A stretch of DNA of 45,366 nucleotides, taken from NCBI GenBank assembly GCA_903875445.1, contig CAIQWD010000017.1:1-45366 (forward strand), read 5' to 3'. The notes below the pieces were generated by a model, which did no database searches, was not told the DNA's origin, and saw only the letters and a program-made list of their open reading frames with translations. The DNA is from an uncultured delta proteobacterium (GTDB lineage: Bacteria > Desulfobacterota > Desulfobulbia > Desulfobulbales > Desulfocapsaceae). Below are positions 1 through 45,366 of this stretch, piece after piece. Each line of letters starts with the position of its first letter. Position 1 is the stretch's first letter. The position numbers and the translations under genes are program-made.

Positions 1-40
1 AATCCGCGAGGTTGGTTGCCCTGGAATTATAAGGAAAACT

Positions 41-460
41 TCACATCTCCCGCTTGTTGAACGAGATCCAGCACCTACTCCCCCACCGGACTTTACCAGC
101 TATTGTTCTGGCAAGATAGGCAGGCTTGCCGAAAGGACACAAAATATCTTTTATATTTGGCTCAAAATGCAACATAAACCAACAATGTAACCAAGAATCT
201 TTTCTAGTATTATTCCAGATTGTAGCTGAGATGACTGATGTTATGTCTTTTCCAGCAACGGTTACCTTGATTGGTTCATCATTTCTGTCTTTTCTGTAAG
301 CAACTACGCATGACTCATTTTTGTCAGCCATCCCTTCTTGATTAGCGAGTCTATAATATTCAGGTGTGTTGCAATATATTTTTCCTTCTAACAGATCGTT
401 TAAATATTCTTCGTTTGAAAAAAATTTTATCAAACTATAAGCTTGGAATGTCTTTTCCAT
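41..460 (-). CDS. Hypothetical protein, possibly C-terminally truncated
   Basis: The protein has 139 residues and I do not recognise its family with confidence. Its N-terminal half looks like genuine protein (residues 8-35 read IKFFSNEEYLNDLLEGKIYC) and a SWLHCW motif lies near residue 89. The last 30 or so residues are rich in R, W and G and look unlike the rest. They may be an out-of-family tail made by a frameshift or deletion near positions 50-130. There is no signal peptide or membrane segment. The ATG at 460 has no clear Shine-Dalgarno. The gene sits in a low-GC patch with the HNH remnant, which suggests acquired DNA. A complete short gene is the alternative. Confidence 0.45.
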   Translation of the reverse strand: MEKTFQAYSLIKFFSNEEYLNDLLEGKIYCNTPEYYRLANQEGMADKNESCVVAYRKDRNDEPIKVTVAGKDITSVISATIWNNTRKDSWLHCWFMLHFEPNIKDILCPFGKPAYLARTIAGKVRWGSRCWISFNKREM

Positions 461-607
461 GCCATAACGCCAAAATCACCGGTTTATCCGGTGTATTGAA
501 TCGTTTGAACTGGGTGTCATTGCCCCAGATATCGACCATGAAAGCAATTGGTTTAGTTTATATTTTACACACATGTCAACATCAAAGATTTGACCCCCGG
601 CCCTGTG

Positions 608-865
608 CTAGAATCCTAACTCTCCATCTTCAATCTGTAATGCTATCGAAAGAGCTAATGCATTTCGAAGCATAAATGAGCCATAAGCACTAGCAAGATC
701 AAGTAGGTGCTCTGAAGCTCTTGGGCTCCATTCTCCTTTGCTGACAAGTAAATCTTTAATCTCACCAGTTGCAAATTTTGATATCCCCGCCATATTGCTC
801 ACTGGCTTTTTGAGCAAATGACGATACTCCTCTGTAAGTCTATTAATCTCATCACATGTATTCAT
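608..865 (-). CDS. Small hypothetical protein (85 aa)
   Basis: This is a short, mostly helical soluble protein with no catalytic motif that I recognise. Residues 49-67 (ASEHLLDLASAYGSFMLRN) and an acidic tail ending in EDGELGF look conserved in style. A good Shine-Dalgarno (GAGGAAG) lies just upstream of the ATG at 865. It starts 23 bp after the end of the HNH endonuclease remnant on the same strand, so the two were probably co-transcribed. Function is unknown. The pairing could be an accessory or immunity partner of the HNH protein, but that is inference only. Confidence 0.6.
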   Translation of the reverse strand: MNTCDEINRLTEEYRHLLKKPVSNMAGISKFATGEIKDLLVSKGEWSPRASEHLLDLASAYGSFMLRNALALSIALQIEDGELGF

Positions 866-888
866 ATATACTTCCTCGTGCTAATTAA

Positions 889-1677
889 TTATTCTTTAAA
901 AACATTGCGTTGATGCCACTCAAGATAAGATGTTAGTGGTAGAAATTTTCGGGGTTTGATCATTGCAGCACCATGATAAAAACAAATAATATCGTGTGTT
1001 TTTTTGTCTTTGGAGTTCAACAATACTGATGAGACAGCAAGACACAATCGACTTGTTATGGCAATTAGCCCTCGATCAAAAAGATGATCAAATGTGGCAC
1101 TGAGACATAAACCGTTGCGAGGATCTGTCCTATGTTCTTCAGAAACGCACCATGGTATAATGTGACTTGCCACTAGACATTCTTTAATTCGCAACCCAGT
1201 AATACAACATGTATTCTCATAACTACTAAGAATTGCCTCACGAAAGAATGCTTGGTGGGTACGTGATTTTTGGGTTGTGATTATTTCAGAAGGTCCTTGT
1301 GGACGATTTATATCCATCTGAATTTCGTTTTGCCCTACGGTCGCCAAACCCAATTCGTTTTTCAAATGTTCCGCTTCCGTGACAAGCAGGTTCCAATCAT
1401 TATGAAATTCCTCCCATATTTTACGATCCAGTTTACTGGAGTGCAAAAGCCCTGTTACTTTTTGTCTACGAAGTTCTGGGTCAAGCGAGCCGAAATTACC
1501 TAATTTTCTGGCGATGCTGGCTGGTGATCGTTTTAAAATCTTCGCGAGTTCAATAACATCAGGATTATTTGCTTTGGTCTTTTAAAAGGGGATTCGACAA
1601 TAAAGTTCAAAAGCCAGAACCAATTCTTCCCGTGCCCAGGAAGTTCCGTATCTTTCTGGATTGCCATGTGTGTCCAT
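889..1677 (-). pseudogene. HNH endonuclease interrupted by an in-frame TAA
   Basis: The C-terminal part carries an HNH nuclease core: SHIIPW supplies the first His, RNGLCL the Asn, and DHLFDRGL the last His/Asp. Reading upstream in the same frame gives a normal family N-terminus: an ATG at 1677, then residues such as WAREELVLAFELYCRIPF, then a TAA at 1584-1582, then TKANNPDVIELAKILKRSP. The frame is unbroken on both sides, so this is a nonsense mutation rather than a frameshift. The intact product would be about 262 residues. The 185-residue piece from the ATG at 1446 keeps the nuclease core but loses the N-terminal region. Internal initiation, or a sequencing error at the stop, remain possible. 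Confidence 0.8.
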
Positions 1678-1897
1678 ATGTATTAATGGCTGTTTTTATT
1701 GGTCAATTTTATTTTGAGTATAGCAGGAAATGTGGTCAGGCGCCCAGGTTGACAATTTGATTTATTAATTTCAAAACCTGCCCCTATTTTCCCTCATAGG
1801 CCTGTTCCCTTCGTGTTTTACGTTTCCACAAAATATCTGCAAATATAGGAGGTTTCCTGTCTTTCTGTTTTTCCAAACCCTTGAGAGCGAAAGAAAA

Positions 1898-2707
1898 CTA
1901 TTTTGCCCGAACGTACAAAACCTTCTGGCTCGACTCCGAGGCCTGCCGTTCTTCGGTCAGAAAGAGATCTGTCCTTGCCCTGACTAGGTCAGAGAGTTTC
2001 TTATAGCCGTAAAGCCTGGCGTCAAAGTCAGGCTGCAGCTTAGTCAAATAACTTCCGAAGGTGCCGAGTTGTGCCCAACCGGCGTCGTCAGTCGATTGCT
2101 CTAGGGCAGACAAAACGAATTTTTTGGGAAAGACCAGGTTTGTCGACCCTGTTGTGTCGGCAGTTGTCTTGCTTGACACGGACTTTTGCTCGCCTTCATC
2201 TTTTGCCGACTGCCCGACAGGCTCGGCATGGTGGCTGGGACGCAGGACTTCGGTAAAGACAAACTTGTGGCAGGCATTGCGGAACGCCTCGGGGGTTTTC
2301 TTTTCACCAAAGCCAAGGACAGTCAACCCCTCCTCCCGCAAGCGCATGGCAAGGCCGGTAAAATCACTGTCGCTGGTTATCAGGCAGAAACCGTCAAATT
2401 TCCGGGTGTACAGTAAATCCATGGCATCGATAATCAGGGTGCTGTCCGTGGCGTTCTTGCCGGTTGTGTAGGCGAACTGTTGCACAGGTTTGATTGCGTA
2501 TCGCTGCAGCACTTTCTTCCATGAGGCGCTGGTTGGTGCCGTGAAATCACCATAAATGCGCCGCACGGTTGCCTCGCCAAATCGCGCTATCTCAGCAAGA
2601 AGACCTTCAATGACTGCCGCTTGGGCGTTGTCAGCGTCGATGAGAACTGCTAATCGAAGGGTTGGTTCTTCCGATTCGATTTTTGCAACTAGTCGCGGGG
2701 ATACCAT
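1898..2707 (-). CDS. NYN-domain RNase-like protein with C-terminal LOTUS/OST-HTH domain
   Basis: Residues about 18-155 form a NYN (PIN-like) nuclease domain, with acidic residues in LAVLIDADNAQ, TDSTLIIDAMDLL and LITSDSDFTGL that would bind the catalytic metal. Residues about 195-265 resemble an OST-HTH/LOTUS winged helix, an RNA-binding module, with FVLSALEQ, GTFGSYLTKLQPDF and GYKKLSDLV. The two are joined by a polar linker. The family (LabA/YaiI-like plus LOTUS) is thought to act on RNA, but substrates are generally unknown. The ATG at 2707 follows a GGAGA Shine-Dalgarno. The gene is monocistronic, with about 220 bp to the HNH remnant and 334 bp to the next operon. Confidence 0.85.
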   Translation of the reverse strand: MVSPRLVAKIESEEPTLRLAVLIDADNAQAAVIEGLLAEIARFGEATVRRIYGDFTAPTSASWKKVLQRYAIKPVQQFAYTTGKNATDSTLIIDAMDLLYTRKFDGFCLITSDSDFTGLAMRLREEGLTVLGFGEKKTPEAFRNACHKFVFTEVLRPSHHAEPVGQSAKDEGEQKSVSSKTTADTTGSTNLVFPKKFVLSALEQSTDDAGWAQLGTFGSYLTKLQPDFDARLYGYKKLSDLVRARTDLFLTEERQASESSQKVLYVRAK

Positions 2708-2872
2708 GATGTCTCCGATTTTTAACGTTGAATTCGTTGGATGAGAACTTCAACCGTACCTTTAATTGGTTCATTTTTTGAGATAGGTTGTCAAGAAATA
2801 TCTCCCGTCGATACGGTATGTTCACGAAACCAAGTCAGGAAAGGTACACAGAATAAAGATGAACATAAAATA

Positions 2873-2908
2873 GGTCTTGAAATATCATATATTCACGTTT
2901 CAAGACCT
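2873..2908. repeat. Perfect 10-bp inverted repeat in the 2708-3041 intergenic gap
   Basis: GGTCTTGAAA (2873-2882) is matched exactly by TTTCAAGACC (2899-2908) around a 16-nt AT-rich loop. There is no T-run, so a simple intrinsic terminator is not obvious. It lies between the start of the NYN gene and the 3' end of the radical-SAM/U32 operon, so it could be an operator or a transcript-end hairpin. I see no other structure or gene in the 334-bp gap. Confidence 0.5.
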
Positions 2909-3041
2909 TGGCCTTCTCGCATAAAACGCTGAAACCGCCCCAGGAGCATTGGCTGCACCTCGACCAAATGACTGACGTGCTCTGCTATCGTCCAAAAACC
3001 GTCACCTCTTCGCAGGTCCAATTTGCTTTGCAGAATGGTTT

Positions 3042-3908
3042 TTACGAATCCGTTGAATATTTACCGACGATTCTGTCCACCGGAAGGTCGCAAAGATTGG
3101 CGGGACAGGTGGGCCAATGGTAGTACAGCGCGTTATCGCGGCGATAGAGCTCGACCGGCAAGGCGGCATGCAACCAGCGGACTGTCGATCCGGCATCTCC
3201 CCCTTCACATGGACAAGGGGCTCTCCGGGCGAAGTCTTCACCGTGACCGGGGCAACGGCGCATAAGGGTCACCAGGACCTCGGGAAGATGTAAACTATAC
3301 CGCAAGCCAGACTGAGAGGTCAATTCAATCCCCTGCAGGACGTTACTTATCTCGCAGCGGCGGACACCGCAATGGCTGAGCAAGGCAAGGGCTTCCGGTT
3401 TGTCTGTCCAGCAGCTGCGATAATGGCTGCGCAGCGGGTCTGATGCGAGTTTTGCTTGGAGCCGGCAGTCAGTGCCGTCGAGGTGCCGGACCTGCCTCGC
3501 CGCTTGGCTCGAAGGGTGCTGGTCCACGAATCGTCCGATGCAGGGATCGGTTATCTGGGCAACCAGCAAACGCCCGACGACCGGTTCGGCGAGTCGATGC
3601 CGGGCAAGATGGTGCACCAGGCCCCAATCGGAACATATCACCTCCAACTCCCCCAGTCTCTCGCGCATCAATTCCACCAGGGCCAAGGTCTTTTTCAGGC
3701 CTTGCGGCGAAAGAAAGGGAGTGACAAGGCTGACTTTTGTGCCGGAACCTTGCCCAAGTCGATCGAGAAAGGACAGTGCCACGGCAGGCGAAGGGAGCAA
3801 GTGCTCGCAGGTTTCATGGCCAAAGTACAGCCGCTCGGCATCCGGAAAATGGCCATCCTGTCGGAGCCCTTCATACCATTGGGCGTGTTCGATTGCCGTC
3901 ACCATCAT
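3042..3908 (-). CDS. UbiV-like U32-related Fe-S protein
   Basis: The protein has 288 residues and resembles the smaller partner of U32 pairs. Supporting features are RLYFGHETC near the N-terminus (Cys34), the barrel motif EVICSDWGLVHHLA (residues 89-102), GVRRCEISNVLQGI (181-194) and SLHLPEVLVTLMRRC (205-219). Cysteines 34, 219, 232 and 234 recall the four 4Fe-4S ligands of UbiV, which has one early Cys and a later C-x12-C pair. Here C219 and C232 are also 12 residues apart. The start chosen is the ATG at 3908, which overlaps the upstream U32 stop as ATGA. The longer frame to 3995 would invade that gene. UbiU/UbiV catalyse O2-independent hydroxylation, but the context here points to another substrate. 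Confidence 0.65.
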   Translation of the reverse strand: MMVTAIEHAQWYEGLRQDGHFPDAERLYFGHETCEHLLPSPAVALSFLDRLGQGSGTKVSLVTPFLSPQGLKKTLALVELMRERLGELEVICSDWGLVHHLARHRLAEPVVGRLLVAQITDPCIGRFVDQHPSSQAARQVRHLDGTDCRLQAKLASDPLRSHYRSCWTDKPEALALLSHCGVRRCEISNVLQGIELTSQSGLRYSLHLPEVLVTLMRRCPGHGEDFARRAPCPCEGGDAGSTVRWLHAALPVELYRRDNALYYHWPTCPANLCDLPVDRIVGKYSTDS

Positions 3909-4921
3909 TTTCCGATACGGAAATAGTAGCAATCGGATTTTCTGCAGGCAGTGCCGAAGGACCGGCGATAAAGTTCCCTGACCGCCTGCCGACAATCTTC
4001 CGGTGCATCGTTTTCATGGAAAATCTCAAGAGATTCCGAGACAAATCTTACGGCTTGCACCAGCTGATCAAGCGGGTAACCACGCCCGGCTATCTTCAGA
4101 AAACGAATTCCGGCCGCATACAGCTCCGGCAGCATACAGGCGGCACAAGGGGGGTGATGCTCATCGCTTATTGCCAGGTGCCTTACCCGACCACCGTTCG
4201 CCGTCCGATAATCGAGTTGACAACCGTGCCCCTCATAATCCGGATCAATGGCGGTCGCCACCTCCTGCAAAGCAGTCGAAGCGGACGTGTATCGAAAGTG
4301 AGACGGCTGGTCGGAGGGCAAACGAATTCCATGATAAAAGCCGCAAAAGCCATCGATAAACCGGCATTTTTGCAACATGGCCAGCATCTCGAATTCCATT
4401 CCGTCCGCCTCGCCAATCAGCGCCCCTACTTCTTCCAAGCATAACTCCCTTGGCAAGACGATTCGTGACACTCCCATTTCTTTAAAAAATTGAACAGCCG
4501 CGCCGTTGAAAGTGCCGGCCATGATGGACAGGTGCCGCTTGAGTGCGCTCCCCCGGTCTCTGAGGGCAAACAGTAAGGCCGGATCGCTGAGCAGCACATG
4601 GCTGCCGCCGGCATCTTCCCACAGGCGGATCAGATCAAAAACCTGCTGCATTTGGCTGCCGGTATAGCGACTATTGAGGGTCAGGGAAATCTTGCATTGC
4701 TGGTCGGATGCCAAGCGGGCTATGCGAGTGAGTTCCTTTGGGCTGGTGATGTGTGACAATCGTCCTTGCCGCCTGCTGATGAGATCGGCCTCGCCAAAAA
4801 CACCCACCCATTCATCGAACATCGCCCCGCAATACAGTTCGTCGGCCCCCGCGGCAAGGAGCGGCAAAACCTCATCAACGGAGGAGACGGGGGCAACTAT
4901 GCGTAAATCGCCCTGCCTCAT
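3905..4921 (-). CDS. Peptidase U32 family protein (UbiU-like)
   Basis: The product has 338 residues and a U32-type N-terminus (RIVAPVSSVDEVLPLLAAG, then ADELYCG). The family landmark VSRIVLPRELCLEEV lies at 151-165. Cys186-x6-Cys193 (CRFIDGFC), Cys234 and CAAC at 259-262 could hold a 4Fe-4S cluster. U32 proteins include UbiU/UbiV, RlhA and TrhP, which hydroxylate quinone or RNA substrates without oxygen, and collagenase-like members. The start at 4921 overlaps the stop of the B12 radical-SAM gene (ATGA), and its own stop overlaps the next gene. The tight pairing with a UbiV-like partner suggests a heterodimer, here probably acting on the operon's peptide. That last point is inference. Confidence 0.8.
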   Translation of the reverse strand: MRQGDLRIVAPVSSVDEVLPLLAAGADELYCGAMFDEWVGVFGEADLISRRQGRLSHITSPKELTRIARLASDQQCKISLTLNSRYTGSQMQQVFDLIRLWEDAGGSHVLLSDPALLFALRDRGSALKRHLSIMAGTFNGAAVQFFKEMGVSRIVLPRELCLEEVGALIGEADGMEFEMLAMLQKCRFIDGFCGFYHGIRLPSDQPSHFRYTSASTALQEVATAIDPDYEGHGCQLDYRTANGGRVRHLAISDEHHPPCAACMLPELYAAGIRFLKIAGRGYPLDQLVQAVRFVSESLEIFHENDAPEDCRQAVRELYRRSFGTACRKSDCYYFRIGK

Positions 4922-6492
4922 ATTCCGGCGTCCATGCGAATGGCCTCCCGCAGTTGGTCAACCGACGGCGCCATTCCTAAACTGACCAGCTCCCGGGCAG
5001 CAGCAAGGGAAACCGCCAAATTCTCCAGTCGAAGTTCCCGGATATCATGGCTCCCCGTTTTGCCCGCGGCATGTTGCCCAAGGAGCACGAACAAAGTCTC
5101 GGCAACCGCCCCATCCAAGGAGCCGATGATGCCCTTCAGCGCTTGATAGGCAGATGCACTTTGCCGCAACAAGGTATGCCTCGCCACCGCCGCCGGCAAA
5201 GAGCATACGGCATGCATCGAGACTGGTCCGAGCGGACTTAAGGCCGTTGTCAACTGGTCGTACAAGGCCTCCAGCCCGGCATCGACAAAAGGCAATCGTT
5301 GGGGGCCGGCGATGGGCTGCAAAACGCCGGCGGCAATGCCATCCTGGTGAAATCGCGATCCGGGCATGGCATCCAAACGATTAATGGCCGTGCGGTAATT
5401 GAGCATTTGATGACGATGCAGGACTTCGGCGAAGCCCTTGATCCCCTGCAAGGTCGAATGGGGGTGAAAGAGGAGAACACCGGCACCGACTTCAACGCGC
5501 AAACGGCGCAGATGGGCCACGAGATCCCAAGGAGGGCCGGTCCAGGGCCGGCCCCACCGCTTGAAATCCTCTCGATTATCCGATTCAACGCCGATAAAGG
5601 CATAGCTGAGGCCGCTTGCGGCCAGCAGTTCGATGATTTCGCGAGAAAGCGAATCAGGCCGGACCTGGATGCTGAATGAGATTGACAGTCCCCGCCGTTC
5701 TATGCCTGCGGCGAATTGACGGGCCCGTTCGGTCGCCAGGGTATTGGGCCCGAGGAAATCCTCGTCGATAAAATTAAAGGCAACCGCCCCGTAGCGCCGA
5801 TTGAGTTCGTCCATCTCGGCTACGATATGCTCCATCGGCCGGCCTCGCCATTGATGGCCCTTAAGGCTTCTCGCCTCCGGCGAGGAACAATAGCGACAGG
5901 CCCCCAGGCAACCTCGCGAGCCCTGGATGTTGAAGGCACCCCGCTCGCTGCCCAGTGCACAGGCAAAGGGCCGCTCCGGAAAAGGCAAGGCTTGCAGATC
6001 CGCCACCGGCGCCGCGACAATTATCCTGCTCGGTGGGGCTTTGTCGCAGGCCTCGCGGGGACTTCGCGCCGTCCATTGCCGGGCCAGCACTTCCAGAGCG
6101 TTTTCGCCTTCGAAACGCACCAGGTAAAAGCCATCGGGGAGCGCCTCGATGGCGCGCTCCGCTTCATGACTGATGAAATTACCCCCGGCCAACCAGCAAA
6201 CCTCCCGACCTGCCAAGGCCTTTTGGCACTCGGCAAATATTGCCTGAACCGAGGCCAATTCTCTAGCCGTCATGATCGAGATGCCGATAAAATCCGGGCG
6301 GAACGACACCGCCCGCCGCGCCAGTCGATGGTCGTCCATCGATTCCAGGAGAGCGTCCAGAACCAGCACCGCATCGCCTTTTTCCCGGCGAGAGGCGCTC
6401 AGATACTCAAGTCCCAATGGCTCCTGAATTTCCGGGTCGTAGTAGGGACTCTCATGCCGCGGACGGATAAAAACCCACCGAAGAGAAGACAT
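4918..6492 (-). CDS. B12-binding-domain radical SAM enzyme
   Basis: The product has 524 residues. Residues 1-140 look like a cobalamin-binding Rossmann domain (EPLGLEYLSASRREKGDAV, RPDFIGISIMTARE, WLAGGNF) without the DxHxxG histidine. Residues 190-202 carry the radical-SAM motif GSRGCLGACRYC (Cys195, 199, 202), followed by a barrel with FNFIDEDFLGPN and YAFIGVESDN. Members of this class methylate unactivated carbons or remodel rings. Some work in peptide natural product pathways. Its ATG overlaps the stop of the TPR/Sel1 gene as TAATG, and its stop overlaps the U32 gene, so translation is coupled in both directions. Confidence 0.85.
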   Translation of the reverse strand: MSSLRWVFIRPRHESPYYDPEIQEPLGLEYLSASRREKGDAVLVLDALLESMDDHRLARRAVSFRPDFIGISIMTARELASVQAIFAECQKALAGREVCWLAGGNFISHEAERAIEALPDGFYLVRFEGENALEVLARQWTARSPREACDKAPPSRIIVAAPVADLQALPFPERPFACALGSERGAFNIQGSRGCLGACRYCSSPEARSLKGHQWRGRPMEHIVAEMDELNRRYGAVAFNFIDEDFLGPNTLATERARQFAAGIERRGLSISFSIQVRPDSLSREIIELLAASGLSYAFIGVESDNREDFKRWGRPWTGPPWDLVAHLRRLRVEVGAGVLLFHPHSTLQGIKGFAEVLHRHQMLNYRTAINRLDAMPGSRFHQDGIAAGVLQPIAGPQRLPFVDAGLEALYDQLTTALSPLGPVSMHAVCSLPAAVARHTLLRQSASAYQALKGIIGSLDGAVAETLFVLLGQHAAGKTGSHDIRELRLENLAVSLAAARELVSLGMAPSVDQLREAIRMDAGI

Positions 6493-8195
6493 TATTTCAG
6501 CTGCCGCAGGGCGTCTTTAGCCACTTGACTTCCCTTGGCCGCGGCCTTTTCATACCAGTTGCTCGCCTGCGACCGGTCTTTTGCGACACCGCTGCCGTTT
6601 TCATACATTCGAGCCAGATTCACCATGGCCGCCACATGACCCTTGTCCGCCGCCTGGCGATACCACTTGGCCGCCCCGCCTTTGCTTTCAACTACTCCCT
6701 GGCCGGTCTCATAGATCACGCCGAGATTATTCATGGCGTCGGTGTCACCCAGCCCAGCTGCCTGGCTGTACCACTTGACGGCAATGCCCGCATCTTTTGC
6801 AACCCCCTTGCCCTGGGCATAGAGCACCCCCAGATTATGCATAGCCGGGGCATAGCCTTTTTTTGCTGCCCGACCGTACCATTCTGCCGCCTGTGCCGGA
6901 TCCCCCGCCACTCCCTCGCCATGTTCATACATCGAGCCGATGCTGTTCATCGCTGCCGCGTGGCCCTGGTCGGCCGCCTTCCGGTACCATTCCATCGCCT
7001 TGGCATAGTCCTTGCCGCCACTTTTCTGGTGGAAGGCCCTGGCCTTCACGAACATTTCCTCGCTCCCGAGGCGTCCGGCACCGTCTTTGTCCTGCTCCCG
7101 ATCCGGGCGCTCGGCGGCTTTTTCCTCTTGAGAAGCCTGGATTTCCTTGGCAGGTTTCTTCCCCTCAACCTTGCCGGCTTTGTCAACCGGCTCCTTGGCC
7201 CGGACCGCCTCGGTTACCTTAGGACTGCTCGCCTTGCCGGAGCCTTTCTGCAGCTCGACATTGGCCGCGTAAAAGTCTTTGTATTTGGGGTTAACCGCCA
7301 ATTCGGCAAACGGCTTCAGGGCTGCAACCGCCGGCTCGTATCTGCCGGCAAGGCTATGAAACCAGCTGTCGTTGAAGGCGGCAATAGCCACATCGCCTTT
7401 TTGCTTGGCGACGGCACGGGCCATGGCCTCAGCTTCCGCGGTTCGACCGGCGCGCTCAAGGACAACAGAGAGATTGATTTGCGCGGGCAGGTAATCCGCT
7501 TTGATCCGCCGGAGCACTTCAAGTTCAAATTGGGCAAGAAGGTCGTGCCCGAGATGCATTTCACAGAGCGCCAGATTGTTTCTACTATCCGGATTGTCGG
7601 GGTTTTTTCGTAAAATTTGCCGATATTTTTCCGCGGCAGCGGTGAAGTTGCCCTGCAGGTAGAAAGCGTTGGCCTCAAGCAAAGACGAATCGTTGAAGGG
7701 ATTCATTTTACTTACGCCGTCGGTTACAAGTGTTGGCAGCGATTTCTCCGGTCCTTTGGCAATCAAGGAGAAATTGGCCTCTGCCCATCGGCGGATTGCC
7801 TCCTGCACTTCCTTGGTTTTTCGGTATGGTTGCAGGCGCACAAGCAATTCGGAGAAACCGTTTTCTTCCTGGTCCCAATACTTGTCGGGCAAGATGCGCT
7901 GGATGGTTTCCAGCAACTTGCCGGCGGCTTCGTCATAGGCCATTTCCGGCCCGGTTTTATACATCGCTTCCGCGGTGGCAAAGGCGAAGGGGTCCTGACC
8001 GACATTCTGACCTTCCGTCTGCGTCTCTTTCTTTTCCTCTTTGGTACTGTCGATTTTATAAGAATCTTCGGCCCAAACACTCCCCCTGCAGAGCAGGATA
8101 CCGACCAAGAGAACAAATACCAATCCTCTCCACGGATTGACCCGGCAAGGACGCCTTGTATCCAAAAACGTGGGAATTAGTGTACCGGGGCGCAT
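6492..8195 (-). CDS. Exported TPR and Sel1-repeat protein
   Basis: The protein has 567 residues from the ATG at 8195, which follows a strong AGGAGG Shine-Dalgarno. The open frame runs further, to 8357, but that part only shadows the peptide gene. A basic start then a hydrophobic core (LVFVLLVGILLC) followed by VWAED indicates a signal peptide or anchor, so it acts outside the cytoplasm. The middle holds TPR-like helices (residues about 170-290) and a charged low-complexity linker. The C-terminus has about five Sel1 repeats of the form AMxxLGxxYexGxGV. Such repeats scaffold protein partners. The first 19 nt overlap the end of the CxC-peptide gene. Confidence 0.85.
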   Translation of the reverse strand: MRPGTLIPTFLDTRRPCRVNPWRGLVFVLLVGILLCRGSVWAEDSYKIDSTKEEKKETQTEGQNVGQDPFAFATAEAMYKTGPEMAYDEAAGKLLETIQRILPDKYWDQEENGFSELLVRLQPYRKTKEVQEAIRRWAEANFSLIAKGPEKSLPTLVTDGVSKMNPFNDSSLLEANAFYLQGNFTAAAEKYRQILRKNPDNPDSRNNLALCEMHLGHDLLAQFELEVLRRIKADYLPAQINLSVVLERAGRTAEAEAMARAVAKQKGDVAIAAFNDSWFHSLAGRYEPAVAALKPFAELAVNPKYKDFYAANVELQKGSGKASSPKVTEAVRAKEPVDKAGKVEGKKPAKEIQASQEEKAAERPDREQDKDGAGRLGSEEMFVKARAFHQKSGGKDYAKAMEWYRKAADQGHAAAMNSIGSMYEHGEGVAGDPAQAAEWYGRAAKKGYAPAMHNLGVLYAQGKGVAKDAGIAVKWYSQAAGLGDTDAMNNLGVIYETGQGVVESKGGAAKWYRQAADKGHVAAMVNLARMYENGSGVAKDRSQASNWYEKAAAKGSQVAKDALRQLK

Positions 8196-8527
8196 CGGCA
8201 ACCTCCTCCATAGCTTCCTCCGGAACTGGTATGTCCGACACAGCCGCAGGCCGGCACGCAGCCGCAAACCTTGTTGCCGACACAGCTGCAGACTGGGACG
8301 CAGGTACAGACCTTGTTGCAGGAACAGAAGGTTGCCCCTACCGGATCGCAGGTGCAACCGGGGCGGGAGTTTTCCGCCTTACCCCGGGCCTCTGCAAAAA
8401 AGGTCTCAAGACCGGGACGGGGCATCTTCCGGTTATCGACGACAAGATAGATTTTCGGGTCCGCCTCCTGGTTGTCGGTCGGCGGTAAACTGCTCTTTAA
8501 GCGATCATTAGGTTTCTTATCGGCCAT
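8177..8527 (-). CDS. Cys-rich CxC-repeat protein, candidate RiPP precursor
   Basis: The protein has 116 residues from the ATG at 8527, which has GGAG eight bases upstream. A GTG at 8551 would add eight residues. Residues 1-57 are polar and leader-like and contain no Cys. Residues 58-116 contain 14 cysteines, every one in a CxC pair (58/60, 68/70, 74/76, 80/82, 88/90, 94/96, 110/112), with a near-exact 14-residue tandem repeat NKVCxCVPxCxCVG at 71-84 and 85-98. A Gly/Ser-rich stretch precedes the last pair. There is no signal peptide. It lies directly downstream of a SPASM radical-SAM gene and a PqqD-like gene, the standard context of a modified peptide. A metal-binding or structural protein is the alternative. 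Confidence 0.75.
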   Translation of the reverse strand: MADKKPNDRLKSSLPPTDNQEADPKIYLVVDNRKMPRPGLETFFAEARGKAENSRPGCTCDPVGATFCSCNKVCTCVPVCSCVGNKVCGCVPACGCVGHTSSGGSYGGGCRCAPVH

Positions 8528-8547
8528 ATCCTGCTCCAATCGCCGCC

Positions 8548-9891
8548 TCACCCACCGGAGGCCTGCTCTATTGTCATCTTCAGCCAGGCCAAGGTGAGCG
8601 CTCTATTGATCTTGCACCTTGAACTTCCGTGGTGTTCCGTTGACCCGGAACGATCAAAGGCCTTGGAAAGGCAGTCACCTGCACAATGCCACTTGCAGAA
8701 ACAATCTTTACAGAAAGAAAAATTATTGACGGAAAATTGCCGCAGGGTGTTTAAGCGGGCCAGATCCACGTCAAAACCGCCGCTTGCGGCATTGTAGGCG
8801 GCAAAATGGAATATCGCCGCCTTCGGATCGTTTTGTTCGGTCACCTCGTAACAGGAGGTGACGATGCCTTCCGGCAGGACAGTGAAGCTGTCGCCCGGCG
8901 CGGCGCAGAACTTGGAAGTGAGCATATCGAGCCGGGCACCCGAGTAGGTTACATGGATACCCAGTTCCCGGCCGCGCACAAAGGCCTTCAGAAAATTGTC
9001 GATGAAGACCTCCTCGTCCGGCGGCGGGTCCTCGCTGCGCACACAGCGGCCGCAGAGCCAGACCGGCTCCATCTGCAGATAGCTGAAGCGAAACCGGCTG
9101 TGCAGGCTTTCGACGATCTCGACCATCCGTCCGACCCCGGCGCGGGTGATGGTCGCCCGGATGCCGAACGGCAGGCCGACGTCGTTGAAGTAGCTGAGGG
9201 TATCCCGCACCACCGCATAGGAACCTCCCTGGTGGACGGTGGGTCGGTTGTAATCTTGAATATCCTCGGGGCCATCGAGAGAGACATTGATATTGGTGAA
9301 GTTCTTACCGACATATTCCCGCTGGGGCTTGGAGAGAAAGCCGTTGGTGGCGGTAAAGATCTCCGCATCCAGCCCCATAGCCAGGGCCTTGGTTCGCGCA
9401 TGCTGCACGCACCTGGTCAGCATCTCCCATGCCATGGTAGGCTCGCCGCCGCCGTGAAAGCTGACAGCAAACGTTTTGTTCCCTAACCATCCGGCATTGT
9501 CCGCGGCCAGGTTGATGGCCGCCTCGGCCACTTCCCACGGCATATCGATGCTCTTATGCCCGGCATCGGCATAACAATAACGGCAGTGCAAATTACACCT
9601 GCTGGTGAGGAAAAGGGTGACCTCGAAGGGCCGAAATTCATAGTGCTCGGGAAAAAGAGGCGGTTTTGTTTCGCCGGCAGTGAGGATGCCATCGTCCCGG
9701 AAACGCTTGATGATATCCAATTCCTTGCTCGACAATCCCTCCTCGCCGGTCTCCTGATACCTGTGAATCGTAGCCGCCGCCCTGCCGTTGACCACCGCCG
9801 TATAGCGATTGAGCGGGGCATAGAGGCAATACCTATCCTCGGCGAACGGCAGGAGAAAAAGTTCCCCCCGGGCAAGAGTTTTATCCTTCAT
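8548..9891 (-). CDS. Radical SAM/SPASM peptide maturase
   Basis: The product has 447 residues from the ATG at 9891. The longer frame to 9954 lies inside the upstream gene. Residues 10-75 form the small N-terminal domain common in peptide-modifying SPASM enzymes. The radical-SAM motif CNLHCRYC supplies Cys99, 103 and 106, with VSFHGGGEPTM and INVSLDGPEDIQ after it. The C-terminal SPASM region has FCAAPGDSFTVLPEGIVTSC and then FCKDCFCKWHCAGDC, enough cysteines for two auxiliary clusters. Family members make thioether, C-C or ether crosslinks in Cys-rich or aromatic peptides. The adjacent CxC protein is the obvious substrate. Its start overlaps the PqqD-like stop by 11 nt. Confidence 0.88.
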   Translation of the reverse strand: MKDKTLARGELFLLPFAEDRYCLYAPLNRYTAVVNGRAAATIHRYQETGEEGLSSKELDIIKRFRDDGILTAGETKPPLFPEHYEFRPFEVTLFLTSRCNLHCRYCYADAGHKSIDMPWEVAEAAINLAADNAGWLGNKTFAVSFHGGGEPTMAWEMLTRCVQHARTKALAMGLDAEIFTATNGFLSKPQREYVGKNFTNINVSLDGPEDIQDYNRPTVHQGGSYAVVRDTLSYFNDVGLPFGIRATITRAGVGRMVEIVESLHSRFRFSYLQMEPVWLCGRCVRSEDPPPDEEVFIDNFLKAFVRGRELGIHVTYSGARLDMLTSKFCAAPGDSFTVLPEGIVTSCYEVTEQNDPKAAIFHFAAYNAASGGFDVDLARLNTLRQFSVNNFSFCKDCFCKWHCAGDCLSKAFDRSGSTEHHGSSRCKINRALTLAWLKMTIEQASGG

Positions 9892-10330
9892 CGGTGTGTG
9901 TGTTCTCGTAATAGAGTGTGGCGTAGAAGGGTTCGGCGAGAAACCCGAGCGCACCCAGCTGCGCTACGAAACCTGCGATCTGGGCATCAAGATCCTCCGT
10001 CGCCGCAAGACCCAAGGCAGTTTTGACCGCCGCGCCGATGCCGTCGATGGTGTGCCGGCCATCGAGCTTGTCGACAATCAGCAAGCCCGGATGGTTCACG
10101 GCACAGAGAACCTGCTCACCCTCTATGCCGTAGCTGATGGAGTCCATGCCTTCATACCGGCCGAAAACGATATCGTCTTTCAGTCGCGGTCGCGGCGACG
10201 GCGGTTGGGGATCGGCAGCCATTGCGACCGCGGGCCATCGCGGGACAAGAAAGAAGCCACTTATTCCCCCGGCAACACTTGCCCCCAAACGGATGAGAAA
10301 GGTGCGTCTATTCATCTGTTGCTCGTTCAT
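9881..10330 (-). CDS. PqqD-like protein with twin-arginine signal
   Basis: The protein has 149 residues. It opens with a Tat-type signal (NRRTFLIRLG, a hydrophobic segment, then AVAMAADP). Residues about 65-135 resemble a PqqD-type RiPP recognition element: VLCAVNHPGLLIVDKLDG, then TIDGIGAAVK, and a closing helix FVAQLGALGFL. PqqD domains bind leader peptides and deliver them to radical-SAM enzymes in the cytoplasm, so a Tat signal on one is unusual. The ATG at 10330 lies 9 nt after the lipoprotein stop. A second ATG at 10315 would still keep the RR motif. It may help export the folded modified peptide, or anchor it, after maturation. Confidence 0.7.
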   Translation of the reverse strand: MNEQQMNRRTFLIRLGASVAGGISGFFLVPRWPAVAMAADPQPPSPRPRLKDDIVFGRYEGMDSISYGIEGEQVLCAVNHPGLLIVDKLDGRHTIDGIGAAVKTALGLAATEDLDAQIAGFVAQLGALGFLAEPFYATLYYENTHTDEG

Positions 10331-10339
10331 CGTTTCATG

Positions 10340-12010
10340 CTACAGTTTCGTTGAAGTTTCCATCGGAGCACTTTCTTTTCTGCCGTTCTTCGAACCCTCT
10401 TTTCCTCCTTCGACTGCACTTTCTTTTGGCGCATACTGAGCGGCCAAGGCACGAGCCATCCGCGGAGGCAATTGCAACACCGTGAAGTTAGCAAATTCCA
10501 CCGTCATCTGATCATCAAGGAAAAAGCCGATCTGCTGCCCCGCATGTTTTTCATACGGTTTTTCGGCGACCACATGGTCGTTGAGAGAGAACCTGACGAT
10601 ATCGCCGATTTTTTCAACAACCAAGGAATTTGTCAGGTTTCCTTTATTGATATACGCCGATGGCGTCCAGTCGATGATCGTCTGCCAGTGGTTCTGTTCA
10701 TATTTTCCATACTTGTACGAACCCAAGCCATCGATCCCGAAGCAGTAGCAATTCCAGCCGTCCGTCGAACCCCAAAAAAGCCCATAGGTATTGTTTTCGA
10801 CGCCGCTGATCTTCGTCATTGTGCTTTCCAGGCGAAAATCTCCCGACGCATCGATAATTACCGCGGTCTGGGGCCATGAATATCTGACTTCCTTCTCCTT
10901 TTTCTCTGTAAAAAGATACCGGCCGTTTTGAACCTTTTCAACCACCTCCGCATCATCTTTCTCAAACCATTTATTTTTATTGTCGACAAACTGCTCATCA
11001 AACAGCACCCTGTTGTCAAGCGCTCGCACCGACCATCCTGCCCTTTCCAGATTAATGTTCGCCGCCTCCAGTTCACCCTTGGCCAGGTGAAATTCCGCCA
11101 CTCGGACGTAGGCCTCGTTCTTCGAATACCCGGCTTTGTCGCAATTGTTGATGTAAGTGATGACATCTCCCGCGGCCAAACGTCCATCGAGTATCGTCCG
11201 ATAGGCCATCCTTTCACTCGGATATCGAGTAACGGTCAGATGATGCACGGCAACCTTCATTTTTTGATTCAGGCAAAAACCAACCCTCGAACCAAAGCCG
11301 GGCTCGAAAGGCTTTTCCAGCACCTGTTGCCCATTGATGAAAAACCGGAGGAGAGTGCCTTTTTTTTCAACCGCCAGGACGTTCTTGGCATTGTACTTAT
11401 GAATGGAGCTGCTCGGCGTCCATTCGCAGAGACCGATCCAATTGCCATCCTTGTTCTTGCCATAGCGGTAGCTCCCATTGCCGCTGATACCGAAGGTGAA
11501 ATTGTTTTCGGTGTTTCGCAAACCCCAGACCAACTCGTAGCGGTGGTCGTCGATCCCAGCGATCTTGGTCATTTCGGCTTCAATGCGAAAATCATCTGCC
11601 CCATTTAAATCGACCTGGGTCTGCGGCCAGGCATACCAGGTGTTTTTCTCTCTCTTATGTTCAAACAGATACCGGCCATTCTGCACCCCTTGGGAAACCT
11701 CGGCATTGTTGTTATCATGCCAAGAATTGTGATTATCAACAAAGCCTTCGGCCAGCACTACCTCCTCGTTGGCTTTGATATGACACTGAACGGCTAAATC
11801 CAGATTGCGGGCTTCGAGATGCGCCTGGCTTACCCGCCGGAAGCAGTCTTTCCGCTCTGCTCCAGCCTGTTTTTCGCATAACAGTTGGGCCTGATTCAAT
11901 TGGCCGCCGGCGATCAACTGGTTGACGTCCACGGGAGCACAGCCGGAATACAATAGCGCAGTCGCGAGCAGTGCCGGAATAACAACCATAGAAATTTTCT
12001 TGTAAGGCAT
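10340..12010 (-). CDS. Lipoprotein with two duplicated beta-sandwich-like domains
   Basis: The protein has 556 residues from the ATG at 12010. A longer frame to 12037 lacks ribosome-binding support. A basic start, a hydrophobic core and the lipobox LLYSGC mark a lipoprotein. After a helical stretch, two domains of about 190 residues share a framework: FVDNxNxW, QNGRYLF, YxWPQT, DFRxExxMTKI, GSYxYGK, WTPSxxI and a closing FxxNxxxVxEKPxE. This is similar in style to LamG/DUF1080-type carbohydrate-binding folds, but I cannot assign a family firmly. It is the first gene of the peptide operon, so it may capture or present the product at the outer membrane. The last 30 residues are charged. Confidence 0.8.
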   Translation of the reverse strand: MPYKKISMVVIPALLATALLYSGCAPVDVNQLIAGGQLNQAQLLCEKQAGAERKDCFRRVSQAHLEARNLDLAVQCHIKANEEVVLAEGFVDNHNSWHDNNNAEVSQGVQNGRYLFEHKREKNTWYAWPQTQVDLNGADDFRIEAEMTKIAGIDDHRYELVWGLRNTENNFTFGISGNGSYRYGKNKDGNWIGLCEWTPSSSIHKYNAKNVLAVEKKGTLLRFFINGQQVLEKPFEPGFGSRVGFCLNQKMKVAVHHLTVTRYPSERMAYRTILDGRLAAGDVITYINNCDKAGYSKNEAYVRVAEFHLAKGELEAANINLERAGWSVRALDNRVLFDEQFVDNKNKWFEKDDAEVVEKVQNGRYLFTEKKEKEVRYSWPQTAVIIDASGDFRLESTMTKISGVENNTYGLFWGSTDGWNCYCFGIDGLGSYKYGKYEQNHWQTIIDWTPSAYINKGNLTNSLVVEKIGDIVRFSLNDHVVAEKPYEKHAGQQIGFFLDDQMTVEFANFTVLQLPPRMARALAAQYAPKESAVEGGKEGSKNGRKESAPMETSTKL

Positions 12011-12067
12011 GGGACACCTTTTTTCTTCGATTTGCAAGCCAGTTATGTTCCGGGAAATTCTGTTTGC

Positions 12068-12096
12068 ATAGTAGACGAGACTTTAAGGCTTGACAA
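12068..12096 (-). promoter_or_regulatory. Sigma-70-type promoter of the CxC-peptide operon
   Basis: On the minus strand, TTGTCA (12096-12091) is followed by a 17-bp spacer and TACTAT (12073-12068). The predicted start is near 12061, which gives an untranslated leader of about 50 nt before the lipoprotein ATG at 12010. No other promoter-like sequence is evident within the operon, where genes overlap or abut. Confidence 0.6.
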
Positions 12097-12255
12097 GAAA
12101 AATGAGTTAGGAACGGTGAATGGCATATTCATTCCGCTACGAAAATCACCTCTTTTTCCACGAAGCAAAAGGATGTACACTAATACAGGTCGCCTTAGGC
12201 AACCATCGTGTTGAACAACAACAGAGCAATCAAAAACAGAATCCAGGGAGTTATC

Positions 12256-12444
12256 ATGCCGTATGTCAATATCCGGGTCGCCGGAACCCTCACCAAGGAA
12301 CAGAAGCAGAAGATCAGCAAGGGTGTCACCGAGGTCATCAGCAAAGAGGCCAATAAGCCGCCGGAAGCCATCCTGATTTTTATCGACGAGGTGCCCCACG
12401 AAAATATCGCCAAGGCCGGCAAGCTCATGGAACCACCCAAATAA
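12256..12444 (+). CDS. 4-oxalocrotonate tautomerase family protein
   Basis: The protein has 62 residues and begins MPYVNIRVAG, so Pro2 becomes the N-terminal catalytic base after Met removal. The 4-OT length and pattern follow (TKEQKQKISKGVTEVI, then a C-terminal FIDEVPHENI). The ATG at 12256 has an AGGGAG Shine-Dalgarno. The open frame extends 16 codons upstream, but that would hide the essential proline. These enzymes catalyse keto-enol tautomerisation, as in aromatic degradation. There are no pathway genes beside it, so the substrate is unknown. Confidence 0.9.
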   Translation: MPYVNIRVAGTLTKEQKQKISKGVTEVISKEANKPPEAILIFIDEVPHENIAKAGKLMEPPK

Positions 12445-12464
12445 GCAAAGAGAGCCTGCTCGAT

Positions 12465-12501
12465 ACGGCACCGGGGAAGGATTTTTCCGATGCCGTTTTT
12501 T
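12465..12501 (+). terminator. Intrinsic terminator after the tautomerase
   Basis: ACGGCACCGG (12465-12474) pairs with CCGATGCCGT (12487-12496) with one mismatch and is followed by a run of T. The hairpin sits 20 bp after the tautomerase stop and just before the convergent end of the ligase gene. Confidence 0.6.
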
Positions 12502-12507
12502 ACCCAG

Positions 12508-14475
12508 TTACGGCAGCATTGCCAGATATTCGGCTTCCGTCACGATCCGCACCCCGAGACTCTCGGCCTTGTTCAACTTGCTGGCCCCGACCTTTTCGCC
12601 GCAGACCAGGAGATCGGTCTTGCCGGTGATGCTTTCCCCGATTTTTGCCCCCAGGGCCTTCGCCTGTTTTTTCATGTCCTCCCGGCTGCCGGTCTGCATC
12701 GACCCGGTAAAGACGATCAGCTTGCCGCTAAGCGGTCCCTCCCCCGGGGCCTCTGCCGATGTTTCCAGCGGGGTTGTGATGAGATTAAAACCCATACCGT
12801 ACAGGGCGTCGAACAGCGCGGCGGTCGCCTGCATCCCGGCCAGCATCTCGCCTGCGGTTTTTTCGCTGAAACCCTTGATGGCGATGATCTCTTCCCGAGT
12901 CAGGGTAAAAACTCGCTCCAAGGGATGGGCGGCCAGCAGTTTTTCACAGTTGCCCATACCCATCCGGTACATGCCGAAGGCCGCAAGAAAGCGCCAATCC
13001 TCAATCGGCAGCACAAGGCTGCGTTGCAACTGGGCCACCATATTCTCCGCCTGTTTCGGCCCGAAGCCGAGAGCGACGAAGTCCTCTTCGCCGAGTCCAT
13101 AGATCACCGGAATGGAGGCCTTGCCACCGTCAAAAATCTTCCGCACCGACGACGGGCCGAAACCATCTATATTGCCAAGGACCTTGAAAAAATGCTCGAT
13201 GGCATGGGTGATCTGGGCCGGGCAGTTCATATTGTTGATGCACAGGAGAAAATCATTTTCCCAGACAAGCGGCGAGCCGCAACTTGGACAGGCGTCGGGC
13301 AGCTCCGCTGCAACCGGGGCCAGCACCTCCTCGATCTTCGGAATCACCTCGCCGCTGCGGGACAGCCGGATCAGTGCCCCCGGCCCCACCCCCTTCTCCC
13401 GTACCATCTTATAGTGGTGCGCCGTCGCCCGCTGGATCAGGGCGCCGCTCAGCCGCGTCGGCTCGACCTCGGCCACCGGATTGACCCGGCCGGAGCGAGA
13501 GGTCTGGGGGATCACCCGCAATACCCTGACCTCGGCGGTTTCGGTGTTTTTCTTATAGGCAATCTGCCAGCGATGGTGGTGCCTGGTCGCCCCGAGATGG
13601 TCGCGTAACACTTCGTCGGAAATCTCCAGGACAATGCCGTCGACATCAAAATCTACCTCTCCCCATAAACGGTCTACAATATCTGCAAATTCTGCGGCCA
13701 ACTTGGCCCACGGCCCTTGCCAGCAGGGCAACAGGCTGAAAGGAAAGAACACCGCCTGTCCAGAAGATATCGCTTCAAGCGCCGGGGCTTCGAGTTCCTT
13801 TTCTTTTATGAGACTCGCCTGGAAGTTTCGCGAATTATCAAATATTGCTGCCAAATGGTCGCGGAAATAGCTGCGGCTGACGACGACCTCGCCGGCCCCG
13901 AGACCACGCCGGCCGCCTGTTGCCACCTGCAGACCGCGCTCGAAAACCCGGCTGATATCCGTCCCCCGCCGGCCGTCGCCGCGGGTGTAGAGGGTCTGCC
14001 CGTCGTCGTAGGCGGCAAAGCCGTCAAGTTTCGGCATAACCTTGAAAACCAGGCCGGCAAAGTCGCGGCCACACTCGCCGGCGGCTTTTTCGATCCGTTT
14101 TGCCCAGTTGACGATGGTGGCGAAGTCGTAGGCCTTCTCGGTGGACAGCATGCGTACCGGCAGTTCGACGGTCTTGGCCTCGATCAGTACCTCCGGCTCA
14201 ACCGTATGAAGAAACGGATGGGCGGGATGGCGTCTTTCCAGTTCGGACAAAAAAGTGAAATCATACAGGGCATCGGAGATCAGCTCTTCCCCGCCCCGGT
14301 AGAGGAGGTTGGCGATCTGCAGAAATTCCTCAAGCTGCTCGTCCGAGAGAGTCGTCACGGCAATCTCCCCGGCAGCAATGGCCACCAATTCGTCCTCCGC
14401 CAAAGCATCGAATGTGCATTGCGCCGCGGCCAAAATCGCCCTCTGGGCATCGCTCAAACAGACAGTATTTCCCAT
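12508..14475 (-). CDS. ligA: NAD-dependent DNA ligase (LigA-like, divergent)
   Basis: The protein has 655 residues, near the usual 670. In order it shows a domain Ia-like start (ELISDALYDF), the adenylation lysine in PKLDG (Lys149) with YTRGDG after it, VDGIVLEIS, the OB-fold region (SGRVNPVAEVEPTRLSGALI), a four-cysteine zinc finger (CPSCG...LLCINNMNC), helix-hairpin-helix repeats, and a C-terminal BRCT domain (LSGKLIVFTGSM). It seals nicks using NAD+. Several positions differ from canonical LigA, such as QRATAHH for the usual SRATLHN, so it may be a second copy rather than the housekeeping enzyme. It is monocistronic. Confidence 0.85.
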   Translation of the reverse strand: MGNTVCLSDAQRAILAAAQCTFDALAEDELVAIAAGEIAVTTLSDEQLEEFLQIANLLYRGGEELISDALYDFTFLSELERRHPAHPFLHTVEPEVLIEAKTVELPVRMLSTEKAYDFATIVNWAKRIEKAAGECGRDFAGLVFKVMPKLDGFAAYDDGQTLYTRGDGRRGTDISRVFERGLQVATGGRRGLGAGEVVVSRSYFRDHLAAIFDNSRNFQASLIKEKELEAPALEAISSGQAVFFPFSLLPCWQGPWAKLAAEFADIVDRLWGEVDFDVDGIVLEISDEVLRDHLGATRHHHRWQIAYKKNTETAEVRVLRVIPQTSRSGRVNPVAEVEPTRLSGALIQRATAHHYKMVREKGVGPGALIRLSRSGEVIPKIEEVLAPVAAELPDACPSCGSPLVWENDFLLCINNMNCPAQITHAIEHFFKVLGNIDGFGPSSVRKIFDGGKASIPVIYGLGEEDFVALGFGPKQAENMVAQLQRSLVLPIEDWRFLAAFGMYRMGMGNCEKLLAAHPLERVFTLTREEIIAIKGFSEKTAGEMLAGMQATAALFDALYGMGFNLITTPLETSAEAPGEGPLSGKLIVFTGSMQTGSREDMKKQAKALGAKIGESITGKTDLLVCGEKVGASKLNKAESLGVRIVTEAEYLAMLP

Positions 14476-14580
14476 CGCTTTTTTATCCCTTCTCCTGTAC
14501 CTTTGCTGTCAAATTGTCAAAACCTACCGTAGCATAATGTGTAATACTTTTTTTCCCAGGCGACAACCGGAGGAATAATA

Positions 14581-15606
14581 ATGCAAGCAATCGATCTGCG
14601 CAGCGATACCGTCACCAAACCCTCCGAAGCCATGCGTAAGGTTATGGCCGGCGCCGAAGTCGGCGACGATGTCTACCGCGACGACCCGACAGTCAACCGG
14701 CTGGAGGCTTTTGCCGCCGAACTCCTCGGCTTCGAGGCGACGATTTTTACCACCAGCGGCACCCAGGCGAACCTCATCGGCATCCTGTCGCACTGCGGCC
14801 GGGGTGACGAGTATATCGTCGGCCAAGGGGCGCACACTTACCGCTATGAAGGCGGCGGTGCGGCGGTGTTGGGCAGCGTCCAGCCGCAGCCCATCGAATT
14901 CGAGGCGGATTCCACCCTGTCTCTTGCCAAGGTGGAAGAAAAGATCAAACCGGACGACATCCATTTCGCCAGAACCCGCCTCCTCTGCCTGGAAAACACC
15001 CAGAACGGCAAGGCTCTGCCGCTGCCTTACCTGGCCGAGGCCGCAGCCTTCGCCAAGGGCAAAAACCTGAGCTTGCACCTCGACGGGGCAAGGCTGATGA
15101 ATGCGGTTGTCAAGCAGGGGGTTGGGGTCCGCGAAATCACCCGCCATTTCGACTCGGTTTCACTCTGTCTCTCCAAGGGACTGGGAGCGCCGGTCGGCTC
15201 ACTCTTGGCGGGGAACCGGGCGTTTATCGAGGAAGCCAGGAAGTGGCGGAAGATGACTGGTGGCGGCATGCGCCAGGCGGGGCTTCTTGCCGCTGCCGGA
15301 TTGTACGCCCTGGAAAACAACATCGACCGGCTGGCCCAGGACCACCGGCATGCCGAGAGCCTCACCGAGGGCTTGGCGCAGTTTGCGGCCTTGACGGTTG
15401 ATAAAAATCCCGCCCAGACCAATATGGTGTTCTTTACCGCCGATGCAGCAACCACCAGGGATCTCGCCGACTTTCTCGGCCGGCGGCAGATCCTTATCAG
15501 CCCCGGTAAAACCACCCGGCTGGTCACCCACCTGGATATCAATGACGAAGATGTAACTGCCATTCTTCTGGCCTTTGCCGAGTTTTTCAGCGGGCGGCGG
15601 AGCTGA
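14581..15606 (+). CDS. ltaE: Low-specificity L-threonine aldolase
   Basis: The product has 341 residues and splits L-threonine or allo-threonine to glycine and acetaldehyde using PLP. It starts IDLRSDTVTKPS, the typical family N-terminus, has TTSGTQANLIGI for cofactor binding, LHLDGARLMNA, and the PLP lysine in SLCLSKGLGAPVGS. Length and pattern are normal. The ATG at 14581 follows a GGAGGA Shine-Dalgarno. Its 3' end overlaps the convergent kinase gene by 20 bp. Confidence 0.95.
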   Translation: MQAIDLRSDTVTKPSEAMRKVMAGAEVGDDVYRDDPTVNRLEAFAAELLGFEATIFTTSGTQANLIGILSHCGRGDEYIVGQGAHTYRYEGGGAAVLGSVQPQPIEFEADSTLSLAKVEEKIKPDDIHFARTRLLCLENTQNGKALPLPYLAEAAAFAKGKNLSLHLDGARLMNAVVKQGVGVREITRHFDSVSLCLSKGLGAPVGSLLAGNRAFIEEARKWRKMTGGGMRQAGLLAAAGLYALENNIDRLAQDHRHAESLTEGLAQFAALTVDKNPAQTNMVFFTADAATTRDLADFLGRRQILISPGKTTRLVTHLDINDEDVTAILLAFAEFFSGRRS

Positions 15607-16921
15607 CGGCACAGACCGAGGCGAGGCCGTCCTTGTCGAGGCGCTCGAAAAAACTCTCCACCACGTCAACCGTCCAGGCCTGTTTTTTGGTGCATGTGTC
15701 GCAGGTCCATAGCCAGTGGACGGTGCTGTCAAAAAGCGGCCAGGCGGAACAGGCCACCCCGTGCAACGGCGGCTTGAGGACGCTGCAGGCCTCGTCTACG
15801 GTCGGCAGCCGCCAGTTGTCCCGCCCCTGCCAACAAGTGGTGTTGAGATGGGCGACATATTCGCCGGCCTGCTGCCAGTCGAGGGTAAACCCGGAGCCGT
15901 AGCGCTGCCAAGAGAGACGGCTGTTACGTTCGAAGGCCACGAGCGGCCCGGCGACGGCAAAATCCTGGGAGGCATAGACGAGGGGCCGGAACAATTCATC
16001 AAGCCCCAAAGTGGCGCGGATGTCCTTGAACAAAACCCACTCCGCTTGACTGCGGAGCACCGGTCTGTTTCTTTCCGGCTTTTTCTCCCGAATACCAGCA
16101 ACCCGCTGTTCGCCAAGCGGCAGGGCCTGCAGGGCAAGGCGCATCTCCTGGGCGGTCTGGAACCTGTCCTCCGGCCGCCTGGCGATACTCCGCCTGAGCC
16201 ACCCGTCCCACAACGGCCCCACTTCGGGATTGACGGCACTGGCCAGGGCCTCGCCCTGGCGGGCATCGAAGAGGCGACCGGTCAGCATGCGCAGCCCCAT
16301 GACGCCGAGGCTGAAGAGATCGGCCCGGCCATCCGCCCCCTGCGGGTCCCTTTCCTGTTCGGGTGCGGCATAAAAGGGAGAACCGACCTGCATCCCCGGT
16401 ACCGCAGTTTTTTCCTCACCCCGCACCCGCGACAGGCCGAAGTCGATGATCTTCACCCGGTCGTCACTTGTCAACATGAGGTTGTAGGGTTTGATGTCGC
16501 GGTGGATGATGCCGGCAAAATGCAACCTCTCCAAGCCTTTCAGGGCCTGGATCAGATAGGTCCGGGTCTTGGCGACGGAGATGATCCGCGACGGGGCTTC
16601 CACCCGGTACGATTCGCCGATAAAAGTGCCGAGGGAATGGGCGAAATATTCGAGGACGATGAACGGCTGCCCCTCGTGCTCGTCACAGTCGAGCACCTTG
16701 GCCACATGATCGTGGGACAGGGCGCCCATGGTTTTTGCCTCGGCGACGAAAAGTTCTTTCAGCCGCTCCTCGCCTACCAGTTCGGCAAAGAGCGGGTTGC
16801 GCGGCTGGAGGAGCTTCAGGGCCACCAAACGGCCGGTGACCGGCGCCCGGGCCTTATACACCGTGCTCATCCCGCCGCGCCCGAGGCGGCCGACCACCTC
16901 ATATCTACCGATTGTTTTCAT
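15587..16921 (-). CDS. Ser/Thr protein kinase with C-terminal DUF1566 (Lcl) domain
   Basis: The protein has 444 residues. The Hanks-type kinase domain fills residues about 7-270: glycine loop GRGGMSTVYKA, the VALK lysine, catalytic loop IIHRDIKPYNLML, and IIDFGLS for the DFG. After a linker, residues about 330-440 resemble the DUF1566/Lcl module (RLSWQRYGSGFTLDWQQAGEY, DNWRLPTVDEA), often found on surface or sensor proteins. I see no membrane segment between them, so the second domain would also be cytoplasmic. The ATG at 16921 overlaps the phosphoesterase stop by 17 nt. It is the last gene of the uup operon. Confidence 0.88.
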   Translation of the reverse strand: MKTIGRYEVVGRLGRGGMSTVYKARAPVTGRLVALKLLQPRNPLFAELVGEERLKELFVAEAKTMGALSHDHVAKVLDCDEHEGQPFIVLEYFAHSLGTFIGESYRVEAPSRIISVAKTRTYLIQALKGLERLHFAGIIHRDIKPYNLMLTSDDRVKIIDFGLSRVRGEEKTAVPGMQVGSPFYAAPEQERDPQGADGRADLFSLGVMGLRMLTGRLFDARQGEALASAVNPEVGPLWDGWLRRSIARRPEDRFQTAQEMRLALQALPLGEQRVAGIREKKPERNRPVLRSQAEWVLFKDIRATLGLDELFRPLVYASQDFAVAGPLVAFERNSRLSWQRYGSGFTLDWQQAGEYVAHLNTTCWQGRDNWRLPTVDEACSVLKPPLHGVACSAWPLFDSTVHWLWTCDTCTKKQAWTVDVVESFFERLDKDGLASVCAVSSAAR

Positions 16922-17654
16922 AATACCCTGCACCAAGACGTACGGCGTAGGCCTCGGGAAAACCCCTTTCCCCGATTTTCTTCATGGTAATCCGGTAATC
17001 ATAGGCGACAAACACTACCTCAAGGCTTGCCGTGGCACTGTCCCAGAGAAGGTATTTGGCACGATGGTCGCCATCCCGCGGCTGCCCGACGCTGCCGGCA
17101 TTGATGATATATTTTTGCTCCGGGTGCAGCTCCAGGCACTCCTCGCCCAAGGGCCTGCGGACAATCGCCCCCTGCTCCTGCCGGACCAGCTGCAGTTGAT
17201 GGGTATGGCCAAGAAACAAAAGAGAATAGGAGGCGGTGGCCAGCAGTGCCGCCAAGCCGGCATCGGATTGCCGATCGAGATAGCGAAAGACCGAAGATGG
17301 GGGGAACCCATGGACGAAGTAGGCCTGGTCGAAGGCAAGAAATCTCGGCAGGTTGCAGCAGTAGTTACGGCTTTCGGCGGACAGCAAGGCAGCTGTGGCG
17401 ATATTGTTGTCCGCCGCCTGGAAATTCATCCATCTCCTGGCGGCAAGATCGTCGAGGGCGAGTTCGTGATTGCCGAGAATTGACGTGCAGCCAAGATCTT
17501 GCACCCGCCGCACCACCTTCTCCGGGTCCGGCCCGTAGCCGATACTATCGCCCAGGCAGATCACCCGCTCCGCTCCCCGCTGCTGCAGATCGGCACTCAC
17601 CGCCAGAAGGGCTTCAAGGTTGCCGTGAATATCCGCAAGAACAGCGACCTTCAT
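16905..17654 (-). CDS. Calcineurin-like metallophosphoesterase (YfcE-type)
   Basis: The protein has 249 residues, with the family signature in order: VAVLADIHGNLEALL, ICLGDSIGYGPDP, SILGNHELAL, FVHGFPP, FLGHTHQL and IINAGSVGQPRDGD. These supply the Asp, His and Asn ligands of the two metals. Relatives are phosphodiesterases. The substrate is unknown. The start chosen is the ATG at 17654, preceded by GGGAG and 5 nt after the uup stop. A GTG at 17663 is possible. It is encoded between uup and the Ser/Thr kinase, so it could oppose a signal in that operon. Confidence 0.88.
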   Translation of the reverse strand: MKVAVLADIHGNLEALLAVSADLQQRGAERVICLGDSIGYGPDPEKVVRRVQDLGCTSILGNHELALDDLAARRWMNFQAADNNIATAALLSAESRNYCCNLPRFLAFDQAYFVHGFPPSSVFRYLDRQSDAGLAALLATASYSLLFLGHTHQLQLVRQEQGAIVRRPLGEECLELHPEQKYIINAGSVGQPRDGDHRAKYLLWDSATASLEVVFVAYDYRITMKKIGERGFPEAYAVRLGAGYYENNR

Positions 17655-17659
17655 GCCCG

Positions 17660-19495
17660 TCACTCTCCCTTTTTTTCTTCCAATTCGTCCCAGCGATGGT
17701 AGAGTCGCTCCACCTCCAGCCGGGCCGCTTCCAGATCGCGCCAGCAGGCGGTGAGCATGTCGGCGGTTGAGACCACATCGGGATGCTGCATCCTTTCTTC
17801 CAACTCCCTGACCCGGTTTTCCCCGGCGGTGATTTTTTCCTCGATCTGCTCGTATTCGCGTTGGTCGAGGTAGGAGAGGCGTCCTTTATTCTTCGCCGGG
17901 GCAGGGGAAGTTCCACCTTTTTCGGCGCCTTTATCCCGAGGATCGTCTTTTTCCGCCGACTGGGGCAGATCGCTCAGCCACTGTTCGTAATCGGCATAAT
18001 AGGAAACCCCGGCACGACCGCCGAAGCCAAGCAACCGGTGGCATACCCGGTCAAGGAGAAAACGGTCGTGGGTTACCAGGATCAAGGCTCCAGGGAAATC
18101 GATGAGGCTTGTCTCCAGGACATCGAGAGAGGCGATATCGAGATCGTTGGTGGGCTCGTCCAAGAGAAGGATGTCCGCCGGCCGGCGCATCAGGCCGGCG
18201 ATGAGGATGCGCGCCTGCTCGCCGCCGGACAGCTGGCCGACCGGGGTTTCCAGCTGATCGGGACGAAACAGGAATTTCTTGGCCCAGCTGGCTACATGCA
18301 GGGACCGACCGCAATATACCACCGCGTCCCCTTCCGGCGCCAAGGCCCGACGCAGGGTGACCGTCGGATCGATGGACTCGCGGTTCTGGTCAAAGGTGAC
18401 GATCTTGACGTTATCGGCGGTTTTCAGGGTTCCGGCGTCCGGCAGCACCCGGGCATTACCGGTCGCCCCGGCGAGGATCTGCATGAGCGTCGATTTGCCG
18501 CAGCCGTTTCTCCCCAAAAGCCCCAGACGGCTGCCGGGCGAGAGGATGATATCGAGGTCGCTAAAGAGCGGTTCGCCGCCATAGGCCTTGGTCAGCCCAA
18601 TTGCCTCCAGCAGCTTCCTGGTTTTTCGCCCGGTTGCCTCGAAATCGATCTGAACGCTCGAGATCGAGCGATTTCTCGCCTTCACCTCGGCCAGCTCGCC
18701 GGTGAGCTTGTGCGCCTCGTCTATGCGATACTTGGCCTTGGTGGCTCTGGCCTTCGGCCCGCGCCGCAGCCACTCGATCTCCCGCCGGGCCTTGTTGGCC
18801 AATCGTTCCTCCTCCAGCGTTTGACCTTCGAGAAAAAGTTCTCGCACTTCAAGAAATTGCGAATAGGGTCCTTGCACCTGCAGGGTCCCTTCGGGATAGA
18901 CCGCGGACAATTCGATGATCCTGTTGGTGCAATTTTCAAGAAAATGGCGATCATGACTGACCAGCAGATAGGCGGAGGGGGCCGTGCCGCCACTCAGCAT
19001 CTTTTCCAGCCAGAGGATGCCTTCGATATCCAGATGGTTGGTGGGTTCATCCATGACCAGCACATCAGGGGAGGCAAGGAGCGCCCGGCAGATCGACAGG
19101 CGCTTACGCCAGCCGCCGGAAAGGTTTTCGACCGGGGCATCGGCATCCGGGAATTCAGCCCGACTGAGCAAGGTGTGAACGCGGTTGTACTTCGCAGTCT
19201 CTTCAAGATCCTCACCCATTATTGCTGTCAACAAATTGGCGGTAACGCTTTTTTCCAAGGCGAAAACATCTTCCTGGGCCAGATAGCTGAGGCGAATAAA
19301 TTTTTGCCGAACAACCTGCCCGCTATCGGCCTCTTCATGGCCGCAGATGATTTTCAGAAGGGTCGATTTGCCGGAACCGTTGGGTCCGATTACACCGATT
19401 TTTTCGCCGCTGTTAACTACCAGGTTGATATTTTTAAAGAGGTTTTGAGCACCGAACGATTTACCGAGGGCTTTGCAGGTTATCAGATTTGCCAT
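17660..19495 (-). CDS. uup: ABC-F family ATPase, Uup-like
   Basis: The protein has 611 residues with two ABC cassettes and no membrane segments. The first has GPNGSGKST and LSGGWRKRLSICRALL; the second has GRNGCGKST and LSGGEQARILIAGLM. The linker between them carries the ABC-F interdomain helices. A C-terminal charged coiled coil (residues about 530-611) is the Uup hallmark. ABC-F proteins act on ribosomes. Uup also affects transposon excision and replication intermediates. The start at 19495 (MANLITCKALGK) fits the family. The frame continues 18 codons upstream without support. It heads an operon with the phosphoesterase and kinase. Confidence 0.9.
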   Translation of the reverse strand: MANLITCKALGKSFGAQNLFKNINLVVNSGEKIGVIGPNGSGKSTLLKIICGHEEADSGQVVRQKFIRLSYLAQEDVFALEKSVTANLLTAIMGEDLEETAKYNRVHTLLSRAEFPDADAPVENLSGGWRKRLSICRALLASPDVLVMDEPTNHLDIEGILWLEKMLSGGTAPSAYLLVSHDRHFLENCTNRIIELSAVYPEGTLQVQGPYSQFLEVRELFLEGQTLEEERLANKARREIEWLRRGPKARATKAKYRIDEAHKLTGELAEVKARNRSISSVQIDFEATGRKTRKLLEAIGLTKAYGGEPLFSDLDIILSPGSRLGLLGRNGCGKSTLMQILAGATGNARVLPDAGTLKTADNVKIVTFDQNRESIDPTVTLRRALAPEGDAVVYCGRSLHVASWAKKFLFRPDQLETPVGQLSGGEQARILIAGLMRRPADILLLDEPTNDLDIASLDVLETSLIDFPGALILVTHDRFLLDRVCHRLLGFGGRAGVSYYADYEQWLSDLPQSAEKDDPRDKGAEKGGTSPAPAKNKGRLSYLDQREYEQIEEKITAGENRVRELEERMQHPDVVSTADMLTACWRDLEAARLEVERLYHRWDELEEKKGE

Positions 19496-19625
19496 AATTA
19501 AGAAGAAAAACTCCAAGACTCTTCCGCCCGTAACCACTGGAATAGTCACGAGGGATAAAATATATATCTAGCAATTACAGTGTGTTGCTTGATAGACGTG
19601 GGCACGGATTTGTGACTTTTTATTG

Positions 19626-19654
19626 TTGCTTAATTTATTCCTCCTTAGTATAAG
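19626..19654 (+). promoter_or_regulatory. Candidate promoter for the M23 peptidase/bactofilin operon
   Basis: TTGCTT (19626-19631), a 17-bp spacer and TATAAG (19649-19654) lie about 85 bp before the small leader frame at 19741. The surrounding 19496-19740 gap is AT-rich and I see no gene in it. The match to consensus is moderate. Confidence 0.45.
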
Positions 19655-19740
19655 CTATAAAAATTTTGTGCGTTTTTGAGGAGCTGTTAGTAAATCCTTT
19701 TACCATTTGTCGGTATTTCAGCAGTTTTCTGGAGGTATTA

Positions 19741-19824
19741 TTGTCGACAGCAATCCGGTTGCAAACAAGGCCACTCATCATACTTTTTGTTTTCGCTCTT
19801 AACAACAGTTTTGGACTTCTCTAA
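19741..19824 (+). CDS. Possible 27-residue leader ORF coupled to the M23 gene
   Basis: A TTG at 19741 sits 5 nt after a strong GGAGG (19731-19735), and the frame runs 27 codons to a TAA that overlaps the peptidase ATG as TAATG. The peptide has a basic start and a hydrophobic middle (PLIILFVFAL). The peptidase ATG itself has no clear Shine-Dalgarno, so this frame may load ribosomes for it. It may equally be a chance frame, with GGAGG serving as a distant site. Confidence 0.4.
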   Translation: MSTAIRLQTRPLIILFVFALNNSFGLL

Positions 19825-20789
19825 TGGATGAACCTCTACATCTCATCATTGCCGGCAATCAGGGCAGGGTTCTACGGTTTCAGCTATCTCGCAAAAAACT
19901 GTGGTTCGGTCTTTGCCTTTCTTCTCTTGTCGGCCTTTCTCTGACTGTCGCCAGCATTTTTTCCTTTGCACTTTTCTCGGAAAACCGTACTGTCTCCTCG
20001 CAGCTTGCCGAGCTGCGCGAGCAACTCCGCACCAGTGTCGAACTCATCGCCGAAAGCAAAAGGGACAGCGAGGAACAAGCGCTCAAACTCAATTTGAAAG
20101 TTGCCAAACTCGAACTGAACAGCGTCAAGCAGGCGGTGGCCTTCAAGGCCGAAAAAGAAAACCTCCTGTCTACCACCGTCAATGAACTGGCCGAACGAAG
20201 TGAACTTATTGAAAAAATGATCGACAGCATCGGCATCGAGTTGCCGGTGGATGTCAAAGAAGGCAAAAACAACAGCGGCGGCGCCTTTATCGCGCGACCC
20301 GAAACAAGTCGGGACGCCCTGCTTAATCGGGCCGACAAATACTTAAAAGCCATCCGTTTTCTCCCCTTCGGTCGACCGGTTGACGGCCCCATCTCCTCCG
20401 GGTTCGGAGACCGCATTGACCCGGTCAATGGCAAAGCGGCCTTTCATACCGGCATCGACTTTCGCGCCAAACCCGGAGACAATATCTACGCCACCGCCGA
20501 TGGCGTCGTTGACAAGGCTTTTTACAACGGCAGCTATGGCAATTACGTACTCATTGACCACGACAACGGCTATTCGACCGCCTTCTGCCATTTGAAAAAA
20601 TTTCTGGTTCATCCTGGCCAAAAGATACACCGCGGTCAGCTCCTCGGACTCGTCGGTAATTCCGGACGATCCACGGGCCCGCACCTCCATTACGAAGTCA
20701 CCCTCGACGGGGATCCAATCGATCCTTACAAGTTTATGAAAATCGCCGGTTTATCTGAATCATCCAGCCCTACTTCGGAGATACGCTAG
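19824..20789 (+). CDS. M23 family metallopeptidase, membrane-anchored
   Basis: The protein has 321 residues. Residues about 26-50 form one membrane segment after a short cytoplasmic start, residues about 55-125 a coiled coil, and residues about 190-305 an LytM/M23 domain. Zinc ligands are visible in FHTGIDFRAKPG (the HxxxD part) and GPHLHYEV (the HxH part), so it should be an active endopeptidase. Such enzymes cut peptidoglycan crosslinks. Bactofilin follows after 2 bp, a well-known pairing in which bactofilin positions the M23 enzyme to shape the cell. Confidence 0.92.
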   Translation: MDEPLHLIIAGNQGRVLRFQLSRKKLWFGLCLSSLVGLSLTVASIFSFALFSENRTVSSQLAELREQLRTSVELIAESKRDSEEQALKLNLKVAKLELNSVKQAVAFKAEKENLLSTTVNELAERSELIEKMIDSIGIELPVDVKEGKNNSGGAFIARPETSRDALLNRADKYLKAIRFLPFGRPVDGPISSGFGDRIDPVNGKAAFHTGIDFRAKPGDNIYATADGVVDKAFYNGSYGNYVLIDHDNGYSTAFCHLKKFLVHPGQKIHRGQLLGLVGNSGRSTGPHLHYEVTLDGDPIDPYKFMKIAGLSESSSPTSEIR

Positions 20790-20791
20790 AA

Positions 20792-21205
20792 ATGGGAATG
20801 TTTACTAAAAGTGGAACTATTGACCAGGAAATGAAAAAGGTCGAGAGTGAAGTCATCTCCTCGATCATCGATAAGACCATGATCATCACCGGAGGGATAA
20901 CCTTCAAGGGGAAGGCCCGAATAGACGGCATCATCAACGGCAATATCGAAGGAGAACACCTGGTTCTCAGTGAAACCGGACGAATCAACGGCGATATTAC
21001 CGTCTCCTCTTTAAATTGTTACGGGACCATTGAGGGGAACATTAAAACCAGCATGCTGACGGCGCGGAAAAATTGTTTCATCAACGGCAAACTTGAGGCA
21101 AACAGCCTGACCGTGGAGTCAGGGGCAGGGATCCAGGGAGAAATCAAGGTGGTAATCGATGTTCCCAAGCCGATGGACCACGATAGTGACATTTCCAGAG
21201 AATAA
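20792..21205 (+). CDS. Bactofilin
   Basis: The protein has 137 residues. Residues about 30-120 form the bactofilin beta-helix, with short repeats rich in G and I (TFKGKARIDGIINGNIEG, INGDITVSSLNCYGTIEGN, SLTVESGAGIQGEI). Short polar tails flank the core. Bactofilins polymerise without nucleotide and act as membrane-associated scaffolds. The gene directly follows the M23 peptidase, so the two most likely work together on cell-wall shape. Confidence 0.92.
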   Translation: MGMFTKSGTIDQEMKKVESEVISSIIDKTMIITGGITFKGKARIDGIINGNIEGEHLVLSETGRINGDITVSSLNCYGTIEGNIKTSMLTARKNCFINGKLEANSLTVESGAGIQGEIKVVIDVPKPMDHDSDISRE

Positions 21206-21247
21206 CCCAACTGTGAGTGTACACACACGAAGTAACGGGTTCCGACA

Positions 21248-21487
21248 ATGACTTTTCATCCTAAGGTTGTCAATCTCATAAAGTGCCCCTATTGCGGTAA
21301 TGAAAAGGACTTTTTCGAAATTACCGATGACGTCATCACCACCACACACTATGTGCAAAACACCGACGGCAGCTTCACTATTGAAGAAAAGAGCGCACAG
21401 GCCTTGGGCGACGTCAAGCTCTTTTGCGGCAACTGTGAAGAGGATCTGACATCTTTTCACCAACGGTTCTCGGAGATGATCTTTTGA
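21248..21487 (+). CDS. Small zinc-ribbon protein
   Basis: The protein has 79 residues with CPYCGNE near the start and CGNC near residue 62, a four-cysteine zinc-binding pattern. Between them is a beta-hairpin-like stretch (TTTHYVQNTDGSFTIEEKS). I do not know its function. Its stop overlaps the TTG start of the ATP-grasp gene, which implies coupled expression. Confidence 0.75.
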   Translation: MTFHPKVVNLIKCPYCGNEKDFFEITDDVITTTHYVQNTDGSFTIEEKSAQALGDVKLFCGNCEEDLTSFHQRFSEMIF

Positions 21488-22257
21488 AAGATCAACCTAC
21501 CATTGTTCATGATAACCAGACATTTTTTGCCTCCTACCAACAACTCAAAAAAGACGACATCATCATAGGTCGCCTTCGTCTCAAGCCTGGCGAAGAACAC
21601 CTCCTGACTGACCTGCTTGCCAGGGGTATCCGCCTGGTTCCATCGGCAACCGCGCAATTGGCAAGCCGCTCCAAGGTCTTCCAGGCCCGAATCTTCAGCA
21701 CATATTTGCCGCCGGACACCCTGGCGATCTATGATGCCCAGACTCTCCTCCAGGTCTCTTCCCTCTACCTGCAACACGGACATCAACGGGTAGTCCTCAA
21801 ATATGACCGGAAAAATGGTGGCCTTGGCGTGCATATCTTCGCCGGCATTGAAGATCTTTACAACCAGGTGAGTGTGGCGGCCTACCCCTTCCCTTTTATC
21901 GTCCAGCCCTTCCAACCCAAGTGCCGAGATATCCGGGTCATCATCATTGGTGATTACATAGAAGCATACGAACGAAGCAATCCCTGCAACTTTCGCCAAA
22001 ACCTCCACTGCGGTGGGGCGGCGACACCCTACTCACTGTCAGGTCGACAACTGGCTTTTTGCCTTGAGGTTATGGACCGTGGCGCATTTCCCTATGCGCA
22101 CCTCGATCTCATGCTCACCCCGGATGACGGTATCCACCTGTTGGAGATCAACCTCCGTGGCGGACTGAGAGGTGCAAAAATATCAGGGCAGGAATACCAA
22201 AAAAGAATTGAAGCTGTACACCGGAAAGCACTTCAGGGGCTGAACCCTCAGGGCTGA
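21484..22257 (+). CDS. ATP-grasp (RimK-like) protein
   Basis: The protein has 257 residues with a RimK-like ATP-grasp core: VVLKYDRKNGGLGVHIF for nucleotide and the lysine, PFIVQPFQP, RDIRVIIIGDYIEAYER, and the metal-binding LLEINLRGGLRGAK. These enzymes ligate an amino acid or peptide through an acyl-phosphate. The target is unknown. The start is a TTG at 21484, with GGAG 8-9 nt upstream, and it overlaps the zinc-ribbon stop. A strong terminator follows. The pair sits 42 bp after bactofilin and may belong to the same transcript. Confidence 0.82.
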   Translation: MKDQPTIVHDNQTFFASYQQLKKDDIIIGRLRLKPGEEHLLTDLLARGIRLVPSATAQLASRSKVFQARIFSTYLPPDTLAIYDAQTLLQVSSLYLQHGHQRVVLKYDRKNGGLGVHIFAGIEDLYNQVSVAAYPFPFIVQPFQPKCRDIRVIIIGDYIEAYERSNPCNFRQNLHCGGAATPYSLSGRQLAFCLEVMDRGAFPYAHLDLMLTPDDGIHLLEINLRGGLRGAKISGQEYQKRIEAVHRKALQGLNPQG

Positions 22258-22291
22258 TCCTCGTTTGCGGTGAAACAGATACGCGAAAAAG

Positions 22292-22327
22292 AAAAAGGGG
22301 GAATGGCAAAAGCCATTCCCCCTTTTT
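22292..22327. terminator. Strong bidirectional intrinsic terminator
   Basis: A perfect 16-bp stem (22292-22307 and 22312-22327) with an AAAA loop has A-tracts and T-tracts at both ends. It ends the ATP-grasp gene on the plus strand and dsrC on the minus strand. Confidence 0.92.
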
Positions 22328-22350
22328 ACGCATTCAAAAAAGCAGGTGAA

Positions 22351-22668
22351 TCAGACACAACCGGTGGGTTTCGGCAGACCAGCCATTTTACAGGCTCCCT
22401 TGCCAGGTCCGGACGGGAACAGCTCATAGATTCTTTTCAGTGGGAAACCGGTGGTTTTGGAGAGGATACGAACCATCGGGGCAATTCCGTTTTTCTTGTA
22501 GTACTCTTGCAGAGCGTCAATTACCTTTGTATGCTCATCGGTCATTTCGGCGATACCTTCCACACCTTTAACATAGTCAACCCAGTCCTGGTTGAAATCA
22601 TCACCTTTGAGCAGGAACCCGTCTTCATCTACCTCGAAACTCTTACCATTGTGAACTAATGTTGGCAT
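22351..22668 (-). CDS. dsrC: Dissimilatory sulfite reductase protein DsrC
   Basis: The protein has 105 residues. DsrC carries a trisulfide between sulfite reductase DsrAB and membrane electron donors such as DsrMKJOP. The C-terminal arm holds both redox cysteines, Cys93 and Cys104, 11 residues apart with the second penultimate (GACKMAGLPKPTGCV). This is the arrangement of true DsrC rather than a TusE or RspA paralogue. The ATG at 22668 follows a perfect AAGGAGG. It is monocistronic, with its own promoter and terminator, as is common since DsrC is made in excess. Confidence 0.96.
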   Translation of the reverse strand: MPTLVHNGKSFEVDEDGFLLKGDDFNQDWVDYVKGVEGIAEMTDEHTKVIDALQEYYKKNGIAPMVRILSKTTGFPLKRIYELFPSGPGKGACKMAGLPKPTGCV

Positions 22669-22732
22669 TGCAACCTCCTTGAAATATTATTTTGTGGCTT
22701 ACGCCGTTCTATAATTCAAAAACTGACTTGTC

Positions 22733-22761
22733 TTATTACTATAGGCAAAACGATTTGTCAA
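22733..22761 (-). promoter_or_regulatory. Strong dsrC promoter
   Basis: On the minus strand, TTGACA (22761-22756), a 17-bp spacer and TAATAA (22738-22733) give a predicted start about 57 nt before the dsrC ATG. The -35 matches consensus exactly, in keeping with high expression. Confidence 0.75.
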
Positions 22762-23081
22762 GCGATTGAAGAATCATTTATCAGTCAACCAAGAATCTCT
22801 TCTTATACTTTTTTAATTAATAATATTACAATGTTGCCCTGAATTTCCGCGGGTTTCTCAGGAGTCCGGACCGAACCGAAACGGCACATACAACACAGCA
22901 TTCCTCCTTAACGCAGTCCCGACTTGAAGTTAAGGATTTTTCCTTGCAGTGTAGAAAAAGAAAGAGTAAATCGATGTGTTATCGAAGGAACGGCTTGCAA
23001 GGCCAGGACGGCGGCGGGGTTTTCCCGCAACTCCCCTGAACATTCAAGGTTTTCGTCAACCCCAACTCACATCGGATCTTC
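22762..23081. other. Intergenic region between dsrC and ppiD
   Basis: These 320 bases are AT-rich near dsrC and GC-richer near ppiD. Short frames exist but lack ribosome-binding sites and protein-like composition. I see no RNA gene or repeat. A ppiD promoter should lie here, but I cannot place one. Confidence 0.5.
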
Positions 23082-24977
23082 ATGCTGCAGATACTCCGTA
23101 GAAAAGCACAATCCCCCCTTATCCAAATAATTGTTGTCGTCATCGCCCTGGTTTTCATTTTCTGGGGCGTCGGTACCAATATAGGGAGAAGCAATCAGTC
23201 GGCGATTGTCGTCAATGGCGAAGAAATTTCTTTCCAGCAATTTCAGCAGGCCTACGACCGTGCCTACAAGCAACTCGGCAACCAGTTCGGCGGTAATGTA
23301 CCCAAGGGCCTGGCGGAATCCTTCGGCCTCAAACAGCAGGTTATCAATCAACTCATCCAGACCGCTCTTCTCCGGCAAGGAGCCGCCGCCATGGGGATTG
23401 TGGTGAGTGCTGACGAAATCCGCTCCATTATAGAGACGATGCCGCAGTTCCAGGAACAGGGTGCCTTCAGCCTTGAACGCTACAAGGCAATTCTCGCCGC
23501 CAACAAAATGGCCCCGACAAAGTTTGAACAATCGATGCGCTTCGACCATCTCTCCGAAGCGGCCGTACGGCAAATCGGCAACTTCGGCACCGTCACCACC
23601 GATTATGAAATTCAAGATATCTACAGTCAACTGAACGAAAAGATAGCGGTCAAATATGCTCGTATCTCGCCCGCCGACTACATCGACAAAGTTGCTGTCG
23701 ATGATGCCGGCCTTACCGCCTGGTACGAGACGGTCAAGGAAAAGTATAAAACCGAGCCGCAGCTGCGACTCAAATATTTAACCTTCACCTTTGCCGAGGT
23801 CGGCAACAAGGTTACCATCGACCAACCGAAGATTGAAGAATACTATAAAAACAACAGCGACACCTTTAAGGTTCCCGAGCAGCGTCATGCCCGCCACATC
23901 CTCCTGCAAGCCGGGGAGAACGACTCCCCTGAGGTTCATCAAGAAAAAGCCGCCAAAGCCGCCGAGGTTTTGAAACTCTTGAAAAAAGGCGGAGATTTTA
24001 TCGCCCTCGCCCGCAAATATTCAGACGATCCGTCGAAAAATAACGGTGGCGATCTCGGTTTCTTCCCCGCCGGACAGATGGATCCGGCCTTCGACGAGGC
24101 CGTTTTTGCCTTGCAACCCGGAGCGATCAGCGACGTTGTCGAAACCCGGTTCGGCTACCATATTATCCGACTTGAGGAAATCAAACCGGCTGCCACTCGA
24201 ACCCTTGCCGATGCGACCGAACAAATTACCCGGACCCTGCAGCGCAGTGAGGCTGAAAGCCTGGCCTTCCAGGTGGCCAATGAGGCCTATGAAGGGATCA
24301 TCAGTGCCGGCAGCCTTGACAAATACAGCGAAGGCCATCCGGAGGTTGCCGTGCAGCAAACCGATTTTTTCACCAAGAGCAATCCCCCGGCTGCTTTAAA
24401 AAACGACCCGCAATTTCTCGAAAAGACCTTTGCCCTCAATAAGGGTGAGTTGAGTTCTCTCATCAAAGGTCAATCGGGTTACCTGATTGTTTTTGCCGAA
24501 GATAAAAAAGAACCGGAAATCCCCGACCTTGCAGCTGTCAGGACAACCCTTGACAAAGACTTTCGGAAAATGAAGTCCCGGGAACTGGCGGAAACGGTCG
24601 CAAAAGATGTGCTAAGCAGCGTAAAAGCCGGAAAAACCTTCGACAGCGTGGCCGCGGAAAAAGGTCTTACCGTCAAGGAATCCGGCTTGCTCGGCCAGGA
24701 TGCGGCGAAAGGCAAGAGCGACTTCCCGGCAGCCCTTCTGCAAAGCGCCTTTCTGCTCTCCGCGGCATCGCCCCTCCCGGAAGCACCGGGCCTGGCCGGA
24801 GAGGATTTTTATGTCTACATGTTTTTGACCCGTGAGACACCAAAGATGCCTGAAAACGCAGACGAAGTGAAAAAGTACCGCGACAATCTGCAGCGCTTCA
24901 AACAGCAGCAGCTGCTGGCCGCATGGCTGCGTCACCTGGAGATAAGCGCCAAGATCAGCAAGCATAAGAGTCTTTAG
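23082..24977 (+). CDS. ppiD: Periplasmic folding chaperone PpiD (SurA-N/PpiC)
   Basis: The protein has 631 residues. One membrane segment at residues about 14-33 (IIVVVIALVFIFWGVG) anchors a large periplasmic part. A SurA-N-like domain starts with AIVVNGEEISFQQFQQAYDR, and a parvulin PpiC domain occupies residues about 262-360 (HARHILLQAG, DFIALARKYSDDPS, NGGDLGFFPAGQM, GYHIIRLEE). It assists folding of exported proteins at the inner membrane. The length is normal for PpiD. It is monocistronic and convergent with the recombinase-like gene. Confidence 0.92.
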   Translation: MLQILRRKAQSPLIQIIVVVIALVFIFWGVGTNIGRSNQSAIVVNGEEISFQQFQQAYDRAYKQLGNQFGGNVPKGLAESFGLKQQVINQLIQTALLRQGAAAMGIVVSADEIRSIIETMPQFQEQGAFSLERYKAILAANKMAPTKFEQSMRFDHLSEAAVRQIGNFGTVTTDYEIQDIYSQLNEKIAVKYARISPADYIDKVAVDDAGLTAWYETVKEKYKTEPQLRLKYLTFTFAEVGNKVTIDQPKIEEYYKNNSDTFKVPEQRHARHILLQAGENDSPEVHQEKAAKAAEVLKLLKKGGDFIALARKYSDDPSKNNGGDLGFFPAGQMDPAFDEAVFALQPGAISDVVETRFGYHIIRLEEIKPAATRTLADATEQITRTLQRSEAESLAFQVANEAYEGIISAGSLDKYSEGHPEVAVQQTDFFTKSNPPAALKNDPQFLEKTFALNKGELSSLIKGQSGYLIVFAEDKKEPEIPDLAAVRTTLDKDFRKMKSRELAETVAKDVLSSVKAGKTFDSVAAEKGLTVKESGLLGQDAAKGKSDFPAALLQSAFLLSAASPLPEAPGLAGEDFYVYMFLTRETPKMPENADEVKKYRDNLQRFKQQQLLAAWLRHLEISAKISKHKSL

Positions 24978-24983
24978 GGGCCG

Positions 24984-25691
24984 TTAAACCTTTCCCGCCC
25001 GCGCCTTTCGGGTATCACTTTTGCAGATCCTCCGCACCCCCTCATGGGAGAGGCTGACCTTATGTTCTTCCTTGAGCTTTTGGGAAATCTCGCGATACGA
25101 CCAGCGATCCTTGCGCATGTCGACAATCGAACTGATTATCTGCTGCTGTCCTTCGTTCGGCACCAGATAGCCCTCCCGGTTCACCTCCCAGCCAAAAGGC
25201 ACCGGACCGCCGAGATACTTCCCCTGTTCCTTCCGGTGGTTCTTTGCCGTCCGAATTGCCTGACCGTGCCTGCTGCTTTCGCTTGCGGTCAGCGCCGCGA
25301 GCAGTTTTTCGACAACCGCCGCCGGCCCCTCGGAGACCATCAGGCGGCGTTTTTCGGGAAAGCTGATATTGCCGCCCAGATCGATACAGTGCAGGGAGAT
25401 TTGCGCGGTTTTGAGGAGCCGCAGGAGGCGCTCGCCGTCGCCCGCGGAACTGAGCACCCACTCGGCCTTCATGACAACAATTGTATCGCCCGCTCCGCAC
25501 CCCCGCAGCAGTTTGCCGCCGGCGGGACGATCCTTAAAGGGCCGCTTCAAGGCTACCCCCTCTTCAATGGTTATCCCTTCGAGCGGACGGTCGAGGCTTC
25601 GCCCGTATTCCAGCAGGGCTGCTTGCTGCTGACTCTCCGCTACCAAGTTGTACTTATCCCGCGAAAGAAAGATATAGCCGAAAACCCGCAT
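24984..25691 (-). CDS. Degenerate serine-recombinase-like protein
   Basis: The protein has 235 residues from the ATG at 25691, preceded by GGAG. A longer frame to 25763 lacks such a site. The N-terminal part follows the resolvase layout (FGYIFLSRDKYNLVAESQQQ, a KDRP segment, GDTIVVMKAEW). The usual DRLxR motif is replaced by EWVLS, so both catalytic arginines are missing. The C-terminal part matches a Recombinase-type domain (YLGGPVPFGWEVNREGYL, DRWSYREISQKLKEE). It is shorter than large serine integrases and has no mobile element around it. It is likely a domesticated, non-catalytic DNA-binding protein. Misalignment by eye is possible. Confidence 0.7.
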   Translation of the reverse strand: MRVFGYIFLSRDKYNLVAESQQQAALLEYGRSLDRPLEGITIEEGVALKRPFKDRPAGGKLLRGCGAGDTIVVMKAEWVLSSAGDGERLLRLLKTAQISLHCIDLGGNISFPEKRRLMVSEGPAAVVEKLLAALTASESSRHGQAIRTAKNHRKEQGKYLGGPVPFGWEVNREGYLVPNEGQQQIISSIVDMRKDRWSYREISQKLKEEHKVSLSHEGVRRICKSDTRKARAGKV

Positions 25692-25953
25692 CGCCCCGTC
25701 TCCGCCACACAAAATTTGCCCGATTACCGGAAGTACACCCCTGTCATCTACTTCCGCCCTCATCCCAACAAAAGGACATCGCCATTATAACAAGGGCCTT
25801 CGCAACAATCCCGTGCTATATGGCAAATGATAATATTTCAGTTTTTGGTTCTCATCCAGGTCAGACAATGATATATTGCCTGGTTCCCTTTGGCCCCCGC
25901 ATAAAAATGAATACCACTCACCGGAAGATTTTGTATCCCGGACAAAAACAAAC

Positions 25954-28900
25954 ATGCAAACTGCTGCCAGCCTCCTCGATCAGTACTACAAACTCTCGCC
26001 GTTCGAACAGGCGCTCCTGCAGTTTCTTTCCATCGTGTATGAACCGGCACATTCAACCCTTATCGTCAACTGCCTGCGCCAGCTGGATTTAAAAAATCCC
26101 CGGGGCAACAAGCCGACGGCCGCCAATCTTGCCCACTATTTCAATAAATTCGAGCAACTCGGACTGCTCACCAAGGAGCGGCAATGCAGCGAAGAAATTG
26201 TCGAAACCCTCAGCAAAATAGCCCTTAGAGAAGGCACATACGCCTCTTATGCGGCAATAATACAGGCCGAGGCACCGGTCACCTATTATTACGGCAAATG
26301 GACGACCCGGTGCTGGCGTGGCATGCGGGAGATGCGGATCGGCATCTACACCCAGCAGTTTCAGCTGATCGATGACGCCGGCGATTTCATTGCCGCTCAA
26401 TGCCGGGACCTCGCCGCCGACCCGCCGCCGGCCGTGCGGATTATGACCAGACCCTTTGACCTCCCGTGGTTCCGCTCGCTGTCGGCTTCCTTTCAGTTCT
26501 ACCTCCTCGGCAATGTCCTGCAGTACGGCCAGGAAACTCTTACCGATTACCCGCAACTCATCGATTTTCTTACCTCCGAACACGAGTTTGCCGGTCTCAC
26601 CGTCGACGAACAACTGCCCTTTAGAAGACTGCTGTTCAACGAATTGTTATTTCGCGGCCGACTGGCGGAAGCCGGCGCCCTCCTCACCACCCATGGCGAT
26701 TCCTTCCAGGGCACGGGGGCACGCGGGACCCTTCTTTTTCTCCAAGGCGACAGCCCGAACGCCTTGACGGCCTTTCATGAAGACCTGCAATTTTTAAGCA
26801 CATACAGTCAAGGAGAAAAAGTTGCCTTCTTTGGTCCCCCGGGGCTGTTTTATCTCCTTGCCGGTCTGCATATCTTAGGTCGCGAAGAGTATGCCGCTAT
26901 TGCCGACAGCATCGGCGTTGCCCTGTCCCAGTTTCCCGGTGCTCGGGAAAACGATGCCTACAGCTATCTTGCCGTGGTGATCAACTCCCAGATCAACAAG
27001 GGCACTTTGACCGAGCAGGTGGTTCTTCCCGAGAGAGTCCAGCAACACGCCCTCACCCTCATCTTTGCCGGCATCTGCCAATACTGGCTGAACAGTGCCA
27101 TCGAAGCCGATGTCGAAGCGGAAATCGTCGCCCTCTTCCAGAAGGGCTGCCGTGGTGAATACCACTTCTTCACCCTTATGCTCGGGGAAATTCTCTCGAC
27201 CATCCATCACGACAATTCCGACTACCTTGAGACGACCAGGACCTTACGCGAACAGACCGGGATTATTCCCCTCCTCCCCCTTCTTCAACCTGAGGAACCC
27301 TGGAAGCGCACCCTCCAGGCCCTCATATTAGCCACCGCCCAGGAACATGAACAACCCCGGCAGACAACCAGGCTCATCTGGATGGTCTCTTTTTTGGGTA
27401 ATAAAATCAGCATCGCACCGCGTGAGCAGAAACTGACCCCGGAGGGCGGTTGGAGCCGCGGGCGGCCGATAGCTCTGGCCCGGCTCTATCAAGCCGGCAA
27501 AATCAATTTTCTCACCTCGCAGGATCGAAAGATCTGTGCTGCGATTAGAAAAATCGTTAATCCGGACAACCAGAATATCAACTTTGTTCTCGCCATCGAC
27601 AAGGCGCTCCCGGCGATGATCGGACATCCGCACCTGTATCTGGCGGAATCACCTATCACCCCGGTTGAATTCGTCGCCGGCGAGCCTGAGCTTCTGGTCG
27701 AGGAACGGGGCGATTTCCTGCATATCTGCTTTGCCCACCCGATTACCACCGATAGCATCAACTTCCAAAAGGAAACCCCGACCCGCGTCAAAATCATTGC
27801 CATCAATGACAACCATCGCCGCATCGCCCAGATCACCGGCAAAGACGGTATTACCGTACCGAAATCGGCAAGCGAACAGGTACTGACCGCCATCGGCAAT
27901 ATCTCCTCGTTCATGACCGTCCATTCGGCCATCGCCGCCGACAGCAGCAGCCGGCGTTCGAGCAATATTACCTTTGTCGAGGCCGATTCCACCATCTACA
28001 TGCATCTCATCCCCTACGGCACCGGCTTTCGGTTGGAAATGTTCGTTAAACCCTTTGTCGAGGGCGGGCATTACCTGAAACCCGGACAGGGGGTGGAAAA
28101 CATCATGGCCGAGGTCAACGGCAAGCGTTTGCAGACCCGGCGCAATCTCGCCCTGGAGGAGGAAAAGGCGCGGGATATCGAGGAACTCTGCCCGATACTC
28201 GACCTGGCCATGGACATGGAGCAGGAGAACGATCGGGAATGGCACCTCTCTGACCCCGACGACTGCCTGCAGACGCTCATGGAGCTGCAGGCCATCCGCG
28301 ACAAGGTGGTGATCGAGTGGCCGGAAGGGGAAAAACTGACCATCACCCAAAAGGTGTCTCTCGACCATCTCAACCTGAAAATCCGTACCAACCGGCAGAA
28401 CTGGTTTGCCATGAGCGGCCACCTGACCCTTGACCAGGGTCAGGTTATCGAACTGAAAGACCTTTTAAATAAACTGAAAAACTCAGCCGGCCGCTTTGTC
28501 GAAATCGGCGATGGCCAATTTATCGCCCTCACCCAGGAATTCCGCAAACGCCTGGAGGACATTAATCTTTACACCACTGGTGTCGGTGGTGAAGACGACA
28601 GCGAGGTGCTCGTCCATCCGCTCGCCGCCATCCAGCTGGAAAAGCTGACCAACCAGGTGGCAACCGAAGCCGATGCCGGATGGCAGAGTCAAATAGCAAG
28701 AATCCACGATGCCCAGAGTTTCAAGCCCGAGGTCCCTTCGACCCTCCAGGCCGAACTCAGGGTCTACCAGCGGGAAGGCTATGAATGGCTGGCTCGCCTC
28801 GCCCGCTGGGGCGTCGGCGGCTGTCTGGCCGACGACATGGGCCTCGGCAAAACCATACAATCCCTGGCGATCATTCTGAAACTCGCGGTCGATGGCCCGT

Positions 28901-30123
28901 CTCTCGTGGTCGCACCGACCTCGGTGTCAACCAACTGGCAGTCGGAGGTGCACCGCTTCACCCCGACCATCAACGTCAAATTCTTTACCGGCAAGGATCG
29001 GGAAAAAAGCATCCGCGATCTCGGCAAGTTTGATCTGATGATCACCACCTATACCCTTCTGCAGCAGGAGAACGAACTCCTTTCCTCGGTTAAATGGCAG
29101 GCGATTATTCTCGATGAGGCGCAGGCGATCAAAAACTCGGCCACCAAACGCTCACAGGCAGCGATGTCGCTTACCGCCCAGTTCAAACTCATCACCACCG
29201 GCACGCCGATTGAAAACCATCTGGGCGAACTGTGGAATCTCTTCCATTTCATCAATCCCGGTTTACTCGGCAGCCTCGGCAGTTTCAACGAACGCTACGC
29301 CATTCCCATCGAGCGTTACCAGGACCGCGAGGCCAAGCTGAAGCTGAAAAAGCTCATCCGTCCCTTTATCCTGAGAAGAATAAAATCCCAGGTACTGGAA
29401 GAATTGCCTTCCCGCACCGAGGTTACCCTTGATGTCGAAATGAGCCCGGAAGAGTCCCATTTCTACGAGGCCCTACGCCAGAACGCCATTGATATCCTGG
29501 AAAGCGGCAGGGAAAAAAAGGGGAGGCACCTGCAGATCCTGACAGAAATCATGCGCCTGCGCCAGGCCTGCTGCAACCCCCGCCTCATCGACCCAAACAG
29601 CGCAACCGGCAGCTCCAAGCTGAAGGTTTTCGCCTCGATTATCGAAGAACTTCTCGCCAGCCGGCATAAGGCCCTGGTGTTCAGTCAATTTATCGGCCAT
29701 CTCAACTTTATCCGCGAGTATCTCGACCAGCAGAAGATCAGCTACCAGTATCTCGACGGCAGTACCAGTGGCAAACAGCGAAAGATCAACGTCGATGCCT
29801 TCCAAGCGGGCCAGGGCGATCTCTTCCTCATCAGCTTGAAAGCCGGAGGACTCGGCCTCAATCTTACCGCCGCCGACTATGTCATCCATATGGACCCCTG
29901 GTGGAACCCGGCCATTGAAGACCAGGCCTCGGACCGGGCGCACCGGATAGGCCAGACCCGACCGGTGACCATCTACCGGCTGGTCTGCAAGGGTACCATC
30001 GAGGAAAAAATCGTCAAACTGCACCAGGAAAAACGCGATCTCGCCGGCAGCCTTCTTGAAGGCAGCGATATCAGTGCGAAAATGAGTTCGGATGATCTGC
30101 TTGATTTGATCAAAAGTAACTGA
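25954..30123 (+). CDS. SNF2-family DEAD/DEAH helicase
   Basis: The protein has 1389 residues from the ATG at 25954. The first 900 residues are an N-terminal extension that I cannot assign. The SWI/SNF2 ATPase core lies at residues about 930-1380: CLADDMGLGKTIQSLA (Walker A), IILDEAQAIKN (Walker B), TGTPIENHLGELWNLF, LVFSQFIGHLNFI, then SLKAGGLGLNLTAADY and QASDRAHRIGQTRPV. These enzymes translocate on double-stranded DNA and remodel protein-DNA complexes. Bacterial roles are poorly known and include RNA polymerase recycling and defence. It appears monocistronic and is convergent with the CULT gene. Confidence 0.9.
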   Translation: MQTAASLLDQYYKLSPFEQALLQFLSIVYEPAHSTLIVNCLRQLDLKNPRGNKPTAANLAHYFNKFEQLGLLTKERQCSEEIVETLSKIALREGTYASYAAIIQAEAPVTYYYGKWTTRCWRGMREMRIGIYTQQFQLIDDAGDFIAAQCRDLAADPPPAVRIMTRPFDLPWFRSLSASFQFYLLGNVLQYGQETLTDYPQLIDFLTSEHEFAGLTVDEQLPFRRLLFNELLFRGRLAEAGALLTTHGDSFQGTGARGTLLFLQGDSPNALTAFHEDLQFLSTYSQGEKVAFFGPPGLFYLLAGLHILGREEYAAIADSIGVALSQFPGARENDAYSYLAVVINSQINKGTLTEQVVLPERVQQHALTLIFAGICQYWLNSAIEADVEAEIVALFQKGCRGEYHFFTLMLGEILSTIHHDNSDYLETTRTLREQTGIIPLLPLLQPEEPWKRTLQALILATAQEHEQPRQTTRLIWMVSFLGNKISIAPREQKLTPEGGWSRGRPIALARLYQAGKINFLTSQDRKICAAIRKIVNPDNQNINFVLAIDKALPAMIGHPHLYLAESPITPVEFVAGEPELLVEERGDFLHICFAHPITTDSINFQKETPTRVKIIAINDNHRRIAQITGKDGITVPKSASEQVLTAIGNISSFMTVHSAIAADSSSRRSSNITFVEADSTIYMHLIPYGTGFRLEMFVKPFVEGGHYLKPGQGVENIMAEVNGKRLQTRRNLALEEEKARDIEELCPILDLAMDMEQENDREWHLSDPDDCLQTLMELQAIRDKVVIEWPEGEKLTITQKVSLDHLNLKIRTNRQNWFAMSGHLTLDQGQVIELKDLLNKLKNSAGRFVEIGDGQFIALTQEFRKRLEDINLYTTGVGGEDDSEVLVHPLAAIQLEKLTNQVATEADAGWQSQIARIHDAQSFKPEVPSTLQAELRVYQREGYEWLARLARWGVGGCLADDMGLGKTIQSLAIILKLAVDGPSLVVAPTSVSTNWQSEVHRFTPTINVKFFTGKDREKSIRDLGKFDLMITTYTLLQQENELLSSVKWQAIILDEAQAIKNSATKRSQAAMSLTAQFKLITTGTPIENHLGELWNLFHFINPGLLGSLGSFNERYAIPIERYQDREAKLKLKKLIRPFILRRIKSQVLEELPSRTEVTLDVEMSPEESHFYEALRQNAIDILESGREKKGRHLQILTEIMRLRQACCNPRLIDPNSATGSSKLKVFASIIEELLASRHKALVFSQFIGHLNFIREYLDQQKISYQYLDGSTSGKQRKINVDAFQAGQGDLFLISLKAGGLGLNLTAADYVIHMDPWWNPAIEDQASDRAHRIGQTRPVTIYRLVCKGTIEEKIVKLHQEKRDLAGSLLEGSDISAKMSSDDLLDLIKSN

Positions 30124-30153
30124 TAGGCAGGGCGTCGAGACAGAACAGAAACC

Positions 30154-30558
30154 TCACTCGCGCAGTTTGCTGAGAATCAGGCCATAAAAGGTATTCCCCT
30201 CCATGGCAAACAGCCAGCCGAGATGTATCCCACAGCGGCGACACAGAGCGATACGCCAGATATGCCCGGGAAACCAGGTGAATTCAGTGGAAGGTGCGCC
30301 AACCACCAGGCAACCGGGGGCTAAATGAAAACAACCCAGCTCAAAAACGATTCCGGCCGGGTTAAAAAAGGTATGGTTGTGGGAACCACTTACCTGGATC
30401 TTCTGGTCCTTGCCGGTCACTGCGGCACCGCAGGCAAGACAGCAAATAGCCTCTGCCGGTTTGACAGCCCGCTCCTGTTGCTCTTCGCCGGCGGGCCGAT
30501 TTTGTTTCTCTCGACCATCCACCCGCAGAAAGACCGGACAGTTATTTACCAGCTCCAT
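30154..30558 (-). CDS. CULT-domain (cereblon-type ligand-binding) protein
   Basis: The protein has 134 residues from the ATG at 30558. From residue 39 to the end it matches the CULT domain. Zinc cysteines are CLAC (40/43) and CRRC (106/109). The three cage tryptophans are Trp95 and Trp101 in FTWFPGHIW and Trp115 in HLGW, and a FYGLIL motif follows. The stretch GAPSTEFTWFPGHIW is close to human cereblon GRPSTEHSWFPGYAW. In cereblon this pocket binds thalidomide-type and cyclic imide ligands. Bacterial stand-alone CULT proteins are known, but their natural ligand is not settled. The gene overlaps the end of cobA-hemD by 17 nt, so it is co-translated with it. Confidence 0.88.
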   Translation of the reverse strand: MELVNNCPVFLRVDGREKQNRPAGEEQQERAVKPAEAICCLACGAAVTGKDQKIQVSGSHNHTFFNPAGIVFELGCFHLAPGCLVVGAPSTEFTWFPGHIWRIALCRRCGIHLGWLFAMEGNTFYGLILSKLRE

Positions 30559-32086
30559 GGTAGTAAGCGACAATAGCTTCAATCATTGCCGGAATTGTAT
30601 GCTGCTCCGGCTGAACATCGACGCGCAGCCCGCTATCGGTAACGGTTTTACCGGTGATCGGACCGATTGCCGCGATCTTCACCCCGGCGAGAAGTTCCTT
30701 CAATTCGGCCTGCTTCTCTTCATCCAAGAGGGCAAGAAAGTTACGAACGGTGGAGGAACTGGTAAAGGTAACCATATCAACTCCACCCTTTTTCAGTTCA
30801 GCCCGCAAAAACTCCTTATCGCCCTGCGCCGGACAGTTCTGGTATACCGGGACAACCGTCACCTGGGCTCCGGCGCCGCGCAGGGTCTCCGGCAGCATCT
30901 CAGGGCCGTGCAAGACGCGGGGAATGAGAATGTTCCGCCCCTCAACGCCCTGATCGAGAAGGCTCTCGGCCAGACCCTCGCCGGTAAAGACCGCGGGAAT
31001 AAGATCGGCATGCACCCCATATTTCAGGAGCAGATCGGCGGTGCTCTTGCCGACCACGGCAATTTCCGGCCCTTTCAGCTGGCGGGCATCCATGCCCTTG
31101 CCGTACAGCCGCTCAAAGAAATACTTCACCCCATTGAGCGAGGTAAAAAGAATCCAATGATATTCGTTTATCCGTTCCAGTTCATCGTCCAGTGCTTCAT
31201 AGGAATCAACCGGCTGGATATTGATCGTCGAATATTCAAGACAATTGGCACCGTATTCCTCAAGGCCGGCAACCAGATCGCTGGCCTGCTCCCGAGTGCG
31301 GGTGACGATGATCTTCTTGCCGAAAAGCGGCCGTTTCTCATACCAGTCGATGGTGCTGCGCAGACTCACCACCTCGCCGATAATGATCAGTGACGGCGGT
31401 TTGATCCCGGCATCTACGACCACCTGGGCAATGGTCTCAAGCGTTCCGACTACCGACCGTTGTTCCGGCGTTGAGGCCCAGCGAACGACGGCCACCGGGG
31501 TCTTCGGGTCGCGGCCGTATTTGATCATGTTGGCGACGATAATCGGCAGGTTTTTGATGCCCATATAGATAACCAGAGTGCCGACCCCGGTTGCCAGTTT
31601 CGACCAATCAATGCCTGAGTTTTCCTTGGTGGGGTCCTCATGACCGGTGAGAAAAGCAACCGAAGCGGTGTAATCCCGGTGAGTTATCGGAATCCCGGCA
31701 TAGGTTGCCGCGGCTGTTGCCGAGGTCACTCCAGGTACCACCTCGAAGGGAATGCCGGCCGCATGCAGCCTCTGCACCTCTTCCCCGCCCCGTCCGAAGA
31801 TAAAGGGATCGCCACCCTTGAGACGTACCACCATCTTGCCGAGCAGGGCGTGATCGACCAGCATCTGGTTGATCTCCTCCTGGGTATGGCTGTGCTGTAC
31901 GCCGCCCTTCTTGCCGACATAAACCAACTCGGCGGAAACCGGGGCATGTTTCAGCAGCTTTTTGCCGGCCAGATAGTCATAAACGACAACTTCGGCTTTC
32001 TCCAACAGGCTCTTGCCGCGGACGGTAATAAGCCCGGGATCGCCGGGACCTGCGCCAACCAGATACACCTTTCCGATTTTATTCAT
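30542..32086 (-). CDS. cobA-hemD: Fused uroporphyrinogen-III methyltransferase/synthase (CobA-HemD)
   Basis: The protein has 514 residues. The first 250 form [59 protein letters not shown]. The rest is uroporphyrinogen-III synthase ([16 protein letters not shown] ... [17 protein letters not shown] ... [15 protein letters not shown]). It makes uroporphyrinogen III and then precorrin-2 for siroheme, heme d1 or cobalamin. Siroheme is needed by DsrAB, which fits dsrC nearby, and cobalamin by the B12 radical-SAM enzyme. The ATG at 32086 is close behind the adk terminator. Confidence 0.95.
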
Positions 32087-32104
32087 TTGCGTTTCTTCTT
32101 CCTA

Positions 32105-32144
32105 AAGAAAAAAAGGGCTTTCCCAGGTTGCGGGAAGGCCCTTT
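32105..32144 (-). terminator. Intrinsic terminator between adk and cobA-hemD
   Basis: On the minus strand, a 13-bp stem (32144-32132 and 32124-32112, one G-U pair) with a 7-nt loop is followed by a run of seven U. It ends adk and lies about 20 nt before the cobA-hemD start, whose AGGAAG ribosome-binding site comes right after the T-tract. Confidence 0.85.
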
Positions 32145-32191
32145 ACCACCCAAATAAGGTGAAAATCAGCTCTGCAGAACCATGACAACTC

Positions 32192-32872
32192 TCACAGTTG
32201 CTTCATGATGGCGTCGGTAACTTCTTTGATGGAGATGGAACCATCAACGGAGATGACCTTCGGGCCATCGGTATTCTTGAAGTAGTTTACCGCCGCCATG
32301 GTGCCGGTCTTTTCATCGTAATAGATACCATGACGTTTGCTGATGGCATCGACATCCTGATCGTCGGCACGGGTCTTCAACTCGCCGCCGCAGACCCGGC
32401 AAACCAGTTTGCCGTCTTTTTCAACCGGTTTGATGGCCGCGAAGGCAATATGGTTAGGATGATTGTTGTCGTTGACGCAGAGACGACGGCCCATGATGCG
32501 CTCTTTGGCAATTTCGCGATCAAGGACGATCTCGATCACGTAGTCAAGGGCCAGGCCCTCTTTCTTGAGGGTTGCGGCCAGGGTGATGGCCTGCTCTTTT
32601 GAACGGGGGAAGCCGTCGAGAATCCAGCCGTCCTTGCAATCGGCCTTCTGCAGACGGGATACCATCATCGGGATGGTGATATCGTCCGGTACCAGGTCAC
32701 CTTTATCAATAAAGGCTTTGGCCTTCTTGCCGAGTTCGGTGCCGCCGACGATATGCTCCCTGAAGATCGCCCCCGACTCAATATGGGGAATATTGTATTT
32801 CTTCTGAACGATAGAGCCCTGCGTACCTTTACCGCTGCCGTTCGGCCCGAAAACCAGAATGTTTTTACCCAT
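32192..32872 (-). CDS. adk: Adenylate kinase
   Basis: The protein has 226 residues. It interconverts AMP plus ATP with two ADP. The P-loop is GPNGSGKGTQ, with DGFPRSKEQA and ERIMGRRLC following. The LID region (residues about 130-165) holds Cys and CRVCGG, a partial cysteine pattern without a clear fourth ligand, and carries a longer insert than the E. coli type. The ATG at 32872 follows AAGGAG at good spacing. An ATG nine bases earlier would be too close to it. Confidence 0.92.
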   Translation of the reverse strand: MGKNILVFGPNGSGKGTQGSIVQKKYNIPHIESGAIFREHIVGGTELGKKAKAFIDKGDLVPDDITIPMMVSRLQKADCKDGWILDGFPRSKEQAITLAATLKKEGLALDYVIEIVLDREIAKERIMGRRLCVNDNNHPNHIAFAAIKPVEKDGKLVCRVCGGELKTRADDQDVDAISKRHGIYYDEKTGTMAAVNYFKNTDGPKVISVDGSISIKEVTDAIMKQL

Positions 32873-33114
32873 GATTGTCATCTCCTTGTTAGATTCTTTC
32901 AACGTTTAACAAATAAAAGATCAATAAAGCTGGTGTACCCTTTGCAACTATAACCTTCGATAAACTCACAAGAACCTTATCCCGCAGGGATGAGATTTCT
33001 TCTATCTATTCACGGCGCCAATGCAGACAAGACCCTTGACCGCCAAAGCATAACAAGGCAAATACTATAGACCAAAACAGATATTCGAGCCATAAAAATA
33101 TCTCCGGTAAGATT

Positions 33115-33143
33115 TTGACATTCATCCTGAAAGCGGTTACCTT
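33115..33143 (+). promoter_or_regulatory. Candidate hom promoter
   Basis: TTGACA (33115-33120), a 17-bp spacer and TACCTT (33138-33143) lie 83 bp before the homoserine dehydrogenase ATG. The -35 is perfect and the -10 weak. The rest of the 32873-33225 gap contains no gene that I can support. Confidence 0.45.
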
Positions 33144-33225
33144 CAAGAACATTGAAAAGGAGCCGTAACGGCCCGTGAGATCCCCTGCGCGGCAATATTT
33201 AACCTTGAGTTTATCCTGAGATATT

Positions 33226-34530
33226 ATGAAAGAAATACATGTTGGCATCATCGGTTTCGGTACCGTAGGCAAGGGCCTGGCATACACCCTCTTAAACCAG
33301 AAGGAACGTCTGTTGCAAAAGACCGGAGTCAGCTTTGTGCTTACCACCATCGCCGATATCGCGGTGCAAACCCTGCCGGAAGAATTTAGCGACGTCAAAC
33401 TGACGAGAAATGCCGGCGATATCCTCACCGACCCGAACATCGATATCGTCGTCGAACTGATCGGCGGCATGGAACCGGCAAAAAGGTTTATCCTCGGGGC
33501 AATTGCCTCCGGCAAACATGTGGTCACCGCCAACAAGGCTCTCCTTTCCGTGCATGGCCGGGAAATCTTCCGGGCCGCCGCCGAAAAGAACGTGGAAGTC
33601 GGTTTTGAGGCAAGCGTCGGCGGCGGCATCCCGGTGATCAAGGCCTTAAAAGAAGGACTGGTGGCCAACCGGATCAACTATATCGAGGGCATCCTGAACG
33701 GCACCGCCAACTATATCCTGTCGCAGATGACCGATCACGGCACGCCTTTCGCCGAGGTGCTGCAGGAGGCGCAGCGCCTGGGGTATGCCGAGGCCGACCC
33801 CACCTACGATATCGAAGGGATCGATACCGCCCATAAACTGGCGATCCTCATGACCATCGCCTACGGCAAGAATGTGCAACTCACCGATATAACCGTCGAG
33901 GGCATCTCCAAGATCGAGCCGATTGATATCCGCTTCGCCAAGAAATTCGGCTTTCGCATCAAGCTGCTGGCGATCAGCCGCAATCACGGCGACAGTGTTG
34001 AGGCCAGGGTCCATCCGACCATGGTCCCGGAAAATCATATGCTCGCTACCATCAACGGGGCCTACAACGGCATCCAGTTCCAGGGCGATACGGTCGGCGA
34101 TGTCCTGCTCTACGGCCAGGGTGCGGGCATGATGCCGACCGGCAGCGCCGTCGCCGCCGATGTGGTCGATATCGGCAGAAATATCGCGGGCGGCTGTATC
34201 AACCGGGTGCCGGCCCTGTCCTTTAGGCCGGAGCACATCGGCGACCCGGCGATCACCCCGATGCAGCATCTGATCTGCCCCTATTACTTCCGGGTTACCG
34301 CGCTTGATCGGCCGGGCGTCCTGTCGATGATCACCGGCATCCTCGGCAAATACGGCATCTCCATCCAGTCGGTGATCCAGGACGGCCGCGACATCGAAGA
34401 ACCGGTGTTCATCGTCTTCCGGACCCATCTGGCGGAGGAAGATGCGGTGGTCAAGGCCATTACCGAGATCGATGCCCTGCCGATCTGCAGCGCCCCCACC
34501 GTCAAGATCCGCATCCTCAACCCGGAATAA
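33226..34530 (+). CDS. hom: Homoserine dehydrogenase
   Basis: The protein has 434 residues. It reduces aspartate semialdehyde to homoserine for threonine and methionine. GIIGFGTVGKGL binds NAD(P), VTANKALLSVHG and GGIPVIKALKEGL are catalytic-domain landmarks, and ILNGTANYILSQM is followed by GYAEADPTYDIEGID. Residues about 350-425 form an ACT domain (FRVTALDRPGVLSMI), which would give feedback control by threonine. The next gene begins after 8 bp. Confidence 0.96.
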   Translation: MKEIHVGIIGFGTVGKGLAYTLLNQKERLLQKTGVSFVLTTIADIAVQTLPEEFSDVKLTRNAGDILTDPNIDIVVELIGGMEPAKRFILGAIASGKHVVTANKALLSVHGREIFRAAAEKNVEVGFEASVGGGIPVIKALKEGLVANRINYIEGILNGTANYILSQMTDHGTPFAEVLQEAQRLGYAEADPTYDIEGIDTAHKLAILMTIAYGKNVQLTDITVEGISKIEPIDIRFAKKFGFRIKLLAISRNHGDSVEARVHPTMVPENHMLATINGAYNGIQFQGDTVGDVLLYGQGAGMMPTGSAVAADVVDIGRNIAGGCINRVPALSFRPEHIGDPAITPMQHLICPYYFRVTALDRPGVLSMITGILGKYGISIQSVIQDGRDIEEPVFIVFRTHLAEEDAVVKAITEIDALPICSAPTVKIRILNPE

Positions 34531-34538
34531 GGCCTGCC

Positions 34539-35759
34539 ATGAAATATCTGATTCTCGTCGGCGACGGCATGGGGGATTTCCCGATCGCTGACCTGGCAGG
34601 CAAAACGCCCCTTGAGGCCGCCGCCACCCCGATGATCGACGAACTGTGCGCAAAGGGTGAGTTCTTCCTCACCCACACCGTGCCGGACGGCTTCCCTCCG
34701 GGCAGCGACGTCGCCAATATGTCGCTTATGGGTTACGATCCGGTGCTCTACTATACCGGGCGCGCCCCTTTGGAGGCCGCCGCCATGAACATTCGCCTGG
34801 CCGCCGACGAAACCGCCTTCCGCTGCAACCTGGTGACCCTTGACCAGGACGGGGGCGGCCGGGTGACCATGCGCGACTTCTGCGCCGGGCATATCAGCAA
34901 CCAGGAAGCGCATATCCTGATCGCCGACCTGGAGGCTGCCTGCGCCACGGCAACCTTCCATTTCAAGCCCGGAGTGAGCTACCGCCACCTCGTGGTCTTC
35001 AAGAGCGAGCATCCCGGTTTTGTTACCGTGCCGCCCCATGATCATATCGAAAAGGACGTCACCGCCTACTGGAGTCGCTACCTCGCCGAACCGGCCTGGA
35101 AGGAACTGCTCGACCGCACCGGCACCGTGCTCTCGGGCCATCCGGTCAATCTGGCACGGATACGGGCCGGGAAAAACCCGGCATCGCAGATCTGGCTGTG
35201 GGGTGAGGGTAAGATGCCCAGCGTCCCGACCTTGCCCGAGCGTTTCGGCATCAGCGGCAGCATGATCAGCGCCGTCGATCTGCTGAAAGGCCTAGGGGTG
35301 GTGGGTGGCCTTTCGGTGATCAATGTCCCCGGCGCCACCGGCTACATCGACACCAACTATGAAGGTAAGGCCAAGGCGGCAAGTGAGGCTCTCGAAAACG
35401 GCGACTTCGTCTTCGTCCATCTGGAGGCCCCAGACGAAGCCGGCCACCAAGGATCGCTCGCCGACAAACTGACCGCCATCGAAGACTTCGACCGGCGTAT
35501 CGTCCGGCCGATTGTCACCGACCTGCGCAATCGCCACGAGGATTTCCGGGTGATCGTCACCATGGATCACTTTACGCCGCTGGCCCTGCGCACCCACGTC
35601 TCTGACCCGGTCCCAACCCTGCTCTACGATTCCCGTGAGCAGCAGGCGGGCTCGGGATTATCCTTCTCGGAAAAAACCTGCCGCGAGCACGACGCGGCTG
35701 TCGATAACAGACTGGCTGCCGGTCATCAACTGATAGAAAAACTCCTCCGCCATGAGTGA
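34539..35759 (+). CDS. apgM: ApgM-type phosphoglycerate mutase-like protein, putative homoserine kinase
   Basis: The protein has 406 residues of the archaeal-type cofactor-independent phosphoglycerate mutase superfamily. LILVGDGMGDFPI has the first metal Asp, PPGSDVANMSLMGYDP the nucleophile Ser region, HLEAPDEAGHQG and TMDHFTPLALRTHVSDPVP the other metal ligands. It starts 8 bp after hom. In several anaerobes this family next to hom is annotated as a non-homologous homoserine kinase that replaces ThrB. The order hom then apgM supports that reading here. A glycolytic role is the alternative. Confidence 0.85.
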   Translation: MKYLILVGDGMGDFPIADLAGKTPLEAAATPMIDELCAKGEFFLTHTVPDGFPPGSDVANMSLMGYDPVLYYTGRAPLEAAAMNIRLAADETAFRCNLVTLDQDGGGRVTMRDFCAGHISNQEAHILIADLEAACATATFHFKPGVSYRHLVVFKSEHPGFVTVPPHDHIEKDVTAYWSRYLAEPAWKELLDRTGTVLSGHPVNLARIRAGKNPASQIWLWGEGKMPSVPTLPERFGISGSMISAVDLLKGLGVVGGLSVINVPGATGYIDTNYEGKAKAASEALENGDFVFVHLEAPDEAGHQGSLADKLTAIEDFDRRIVRPIVTDLRNRHEDFRVIVTMDHFTPLALRTHVSDPVPTLLYDSREQQAGSGLSFSEKTCREHDAAVDNRLAAGHQLIEKLLRHE

Positions 35760-36210
35760 AGGGGCCATCTTCACCACCACCGCCAGGGTCCTCTACGGCG
35801 ATACCGATGCCGGAGGGGTGGTTTATAATGCTAATTATCTTCGCTATTTCGAGATCGGCCGAACGGAATTGATGCGCCAGTGGGTGTGCTCCTACCGCGA
35901 TATCGAGAAACTCGGTTTCGTGCTGCCGGTGATTGAATGCTGGTCGCGCTTCAAGTCACCAGCCTTCTATGACGATCTCCTCACTATCGAGACCACGGTC
36001 GCCGAGGTGTCCAGCCTGAAATGCCGCTTCTCCTACCGGATCCTGCGACGGGAGGAGGGCCTTGGCCGACCAAAACTCCTGGTGAAGGGCTACACCGTGC
36101 ACGCCGCCGTCACCCGGGAAGGTCGACTGACCCGCCTGCCGCAAGAAATCATTGAGAAAATCGCAGGATTTGCCGCCATTGCCGAAGCCATGAACAATAG
36201 CGAGGAATAA
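35752..36210 (+). CDS. YbgC/FadM-type acyl-CoA thioesterase
   Basis: The protein has 152 residues with a hot-dog fold. YGDTDAGGVVYNANYLRYFE holds the catalytic Asp. The length and the FSYRIL strand are typical. It hydrolyses short acyl-CoA or 4-hydroxybenzoyl-CoA-like thioesters. The exact substrate is unknown. The ATG at 35752 overlaps the ApgM-like stop by 8 nt, so it is the last gene of the hom operon. Confidence 0.9.
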   Translation: MSEGAIFTTTARVLYGDTDAGGVVYNANYLRYFEIGRTELMRQWVCSYRDIEKLGFVLPVIECWSRFKSPAFYDDLLTIETTVAEVSSLKCRFSYRILRREEGLGRPKLLVKGYTVHAAVTREGRLTRLPQEIIEKIAGFAAIAEAMNNSEE

Positions 36211-36213
36211 TCG

Positions 36214-36241
36214 TTGACATACTATTTATTGGGTGTATATT
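36214..36241 (+). promoter_or_regulatory. Promoter of the initiator tRNA gene
   Basis: TTGACA (36214-36219), a 16-bp spacer and TATATT (36236-36241) sit 13 bp before the mature tRNA 5' end, which is suitable for a short leader trimmed by RNase P. Confidence 0.75.
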
Positions 36242-36254
36242 GATGGCTCCTTAA

Positions 36255-36331
<77 letters not shown>

Positions 36332-36341
36332 CAGGAATTTC

Positions 36342-36375
36342 AAGGGGTTAAGATTAAATCTTAACCCCTTTTTTT
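36342..36375 (+). terminator. Intrinsic terminator after tRNA-fMet
   Basis: GGGGTTAAGAT (36344-36354) pairs perfectly with ATCTTAACCCC (36358-36368) around a 3-nt loop, with flanking A-A/T-T extension and a run of T to 36375. Confidence 0.9.
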
Positions 36376-36831
36376 ATGCCTAAATTTTCTTTCCCCCATG
36401 CTCTCCCCCACACTGAACACCAAACCAGCCCCCTGCAATATGCAACCAATAAATATTTAGTGATAATTATTTTGCCGGGTGATCTTGGAAGGACGGTCTC
36501 ATCCAAAAACCATTTTCAAACATGAAGTCTGTTTGTGTCAGGGAAACTGATAAAATCAGAACAGGTCAATGCCTATAGATGCTATGAAACATTGCCAGAC
36601 TGAAAGTACCTGCTGTTCAAGGGCCATTTCAACTCGTTCATCTTTTGTGTCTTTCAGGCTCATGGCAGAGAAAGATGTTAACTTTTGGAAAACGAGTCGA
36701 AGCGGTTCTTACCTCCATATGCTCAGTTCGAGGCCAGCCATGTTTTTGCCTCATCAAGATGACCGATAGGAAAATGATTAATCGTTGCCGCCACTAAATG
36801 AGATGTAATATGCTCGGCAGCCTCCTGATGA
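36376..36831. other. Gap between the tRNA and the E1 gene, with a possible gene remnant
   Basis: No complete gene is evident. On the minus strand, a 41-codon frame (ATG at 36848, TGA at 36725-36723) overlaps the end of the E1 gene and reads protein-like (EHITSHLVAATINHFPIGHL, then DEAKTWLASN). It may be the tail of a lost gene. It has no clear ribosome-binding site. The plus-strand frame at 36569-36769 has unlikely composition. Confidence 0.35.
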
Positions 36832-38115
36832 CTATGCCAGCAGGGCATCACATGCCGCCGGGTCGCGAAGGTTCAAGTCGACAACTGCAAACGAATCTAA
36901 GCCTAACTTACGGCGTATCAACGCCGCAATGACATAACCTGCGCCGACACAGCCGACGAATGGTGCGCCGACCGAGCGCGTAGCTAGAGTAGTTACTCCG
37001 CACGGGTCTGCACCAGAGGCCAGGAGTGCCTTGTATGCAGGCGCCTTCACGATGTCCGGCGCATCCACGTTGGCAGCCCACAGGTCGGCCGCACGCGACG
37101 GGCCAGGGAAGGTGCGGATGCGGATCGCTTTAAAATCTCTATACCCCGACCCAAGACCGGCGTCGATAATATGAGAAAAACCCGCGCCCTCAAAGACTCG
37201 ACGCGCTGCTGGGTTGTCAACACCGAAGAGTGCAACTCGGGGCTCTGTGGCACCTATCCGTTGAAACTGATCAAACTGACGTTCAACCAGCGCCGTCTTA
37301 TATCCGCGAGCTTCTAGCCATGCTGCGACAATCCGTGTTTTACGATGTTGAATGAGGTTTGAAGTAGAGAGGACTGACGTCGATGGCGTCGAAGATGTTA
37401 TGTCATCTACGTCCTGCAAGAAAAGAGTAGCATCATGTGTGGGGCTCATAAAGCCAATTGTCCAGGCGTAGGCCTGACCAAGGTGCCCGAGACCAATAAG
37501 CCATATCGAAGGCACTTCAGAATCGACTACCGGCCCAACTTCAGCAGTCCTGCCGACTTTACGGGGATCCCAGAGAGACAGCATTAGCGCCCGACGTCCG
37601 GCATAGGGGTTATCGCGGCGCAATATCGAAAACGCCTCGCTTACAGCTAGACCACCGGCTGCAACGCATGCAGGAGGGAACAGAGCACCTTGCACTTTAG
37701 TTTGCCCATTAATGCCAAAAATCCAGCCATCCGCCCACGGATGGATTGCTTCTCCGATCAGAGGACTGCTTAAAGCGCCAATTTCAATGACCGGCCACTG
37801 GTGCGCCTGCTCATCGAGTTTTGGATTCACACCTACCCACCCAGAAAAATCGCTCAGGCTGCTACCGGCAAATCCTGGGGCTGTCAGCACGGTATCACAT
37901 GAGGTCTCGATTTTCACGTTGCCCATGAAGCTGCGTGATGCACAGTTGATGACCGTCAGCGCGATGATCTGTGCAGCAACGTCCCCTTCAAACGACGGGT
38001 TCAACAGGATGCGTACCCCATAGCTTGAGAGCGTTGCCTGCGCATCCTCAATGGTTTCTGCTTCACCGCTATCCGCAAGCACCTTGGCGAGCCGGTGGAA
38101 TGAATCAGCGTTCAT
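36832..38115 (-). CDS. bilD: E1-like ubiquitin-activating enzyme (BilD-type)
   Basis: The protein has 427 residues. The C-terminal half is a ThiF/E1 Rossmann domain: IWLIGLGHLGQ (residues about 204-213), an acidic turn FLQDVDDI, NLIQHRKTRIVAA, and VALFGVDNPAARR. The conjugating cysteine is probably near residue 372 in ADPCGVTTLATR, with SVGAPFVGC after it. The N-terminal 200 residues are an extension I cannot assign. It should adenylate the ubiquitin-like protein and pass it to the E2. The ATG at 38115 follows AGAGAGGT. It is last in the order Ubl, E2, JAB, E1. Confidence 0.85.
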   Translation of the reverse strand: MNADSFHRLAKVLADSGEAETIEDAQATLSSYGVRILLNPSFEGDVAAQIIALTVINCASRSFMGNVKIETSCDTVLTAPGFAGSSLSDFSGWVGVNPKLDEQAHQWPVIEIGALSSPLIGEAIHPWADGWIFGINGQTKVQGALFPPACVAAGGLAVSEAFSILRRDNPYAGRRALMLSLWDPRKVGRTAEVGPVVDSEVPSIWLIGLGHLGQAYAWTIGFMSPTHDATLFLQDVDDITSSTPSTSVLSTSNLIQHRKTRIVAAWLEARGYKTALVERQFDQFQRIGATEPRVALFGVDNPAARRVFEGAGFSHIIDAGLGSGYRDFKAIRIRTFPGPSRAADLWAANVDAPDIVKAPAYKALLASGADPCGVTTLATRSVGAPFVGCVGAGYVIAALIRRKLGLDSFAVVDLNLRDPAACDALLA

Positions 38116-38127
38116 GTCTAACCTCTC

Positions 38128-38595
38128 TTATCGCAATCTGATGAGTGAAGCGGCGTCGTCTTGAAAGTATGAAACCCAGTTTCCTCCACCCAGATAAACG
38201 TTGAAGCTCACGTCCTTTGGCCTCACATTACCGCGTGCGAATTGAGGTACGATGAGCGCGATGTGACCTGCCAGGGAAATCATTGGGTTAGCGCGATCTG
38301 AACGGCTTTGGCGTGGCCCCAGAGGGTGAGTGTGCACATCAGCAACGACCTCGAGCTTTCGTTCAGCACAGATATCCCACAACCGTGAGAACGAACTCGA
38401 CTCAAGCCGAACATAATTGTATTTAAGCGACTTTGGGTCGAGCTCGTCATATGGGAGCCATCCTTGGACCATCCGTGCGGCTTCCGTCATTTTCCGCAAC
38501 AAAAATGCTCCGGATTCACGCCGCCCGCCCCCTCTTCTATAAAGATCGGCCATCAGAGCAGACCAGCTGCCAGGTGCGAATTCAAGAGGCTTCAT
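38128..38595 (-). CDS. bilC: JAB/JAMM deubiquitinase-like protease (BilC-type)
   Basis: The protein has 155 residues from the ATG at 38595, inside the last 14 nt of the E2 gene. The longer frame to 38934 only shadows the E2. The JAMM zinc site is complete: Glu27 in RRESGAFLL, His88 and His90 in DVHTHP, Ser97 and Asp100 in QSRSDRANP. The spacer after HxH looks one residue shorter than in AMSH-type enzymes. It should cleave the ubiquitin-like protein from its targets or process it. Confidence 0.85.
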   Translation of the reverse strand: MKPLEFAPGSWSALMADLYRRGGGRRESGAFLLRKMTEAARMVQGWLPYDELDPKSLKYNYVRLESSSFSRLWDICAERKLEVVADVHTHPLGPRQSRSDRANPMISLAGHIALIVPQFARGNVRPKDVSFNVYLGGGNWVSYFQDDAASLIRLR

Positions 38596-39034
38596 GCACA
38601 AGCTCCTTACTTTGCAATATCTCGCATACCGCTTCAATGTATTGAAGCAGGCCACGCGAGGGGGTCCAAATGAGCCAAGAGTGTTCAGATAGCCAATTTG
38701 GATGCCCCTCGAAACTCTCACGGTCGCAGGGTATGTAGAGCGCCGTGCCACCTTTCCAGTTTGGGTTGAACACATTTGAGACTCGCCCGCCTCGCGGCCA
38801 CAGAGCTGCGGACAATTGCAGCCCGGACGTGAGGTCCCACAGTGTTGCGGTTGGTGCAACGTCAGGGTAACCAGTGCATTCGAAGCGTAACGTGAAGTTC
38901 CGTCCATCGCATACCCCAACCTCAACGAAAGCAAGAGGCCATTTTAGTTCAATTAATCGCCACCGCCCCTTAGCAGCTCCGGCCAGAAACCTGCCGGAGC
39001 TCAGGTGAACTTCTAGTTCTTCCTTGCCGCGCAT
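38582..39034 (-). CDS. bilB: E2-like ubiquitin-conjugating protein (BilB-type)
   Basis: The protein has 150 residues from the ATG at 39034, which has GAGGAG at ideal spacing. An ATG at 39052 would overlap the Ubl stop and add six residues. The pattern fits a divergent UBC fold: beta strands with FTLRFECTGYPDVAPTATLWD, then WKGGTALYIPCDRES, where the Cys of YIPC is the likely conjugating residue, then NWLSEHSWLIWTP and a closing helix LLQYIEAVCEIL. Similarity to eukaryotic E2 is low and the call leans on the neighbours. Confidence 0.75.
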   Translation of the reverse strand: MRGKEELEVHLSSGRFLAGAAKGRWRLIELKWPLAFVEVGVCDGRNFTLRFECTGYPDVAPTATLWDLTSGLQLSAALWPRGGRVSNVFNPNWKGGTALYIPCDRESFEGHPNWLSEHSWLIWTPSRGLLQYIEAVCEILQSKELVHEAS

Positions 39035-39044
39035 TTGATTCTCC

Positions 39045-39527
39045 TCACCCATTCACCCGCGGAGATGGAACGAGGTCGAACTCGAGCTTATGCTCAGGCG
39101 CCTTTACGAGAGTACCGATGTGGATGTCGGCATCAGGCCGGTTATCTGTGCCTCTAATCTGCAACATCAGTTCAGCAGCATCCGAGGGAGCAACCCCTAG
39201 TTCGTGTGTTGCCCACTTCTTCACACGTCCCACAGTTGTGCTCGGGCGAAACGAGCGAAGAACATCTTTGCCGGCGTAGCGGACGATGACATCAATGCTC
39301 TTCAGACGGTGAAGTTGGACGCGTATGCCCTCGTTAACTTGGCTGAGCTTCTCCAGCGCGTGCTCGTCGTCATCATCTTCAATGAAGATGAAGAACTTTT
39401 CGTTGGGTTGCAAATTGACTTTTGCAAGGCAAGCAGCTCGGAGCATGGAATGCCCCCCATCAGAATCAACCTCGACGACCTCAATGTCACTCAGCAGCTC
39501 GGATTGCAGAAAAACTTTGACCTTCAT
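39045..39527 (-). CDS. bilA: Tandem ubiquitin-like protein (BilA-type)
   Basis: The protein has 160 residues and appears to contain two beta-grasp domains (about 1-75 and 76-155), like ISG15. The second is clearer (IDVIVRYAGKDVLRSFRPST, then a helix VGRVKKWATHELG, and the last strand KLEFDLVP). The C-terminus ends in Asn-Gly, so a terminal glycine is free for adenylation without trimming. The ATG at 39527 has AGAGGT upstream. A 29-bp element shared with the sigma-like gene lies 50 bp upstream. It is first in the four-gene conjugation operon. Confidence 0.78.
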   Translation of the reverse strand: MKVKVFLQSELLSDIEVVEVDSDGGHSMLRAACLAKVNLQPNEKFFIFIEDDDDEHALEKLSQVNEGIRVQLHRLKSIDVIVRYAGKDVLRSFRPSTTVGRVKKWATHELGVAPSDAAELMLQIRGTDNRPDADIHIGTLVKAPEHKLEFDLVPSPRVNG

Positions 39528-39577
39528 AATGTACCTCTTTTTCTTGGTTAATGTTGTGTAGCGGGTTCCTACTAATT

Positions 39578-39606
39578 AAACCGAGATGAGGTGGCAAAAA
39601 GGAAAA
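39578..39606 (-). promoter_or_regulatory. Shared box A, upstream of the Bil operon
   Basis: Plus-strand reading: AAACCGAGATGA (39578-39589), 7 bp, then AAAAGGAAAA (39597-39606). It is identical in both blocks and spacing to box B at 44341-44369. On the transcribed strand this is TTTTCC, 15 bp, CTCGGTTT, the spacing expected of ECF-type -35 and -10 elements. It ends 50 bp before the Ubl start codon. It may be a promoter for the sigma-like protein or an operator. Confidence 0.75.
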
Positions 39607-39628
39607 CGATGGTGAGAAAAAAGAAGGT

Positions 39629-42600
39629 TTAACGCGGAATAGTCGGACAAAAAGTTGAGTAAGCACACCAGTTGCAATGCCTGCCGGTGACAGGTTTGCG
39701 GTCGCCATTACGGAACTTCTGAATAGCGATGTATGCGTTGGTTTTCGAGATTCTATAACTCGGTTTGAACTTTTTGTATTGGCAGGCCATCAAGGAATGC
39801 ATCGTCAGCTCATCGGCATGATTGGGCTTTAGACCATTGAGCATAGGGCGCCATAGTCTGGATGGGACTTCAAGATCCCCGGAGAAACGGAGGAACTCAA
39901 TTGCAAGATTATGCCCCGACTTGTCGAGCAACAGCCATGGTAAACGTATCTCAAAACCATCAACCTGCGAGATAGGTTCAGCGTATGATCCTTGAGACTC
40001 TTCAATCACCTTGGCGCCAACTGCGAAGACATCCATTGCGTGCGTCCAAAGCTGGGCGTCTGTGGTCTTAACAGGAAGTTTGTTCTCCTGCCATGCCGCT
40101 TCAAAGGCATCGTCCTTTTCCTGACCAGGATCGGAGGCAAAGTGCTTGAGTCCATCCATAATGGCACGGCGCGCGCGAATCGCAATGTCCTTCTGCTGTT
40201 CGCCAGGCAGGTCTAAGCTATAACGATACCAGTGTTGGAGTGGGCATCGTGCGTAAGTCTCGAACTCATAAAAAGACATCGAGCGTTGCGCGTGGCCAGC
40301 GGTAGGTGGCGGGAGGATTTCGTTTGCCATCGATCTGTTGAAGTCGACCGTCTTGTATGGCGCTGGAGGTTGCACAAGTTGAGGCGCACGTTTTTTTTGC
40401 TCTTCGCCGTTTTCGTACATCAGCAGGTGGCGACGAGCACGGGAGACAGCGACGTAGAGAAGGTTGTTCCGCTCGACGGCTGCCTCGAAATCCCAATTCT
40501 CGCGATTACTTCGAAGTGCCTCGGGCGGTACTAGCGTGAGGATTGGCGGTTCACCGCGCCATTTGGCAGCATCCTCTCCGTAGTCGTCGATGTTCACGTT
40601 GGCTACGTGAACCGCCTCGAACTCCAAACCTTTGCTGCCGTGAACCGTCAGCATGTGTACTGCCTCAAGGCCAGCCGCCTCTGGAGGAAGCTCACGATCG
40701 GCATAGGTTTCGCCGATGCGCTGCCGAAGTTGCTGACGCAGAAGGAAGCGCGATAAGGTCGGGATCTTCCGGCCACCGTCTCCCGCTCGTGTCGCGTAGG
40801 CAAACTGCCAAAGCGCTATTCGAGTTGCATGGGCGTCAATCGACTGATCGGAGATGTCTGAATAGCCAAAGCGACGCTCCAGCAGCAGATCGCAGACAAA
40901 ACTCCAAGGGTTTGTTCTTCGTTGTTGACCCTGTAACAGGCCACGAATTTTCACCAGCGCCGCATTTGACTTTTTAGAAAGAAGTTCTGGCCATTTATCA
41001 CGCCACCCACCCCGCTGCAACAGCGGATCACTGGCGCACACATCCAAAAGAATGCGCAGGTCTTCCAATTCCACTTTTAGCCCCATCTCGCCCATTAATC
41101 CTACAAGGGCCCGCGGTAGCCGCTCGACGAGCAACTGCATCAGGCAAAGCAGGTTCTTAACTTCCCTTCGCTGAGCCAGTTCGCCGATGTAGAGCATAGG
41201 AATGCTCTTTTCGCGCAAGCGTGCGGCGATCTGTTGGACCTCGTGATTTCCGCGACTCAGGACTGCCTGATTGCAGTAGGAAATGCCGCTGTTGTGAATT
41301 TCCTTAACCCCCTCGACCACTGCTTCGGCCATTGCCTCCCCAGGGTAACACCGTACAAGGCTGGGCATGTGCCCCACCTTCCCAGCGGTGGCCGTTGTAT
41401 TTGCGAGTTTCAGAGGAGTGTTCTCTAGGACGTGTCGGCGGCCGACTTGTTGCACAACCTCGAGAATCTCGGAGGAGCTCCTTCTATTGAATCCCAACGA
41501 GTAGGAACGGAGACTAACGTTGCTGCCCTTTGATTTGAAGGTTTGGTCAAAACGAATCAAGCTGTGCACTGATGCTCCACGCCAGTGATGGATTGCCTGA
41601 CGTACGTCACCGACTACCCATAGAGACTTGGCGTTCTTGGCGAGCTGACGGATCAGCTCAACCATGACGAAGGTCACATCTTGGTATTCATCCACCAGCA
41701 CGTACTGGAACTTGTCCGCAATTTCTCCGTATTGTGGTCGATCTTCTTTCAAAGCTTGCGCAGGCTTTGATACAAGATCGACAAAATCCACCATCTTCTT
41801 GCCCTTCAAGATGCGCTCATGACATTCATACAGCGTGGCCACGTCCTCGCGCTGAAGCCCTATAGCCTCGGAGGTTGTAGGCAGCAAAGGCAAGGAGTTT
41901 CGGTAGACTTCGGGCGTGACCATCTCTTCTTTCAAGCGTTTTATGCCGGCAACCAAAGCAGGCAGCCATTCATATGGGTCCTGAACTCGTTTGTAATACT
42001 TAAGCTCCAGCGTTGGAAGCTCTCCATTCAGCAGGGTCACCGAATTGAGCATATCTGCTACGACTATGTCGCTTTCTAAACCGAAGCATTGGTGGTATTT
42101 GCGAAGAAATTCCAGTCCAAAAGCATGAAATGTTCCAGCCCAGACGTCCGTGGCCCGGACTATGCCTGCGTCTCGCAATCGCTCTATCAGTTCGAAGGCC
42201 GCCTTATTCGTGAACGTTAGAACAAGGATGTGACTTGGGTCGACGCGTTGTTCTTCAATGAGGTATCGTACCCGATGCACGAGCGTCGTTGTTTTTCCTG
42301 ATCCTGGACCGGCCACTACATTTACAAAACGCTCAGCAGCCCTGATTGCCGCAAGTTGGTCAAGACTCGGAGGTGGTGACGTTTTCGCTTCGGTCGAAGC
42401 GGTTGTCAGGGGAAGCATCACGGCATCTAACATCTGTTGTCGCACCACTTCAAGGTGAATACCGTAGTCGGTTGCTACCTTCCTTGGTCCAATGCCAGCC
42501 TTATAAAGCATGCGGGCGACGGAACGGGGCAGCAGCAGCTCACGGGCGAAAACGTTGGCACGAAGCTCTAAACGTTCCCGTGCCCCGTATGCCTCGACTC

Positions 42601-42958
42601 TGATGACCGCGGGTGAGCCTTCCACTGCTGCCAACGACTTTAATGTCGCGATCGTGGTTTCTTCTTGACCCTCGTCTAAAACGTAGTGACCCAGTTCATG
42701 AGCGATTAGGTAAGCCTTTTCGGAGCCACTCACGTCGTCGCGGACGTAGATGTAGTTCTCGGAGCGCCGCAAGATCGCATCGGCACCGCCTAGCTCCGTC
42801 GAGTCCTTGGGAACATACGCTATACCCAAATCGAGCTTTTGCTCAACTATGTCCGGAGAGAGCAATTCCCTAATGTGAACGACTTCACAAGAACGTTCGA
42901 AAAGCAATTTTTTTCTAAGTCCTGCGGCTTCTTCGCGGACACGATAGAAAGGGTTCAC
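39629..42958 (-). CDS. ImmA/IrrE peptidase–UvrD helicase–PD-(D/E)XK-like fusion
   Basis: The protein has 1109 residues from a GTG at 42958 right after the previous stop. A TTG at 42976 is possible. Residues about 80-200 form an ImmA/IrrE zinc peptidase (AYLIAHELGHYVL, then RANVFARELLLP). A UvrD/Rep helicase follows: VVAGPGSGKTTTLVHR, YVLVDEYQDV, GDVRQAIHHWRGA, LTVHGSKGLEFEAVH, LLYVAVSRARRH. The last 200 residues resemble an AddB-type nuclease domain with cysteines YARCP and CNWCAYSTFC for an Fe-S cluster. The nuclease acidic/Lys triad is unclear, so it may be degenerate. ImmA-type enzymes cleave repressors on DNA stress. The helicase could sense that DNA. Confidence 0.85.
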   Translation of the reverse strand: MNPFYRVREEAAGLRKKLLFERSCEVVHIRELLSPDIVEQKLDLGIAYVPKDSTELGGADAILRRSENYIYVRDDVSGSEKAYLIAHELGHYVLDEGQEETTIATLKSLAAVEGSPAVIRVEAYGARERLELRANVFARELLLPRSVARMLYKAGIGPRKVATDYGIHLEVVRQQMLDAVMLPLTTASTEAKTSPPPSLDQLAAIRAAERFVNVVAGPGSGKTTTLVHRVRYLIEEQRVDPSHILVLTFTNKAAFELIERLRDAGIVRATDVWAGTFHAFGLEFLRKYHQCFGLESDIVVADMLNSVTLLNGELPTLELKYYKRVQDPYEWLPALVAGIKRLKEEMVTPEVYRNSLPLLPTTSEAIGLQREDVATLYECHERILKGKKMVDFVDLVSKPAQALKEDRPQYGEIADKFQYVLVDEYQDVTFVMVELIRQLAKNAKSLWVVGDVRQAIHHWRGASVHSLIRFDQTFKSKGSNVSLRSYSLGFNRRSSSEILEVVQQVGRRHVLENTPLKLANTTATAGKVGHMPSLVRCYPGEAMAEAVVEGVKEIHNSGISYCNQAVLSRGNHEVQQIAARLREKSIPMLYIGELAQRREVKNLLCLMQLLVERLPRALVGLMGEMGLKVELEDLRILLDVCASDPLLQRGGWRDKWPELLSKKSNAALVKIRGLLQGQQRRTNPWSFVCDLLLERRFGYSDISDQSIDAHATRIALWQFAYATRAGDGGRKIPTLSRFLLRQQLRQRIGETYADRELPPEAAGLEAVHMLTVHGSKGLEFEAVHVANVNIDDYGEDAAKWRGEPPILTLVPPEALRSNRENWDFEAAVERNNLLYVAVSRARRHLLMYENGEEQKKRAPQLVQPPAPYKTVDFNRSMANEILPPPTAGHAQRSMSFYEFETYARCPLQHWYRYSLDLPGEQQKDIAIRARRAIMDGLKHFASDPGQEKDDAFEAAWQENKLPVKTTDAQLWTHAMDVFAVGAKVIEESQGSYAEPISQVDGFEIRLPWLLLDKSGHNLAIEFLRFSGDLEVPSRLWRPMLNGLKPNHADELTMHSLMACQYKKFKPSYRISKTNAYIAIQKFRNGDRKPVTGRHCNWCAYSTFCPTIPR

Positions 42959-42959
42959 C

Positions 42960-43577
42960 TTAGTCTTCTCTTCCAAGTTTAAGTAGTCGTTCCGTCTCTT
43001 TTTCTGGGAGCTTTAGCCCACTAACGGCCTCTTCCCAAGATACCGGTTCAACAGGAAGCCTCGGCTTGCTACCTCCACCTTTGAATGCGGGGACGGCACT
43101 CTCCTCAAATTGTCGTCGGAACAACTCTACCAAAGCAAGCCTGGGCACATCAAACAGGGCAGTAAGTGCGTCTAGTACTTTCGATGGAGCCTTTGTTCGT
43201 CCCGACAGAACTCCGTTGAGAAGCGTCGGATAAGAACCTATACCTACTGCAATAGCGACTTGCTTACGTTCAGACGGCTTTTGGATAGATTCGACTTTTT
43301 TCTTAGCCTTAGCCAAATTTAAGCTGGTCGTCTGATGAATCTTGCTTAGTGCCTTGCTAACAGTACGGTTCGCCAGTTCCTCGTCCAATTCGTACGGCTT
43401 TGCGACCGCATCGGCCGCATCACCTGCTGCGCGAACCATTGCGGCGTCTGCAATCGCGCTGGCATACTGAGGGAATCGCTCAATGAATTGTTTCCAGTCT
43501 TGGTTCGTCGGCCTGGGGTGTTGGTTCAGAAAATCGACGATTAGTTTTTCAGATTCTGGCACGTTTTTGTTGATCAT
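42960..43577 (-). CDS. HTH-like putative regulator
   Basis: The protein has 205 residues. I do not recognise the family. Residues about 105-145 look XRE-like (KQVAIAVGIGSYPTLLNGVL, SGRTKAPSKVLDALTALFDVP), and the C-terminal part is charged with a proline-rich linker. The ATG at 43577 overlaps the sigma-like stop (ATGA), with GGGGGTG upstream. A small HTH protein beside an ImmA peptidase is the usual ImmR/ImmA or DdrO/IrrE pairing, so it may be a repressor or anti-sigma cleaved by the next gene's product. That is inference. Confidence 0.6.
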   Translation of the reverse strand: MINKNVPESEKLIVDFLNQHPRPTNQDWKQFIERFPQYASAIADAAMVRAAGDAADAVAKPYELDEELANRTVSKALSKIHQTTSLNLAKAKKKVESIQKPSERKQVAIAVGIGSYPTLLNGVLSGRTKAPSKVLDALTALFDVPRLALVELFRRQFEESAVPAFKGGGSKPRLPVEPVSWEEAVSGLKLPEKETERLLKLGRED

Positions 43578-44284
43578 TCCATCACCCCCTGGAGTTTTTC
43601 CAAGCTTCGCTTAAGGTGTAGTCTGGCTGTAGGAATTGAACAGCCTATAAACTCAGCGACTTTTCCCCAATCATATCGGCACATGATGCGGAAATAAAAT
43701 ACATTCCTCTCGACTTGAGGCAGCGAAATCAGCATGCTACGCACAGCCAGGGTTTGCTGGGTCCGCATAAAGGCCTCTTCGGGCGTCTCGGCATTATTGT
43801 CCTTAACCATGTCAATGAAAGGAGTCTTATTGCCGTCCTTGTCATCCATTGTCATCTTATCGATTGACTCCATGCTGTTCTTCTGCGCGAGCAGATGGCG
43901 CATGTAATCATCAACACGGTTGCGTACAAAAACCGCAAAATAAATTTCGCAGTTTGACAAACCCTCCTCTGTGAGGAGCGCGTCCCACACGTAGTCGATG
44001 GTATCTGCGGCAATCGTGTTACTTCGACTCGTCAATCCGTACCATTCTAAACGAAGGCGCTTGCCAACTAGAATTTGAATTCTTTTGTTCAGCACAATTG
44101 TCGCCTCAGTGGTGACACCGGCTGATTCATACATCCGGTTTCTAATAAGTGAAGCGAGTACTTCCGAGTCAAGGAAATCATCATCTTTGTAATCAATGAT
44201 TCCTATTCTTTTAAGTACATCAGCAGGCTTCCAAGTCTCTAAAGACTTCAGCTGACTCTCGTGCTTCGGTTGGCGTTTGCGCAT
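43574..44284 (-). CDS. ECF-type sigma factor-like protein
   Basis: The protein has 236 residues. Residues about 70-135 resemble sigma region 2 (ILVGKRLRLEWYGLTS ... YFAVFVRNRVDDYMRHLL). Residues about 190-232 resemble region 4: LPQVERNVFYFRIM, then YDWGKVAEFIGCS, and TARLHLKRSLEKL, a helix-turn-helix that would contact the -35. The stretch between them is longer than in many ECF factors. The ATG at 44284 has AAGGG upstream. Box B lies 56 bp before it, and the same box precedes the Bil operon, which suggests autoregulation. Confidence 0.7.
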   Translation of the reverse strand: MRKRQPKHESQLKSLETWKPADVLKRIGIIDYKDDDFLDSEVLASLIRNRMYESAGVTTEATIVLNKRIQILVGKRLRLEWYGLTSRSNTIAADTIDYVWDALLTEEGLSNCEIYFAVFVRNRVDDYMRHLLAQKNSMESIDKMTMDDKDGNKTPFIDMVKDNNAETPEEAFMRTQQTLAVRSMLISLPQVERNVFYFRIMCRYDWGKVAEFIGCSIPTARLHLKRSLEKLQGVME

Positions 44285-44340
44285 ACGACCCTTATTTCGA
44301 TTTTTAAGGAGTTTGATTCATTGCAGTGGCCTCAGTATAT

Positions 44341-44369
44341 AAACCGAGATGAACTGCTCAAAAGGAAAA
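44341..44369 (-). promoter_or_regulatory. Shared box B, upstream of the sigma-like gene
   Basis: Plus-strand reading: AAACCGAGATGA (44341-44352), 7 bp, then AAAAGGAAAA (44360-44369). The two blocks match box A exactly over 22 of 29 positions with an equal spacer, whereas the spacers differ. It ends 56 bp before the sigma-like ATG. Flanks on the downstream side are AT-rich in both copies. Confidence 0.75.
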
Positions 44370-44694
44370 GTCGATTACCAAAGCCAGGTCCTAAAACGCC
44401 CCCACTTCTTATTCCACTTTAAAGTTGTTCATGACTTTTTGAACCGCTTCCATAAAGTCCACATTCCAAATTATCCTAACTCGATAATCAAAAAAACGGT
44501 ATGAAATTATCCTTGAAATTTCGATCAGACAAGACCACTCCCTCCAGCTGAACCACACACAGAGAGCACAGGTTCATCTTTTCCTCTCTTAGGATCATTC
44601 AAAACTTGAATCATTGGCAAATTCTTTACAAGGATGCGTCCTCCAACATTGCAGTTTTGTTGTTCTGGCTGAAAAAGACATTATCATTCTGACT
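44370..44694. other. Gap between box B and the DUF72 gene
   Basis: I see no gene here. The 10-mer CACAGGTTCA at 44567-44576 also occurs in the T arm of tRNA-fMet (36303-36312), which brackets the island, but ten bases is weak evidence for an attachment site. No integrase is present. The right end of the island must lie somewhere in this stretch. Confidence 0.35.
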
Positions 44695-45366
44695 ATGGCG
44701 ACAGAAGACTTTCTCAGAATTGGTACCTGCAGCTGGAAGTATGACTCCTGGGAGGGGCTGGTCTATCCTCGCGGTAAAGGAATAAATTACCTCAAGGAAT
44801 ACAGTAGTCATTTTTCAACCGTCGAAGTTGATCAATGGTTCTGGTCCCTATTCAAAGAAAATACCGTGGTCCTGCCGAAACCTGAAGTTGTCCGGGAATA
44901 TGCGGAATCAGTACCACCGGGATTTATCTTCAGCATCAAAGTCCCGAACAGCATCACCTTGACCCACCACTACAACAAAAAGAAAAACGCATCCCTGATT
45001 CCCAACCCACATTTCCTTTCCACTGAATTAATGGGGAAATTCCTGCAAACCTTGGAGCCGCTTGGCGATCATATCGGCCCATTGATGTTTCAGTTCGAGT
45101 ACTTGAATAAAAACAAAATGGTCAGCCTGGGTCATTTCACAGAAATGTTTGAAGTCTTCCTTCAGGGTCTGCCGGCGGGATATAAGTATTGCATCGAGAT
45201 CCGAAATCCGAATTATCTCAAGGATGAGTATTTTGATTTTCTAGCGGATCATCACCTGGGTCCTGTGTTTCTGCAGGGGTACTATATGCCTTCGATCTTT
45301 GAAGTGTACGGGAAGTTCAAGGATAGACTGAGTGATCCGGTAGTGCTGAGACTTCATGGTTTGGAT
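44695..45366 (+). CDS. DUF72 family protein (partial, 3' end outside window)
   Basis: A frame of 224 codons runs from the ATG at 44695 to the window end without a stop. The N-terminus RIGTCSWKYDSWEGLVYP, then FSTVEVDQWFW, and later FQFEYLNKN and YCIEIRNPNYL are DUF72 (YecE-like) features, a TIM-barrel family of unknown function. The usual length is about 240-280 residues, so 20-60 residues are missing. It lies on the opposite strand from the defence island and probably belongs to the core chromosome. Confidence 0.88.
   Translation, partial: MATEDFLRIGTCSWKYDSWEGLVYPRGKGINYLKEYSSHFSTVEVDQWFWSLFKENTVVLPKPEVVREYAESVPPGFIFSIKVPNSITLTHHYNKKKNASLIPNPHFLSTELMGKFLQTLEPLGDHIGPLMFQFEYLNKNKMVSLGHFTEMFEVFLQGLPAGYKYCIEIRNPNYLKDEYFDFLADHHLGPVFLQGYYMPSIFEVYGKFKDRLSDPVVLRLHGLD

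Follow-up and report, generated by a model that had tools for sequence, protein, structure and literature searches.

The closest described systems, as set out in excerpts of their reports, place a regulator next to a defence operon or join an IrrE-type or other protease to a transcriptional regulator. CapH+CapP, CapW and CapK+CapS are DNA-damage-responsive regulators lying just upstream of defence operons, which include ubiquitin-like (Bub) operons and, in the case of CapK+CapS, five Bil operons; CapP is a protease that is activated by single-stranded DNA (ssDNA) and cuts CapH (PMC13373217). The type III-E CRISPR system Csx29-Csx30-CASP-sigma comprises a protease, a sigma inhibitor and an ECF sigma factor, with motifs for the latter in the locus's own promoters (PMC10028731). 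In PprI(IrrE)-DdrO, an IrrE-type peptidase is directly activated by ssDNA (PMC10904395).

The stretch of DNA analysed here (the window; 45,366 nucleotides from an uncultured delta proteobacterium) carries, in this order, a sigma-like gene, a gene that we call gene 2, an M78(IrrE)-UvrD helicase gene, a gap and BilABCD. The features are as follows.

44341-44369, minus strand: box 1, candidate ECF-like promoter of the sigma operon (exact match; pair conserved in homologues)
44334-44361, minus strand: sigma70-like promoter match TTGAGC-16-TATACT, overlapping box 1 (9/12 letters)
43574-44284, minus strand: sigma-like protein, 236 aa, with N-terminal helices, divergent sigma2 and sigma4 (Pfam, NCBIfam, AF2, Foldseek, profile)
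42960-43577, minus strand: gene 2, 205 aa, proposed anti-sigma-like partner with helical N-terminus, weakly XRE-like middle and conserved C-terminal motif (alignments, AF2)
39629-42976, minus strand: M78 (IrrE-like) metallopeptidase fused to UvrD helicase, with a C-terminal PD-(D/E)XK-like region (Pfam)
39578-39606, minus strand: box 2, the same candidate promoter, in the helicase-bilA gap (exact match; pair conserved in homologues)
39045-39527, minus strand: bilA, tandem ubiquitin-like protein with terminal Gly (PADLOC BilA 4e-49; C-terminal Gly in alignment)
38582-39052, minus strand: bilB, E2-like (PADLOC BilB 1e-53; Pfam DUF7665)
38128-38595, minus strand: bilC, JAB deconjugase-like (PADLOC BilC 2e-59; Prok-JAB 3e-5, just under cut-off)
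36832-38115, minus strand: bilD, E1-like (PADLOC BilD 1e-142)

With four PADLOC matches that are consecutive on the minus strand, BilABCD is identical in kind to the known Bil system and is predicted to be a ubiquitin-like anti-phage operon, in which BilA would be conjugated to phage protein and would act in defence. It is as ubiquitin-like conjugation, and not as DNA transfer, that the 'conjugation system' of the first-pass annotation must be read. The locus resembles the Cap controllers in placing a regulator just upstream of a defence operon, ubiquitin-like ones included; however, the Cap controllers are described in the excerpts as acting via DNA-binding repressors, whereas here we find an apparent sigma-type promoter pair and a sigma-like regulator, and a protease domain that, unlike theirs, is fused to a UvrD helicase. 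As at the CASP-sigma locus, a defence-linked protease is accompanied by a sigma inhibitor (here proposed) and an ECF-type sigma factor, but Csx29 is, by that account, a CHAT protease that target RNA activates, Csx30 is larger than gene 2 and a different protein, and the output differs; no CHAT domain is present among the Pfam matches here, which instead give M78-UvrD. PprI shares the IrrE-type peptidase with this locus, but cuts a repressor, and PprI-DdrO as excerpted has neither a sigma factor nor a helicase fusion. No description of the upstream three-gene sigma module and its box was found in the excerpted literature that was searched, a set outside which the main Bil papers lie.

Each box reads AAACCGAGATGA-N7-AAAAGGAAAA in plus-strand letters, or TTTTCCTTTT-N7-TCATCTCGGTTT on the transcribed strand. 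The first-pass annotation had reported two sites with 22 identical fixed letters at equal spacing, differing 7-bp spacers, and positions 50-56 bp before minus-strand start codons. A window scan returned both sites as exact matches, the spacers do differ, and the measured distances are 56 bp from box 1 to the sigma-like ATG (44284) and 50 bp from box 2 to the bilA ATG (39527). Its claim that such a match is very unlikely by chance also holds: the box was never found in 100 dinucleotide shuffles of the window, scanning the window with up to 3 mismatches allowed gave no match beyond the two, and the genome (G000; 4,894,380 bases) contains a single extra match, with 3 mismatches, and no other exact copy.

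Related loci were collected through BilA, helicase and BilD searches, after searches with the sigma-like protein had yielded little. Homologues of that protein were found neither in the plasmids nor in the viral contigs searched, a search of E. coli DNA gave no match, and weak matches were obtained in 17 of 394 other genomes of the same phylum (best E 1.7e-9). Sigma, gene 2 and bilA occur together in 80 of 97 Bil loci, with the helicase between them in 77 of these 80. In a blind comparison of the DNA upstream of sigma with that upstream of bilA, 63 of the 80 sigma-carrying loci reach a pair score of at least 16 of 18, a threshold passed by 40/960 same-locus and 118/951 mispaired-locus controls. 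After dereplication, the threshold is reached by 47 of 62 loci and by 105 of 2480 same-locus controls; the other 15 loci score below 16, such that a clear pair is absent in about a quarter. A leave-one-out motif beats all 60 shuffles in 42/62 sigma-side and 43/62 bilA-side regions. The spacing from TTCC to CGR is 22 bp at 48 of 94 sites, and is equal within 30 of the 36 pairs in which it is measurable. Absence of the box from homologous islands had been named as grounds for abandoning the first-pass proposal; the box is present in them, and its reading as ECF -35/-10-like elements is favoured by an asymmetric bipartite pair, of fairly fixed spacing, that recurs across loci.

The -10-like half varies together with the sigma protein from clade to clade. 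Agreement of the -10 9-mer is 7.82 of 9 within a locus (n=49), and between loci is 5.08 where sigma identity is <35% (n=2222) and 7.08 where it is >=35% (n=326). Across 11 whole genomes a beta-proteobacterial box gave 28 matches, against 1 for a reversed-pattern control, and 27 of the 28 are confined, genome by genome, to some 6.3 kb of a single contig. Where the sigma module is missing but the flank is long enough, as in five Bil loci, the box was not found; among seven partial or truncated Bil loci it is present in five and borderline in two. Five loci contain a third box, which we do not claim as a promoter because it lies inside the bilC coding sequence. The module of L037 (Aquincola), considered as a driver of a non-Bil operon, was rejected, a shortened bilA match being present.

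The sigma-like protein itself matches Pfam Sigma70_r4_2 at 2e-5, just below the cut-off, and NCBIfam ECF models below their cut-offs. Sigma70_r4_2, the sigma4 domain by which a group-4 (ECF) factor is recognised, is matched by 47 of 63 homologues, and Pfam Sigma70_r2 by none of the 63; sigma2 is therefore divergent. The AF2 model (pLDDT 91.7) has Foldseek matches to sigma chains, the family profile matches solved ECF factors across both domains, and modelling gives a sigma factor of two domains, sigma2+sigma4. Group-4 factors are also known by a bipartite promoter of their own and their target genes, and the boxes appear to supply one. We therefore regard the protein as a probable dedicated group-4/ECF-like sigma factor, which is predicted to bind core RNA polymerase.

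Our preferred reading, to which we assign a probability of about 0.84, is that this one sigma factor uses the two boxes as a promoter pair, for its own operon and for bilABCD. It draws on the exact boxes, the gene order, the recurring pairs, the -10 co-variation, the lack of boxes at the five sigma-less loci and the sigma2+sigma4 model, and the proposal of the first-pass annotation that the sigma-like protein drives both itself and the Bil system is to this extent supported by sequence comparison. The strongest competitor takes the box to be an operator bound by gene 2, which would be an XRE-like repressor of the CapH/ImmR kind inactivated by M78, with the sigma-like protein an accessory. Gene 2 does adjoin an M78 peptidase, as in CapH+CapP, and an M78 protein lies near some sigma-less Bil loci (L035, L116); moreover, as the sigma gene and gene 2 are inherited together, co-variation alone cannot tell the two apart. 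However, its XRE resemblance is very weak (HTH_31 in 2/63 and HTH_3 in 1/63 members, E<=0.01), the box is no palindrome but an asymmetric, -35/-10-like element, and sigma-less Bil loci lack it, including two with annotated XRE/HTH regulators (L033, L035). We consider this role of the box improbable.

Still less probable is a role for the boxes as plain sigma70 promoters or as the site of an activator, for which a dedicated sigma factor would be unneeded. The 9/12 match overlapping box 1 is possibly a basal promoter or a chance occurrence, and in 13 of 63 family members the helix-turn-helix of the sigma-like protein also gives a match to GerE (LuxR family); yet in the same region scan box 2 has no overlapping sigma70-like match, such sites are rarer than expected (3 found against 5.9), homologous boxes commonly end CGACTTA or CGATTA, and the model shows a sigma2-like domain besides sigma4. 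That just two exact copies occur in the window might suggest a repeat that arose by duplication and has no function, or a chance resemblance, kept without selection, but the pair recurs with other sequence in several phyla, with differing spacers and matched halves, and we give this explanation hardly any credence.

Among the remaining genes of the module, gene 2 has no known anti-sigma fold, and its matches to solved structures are insignificant. In Chloroflexota, a sigma-like ORF adjoins a member of the gene-2 family (gap <=77 bp) in all 18 regions fetched, 13 of which have no helicase match. The N-terminal region of gene 2 also opens planctomycete proteins, and all six of those read in the correct frame proved to be kinases. 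Of ten neighbourhoods fetched, seven have a sigma-type ORF next to the gene (5 by profile, 2 by Pfam); the first four of the ten, scanned with Pfam, had been chosen for an adjoining sigma-sized ORF and the rest were counted later. From this adjacency to sigma genes, and from the N-terminal region common with kinases near sigma genes, we infer an anti-sigma-like role for gene 2, which is predicted to bind and inhibit the sigma factor. In 13 aligned M78-UvrD sequences, the window's included, an intact HExxH in the form HExGH (H93 E94 G96 H97) is invariant, as are Cys 911/1101/1104/1110, and the protein is predicted to be a DNA-sensing protease acting on gene 2. The M78-helicase is missing from three of the 80 loci (L028, L107, L117), although sigma and gene 2 are present; a standalone M78 gene was suspected there, but the M78 profile found none, and the protease step is therefore not universal.

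The mechanism that we propose is one in which gene 2 would keep the sigma factor inactive until DNA being processed by the fused helicase, during phage replication or damage, activates the M78 peptidase. By analogy with CapP, PprI and Csx29, the activated peptidase would then cut gene 2 and free the sigma factor, whose holoenzyme would read box 1, so that the sigma-gene 2-M78/UvrD operon feeds back positively on itself, and box 2, so that bilABCD is transcribed. Five further sigma modules precede multiubiquitin operons, where the unbiased pair score is not above controls and a site after the helicase is seen only by the motif model and by a box pattern written post hoc. Four Chloroflexota modules with the helicase but without Bil score 14-15 for the pair, on a par with controls measured elsewhere. 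We rate at slightly under even odds the tentative suggestion that all this amounts to a fourth class of immune controller, one based on a sigma factor, in which an M78 protease joined to a UvrD helicase-nuclease senses DNA as it is unwound in phage replication, cuts gene 2 and frees a self-amplifying sigma factor that turns on ubiquitin-like conjugation, as a cassette adopted by Bil and multiubiquitin operons in several phyla.

The paired box arrangement beside Bil recurs in many unrelated bacteria, and most likely marks where a dedicated, self-switching sigma factor turns on its own operon and Bil. If this is true, a bacterial ubiquitin-like defence is under its own sigma factor and not simply always on, which would explain the M78-helicase, gene 2 and sigma gene beside most of the Bil operons examined, and assays of bilABCD cloned without the sigma module could miss its native control. 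The promoters of a ubiquitin-like defence would then be readable, mutable and usable as reporters, and the sigma module gives a direct test of how phage infection is sensed ahead of BilA conjugation.

Two exact copies of the box AAACCGAGATGA-N7-AAAAGGAAAA, which on the coding (minus) strand reads TTTTCCTTTT-N7-TCATCTCGGTTT, stand in the window, 56 bp from the ATG of the sigma-like gene and 50 bp from that of bilA. The first-pass annotation had stated the exact pair, its positions and these distances correctly, and all were reproduced. No match to the pattern was found in 100 shuffles of the sequence, and the whole genome (4.89 Mb) holds one extra site, with three mismatches. The features of the locus are these:

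44341-44369: box before the sigma-like gene
minus strand, upstream of the bil genes: sigma-like gene
minus strand, upstream of the bil genes: gene 2, the proposed anti-sigma-like partner
minus strand, upstream of the bil genes: protein of 1115 residues combining an M78 (IrrE-like) peptidase, a UvrD helicase and a PD-(D/E)XK-like region
39578-39606: box before bilA
minus strand, downstream: the four genes bilA, bilB, bilC and bilD (names by PADLOC)

An alignment of 13 sequences, one of them the window's, shows no variation in the HExGH peptidase motif of the M78-helicase. Elsewhere in the window, 15587-16936 encodes a protein kinase domain with an Lcl_C domain.

In the window's sigma-like protein Pfam recognises region 4 only, and Sigma70_r2 had no Pfam match among 63 homologues. 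A profile of the family matches ECF factors of solved structure over both domains (for example 6in7, residues 13-185). Foldseek matches to an AlphaFold model (pLDDT 91.7, pTM 0.67) are mostly sigma chains, including E. coli sigmaE, SigH and AlgU; seven have E <= 0.001, with low TM-scores of about 0.2 to 0.4 and large rmsd. From profile and model, we read the protein as a probable divergent two-domain sigma factor.

To the window we added the best 80 of 193 relatives that a BilD profile recovered from the genome collection, one viral contig and 15 plasmid regions, making 97 Bil loci. Of the plasmid regions, one came from a helicase match and 14 from the 26 records matching BilA; most of the 12 records left out looked near-duplicate of included ones. 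Taxa among the BilD-profile relatives include Proteobacteria, Chloroflexi, Acidobacteria, planctomycete genera, a Geobacter MAG and Candidatus Manganitrophus. The sigma-like gene, gene 2 and bilA occur together in 80 of the 97 loci, two of them with incomplete parts (a short sigma match in L030, a short bilA match in L037), and in 77 of the 80 the M78-helicase lies between gene 2 and bilA, the exceptions being L028, L107 and L117. The other 17 comprise five with enough flank and no module (L033, L035, L090, L116, L118), seven partial or truncated with bilA (L054, L071, L074, L076, L083, L088, L104) and five that gave no bilA match (L038, L050, L052, L062, L095). Since L115 duplicates L029, and L047 is nearly identical to L048, a second set of 62 loci was made by dereplication at 80% sigma identity.

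We compared the DNA upstream of the sigma gene with that upstream of bilA without any assumed motif. Within a locus the best-matching 30-mers agreed at a mean of 21.0 of 30 positions, compared with 18.5 when loci were mispaired and 18.35 when random stretches of the same locus were used. A two-block pair score of at least 16 (maximum 18) was reached by 63 of 80 loci; among same-locus controls the figure was 40 of 960, and among mispairings 118 of 951. A score of 18 was reached by 20 of 80 loci, against 0 of 960 and 24 of 951; an excess among mispairings is expected, because relatives have boxes in common. The matched pair likewise recurs in the dereplicated set (at least 16 in 47 of 62 loci against 105 of 2480 controls), where 35 of the 62 exceed all 40 of their own controls and 12 tie. 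The three loci lacking the M78-helicase also carry a box-like pair along with sigma and gene 2 (scores 16, 15 and 18 for L028, L107 and L117).

The common element is TTTCCGRTT followed by CGA or CGG, most often 22 bp from TTCC (48 of 94 sites; the pattern is absent from 20), and this spacing is equal between both boxes in 30 of 36 measurable pairs. TTTCCG or TTCCGR precedes the sigma gene in 71 of 80 loci and bilA in 69, while random same-locus stretches contain it in 400 of 1623 cases. A third box-like match, with 1-2 mismatches in the whole-genome scan, lies in the 3'-terminal part of the bilC coding sequence, tens of bases upstream of bilD (position 9944 in each of L079, L084, L085, L087 and L094); it could be an internal promoter, or arise by coincidence from conservation of the protein.

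For the 12 bilA-bearing loci outside the 80 we used a motif model trained on 70 sites. It found no box in the five module-less loci (shuffle p 0.10 to 0.46), strong boxes in the partial or truncated L054, L071, L074 and L088, a good one in L076 (p 0.007) and borderline ones in L083 and L104 (p 0.04 and 0.05); L074, with 2.5 kb upstream yet no helicase match, is not a clean case. Beside bilA in module-less loci are annotated an HTH regulator and an ImmA/IrrE peptidase (L035:5705-6596) and an XRE regulator (L033:5510-6766), and an M78 match lies there in L116:7549-8268. With leave-one-out training, 42 of 62 sigma-side and 43 of 62 bilA-side regions exceeded all 60 shuffles. One beta-proteobacterial form of the box, with up to two mismatches, had 28 matches in 11 whole genomes, of which 27 lay on a single contig per genome, within ~6.3 kb and at spacings fitting a Bil locus, and one elsewhere (G396:C32); the reversed pattern had one match. 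A pattern from the window's form and its relatives matched in three of nine genomes: twice in the L040 genome and once each in the L039 and L041 genomes.

The second half of the box varies by clade: CGATTA, TGCGACTTA, CCGGTTGA or CGGAATTA, with CTCGGTTTA in the window and near relatives. Its agreement within one locus is 7.82 of 9 letters (n=49, the loci of the 62 with a TTCCG anchor on both sides), and between loci 5.08 of 9 below 35% sigma identity (n=2222) and 7.08 of 9 above (n=326). The box thus changes along with the sigma protein; since gene 2 is co-inherited with sigma, co-variation alone cannot tell which of the two reads the box.

The cassette also occurs outside Bil. In 398 genomes of L085's phylum the gene-2 profile found five strong and two weak genomes besides L085's own. 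In 395 genomes of the window's phylum the only strong match was the window's own. All five strong genomes (L128-L132) carry sigma, gene 2 and M78-helicase, followed by a multiubiquitin operon instead of Bil, with Multi_ubiq in all five and Prok-E2_E, ThiF/JAB, DUF6527 or DUF6791 in some. After the helicase a box passes the motif model in L128, L129 and L130, and L131 and L132 have a variant only; before the sigma gene only L129 has one. Blind pair scores in these five loci were not above controls, and those of four helicase-bearing Chloroflexota modules without Bil were 14-15, at control level. The autoregulatory pairing of boxes thus seems to belong to the form of the module that accompanies Bil.

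Gene 2 has weak XRE-like similarity and nothing stronger was seen. Its profile is positive in 31 of 201 Chloroflexota genomes (L044's own included, some with 2-3 matches). In all 18 regions read, from those numbered L135-L154 and L170-L187, a sigma-like ORF adjoins the gene-2 ORF with a gap of at most 77 bp; five have the helicase and none a Bil match. Sigma and gene 2 are thus a stable pair that occurs without the helicase. The profile's first ~60 residues weakly match (E ~1e-5 to 1e-3) the N-termini of long planctomycete proteins, and the six scanned in the correct reading frame (L188, L189, L190, L191, L194, L196) are all Ser/Thr-type kinases. A sigma-type ORF adjoins the long protein in seven of ten neighbourhoods (by profile in L189, L190, L193, L194 and L195, by Pfam in L188 and L196), on the opposite strand in L190 and after rather than before it in L193. 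Kinase-type proteins with this gene-2-like N-terminus, mostly adjoining a sigma-type gene, are found in L188-L191 and L193-L196. These findings point to sigma docking as a function of gene 2's N-terminal part; they are no proof of inhibition.

Our conclusion from the locus comparisons is that they show a putative promoter pair that is linked to the sigma gene, and that the earlier proposal, that the sigma-like protein would drive its own gene and the Bil operon, is well supported. Gene 2 would restrain the sigma factor, and the M78-UvrD protein, on meeting phage or damaged DNA, would relieve that restraint. Precedents for such a cascade are CapP, activated by ssDNA (PMC13373217), PprI (PMC10904395) and Csx29-Csx30-CASP-sigma (PMC10028731), and known controls of ECF factors include soluble anti-sigma factors and Ser/Thr kinases (PMC8103513). 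No M78 protein was detected within L028, L107 or L117, which keep sigma, gene 2 and Bil, and this counts against a universal protease step.

According to PMC13373217, CapK+CapS accompanies five Bil operons, and 219 of 544 Bub operons have CapW or CapH+CapP as a neighbour. Sigma, UvrD and helicase are not mentioned in the main text of PMC1779556, nor sigma or helicase in PMC11354881; searches of an open-access library found no description of the module beside Bil, which does not establish its absence from print. The box pair is real, and the module resembles known defence controllers but differs from them as a new version.
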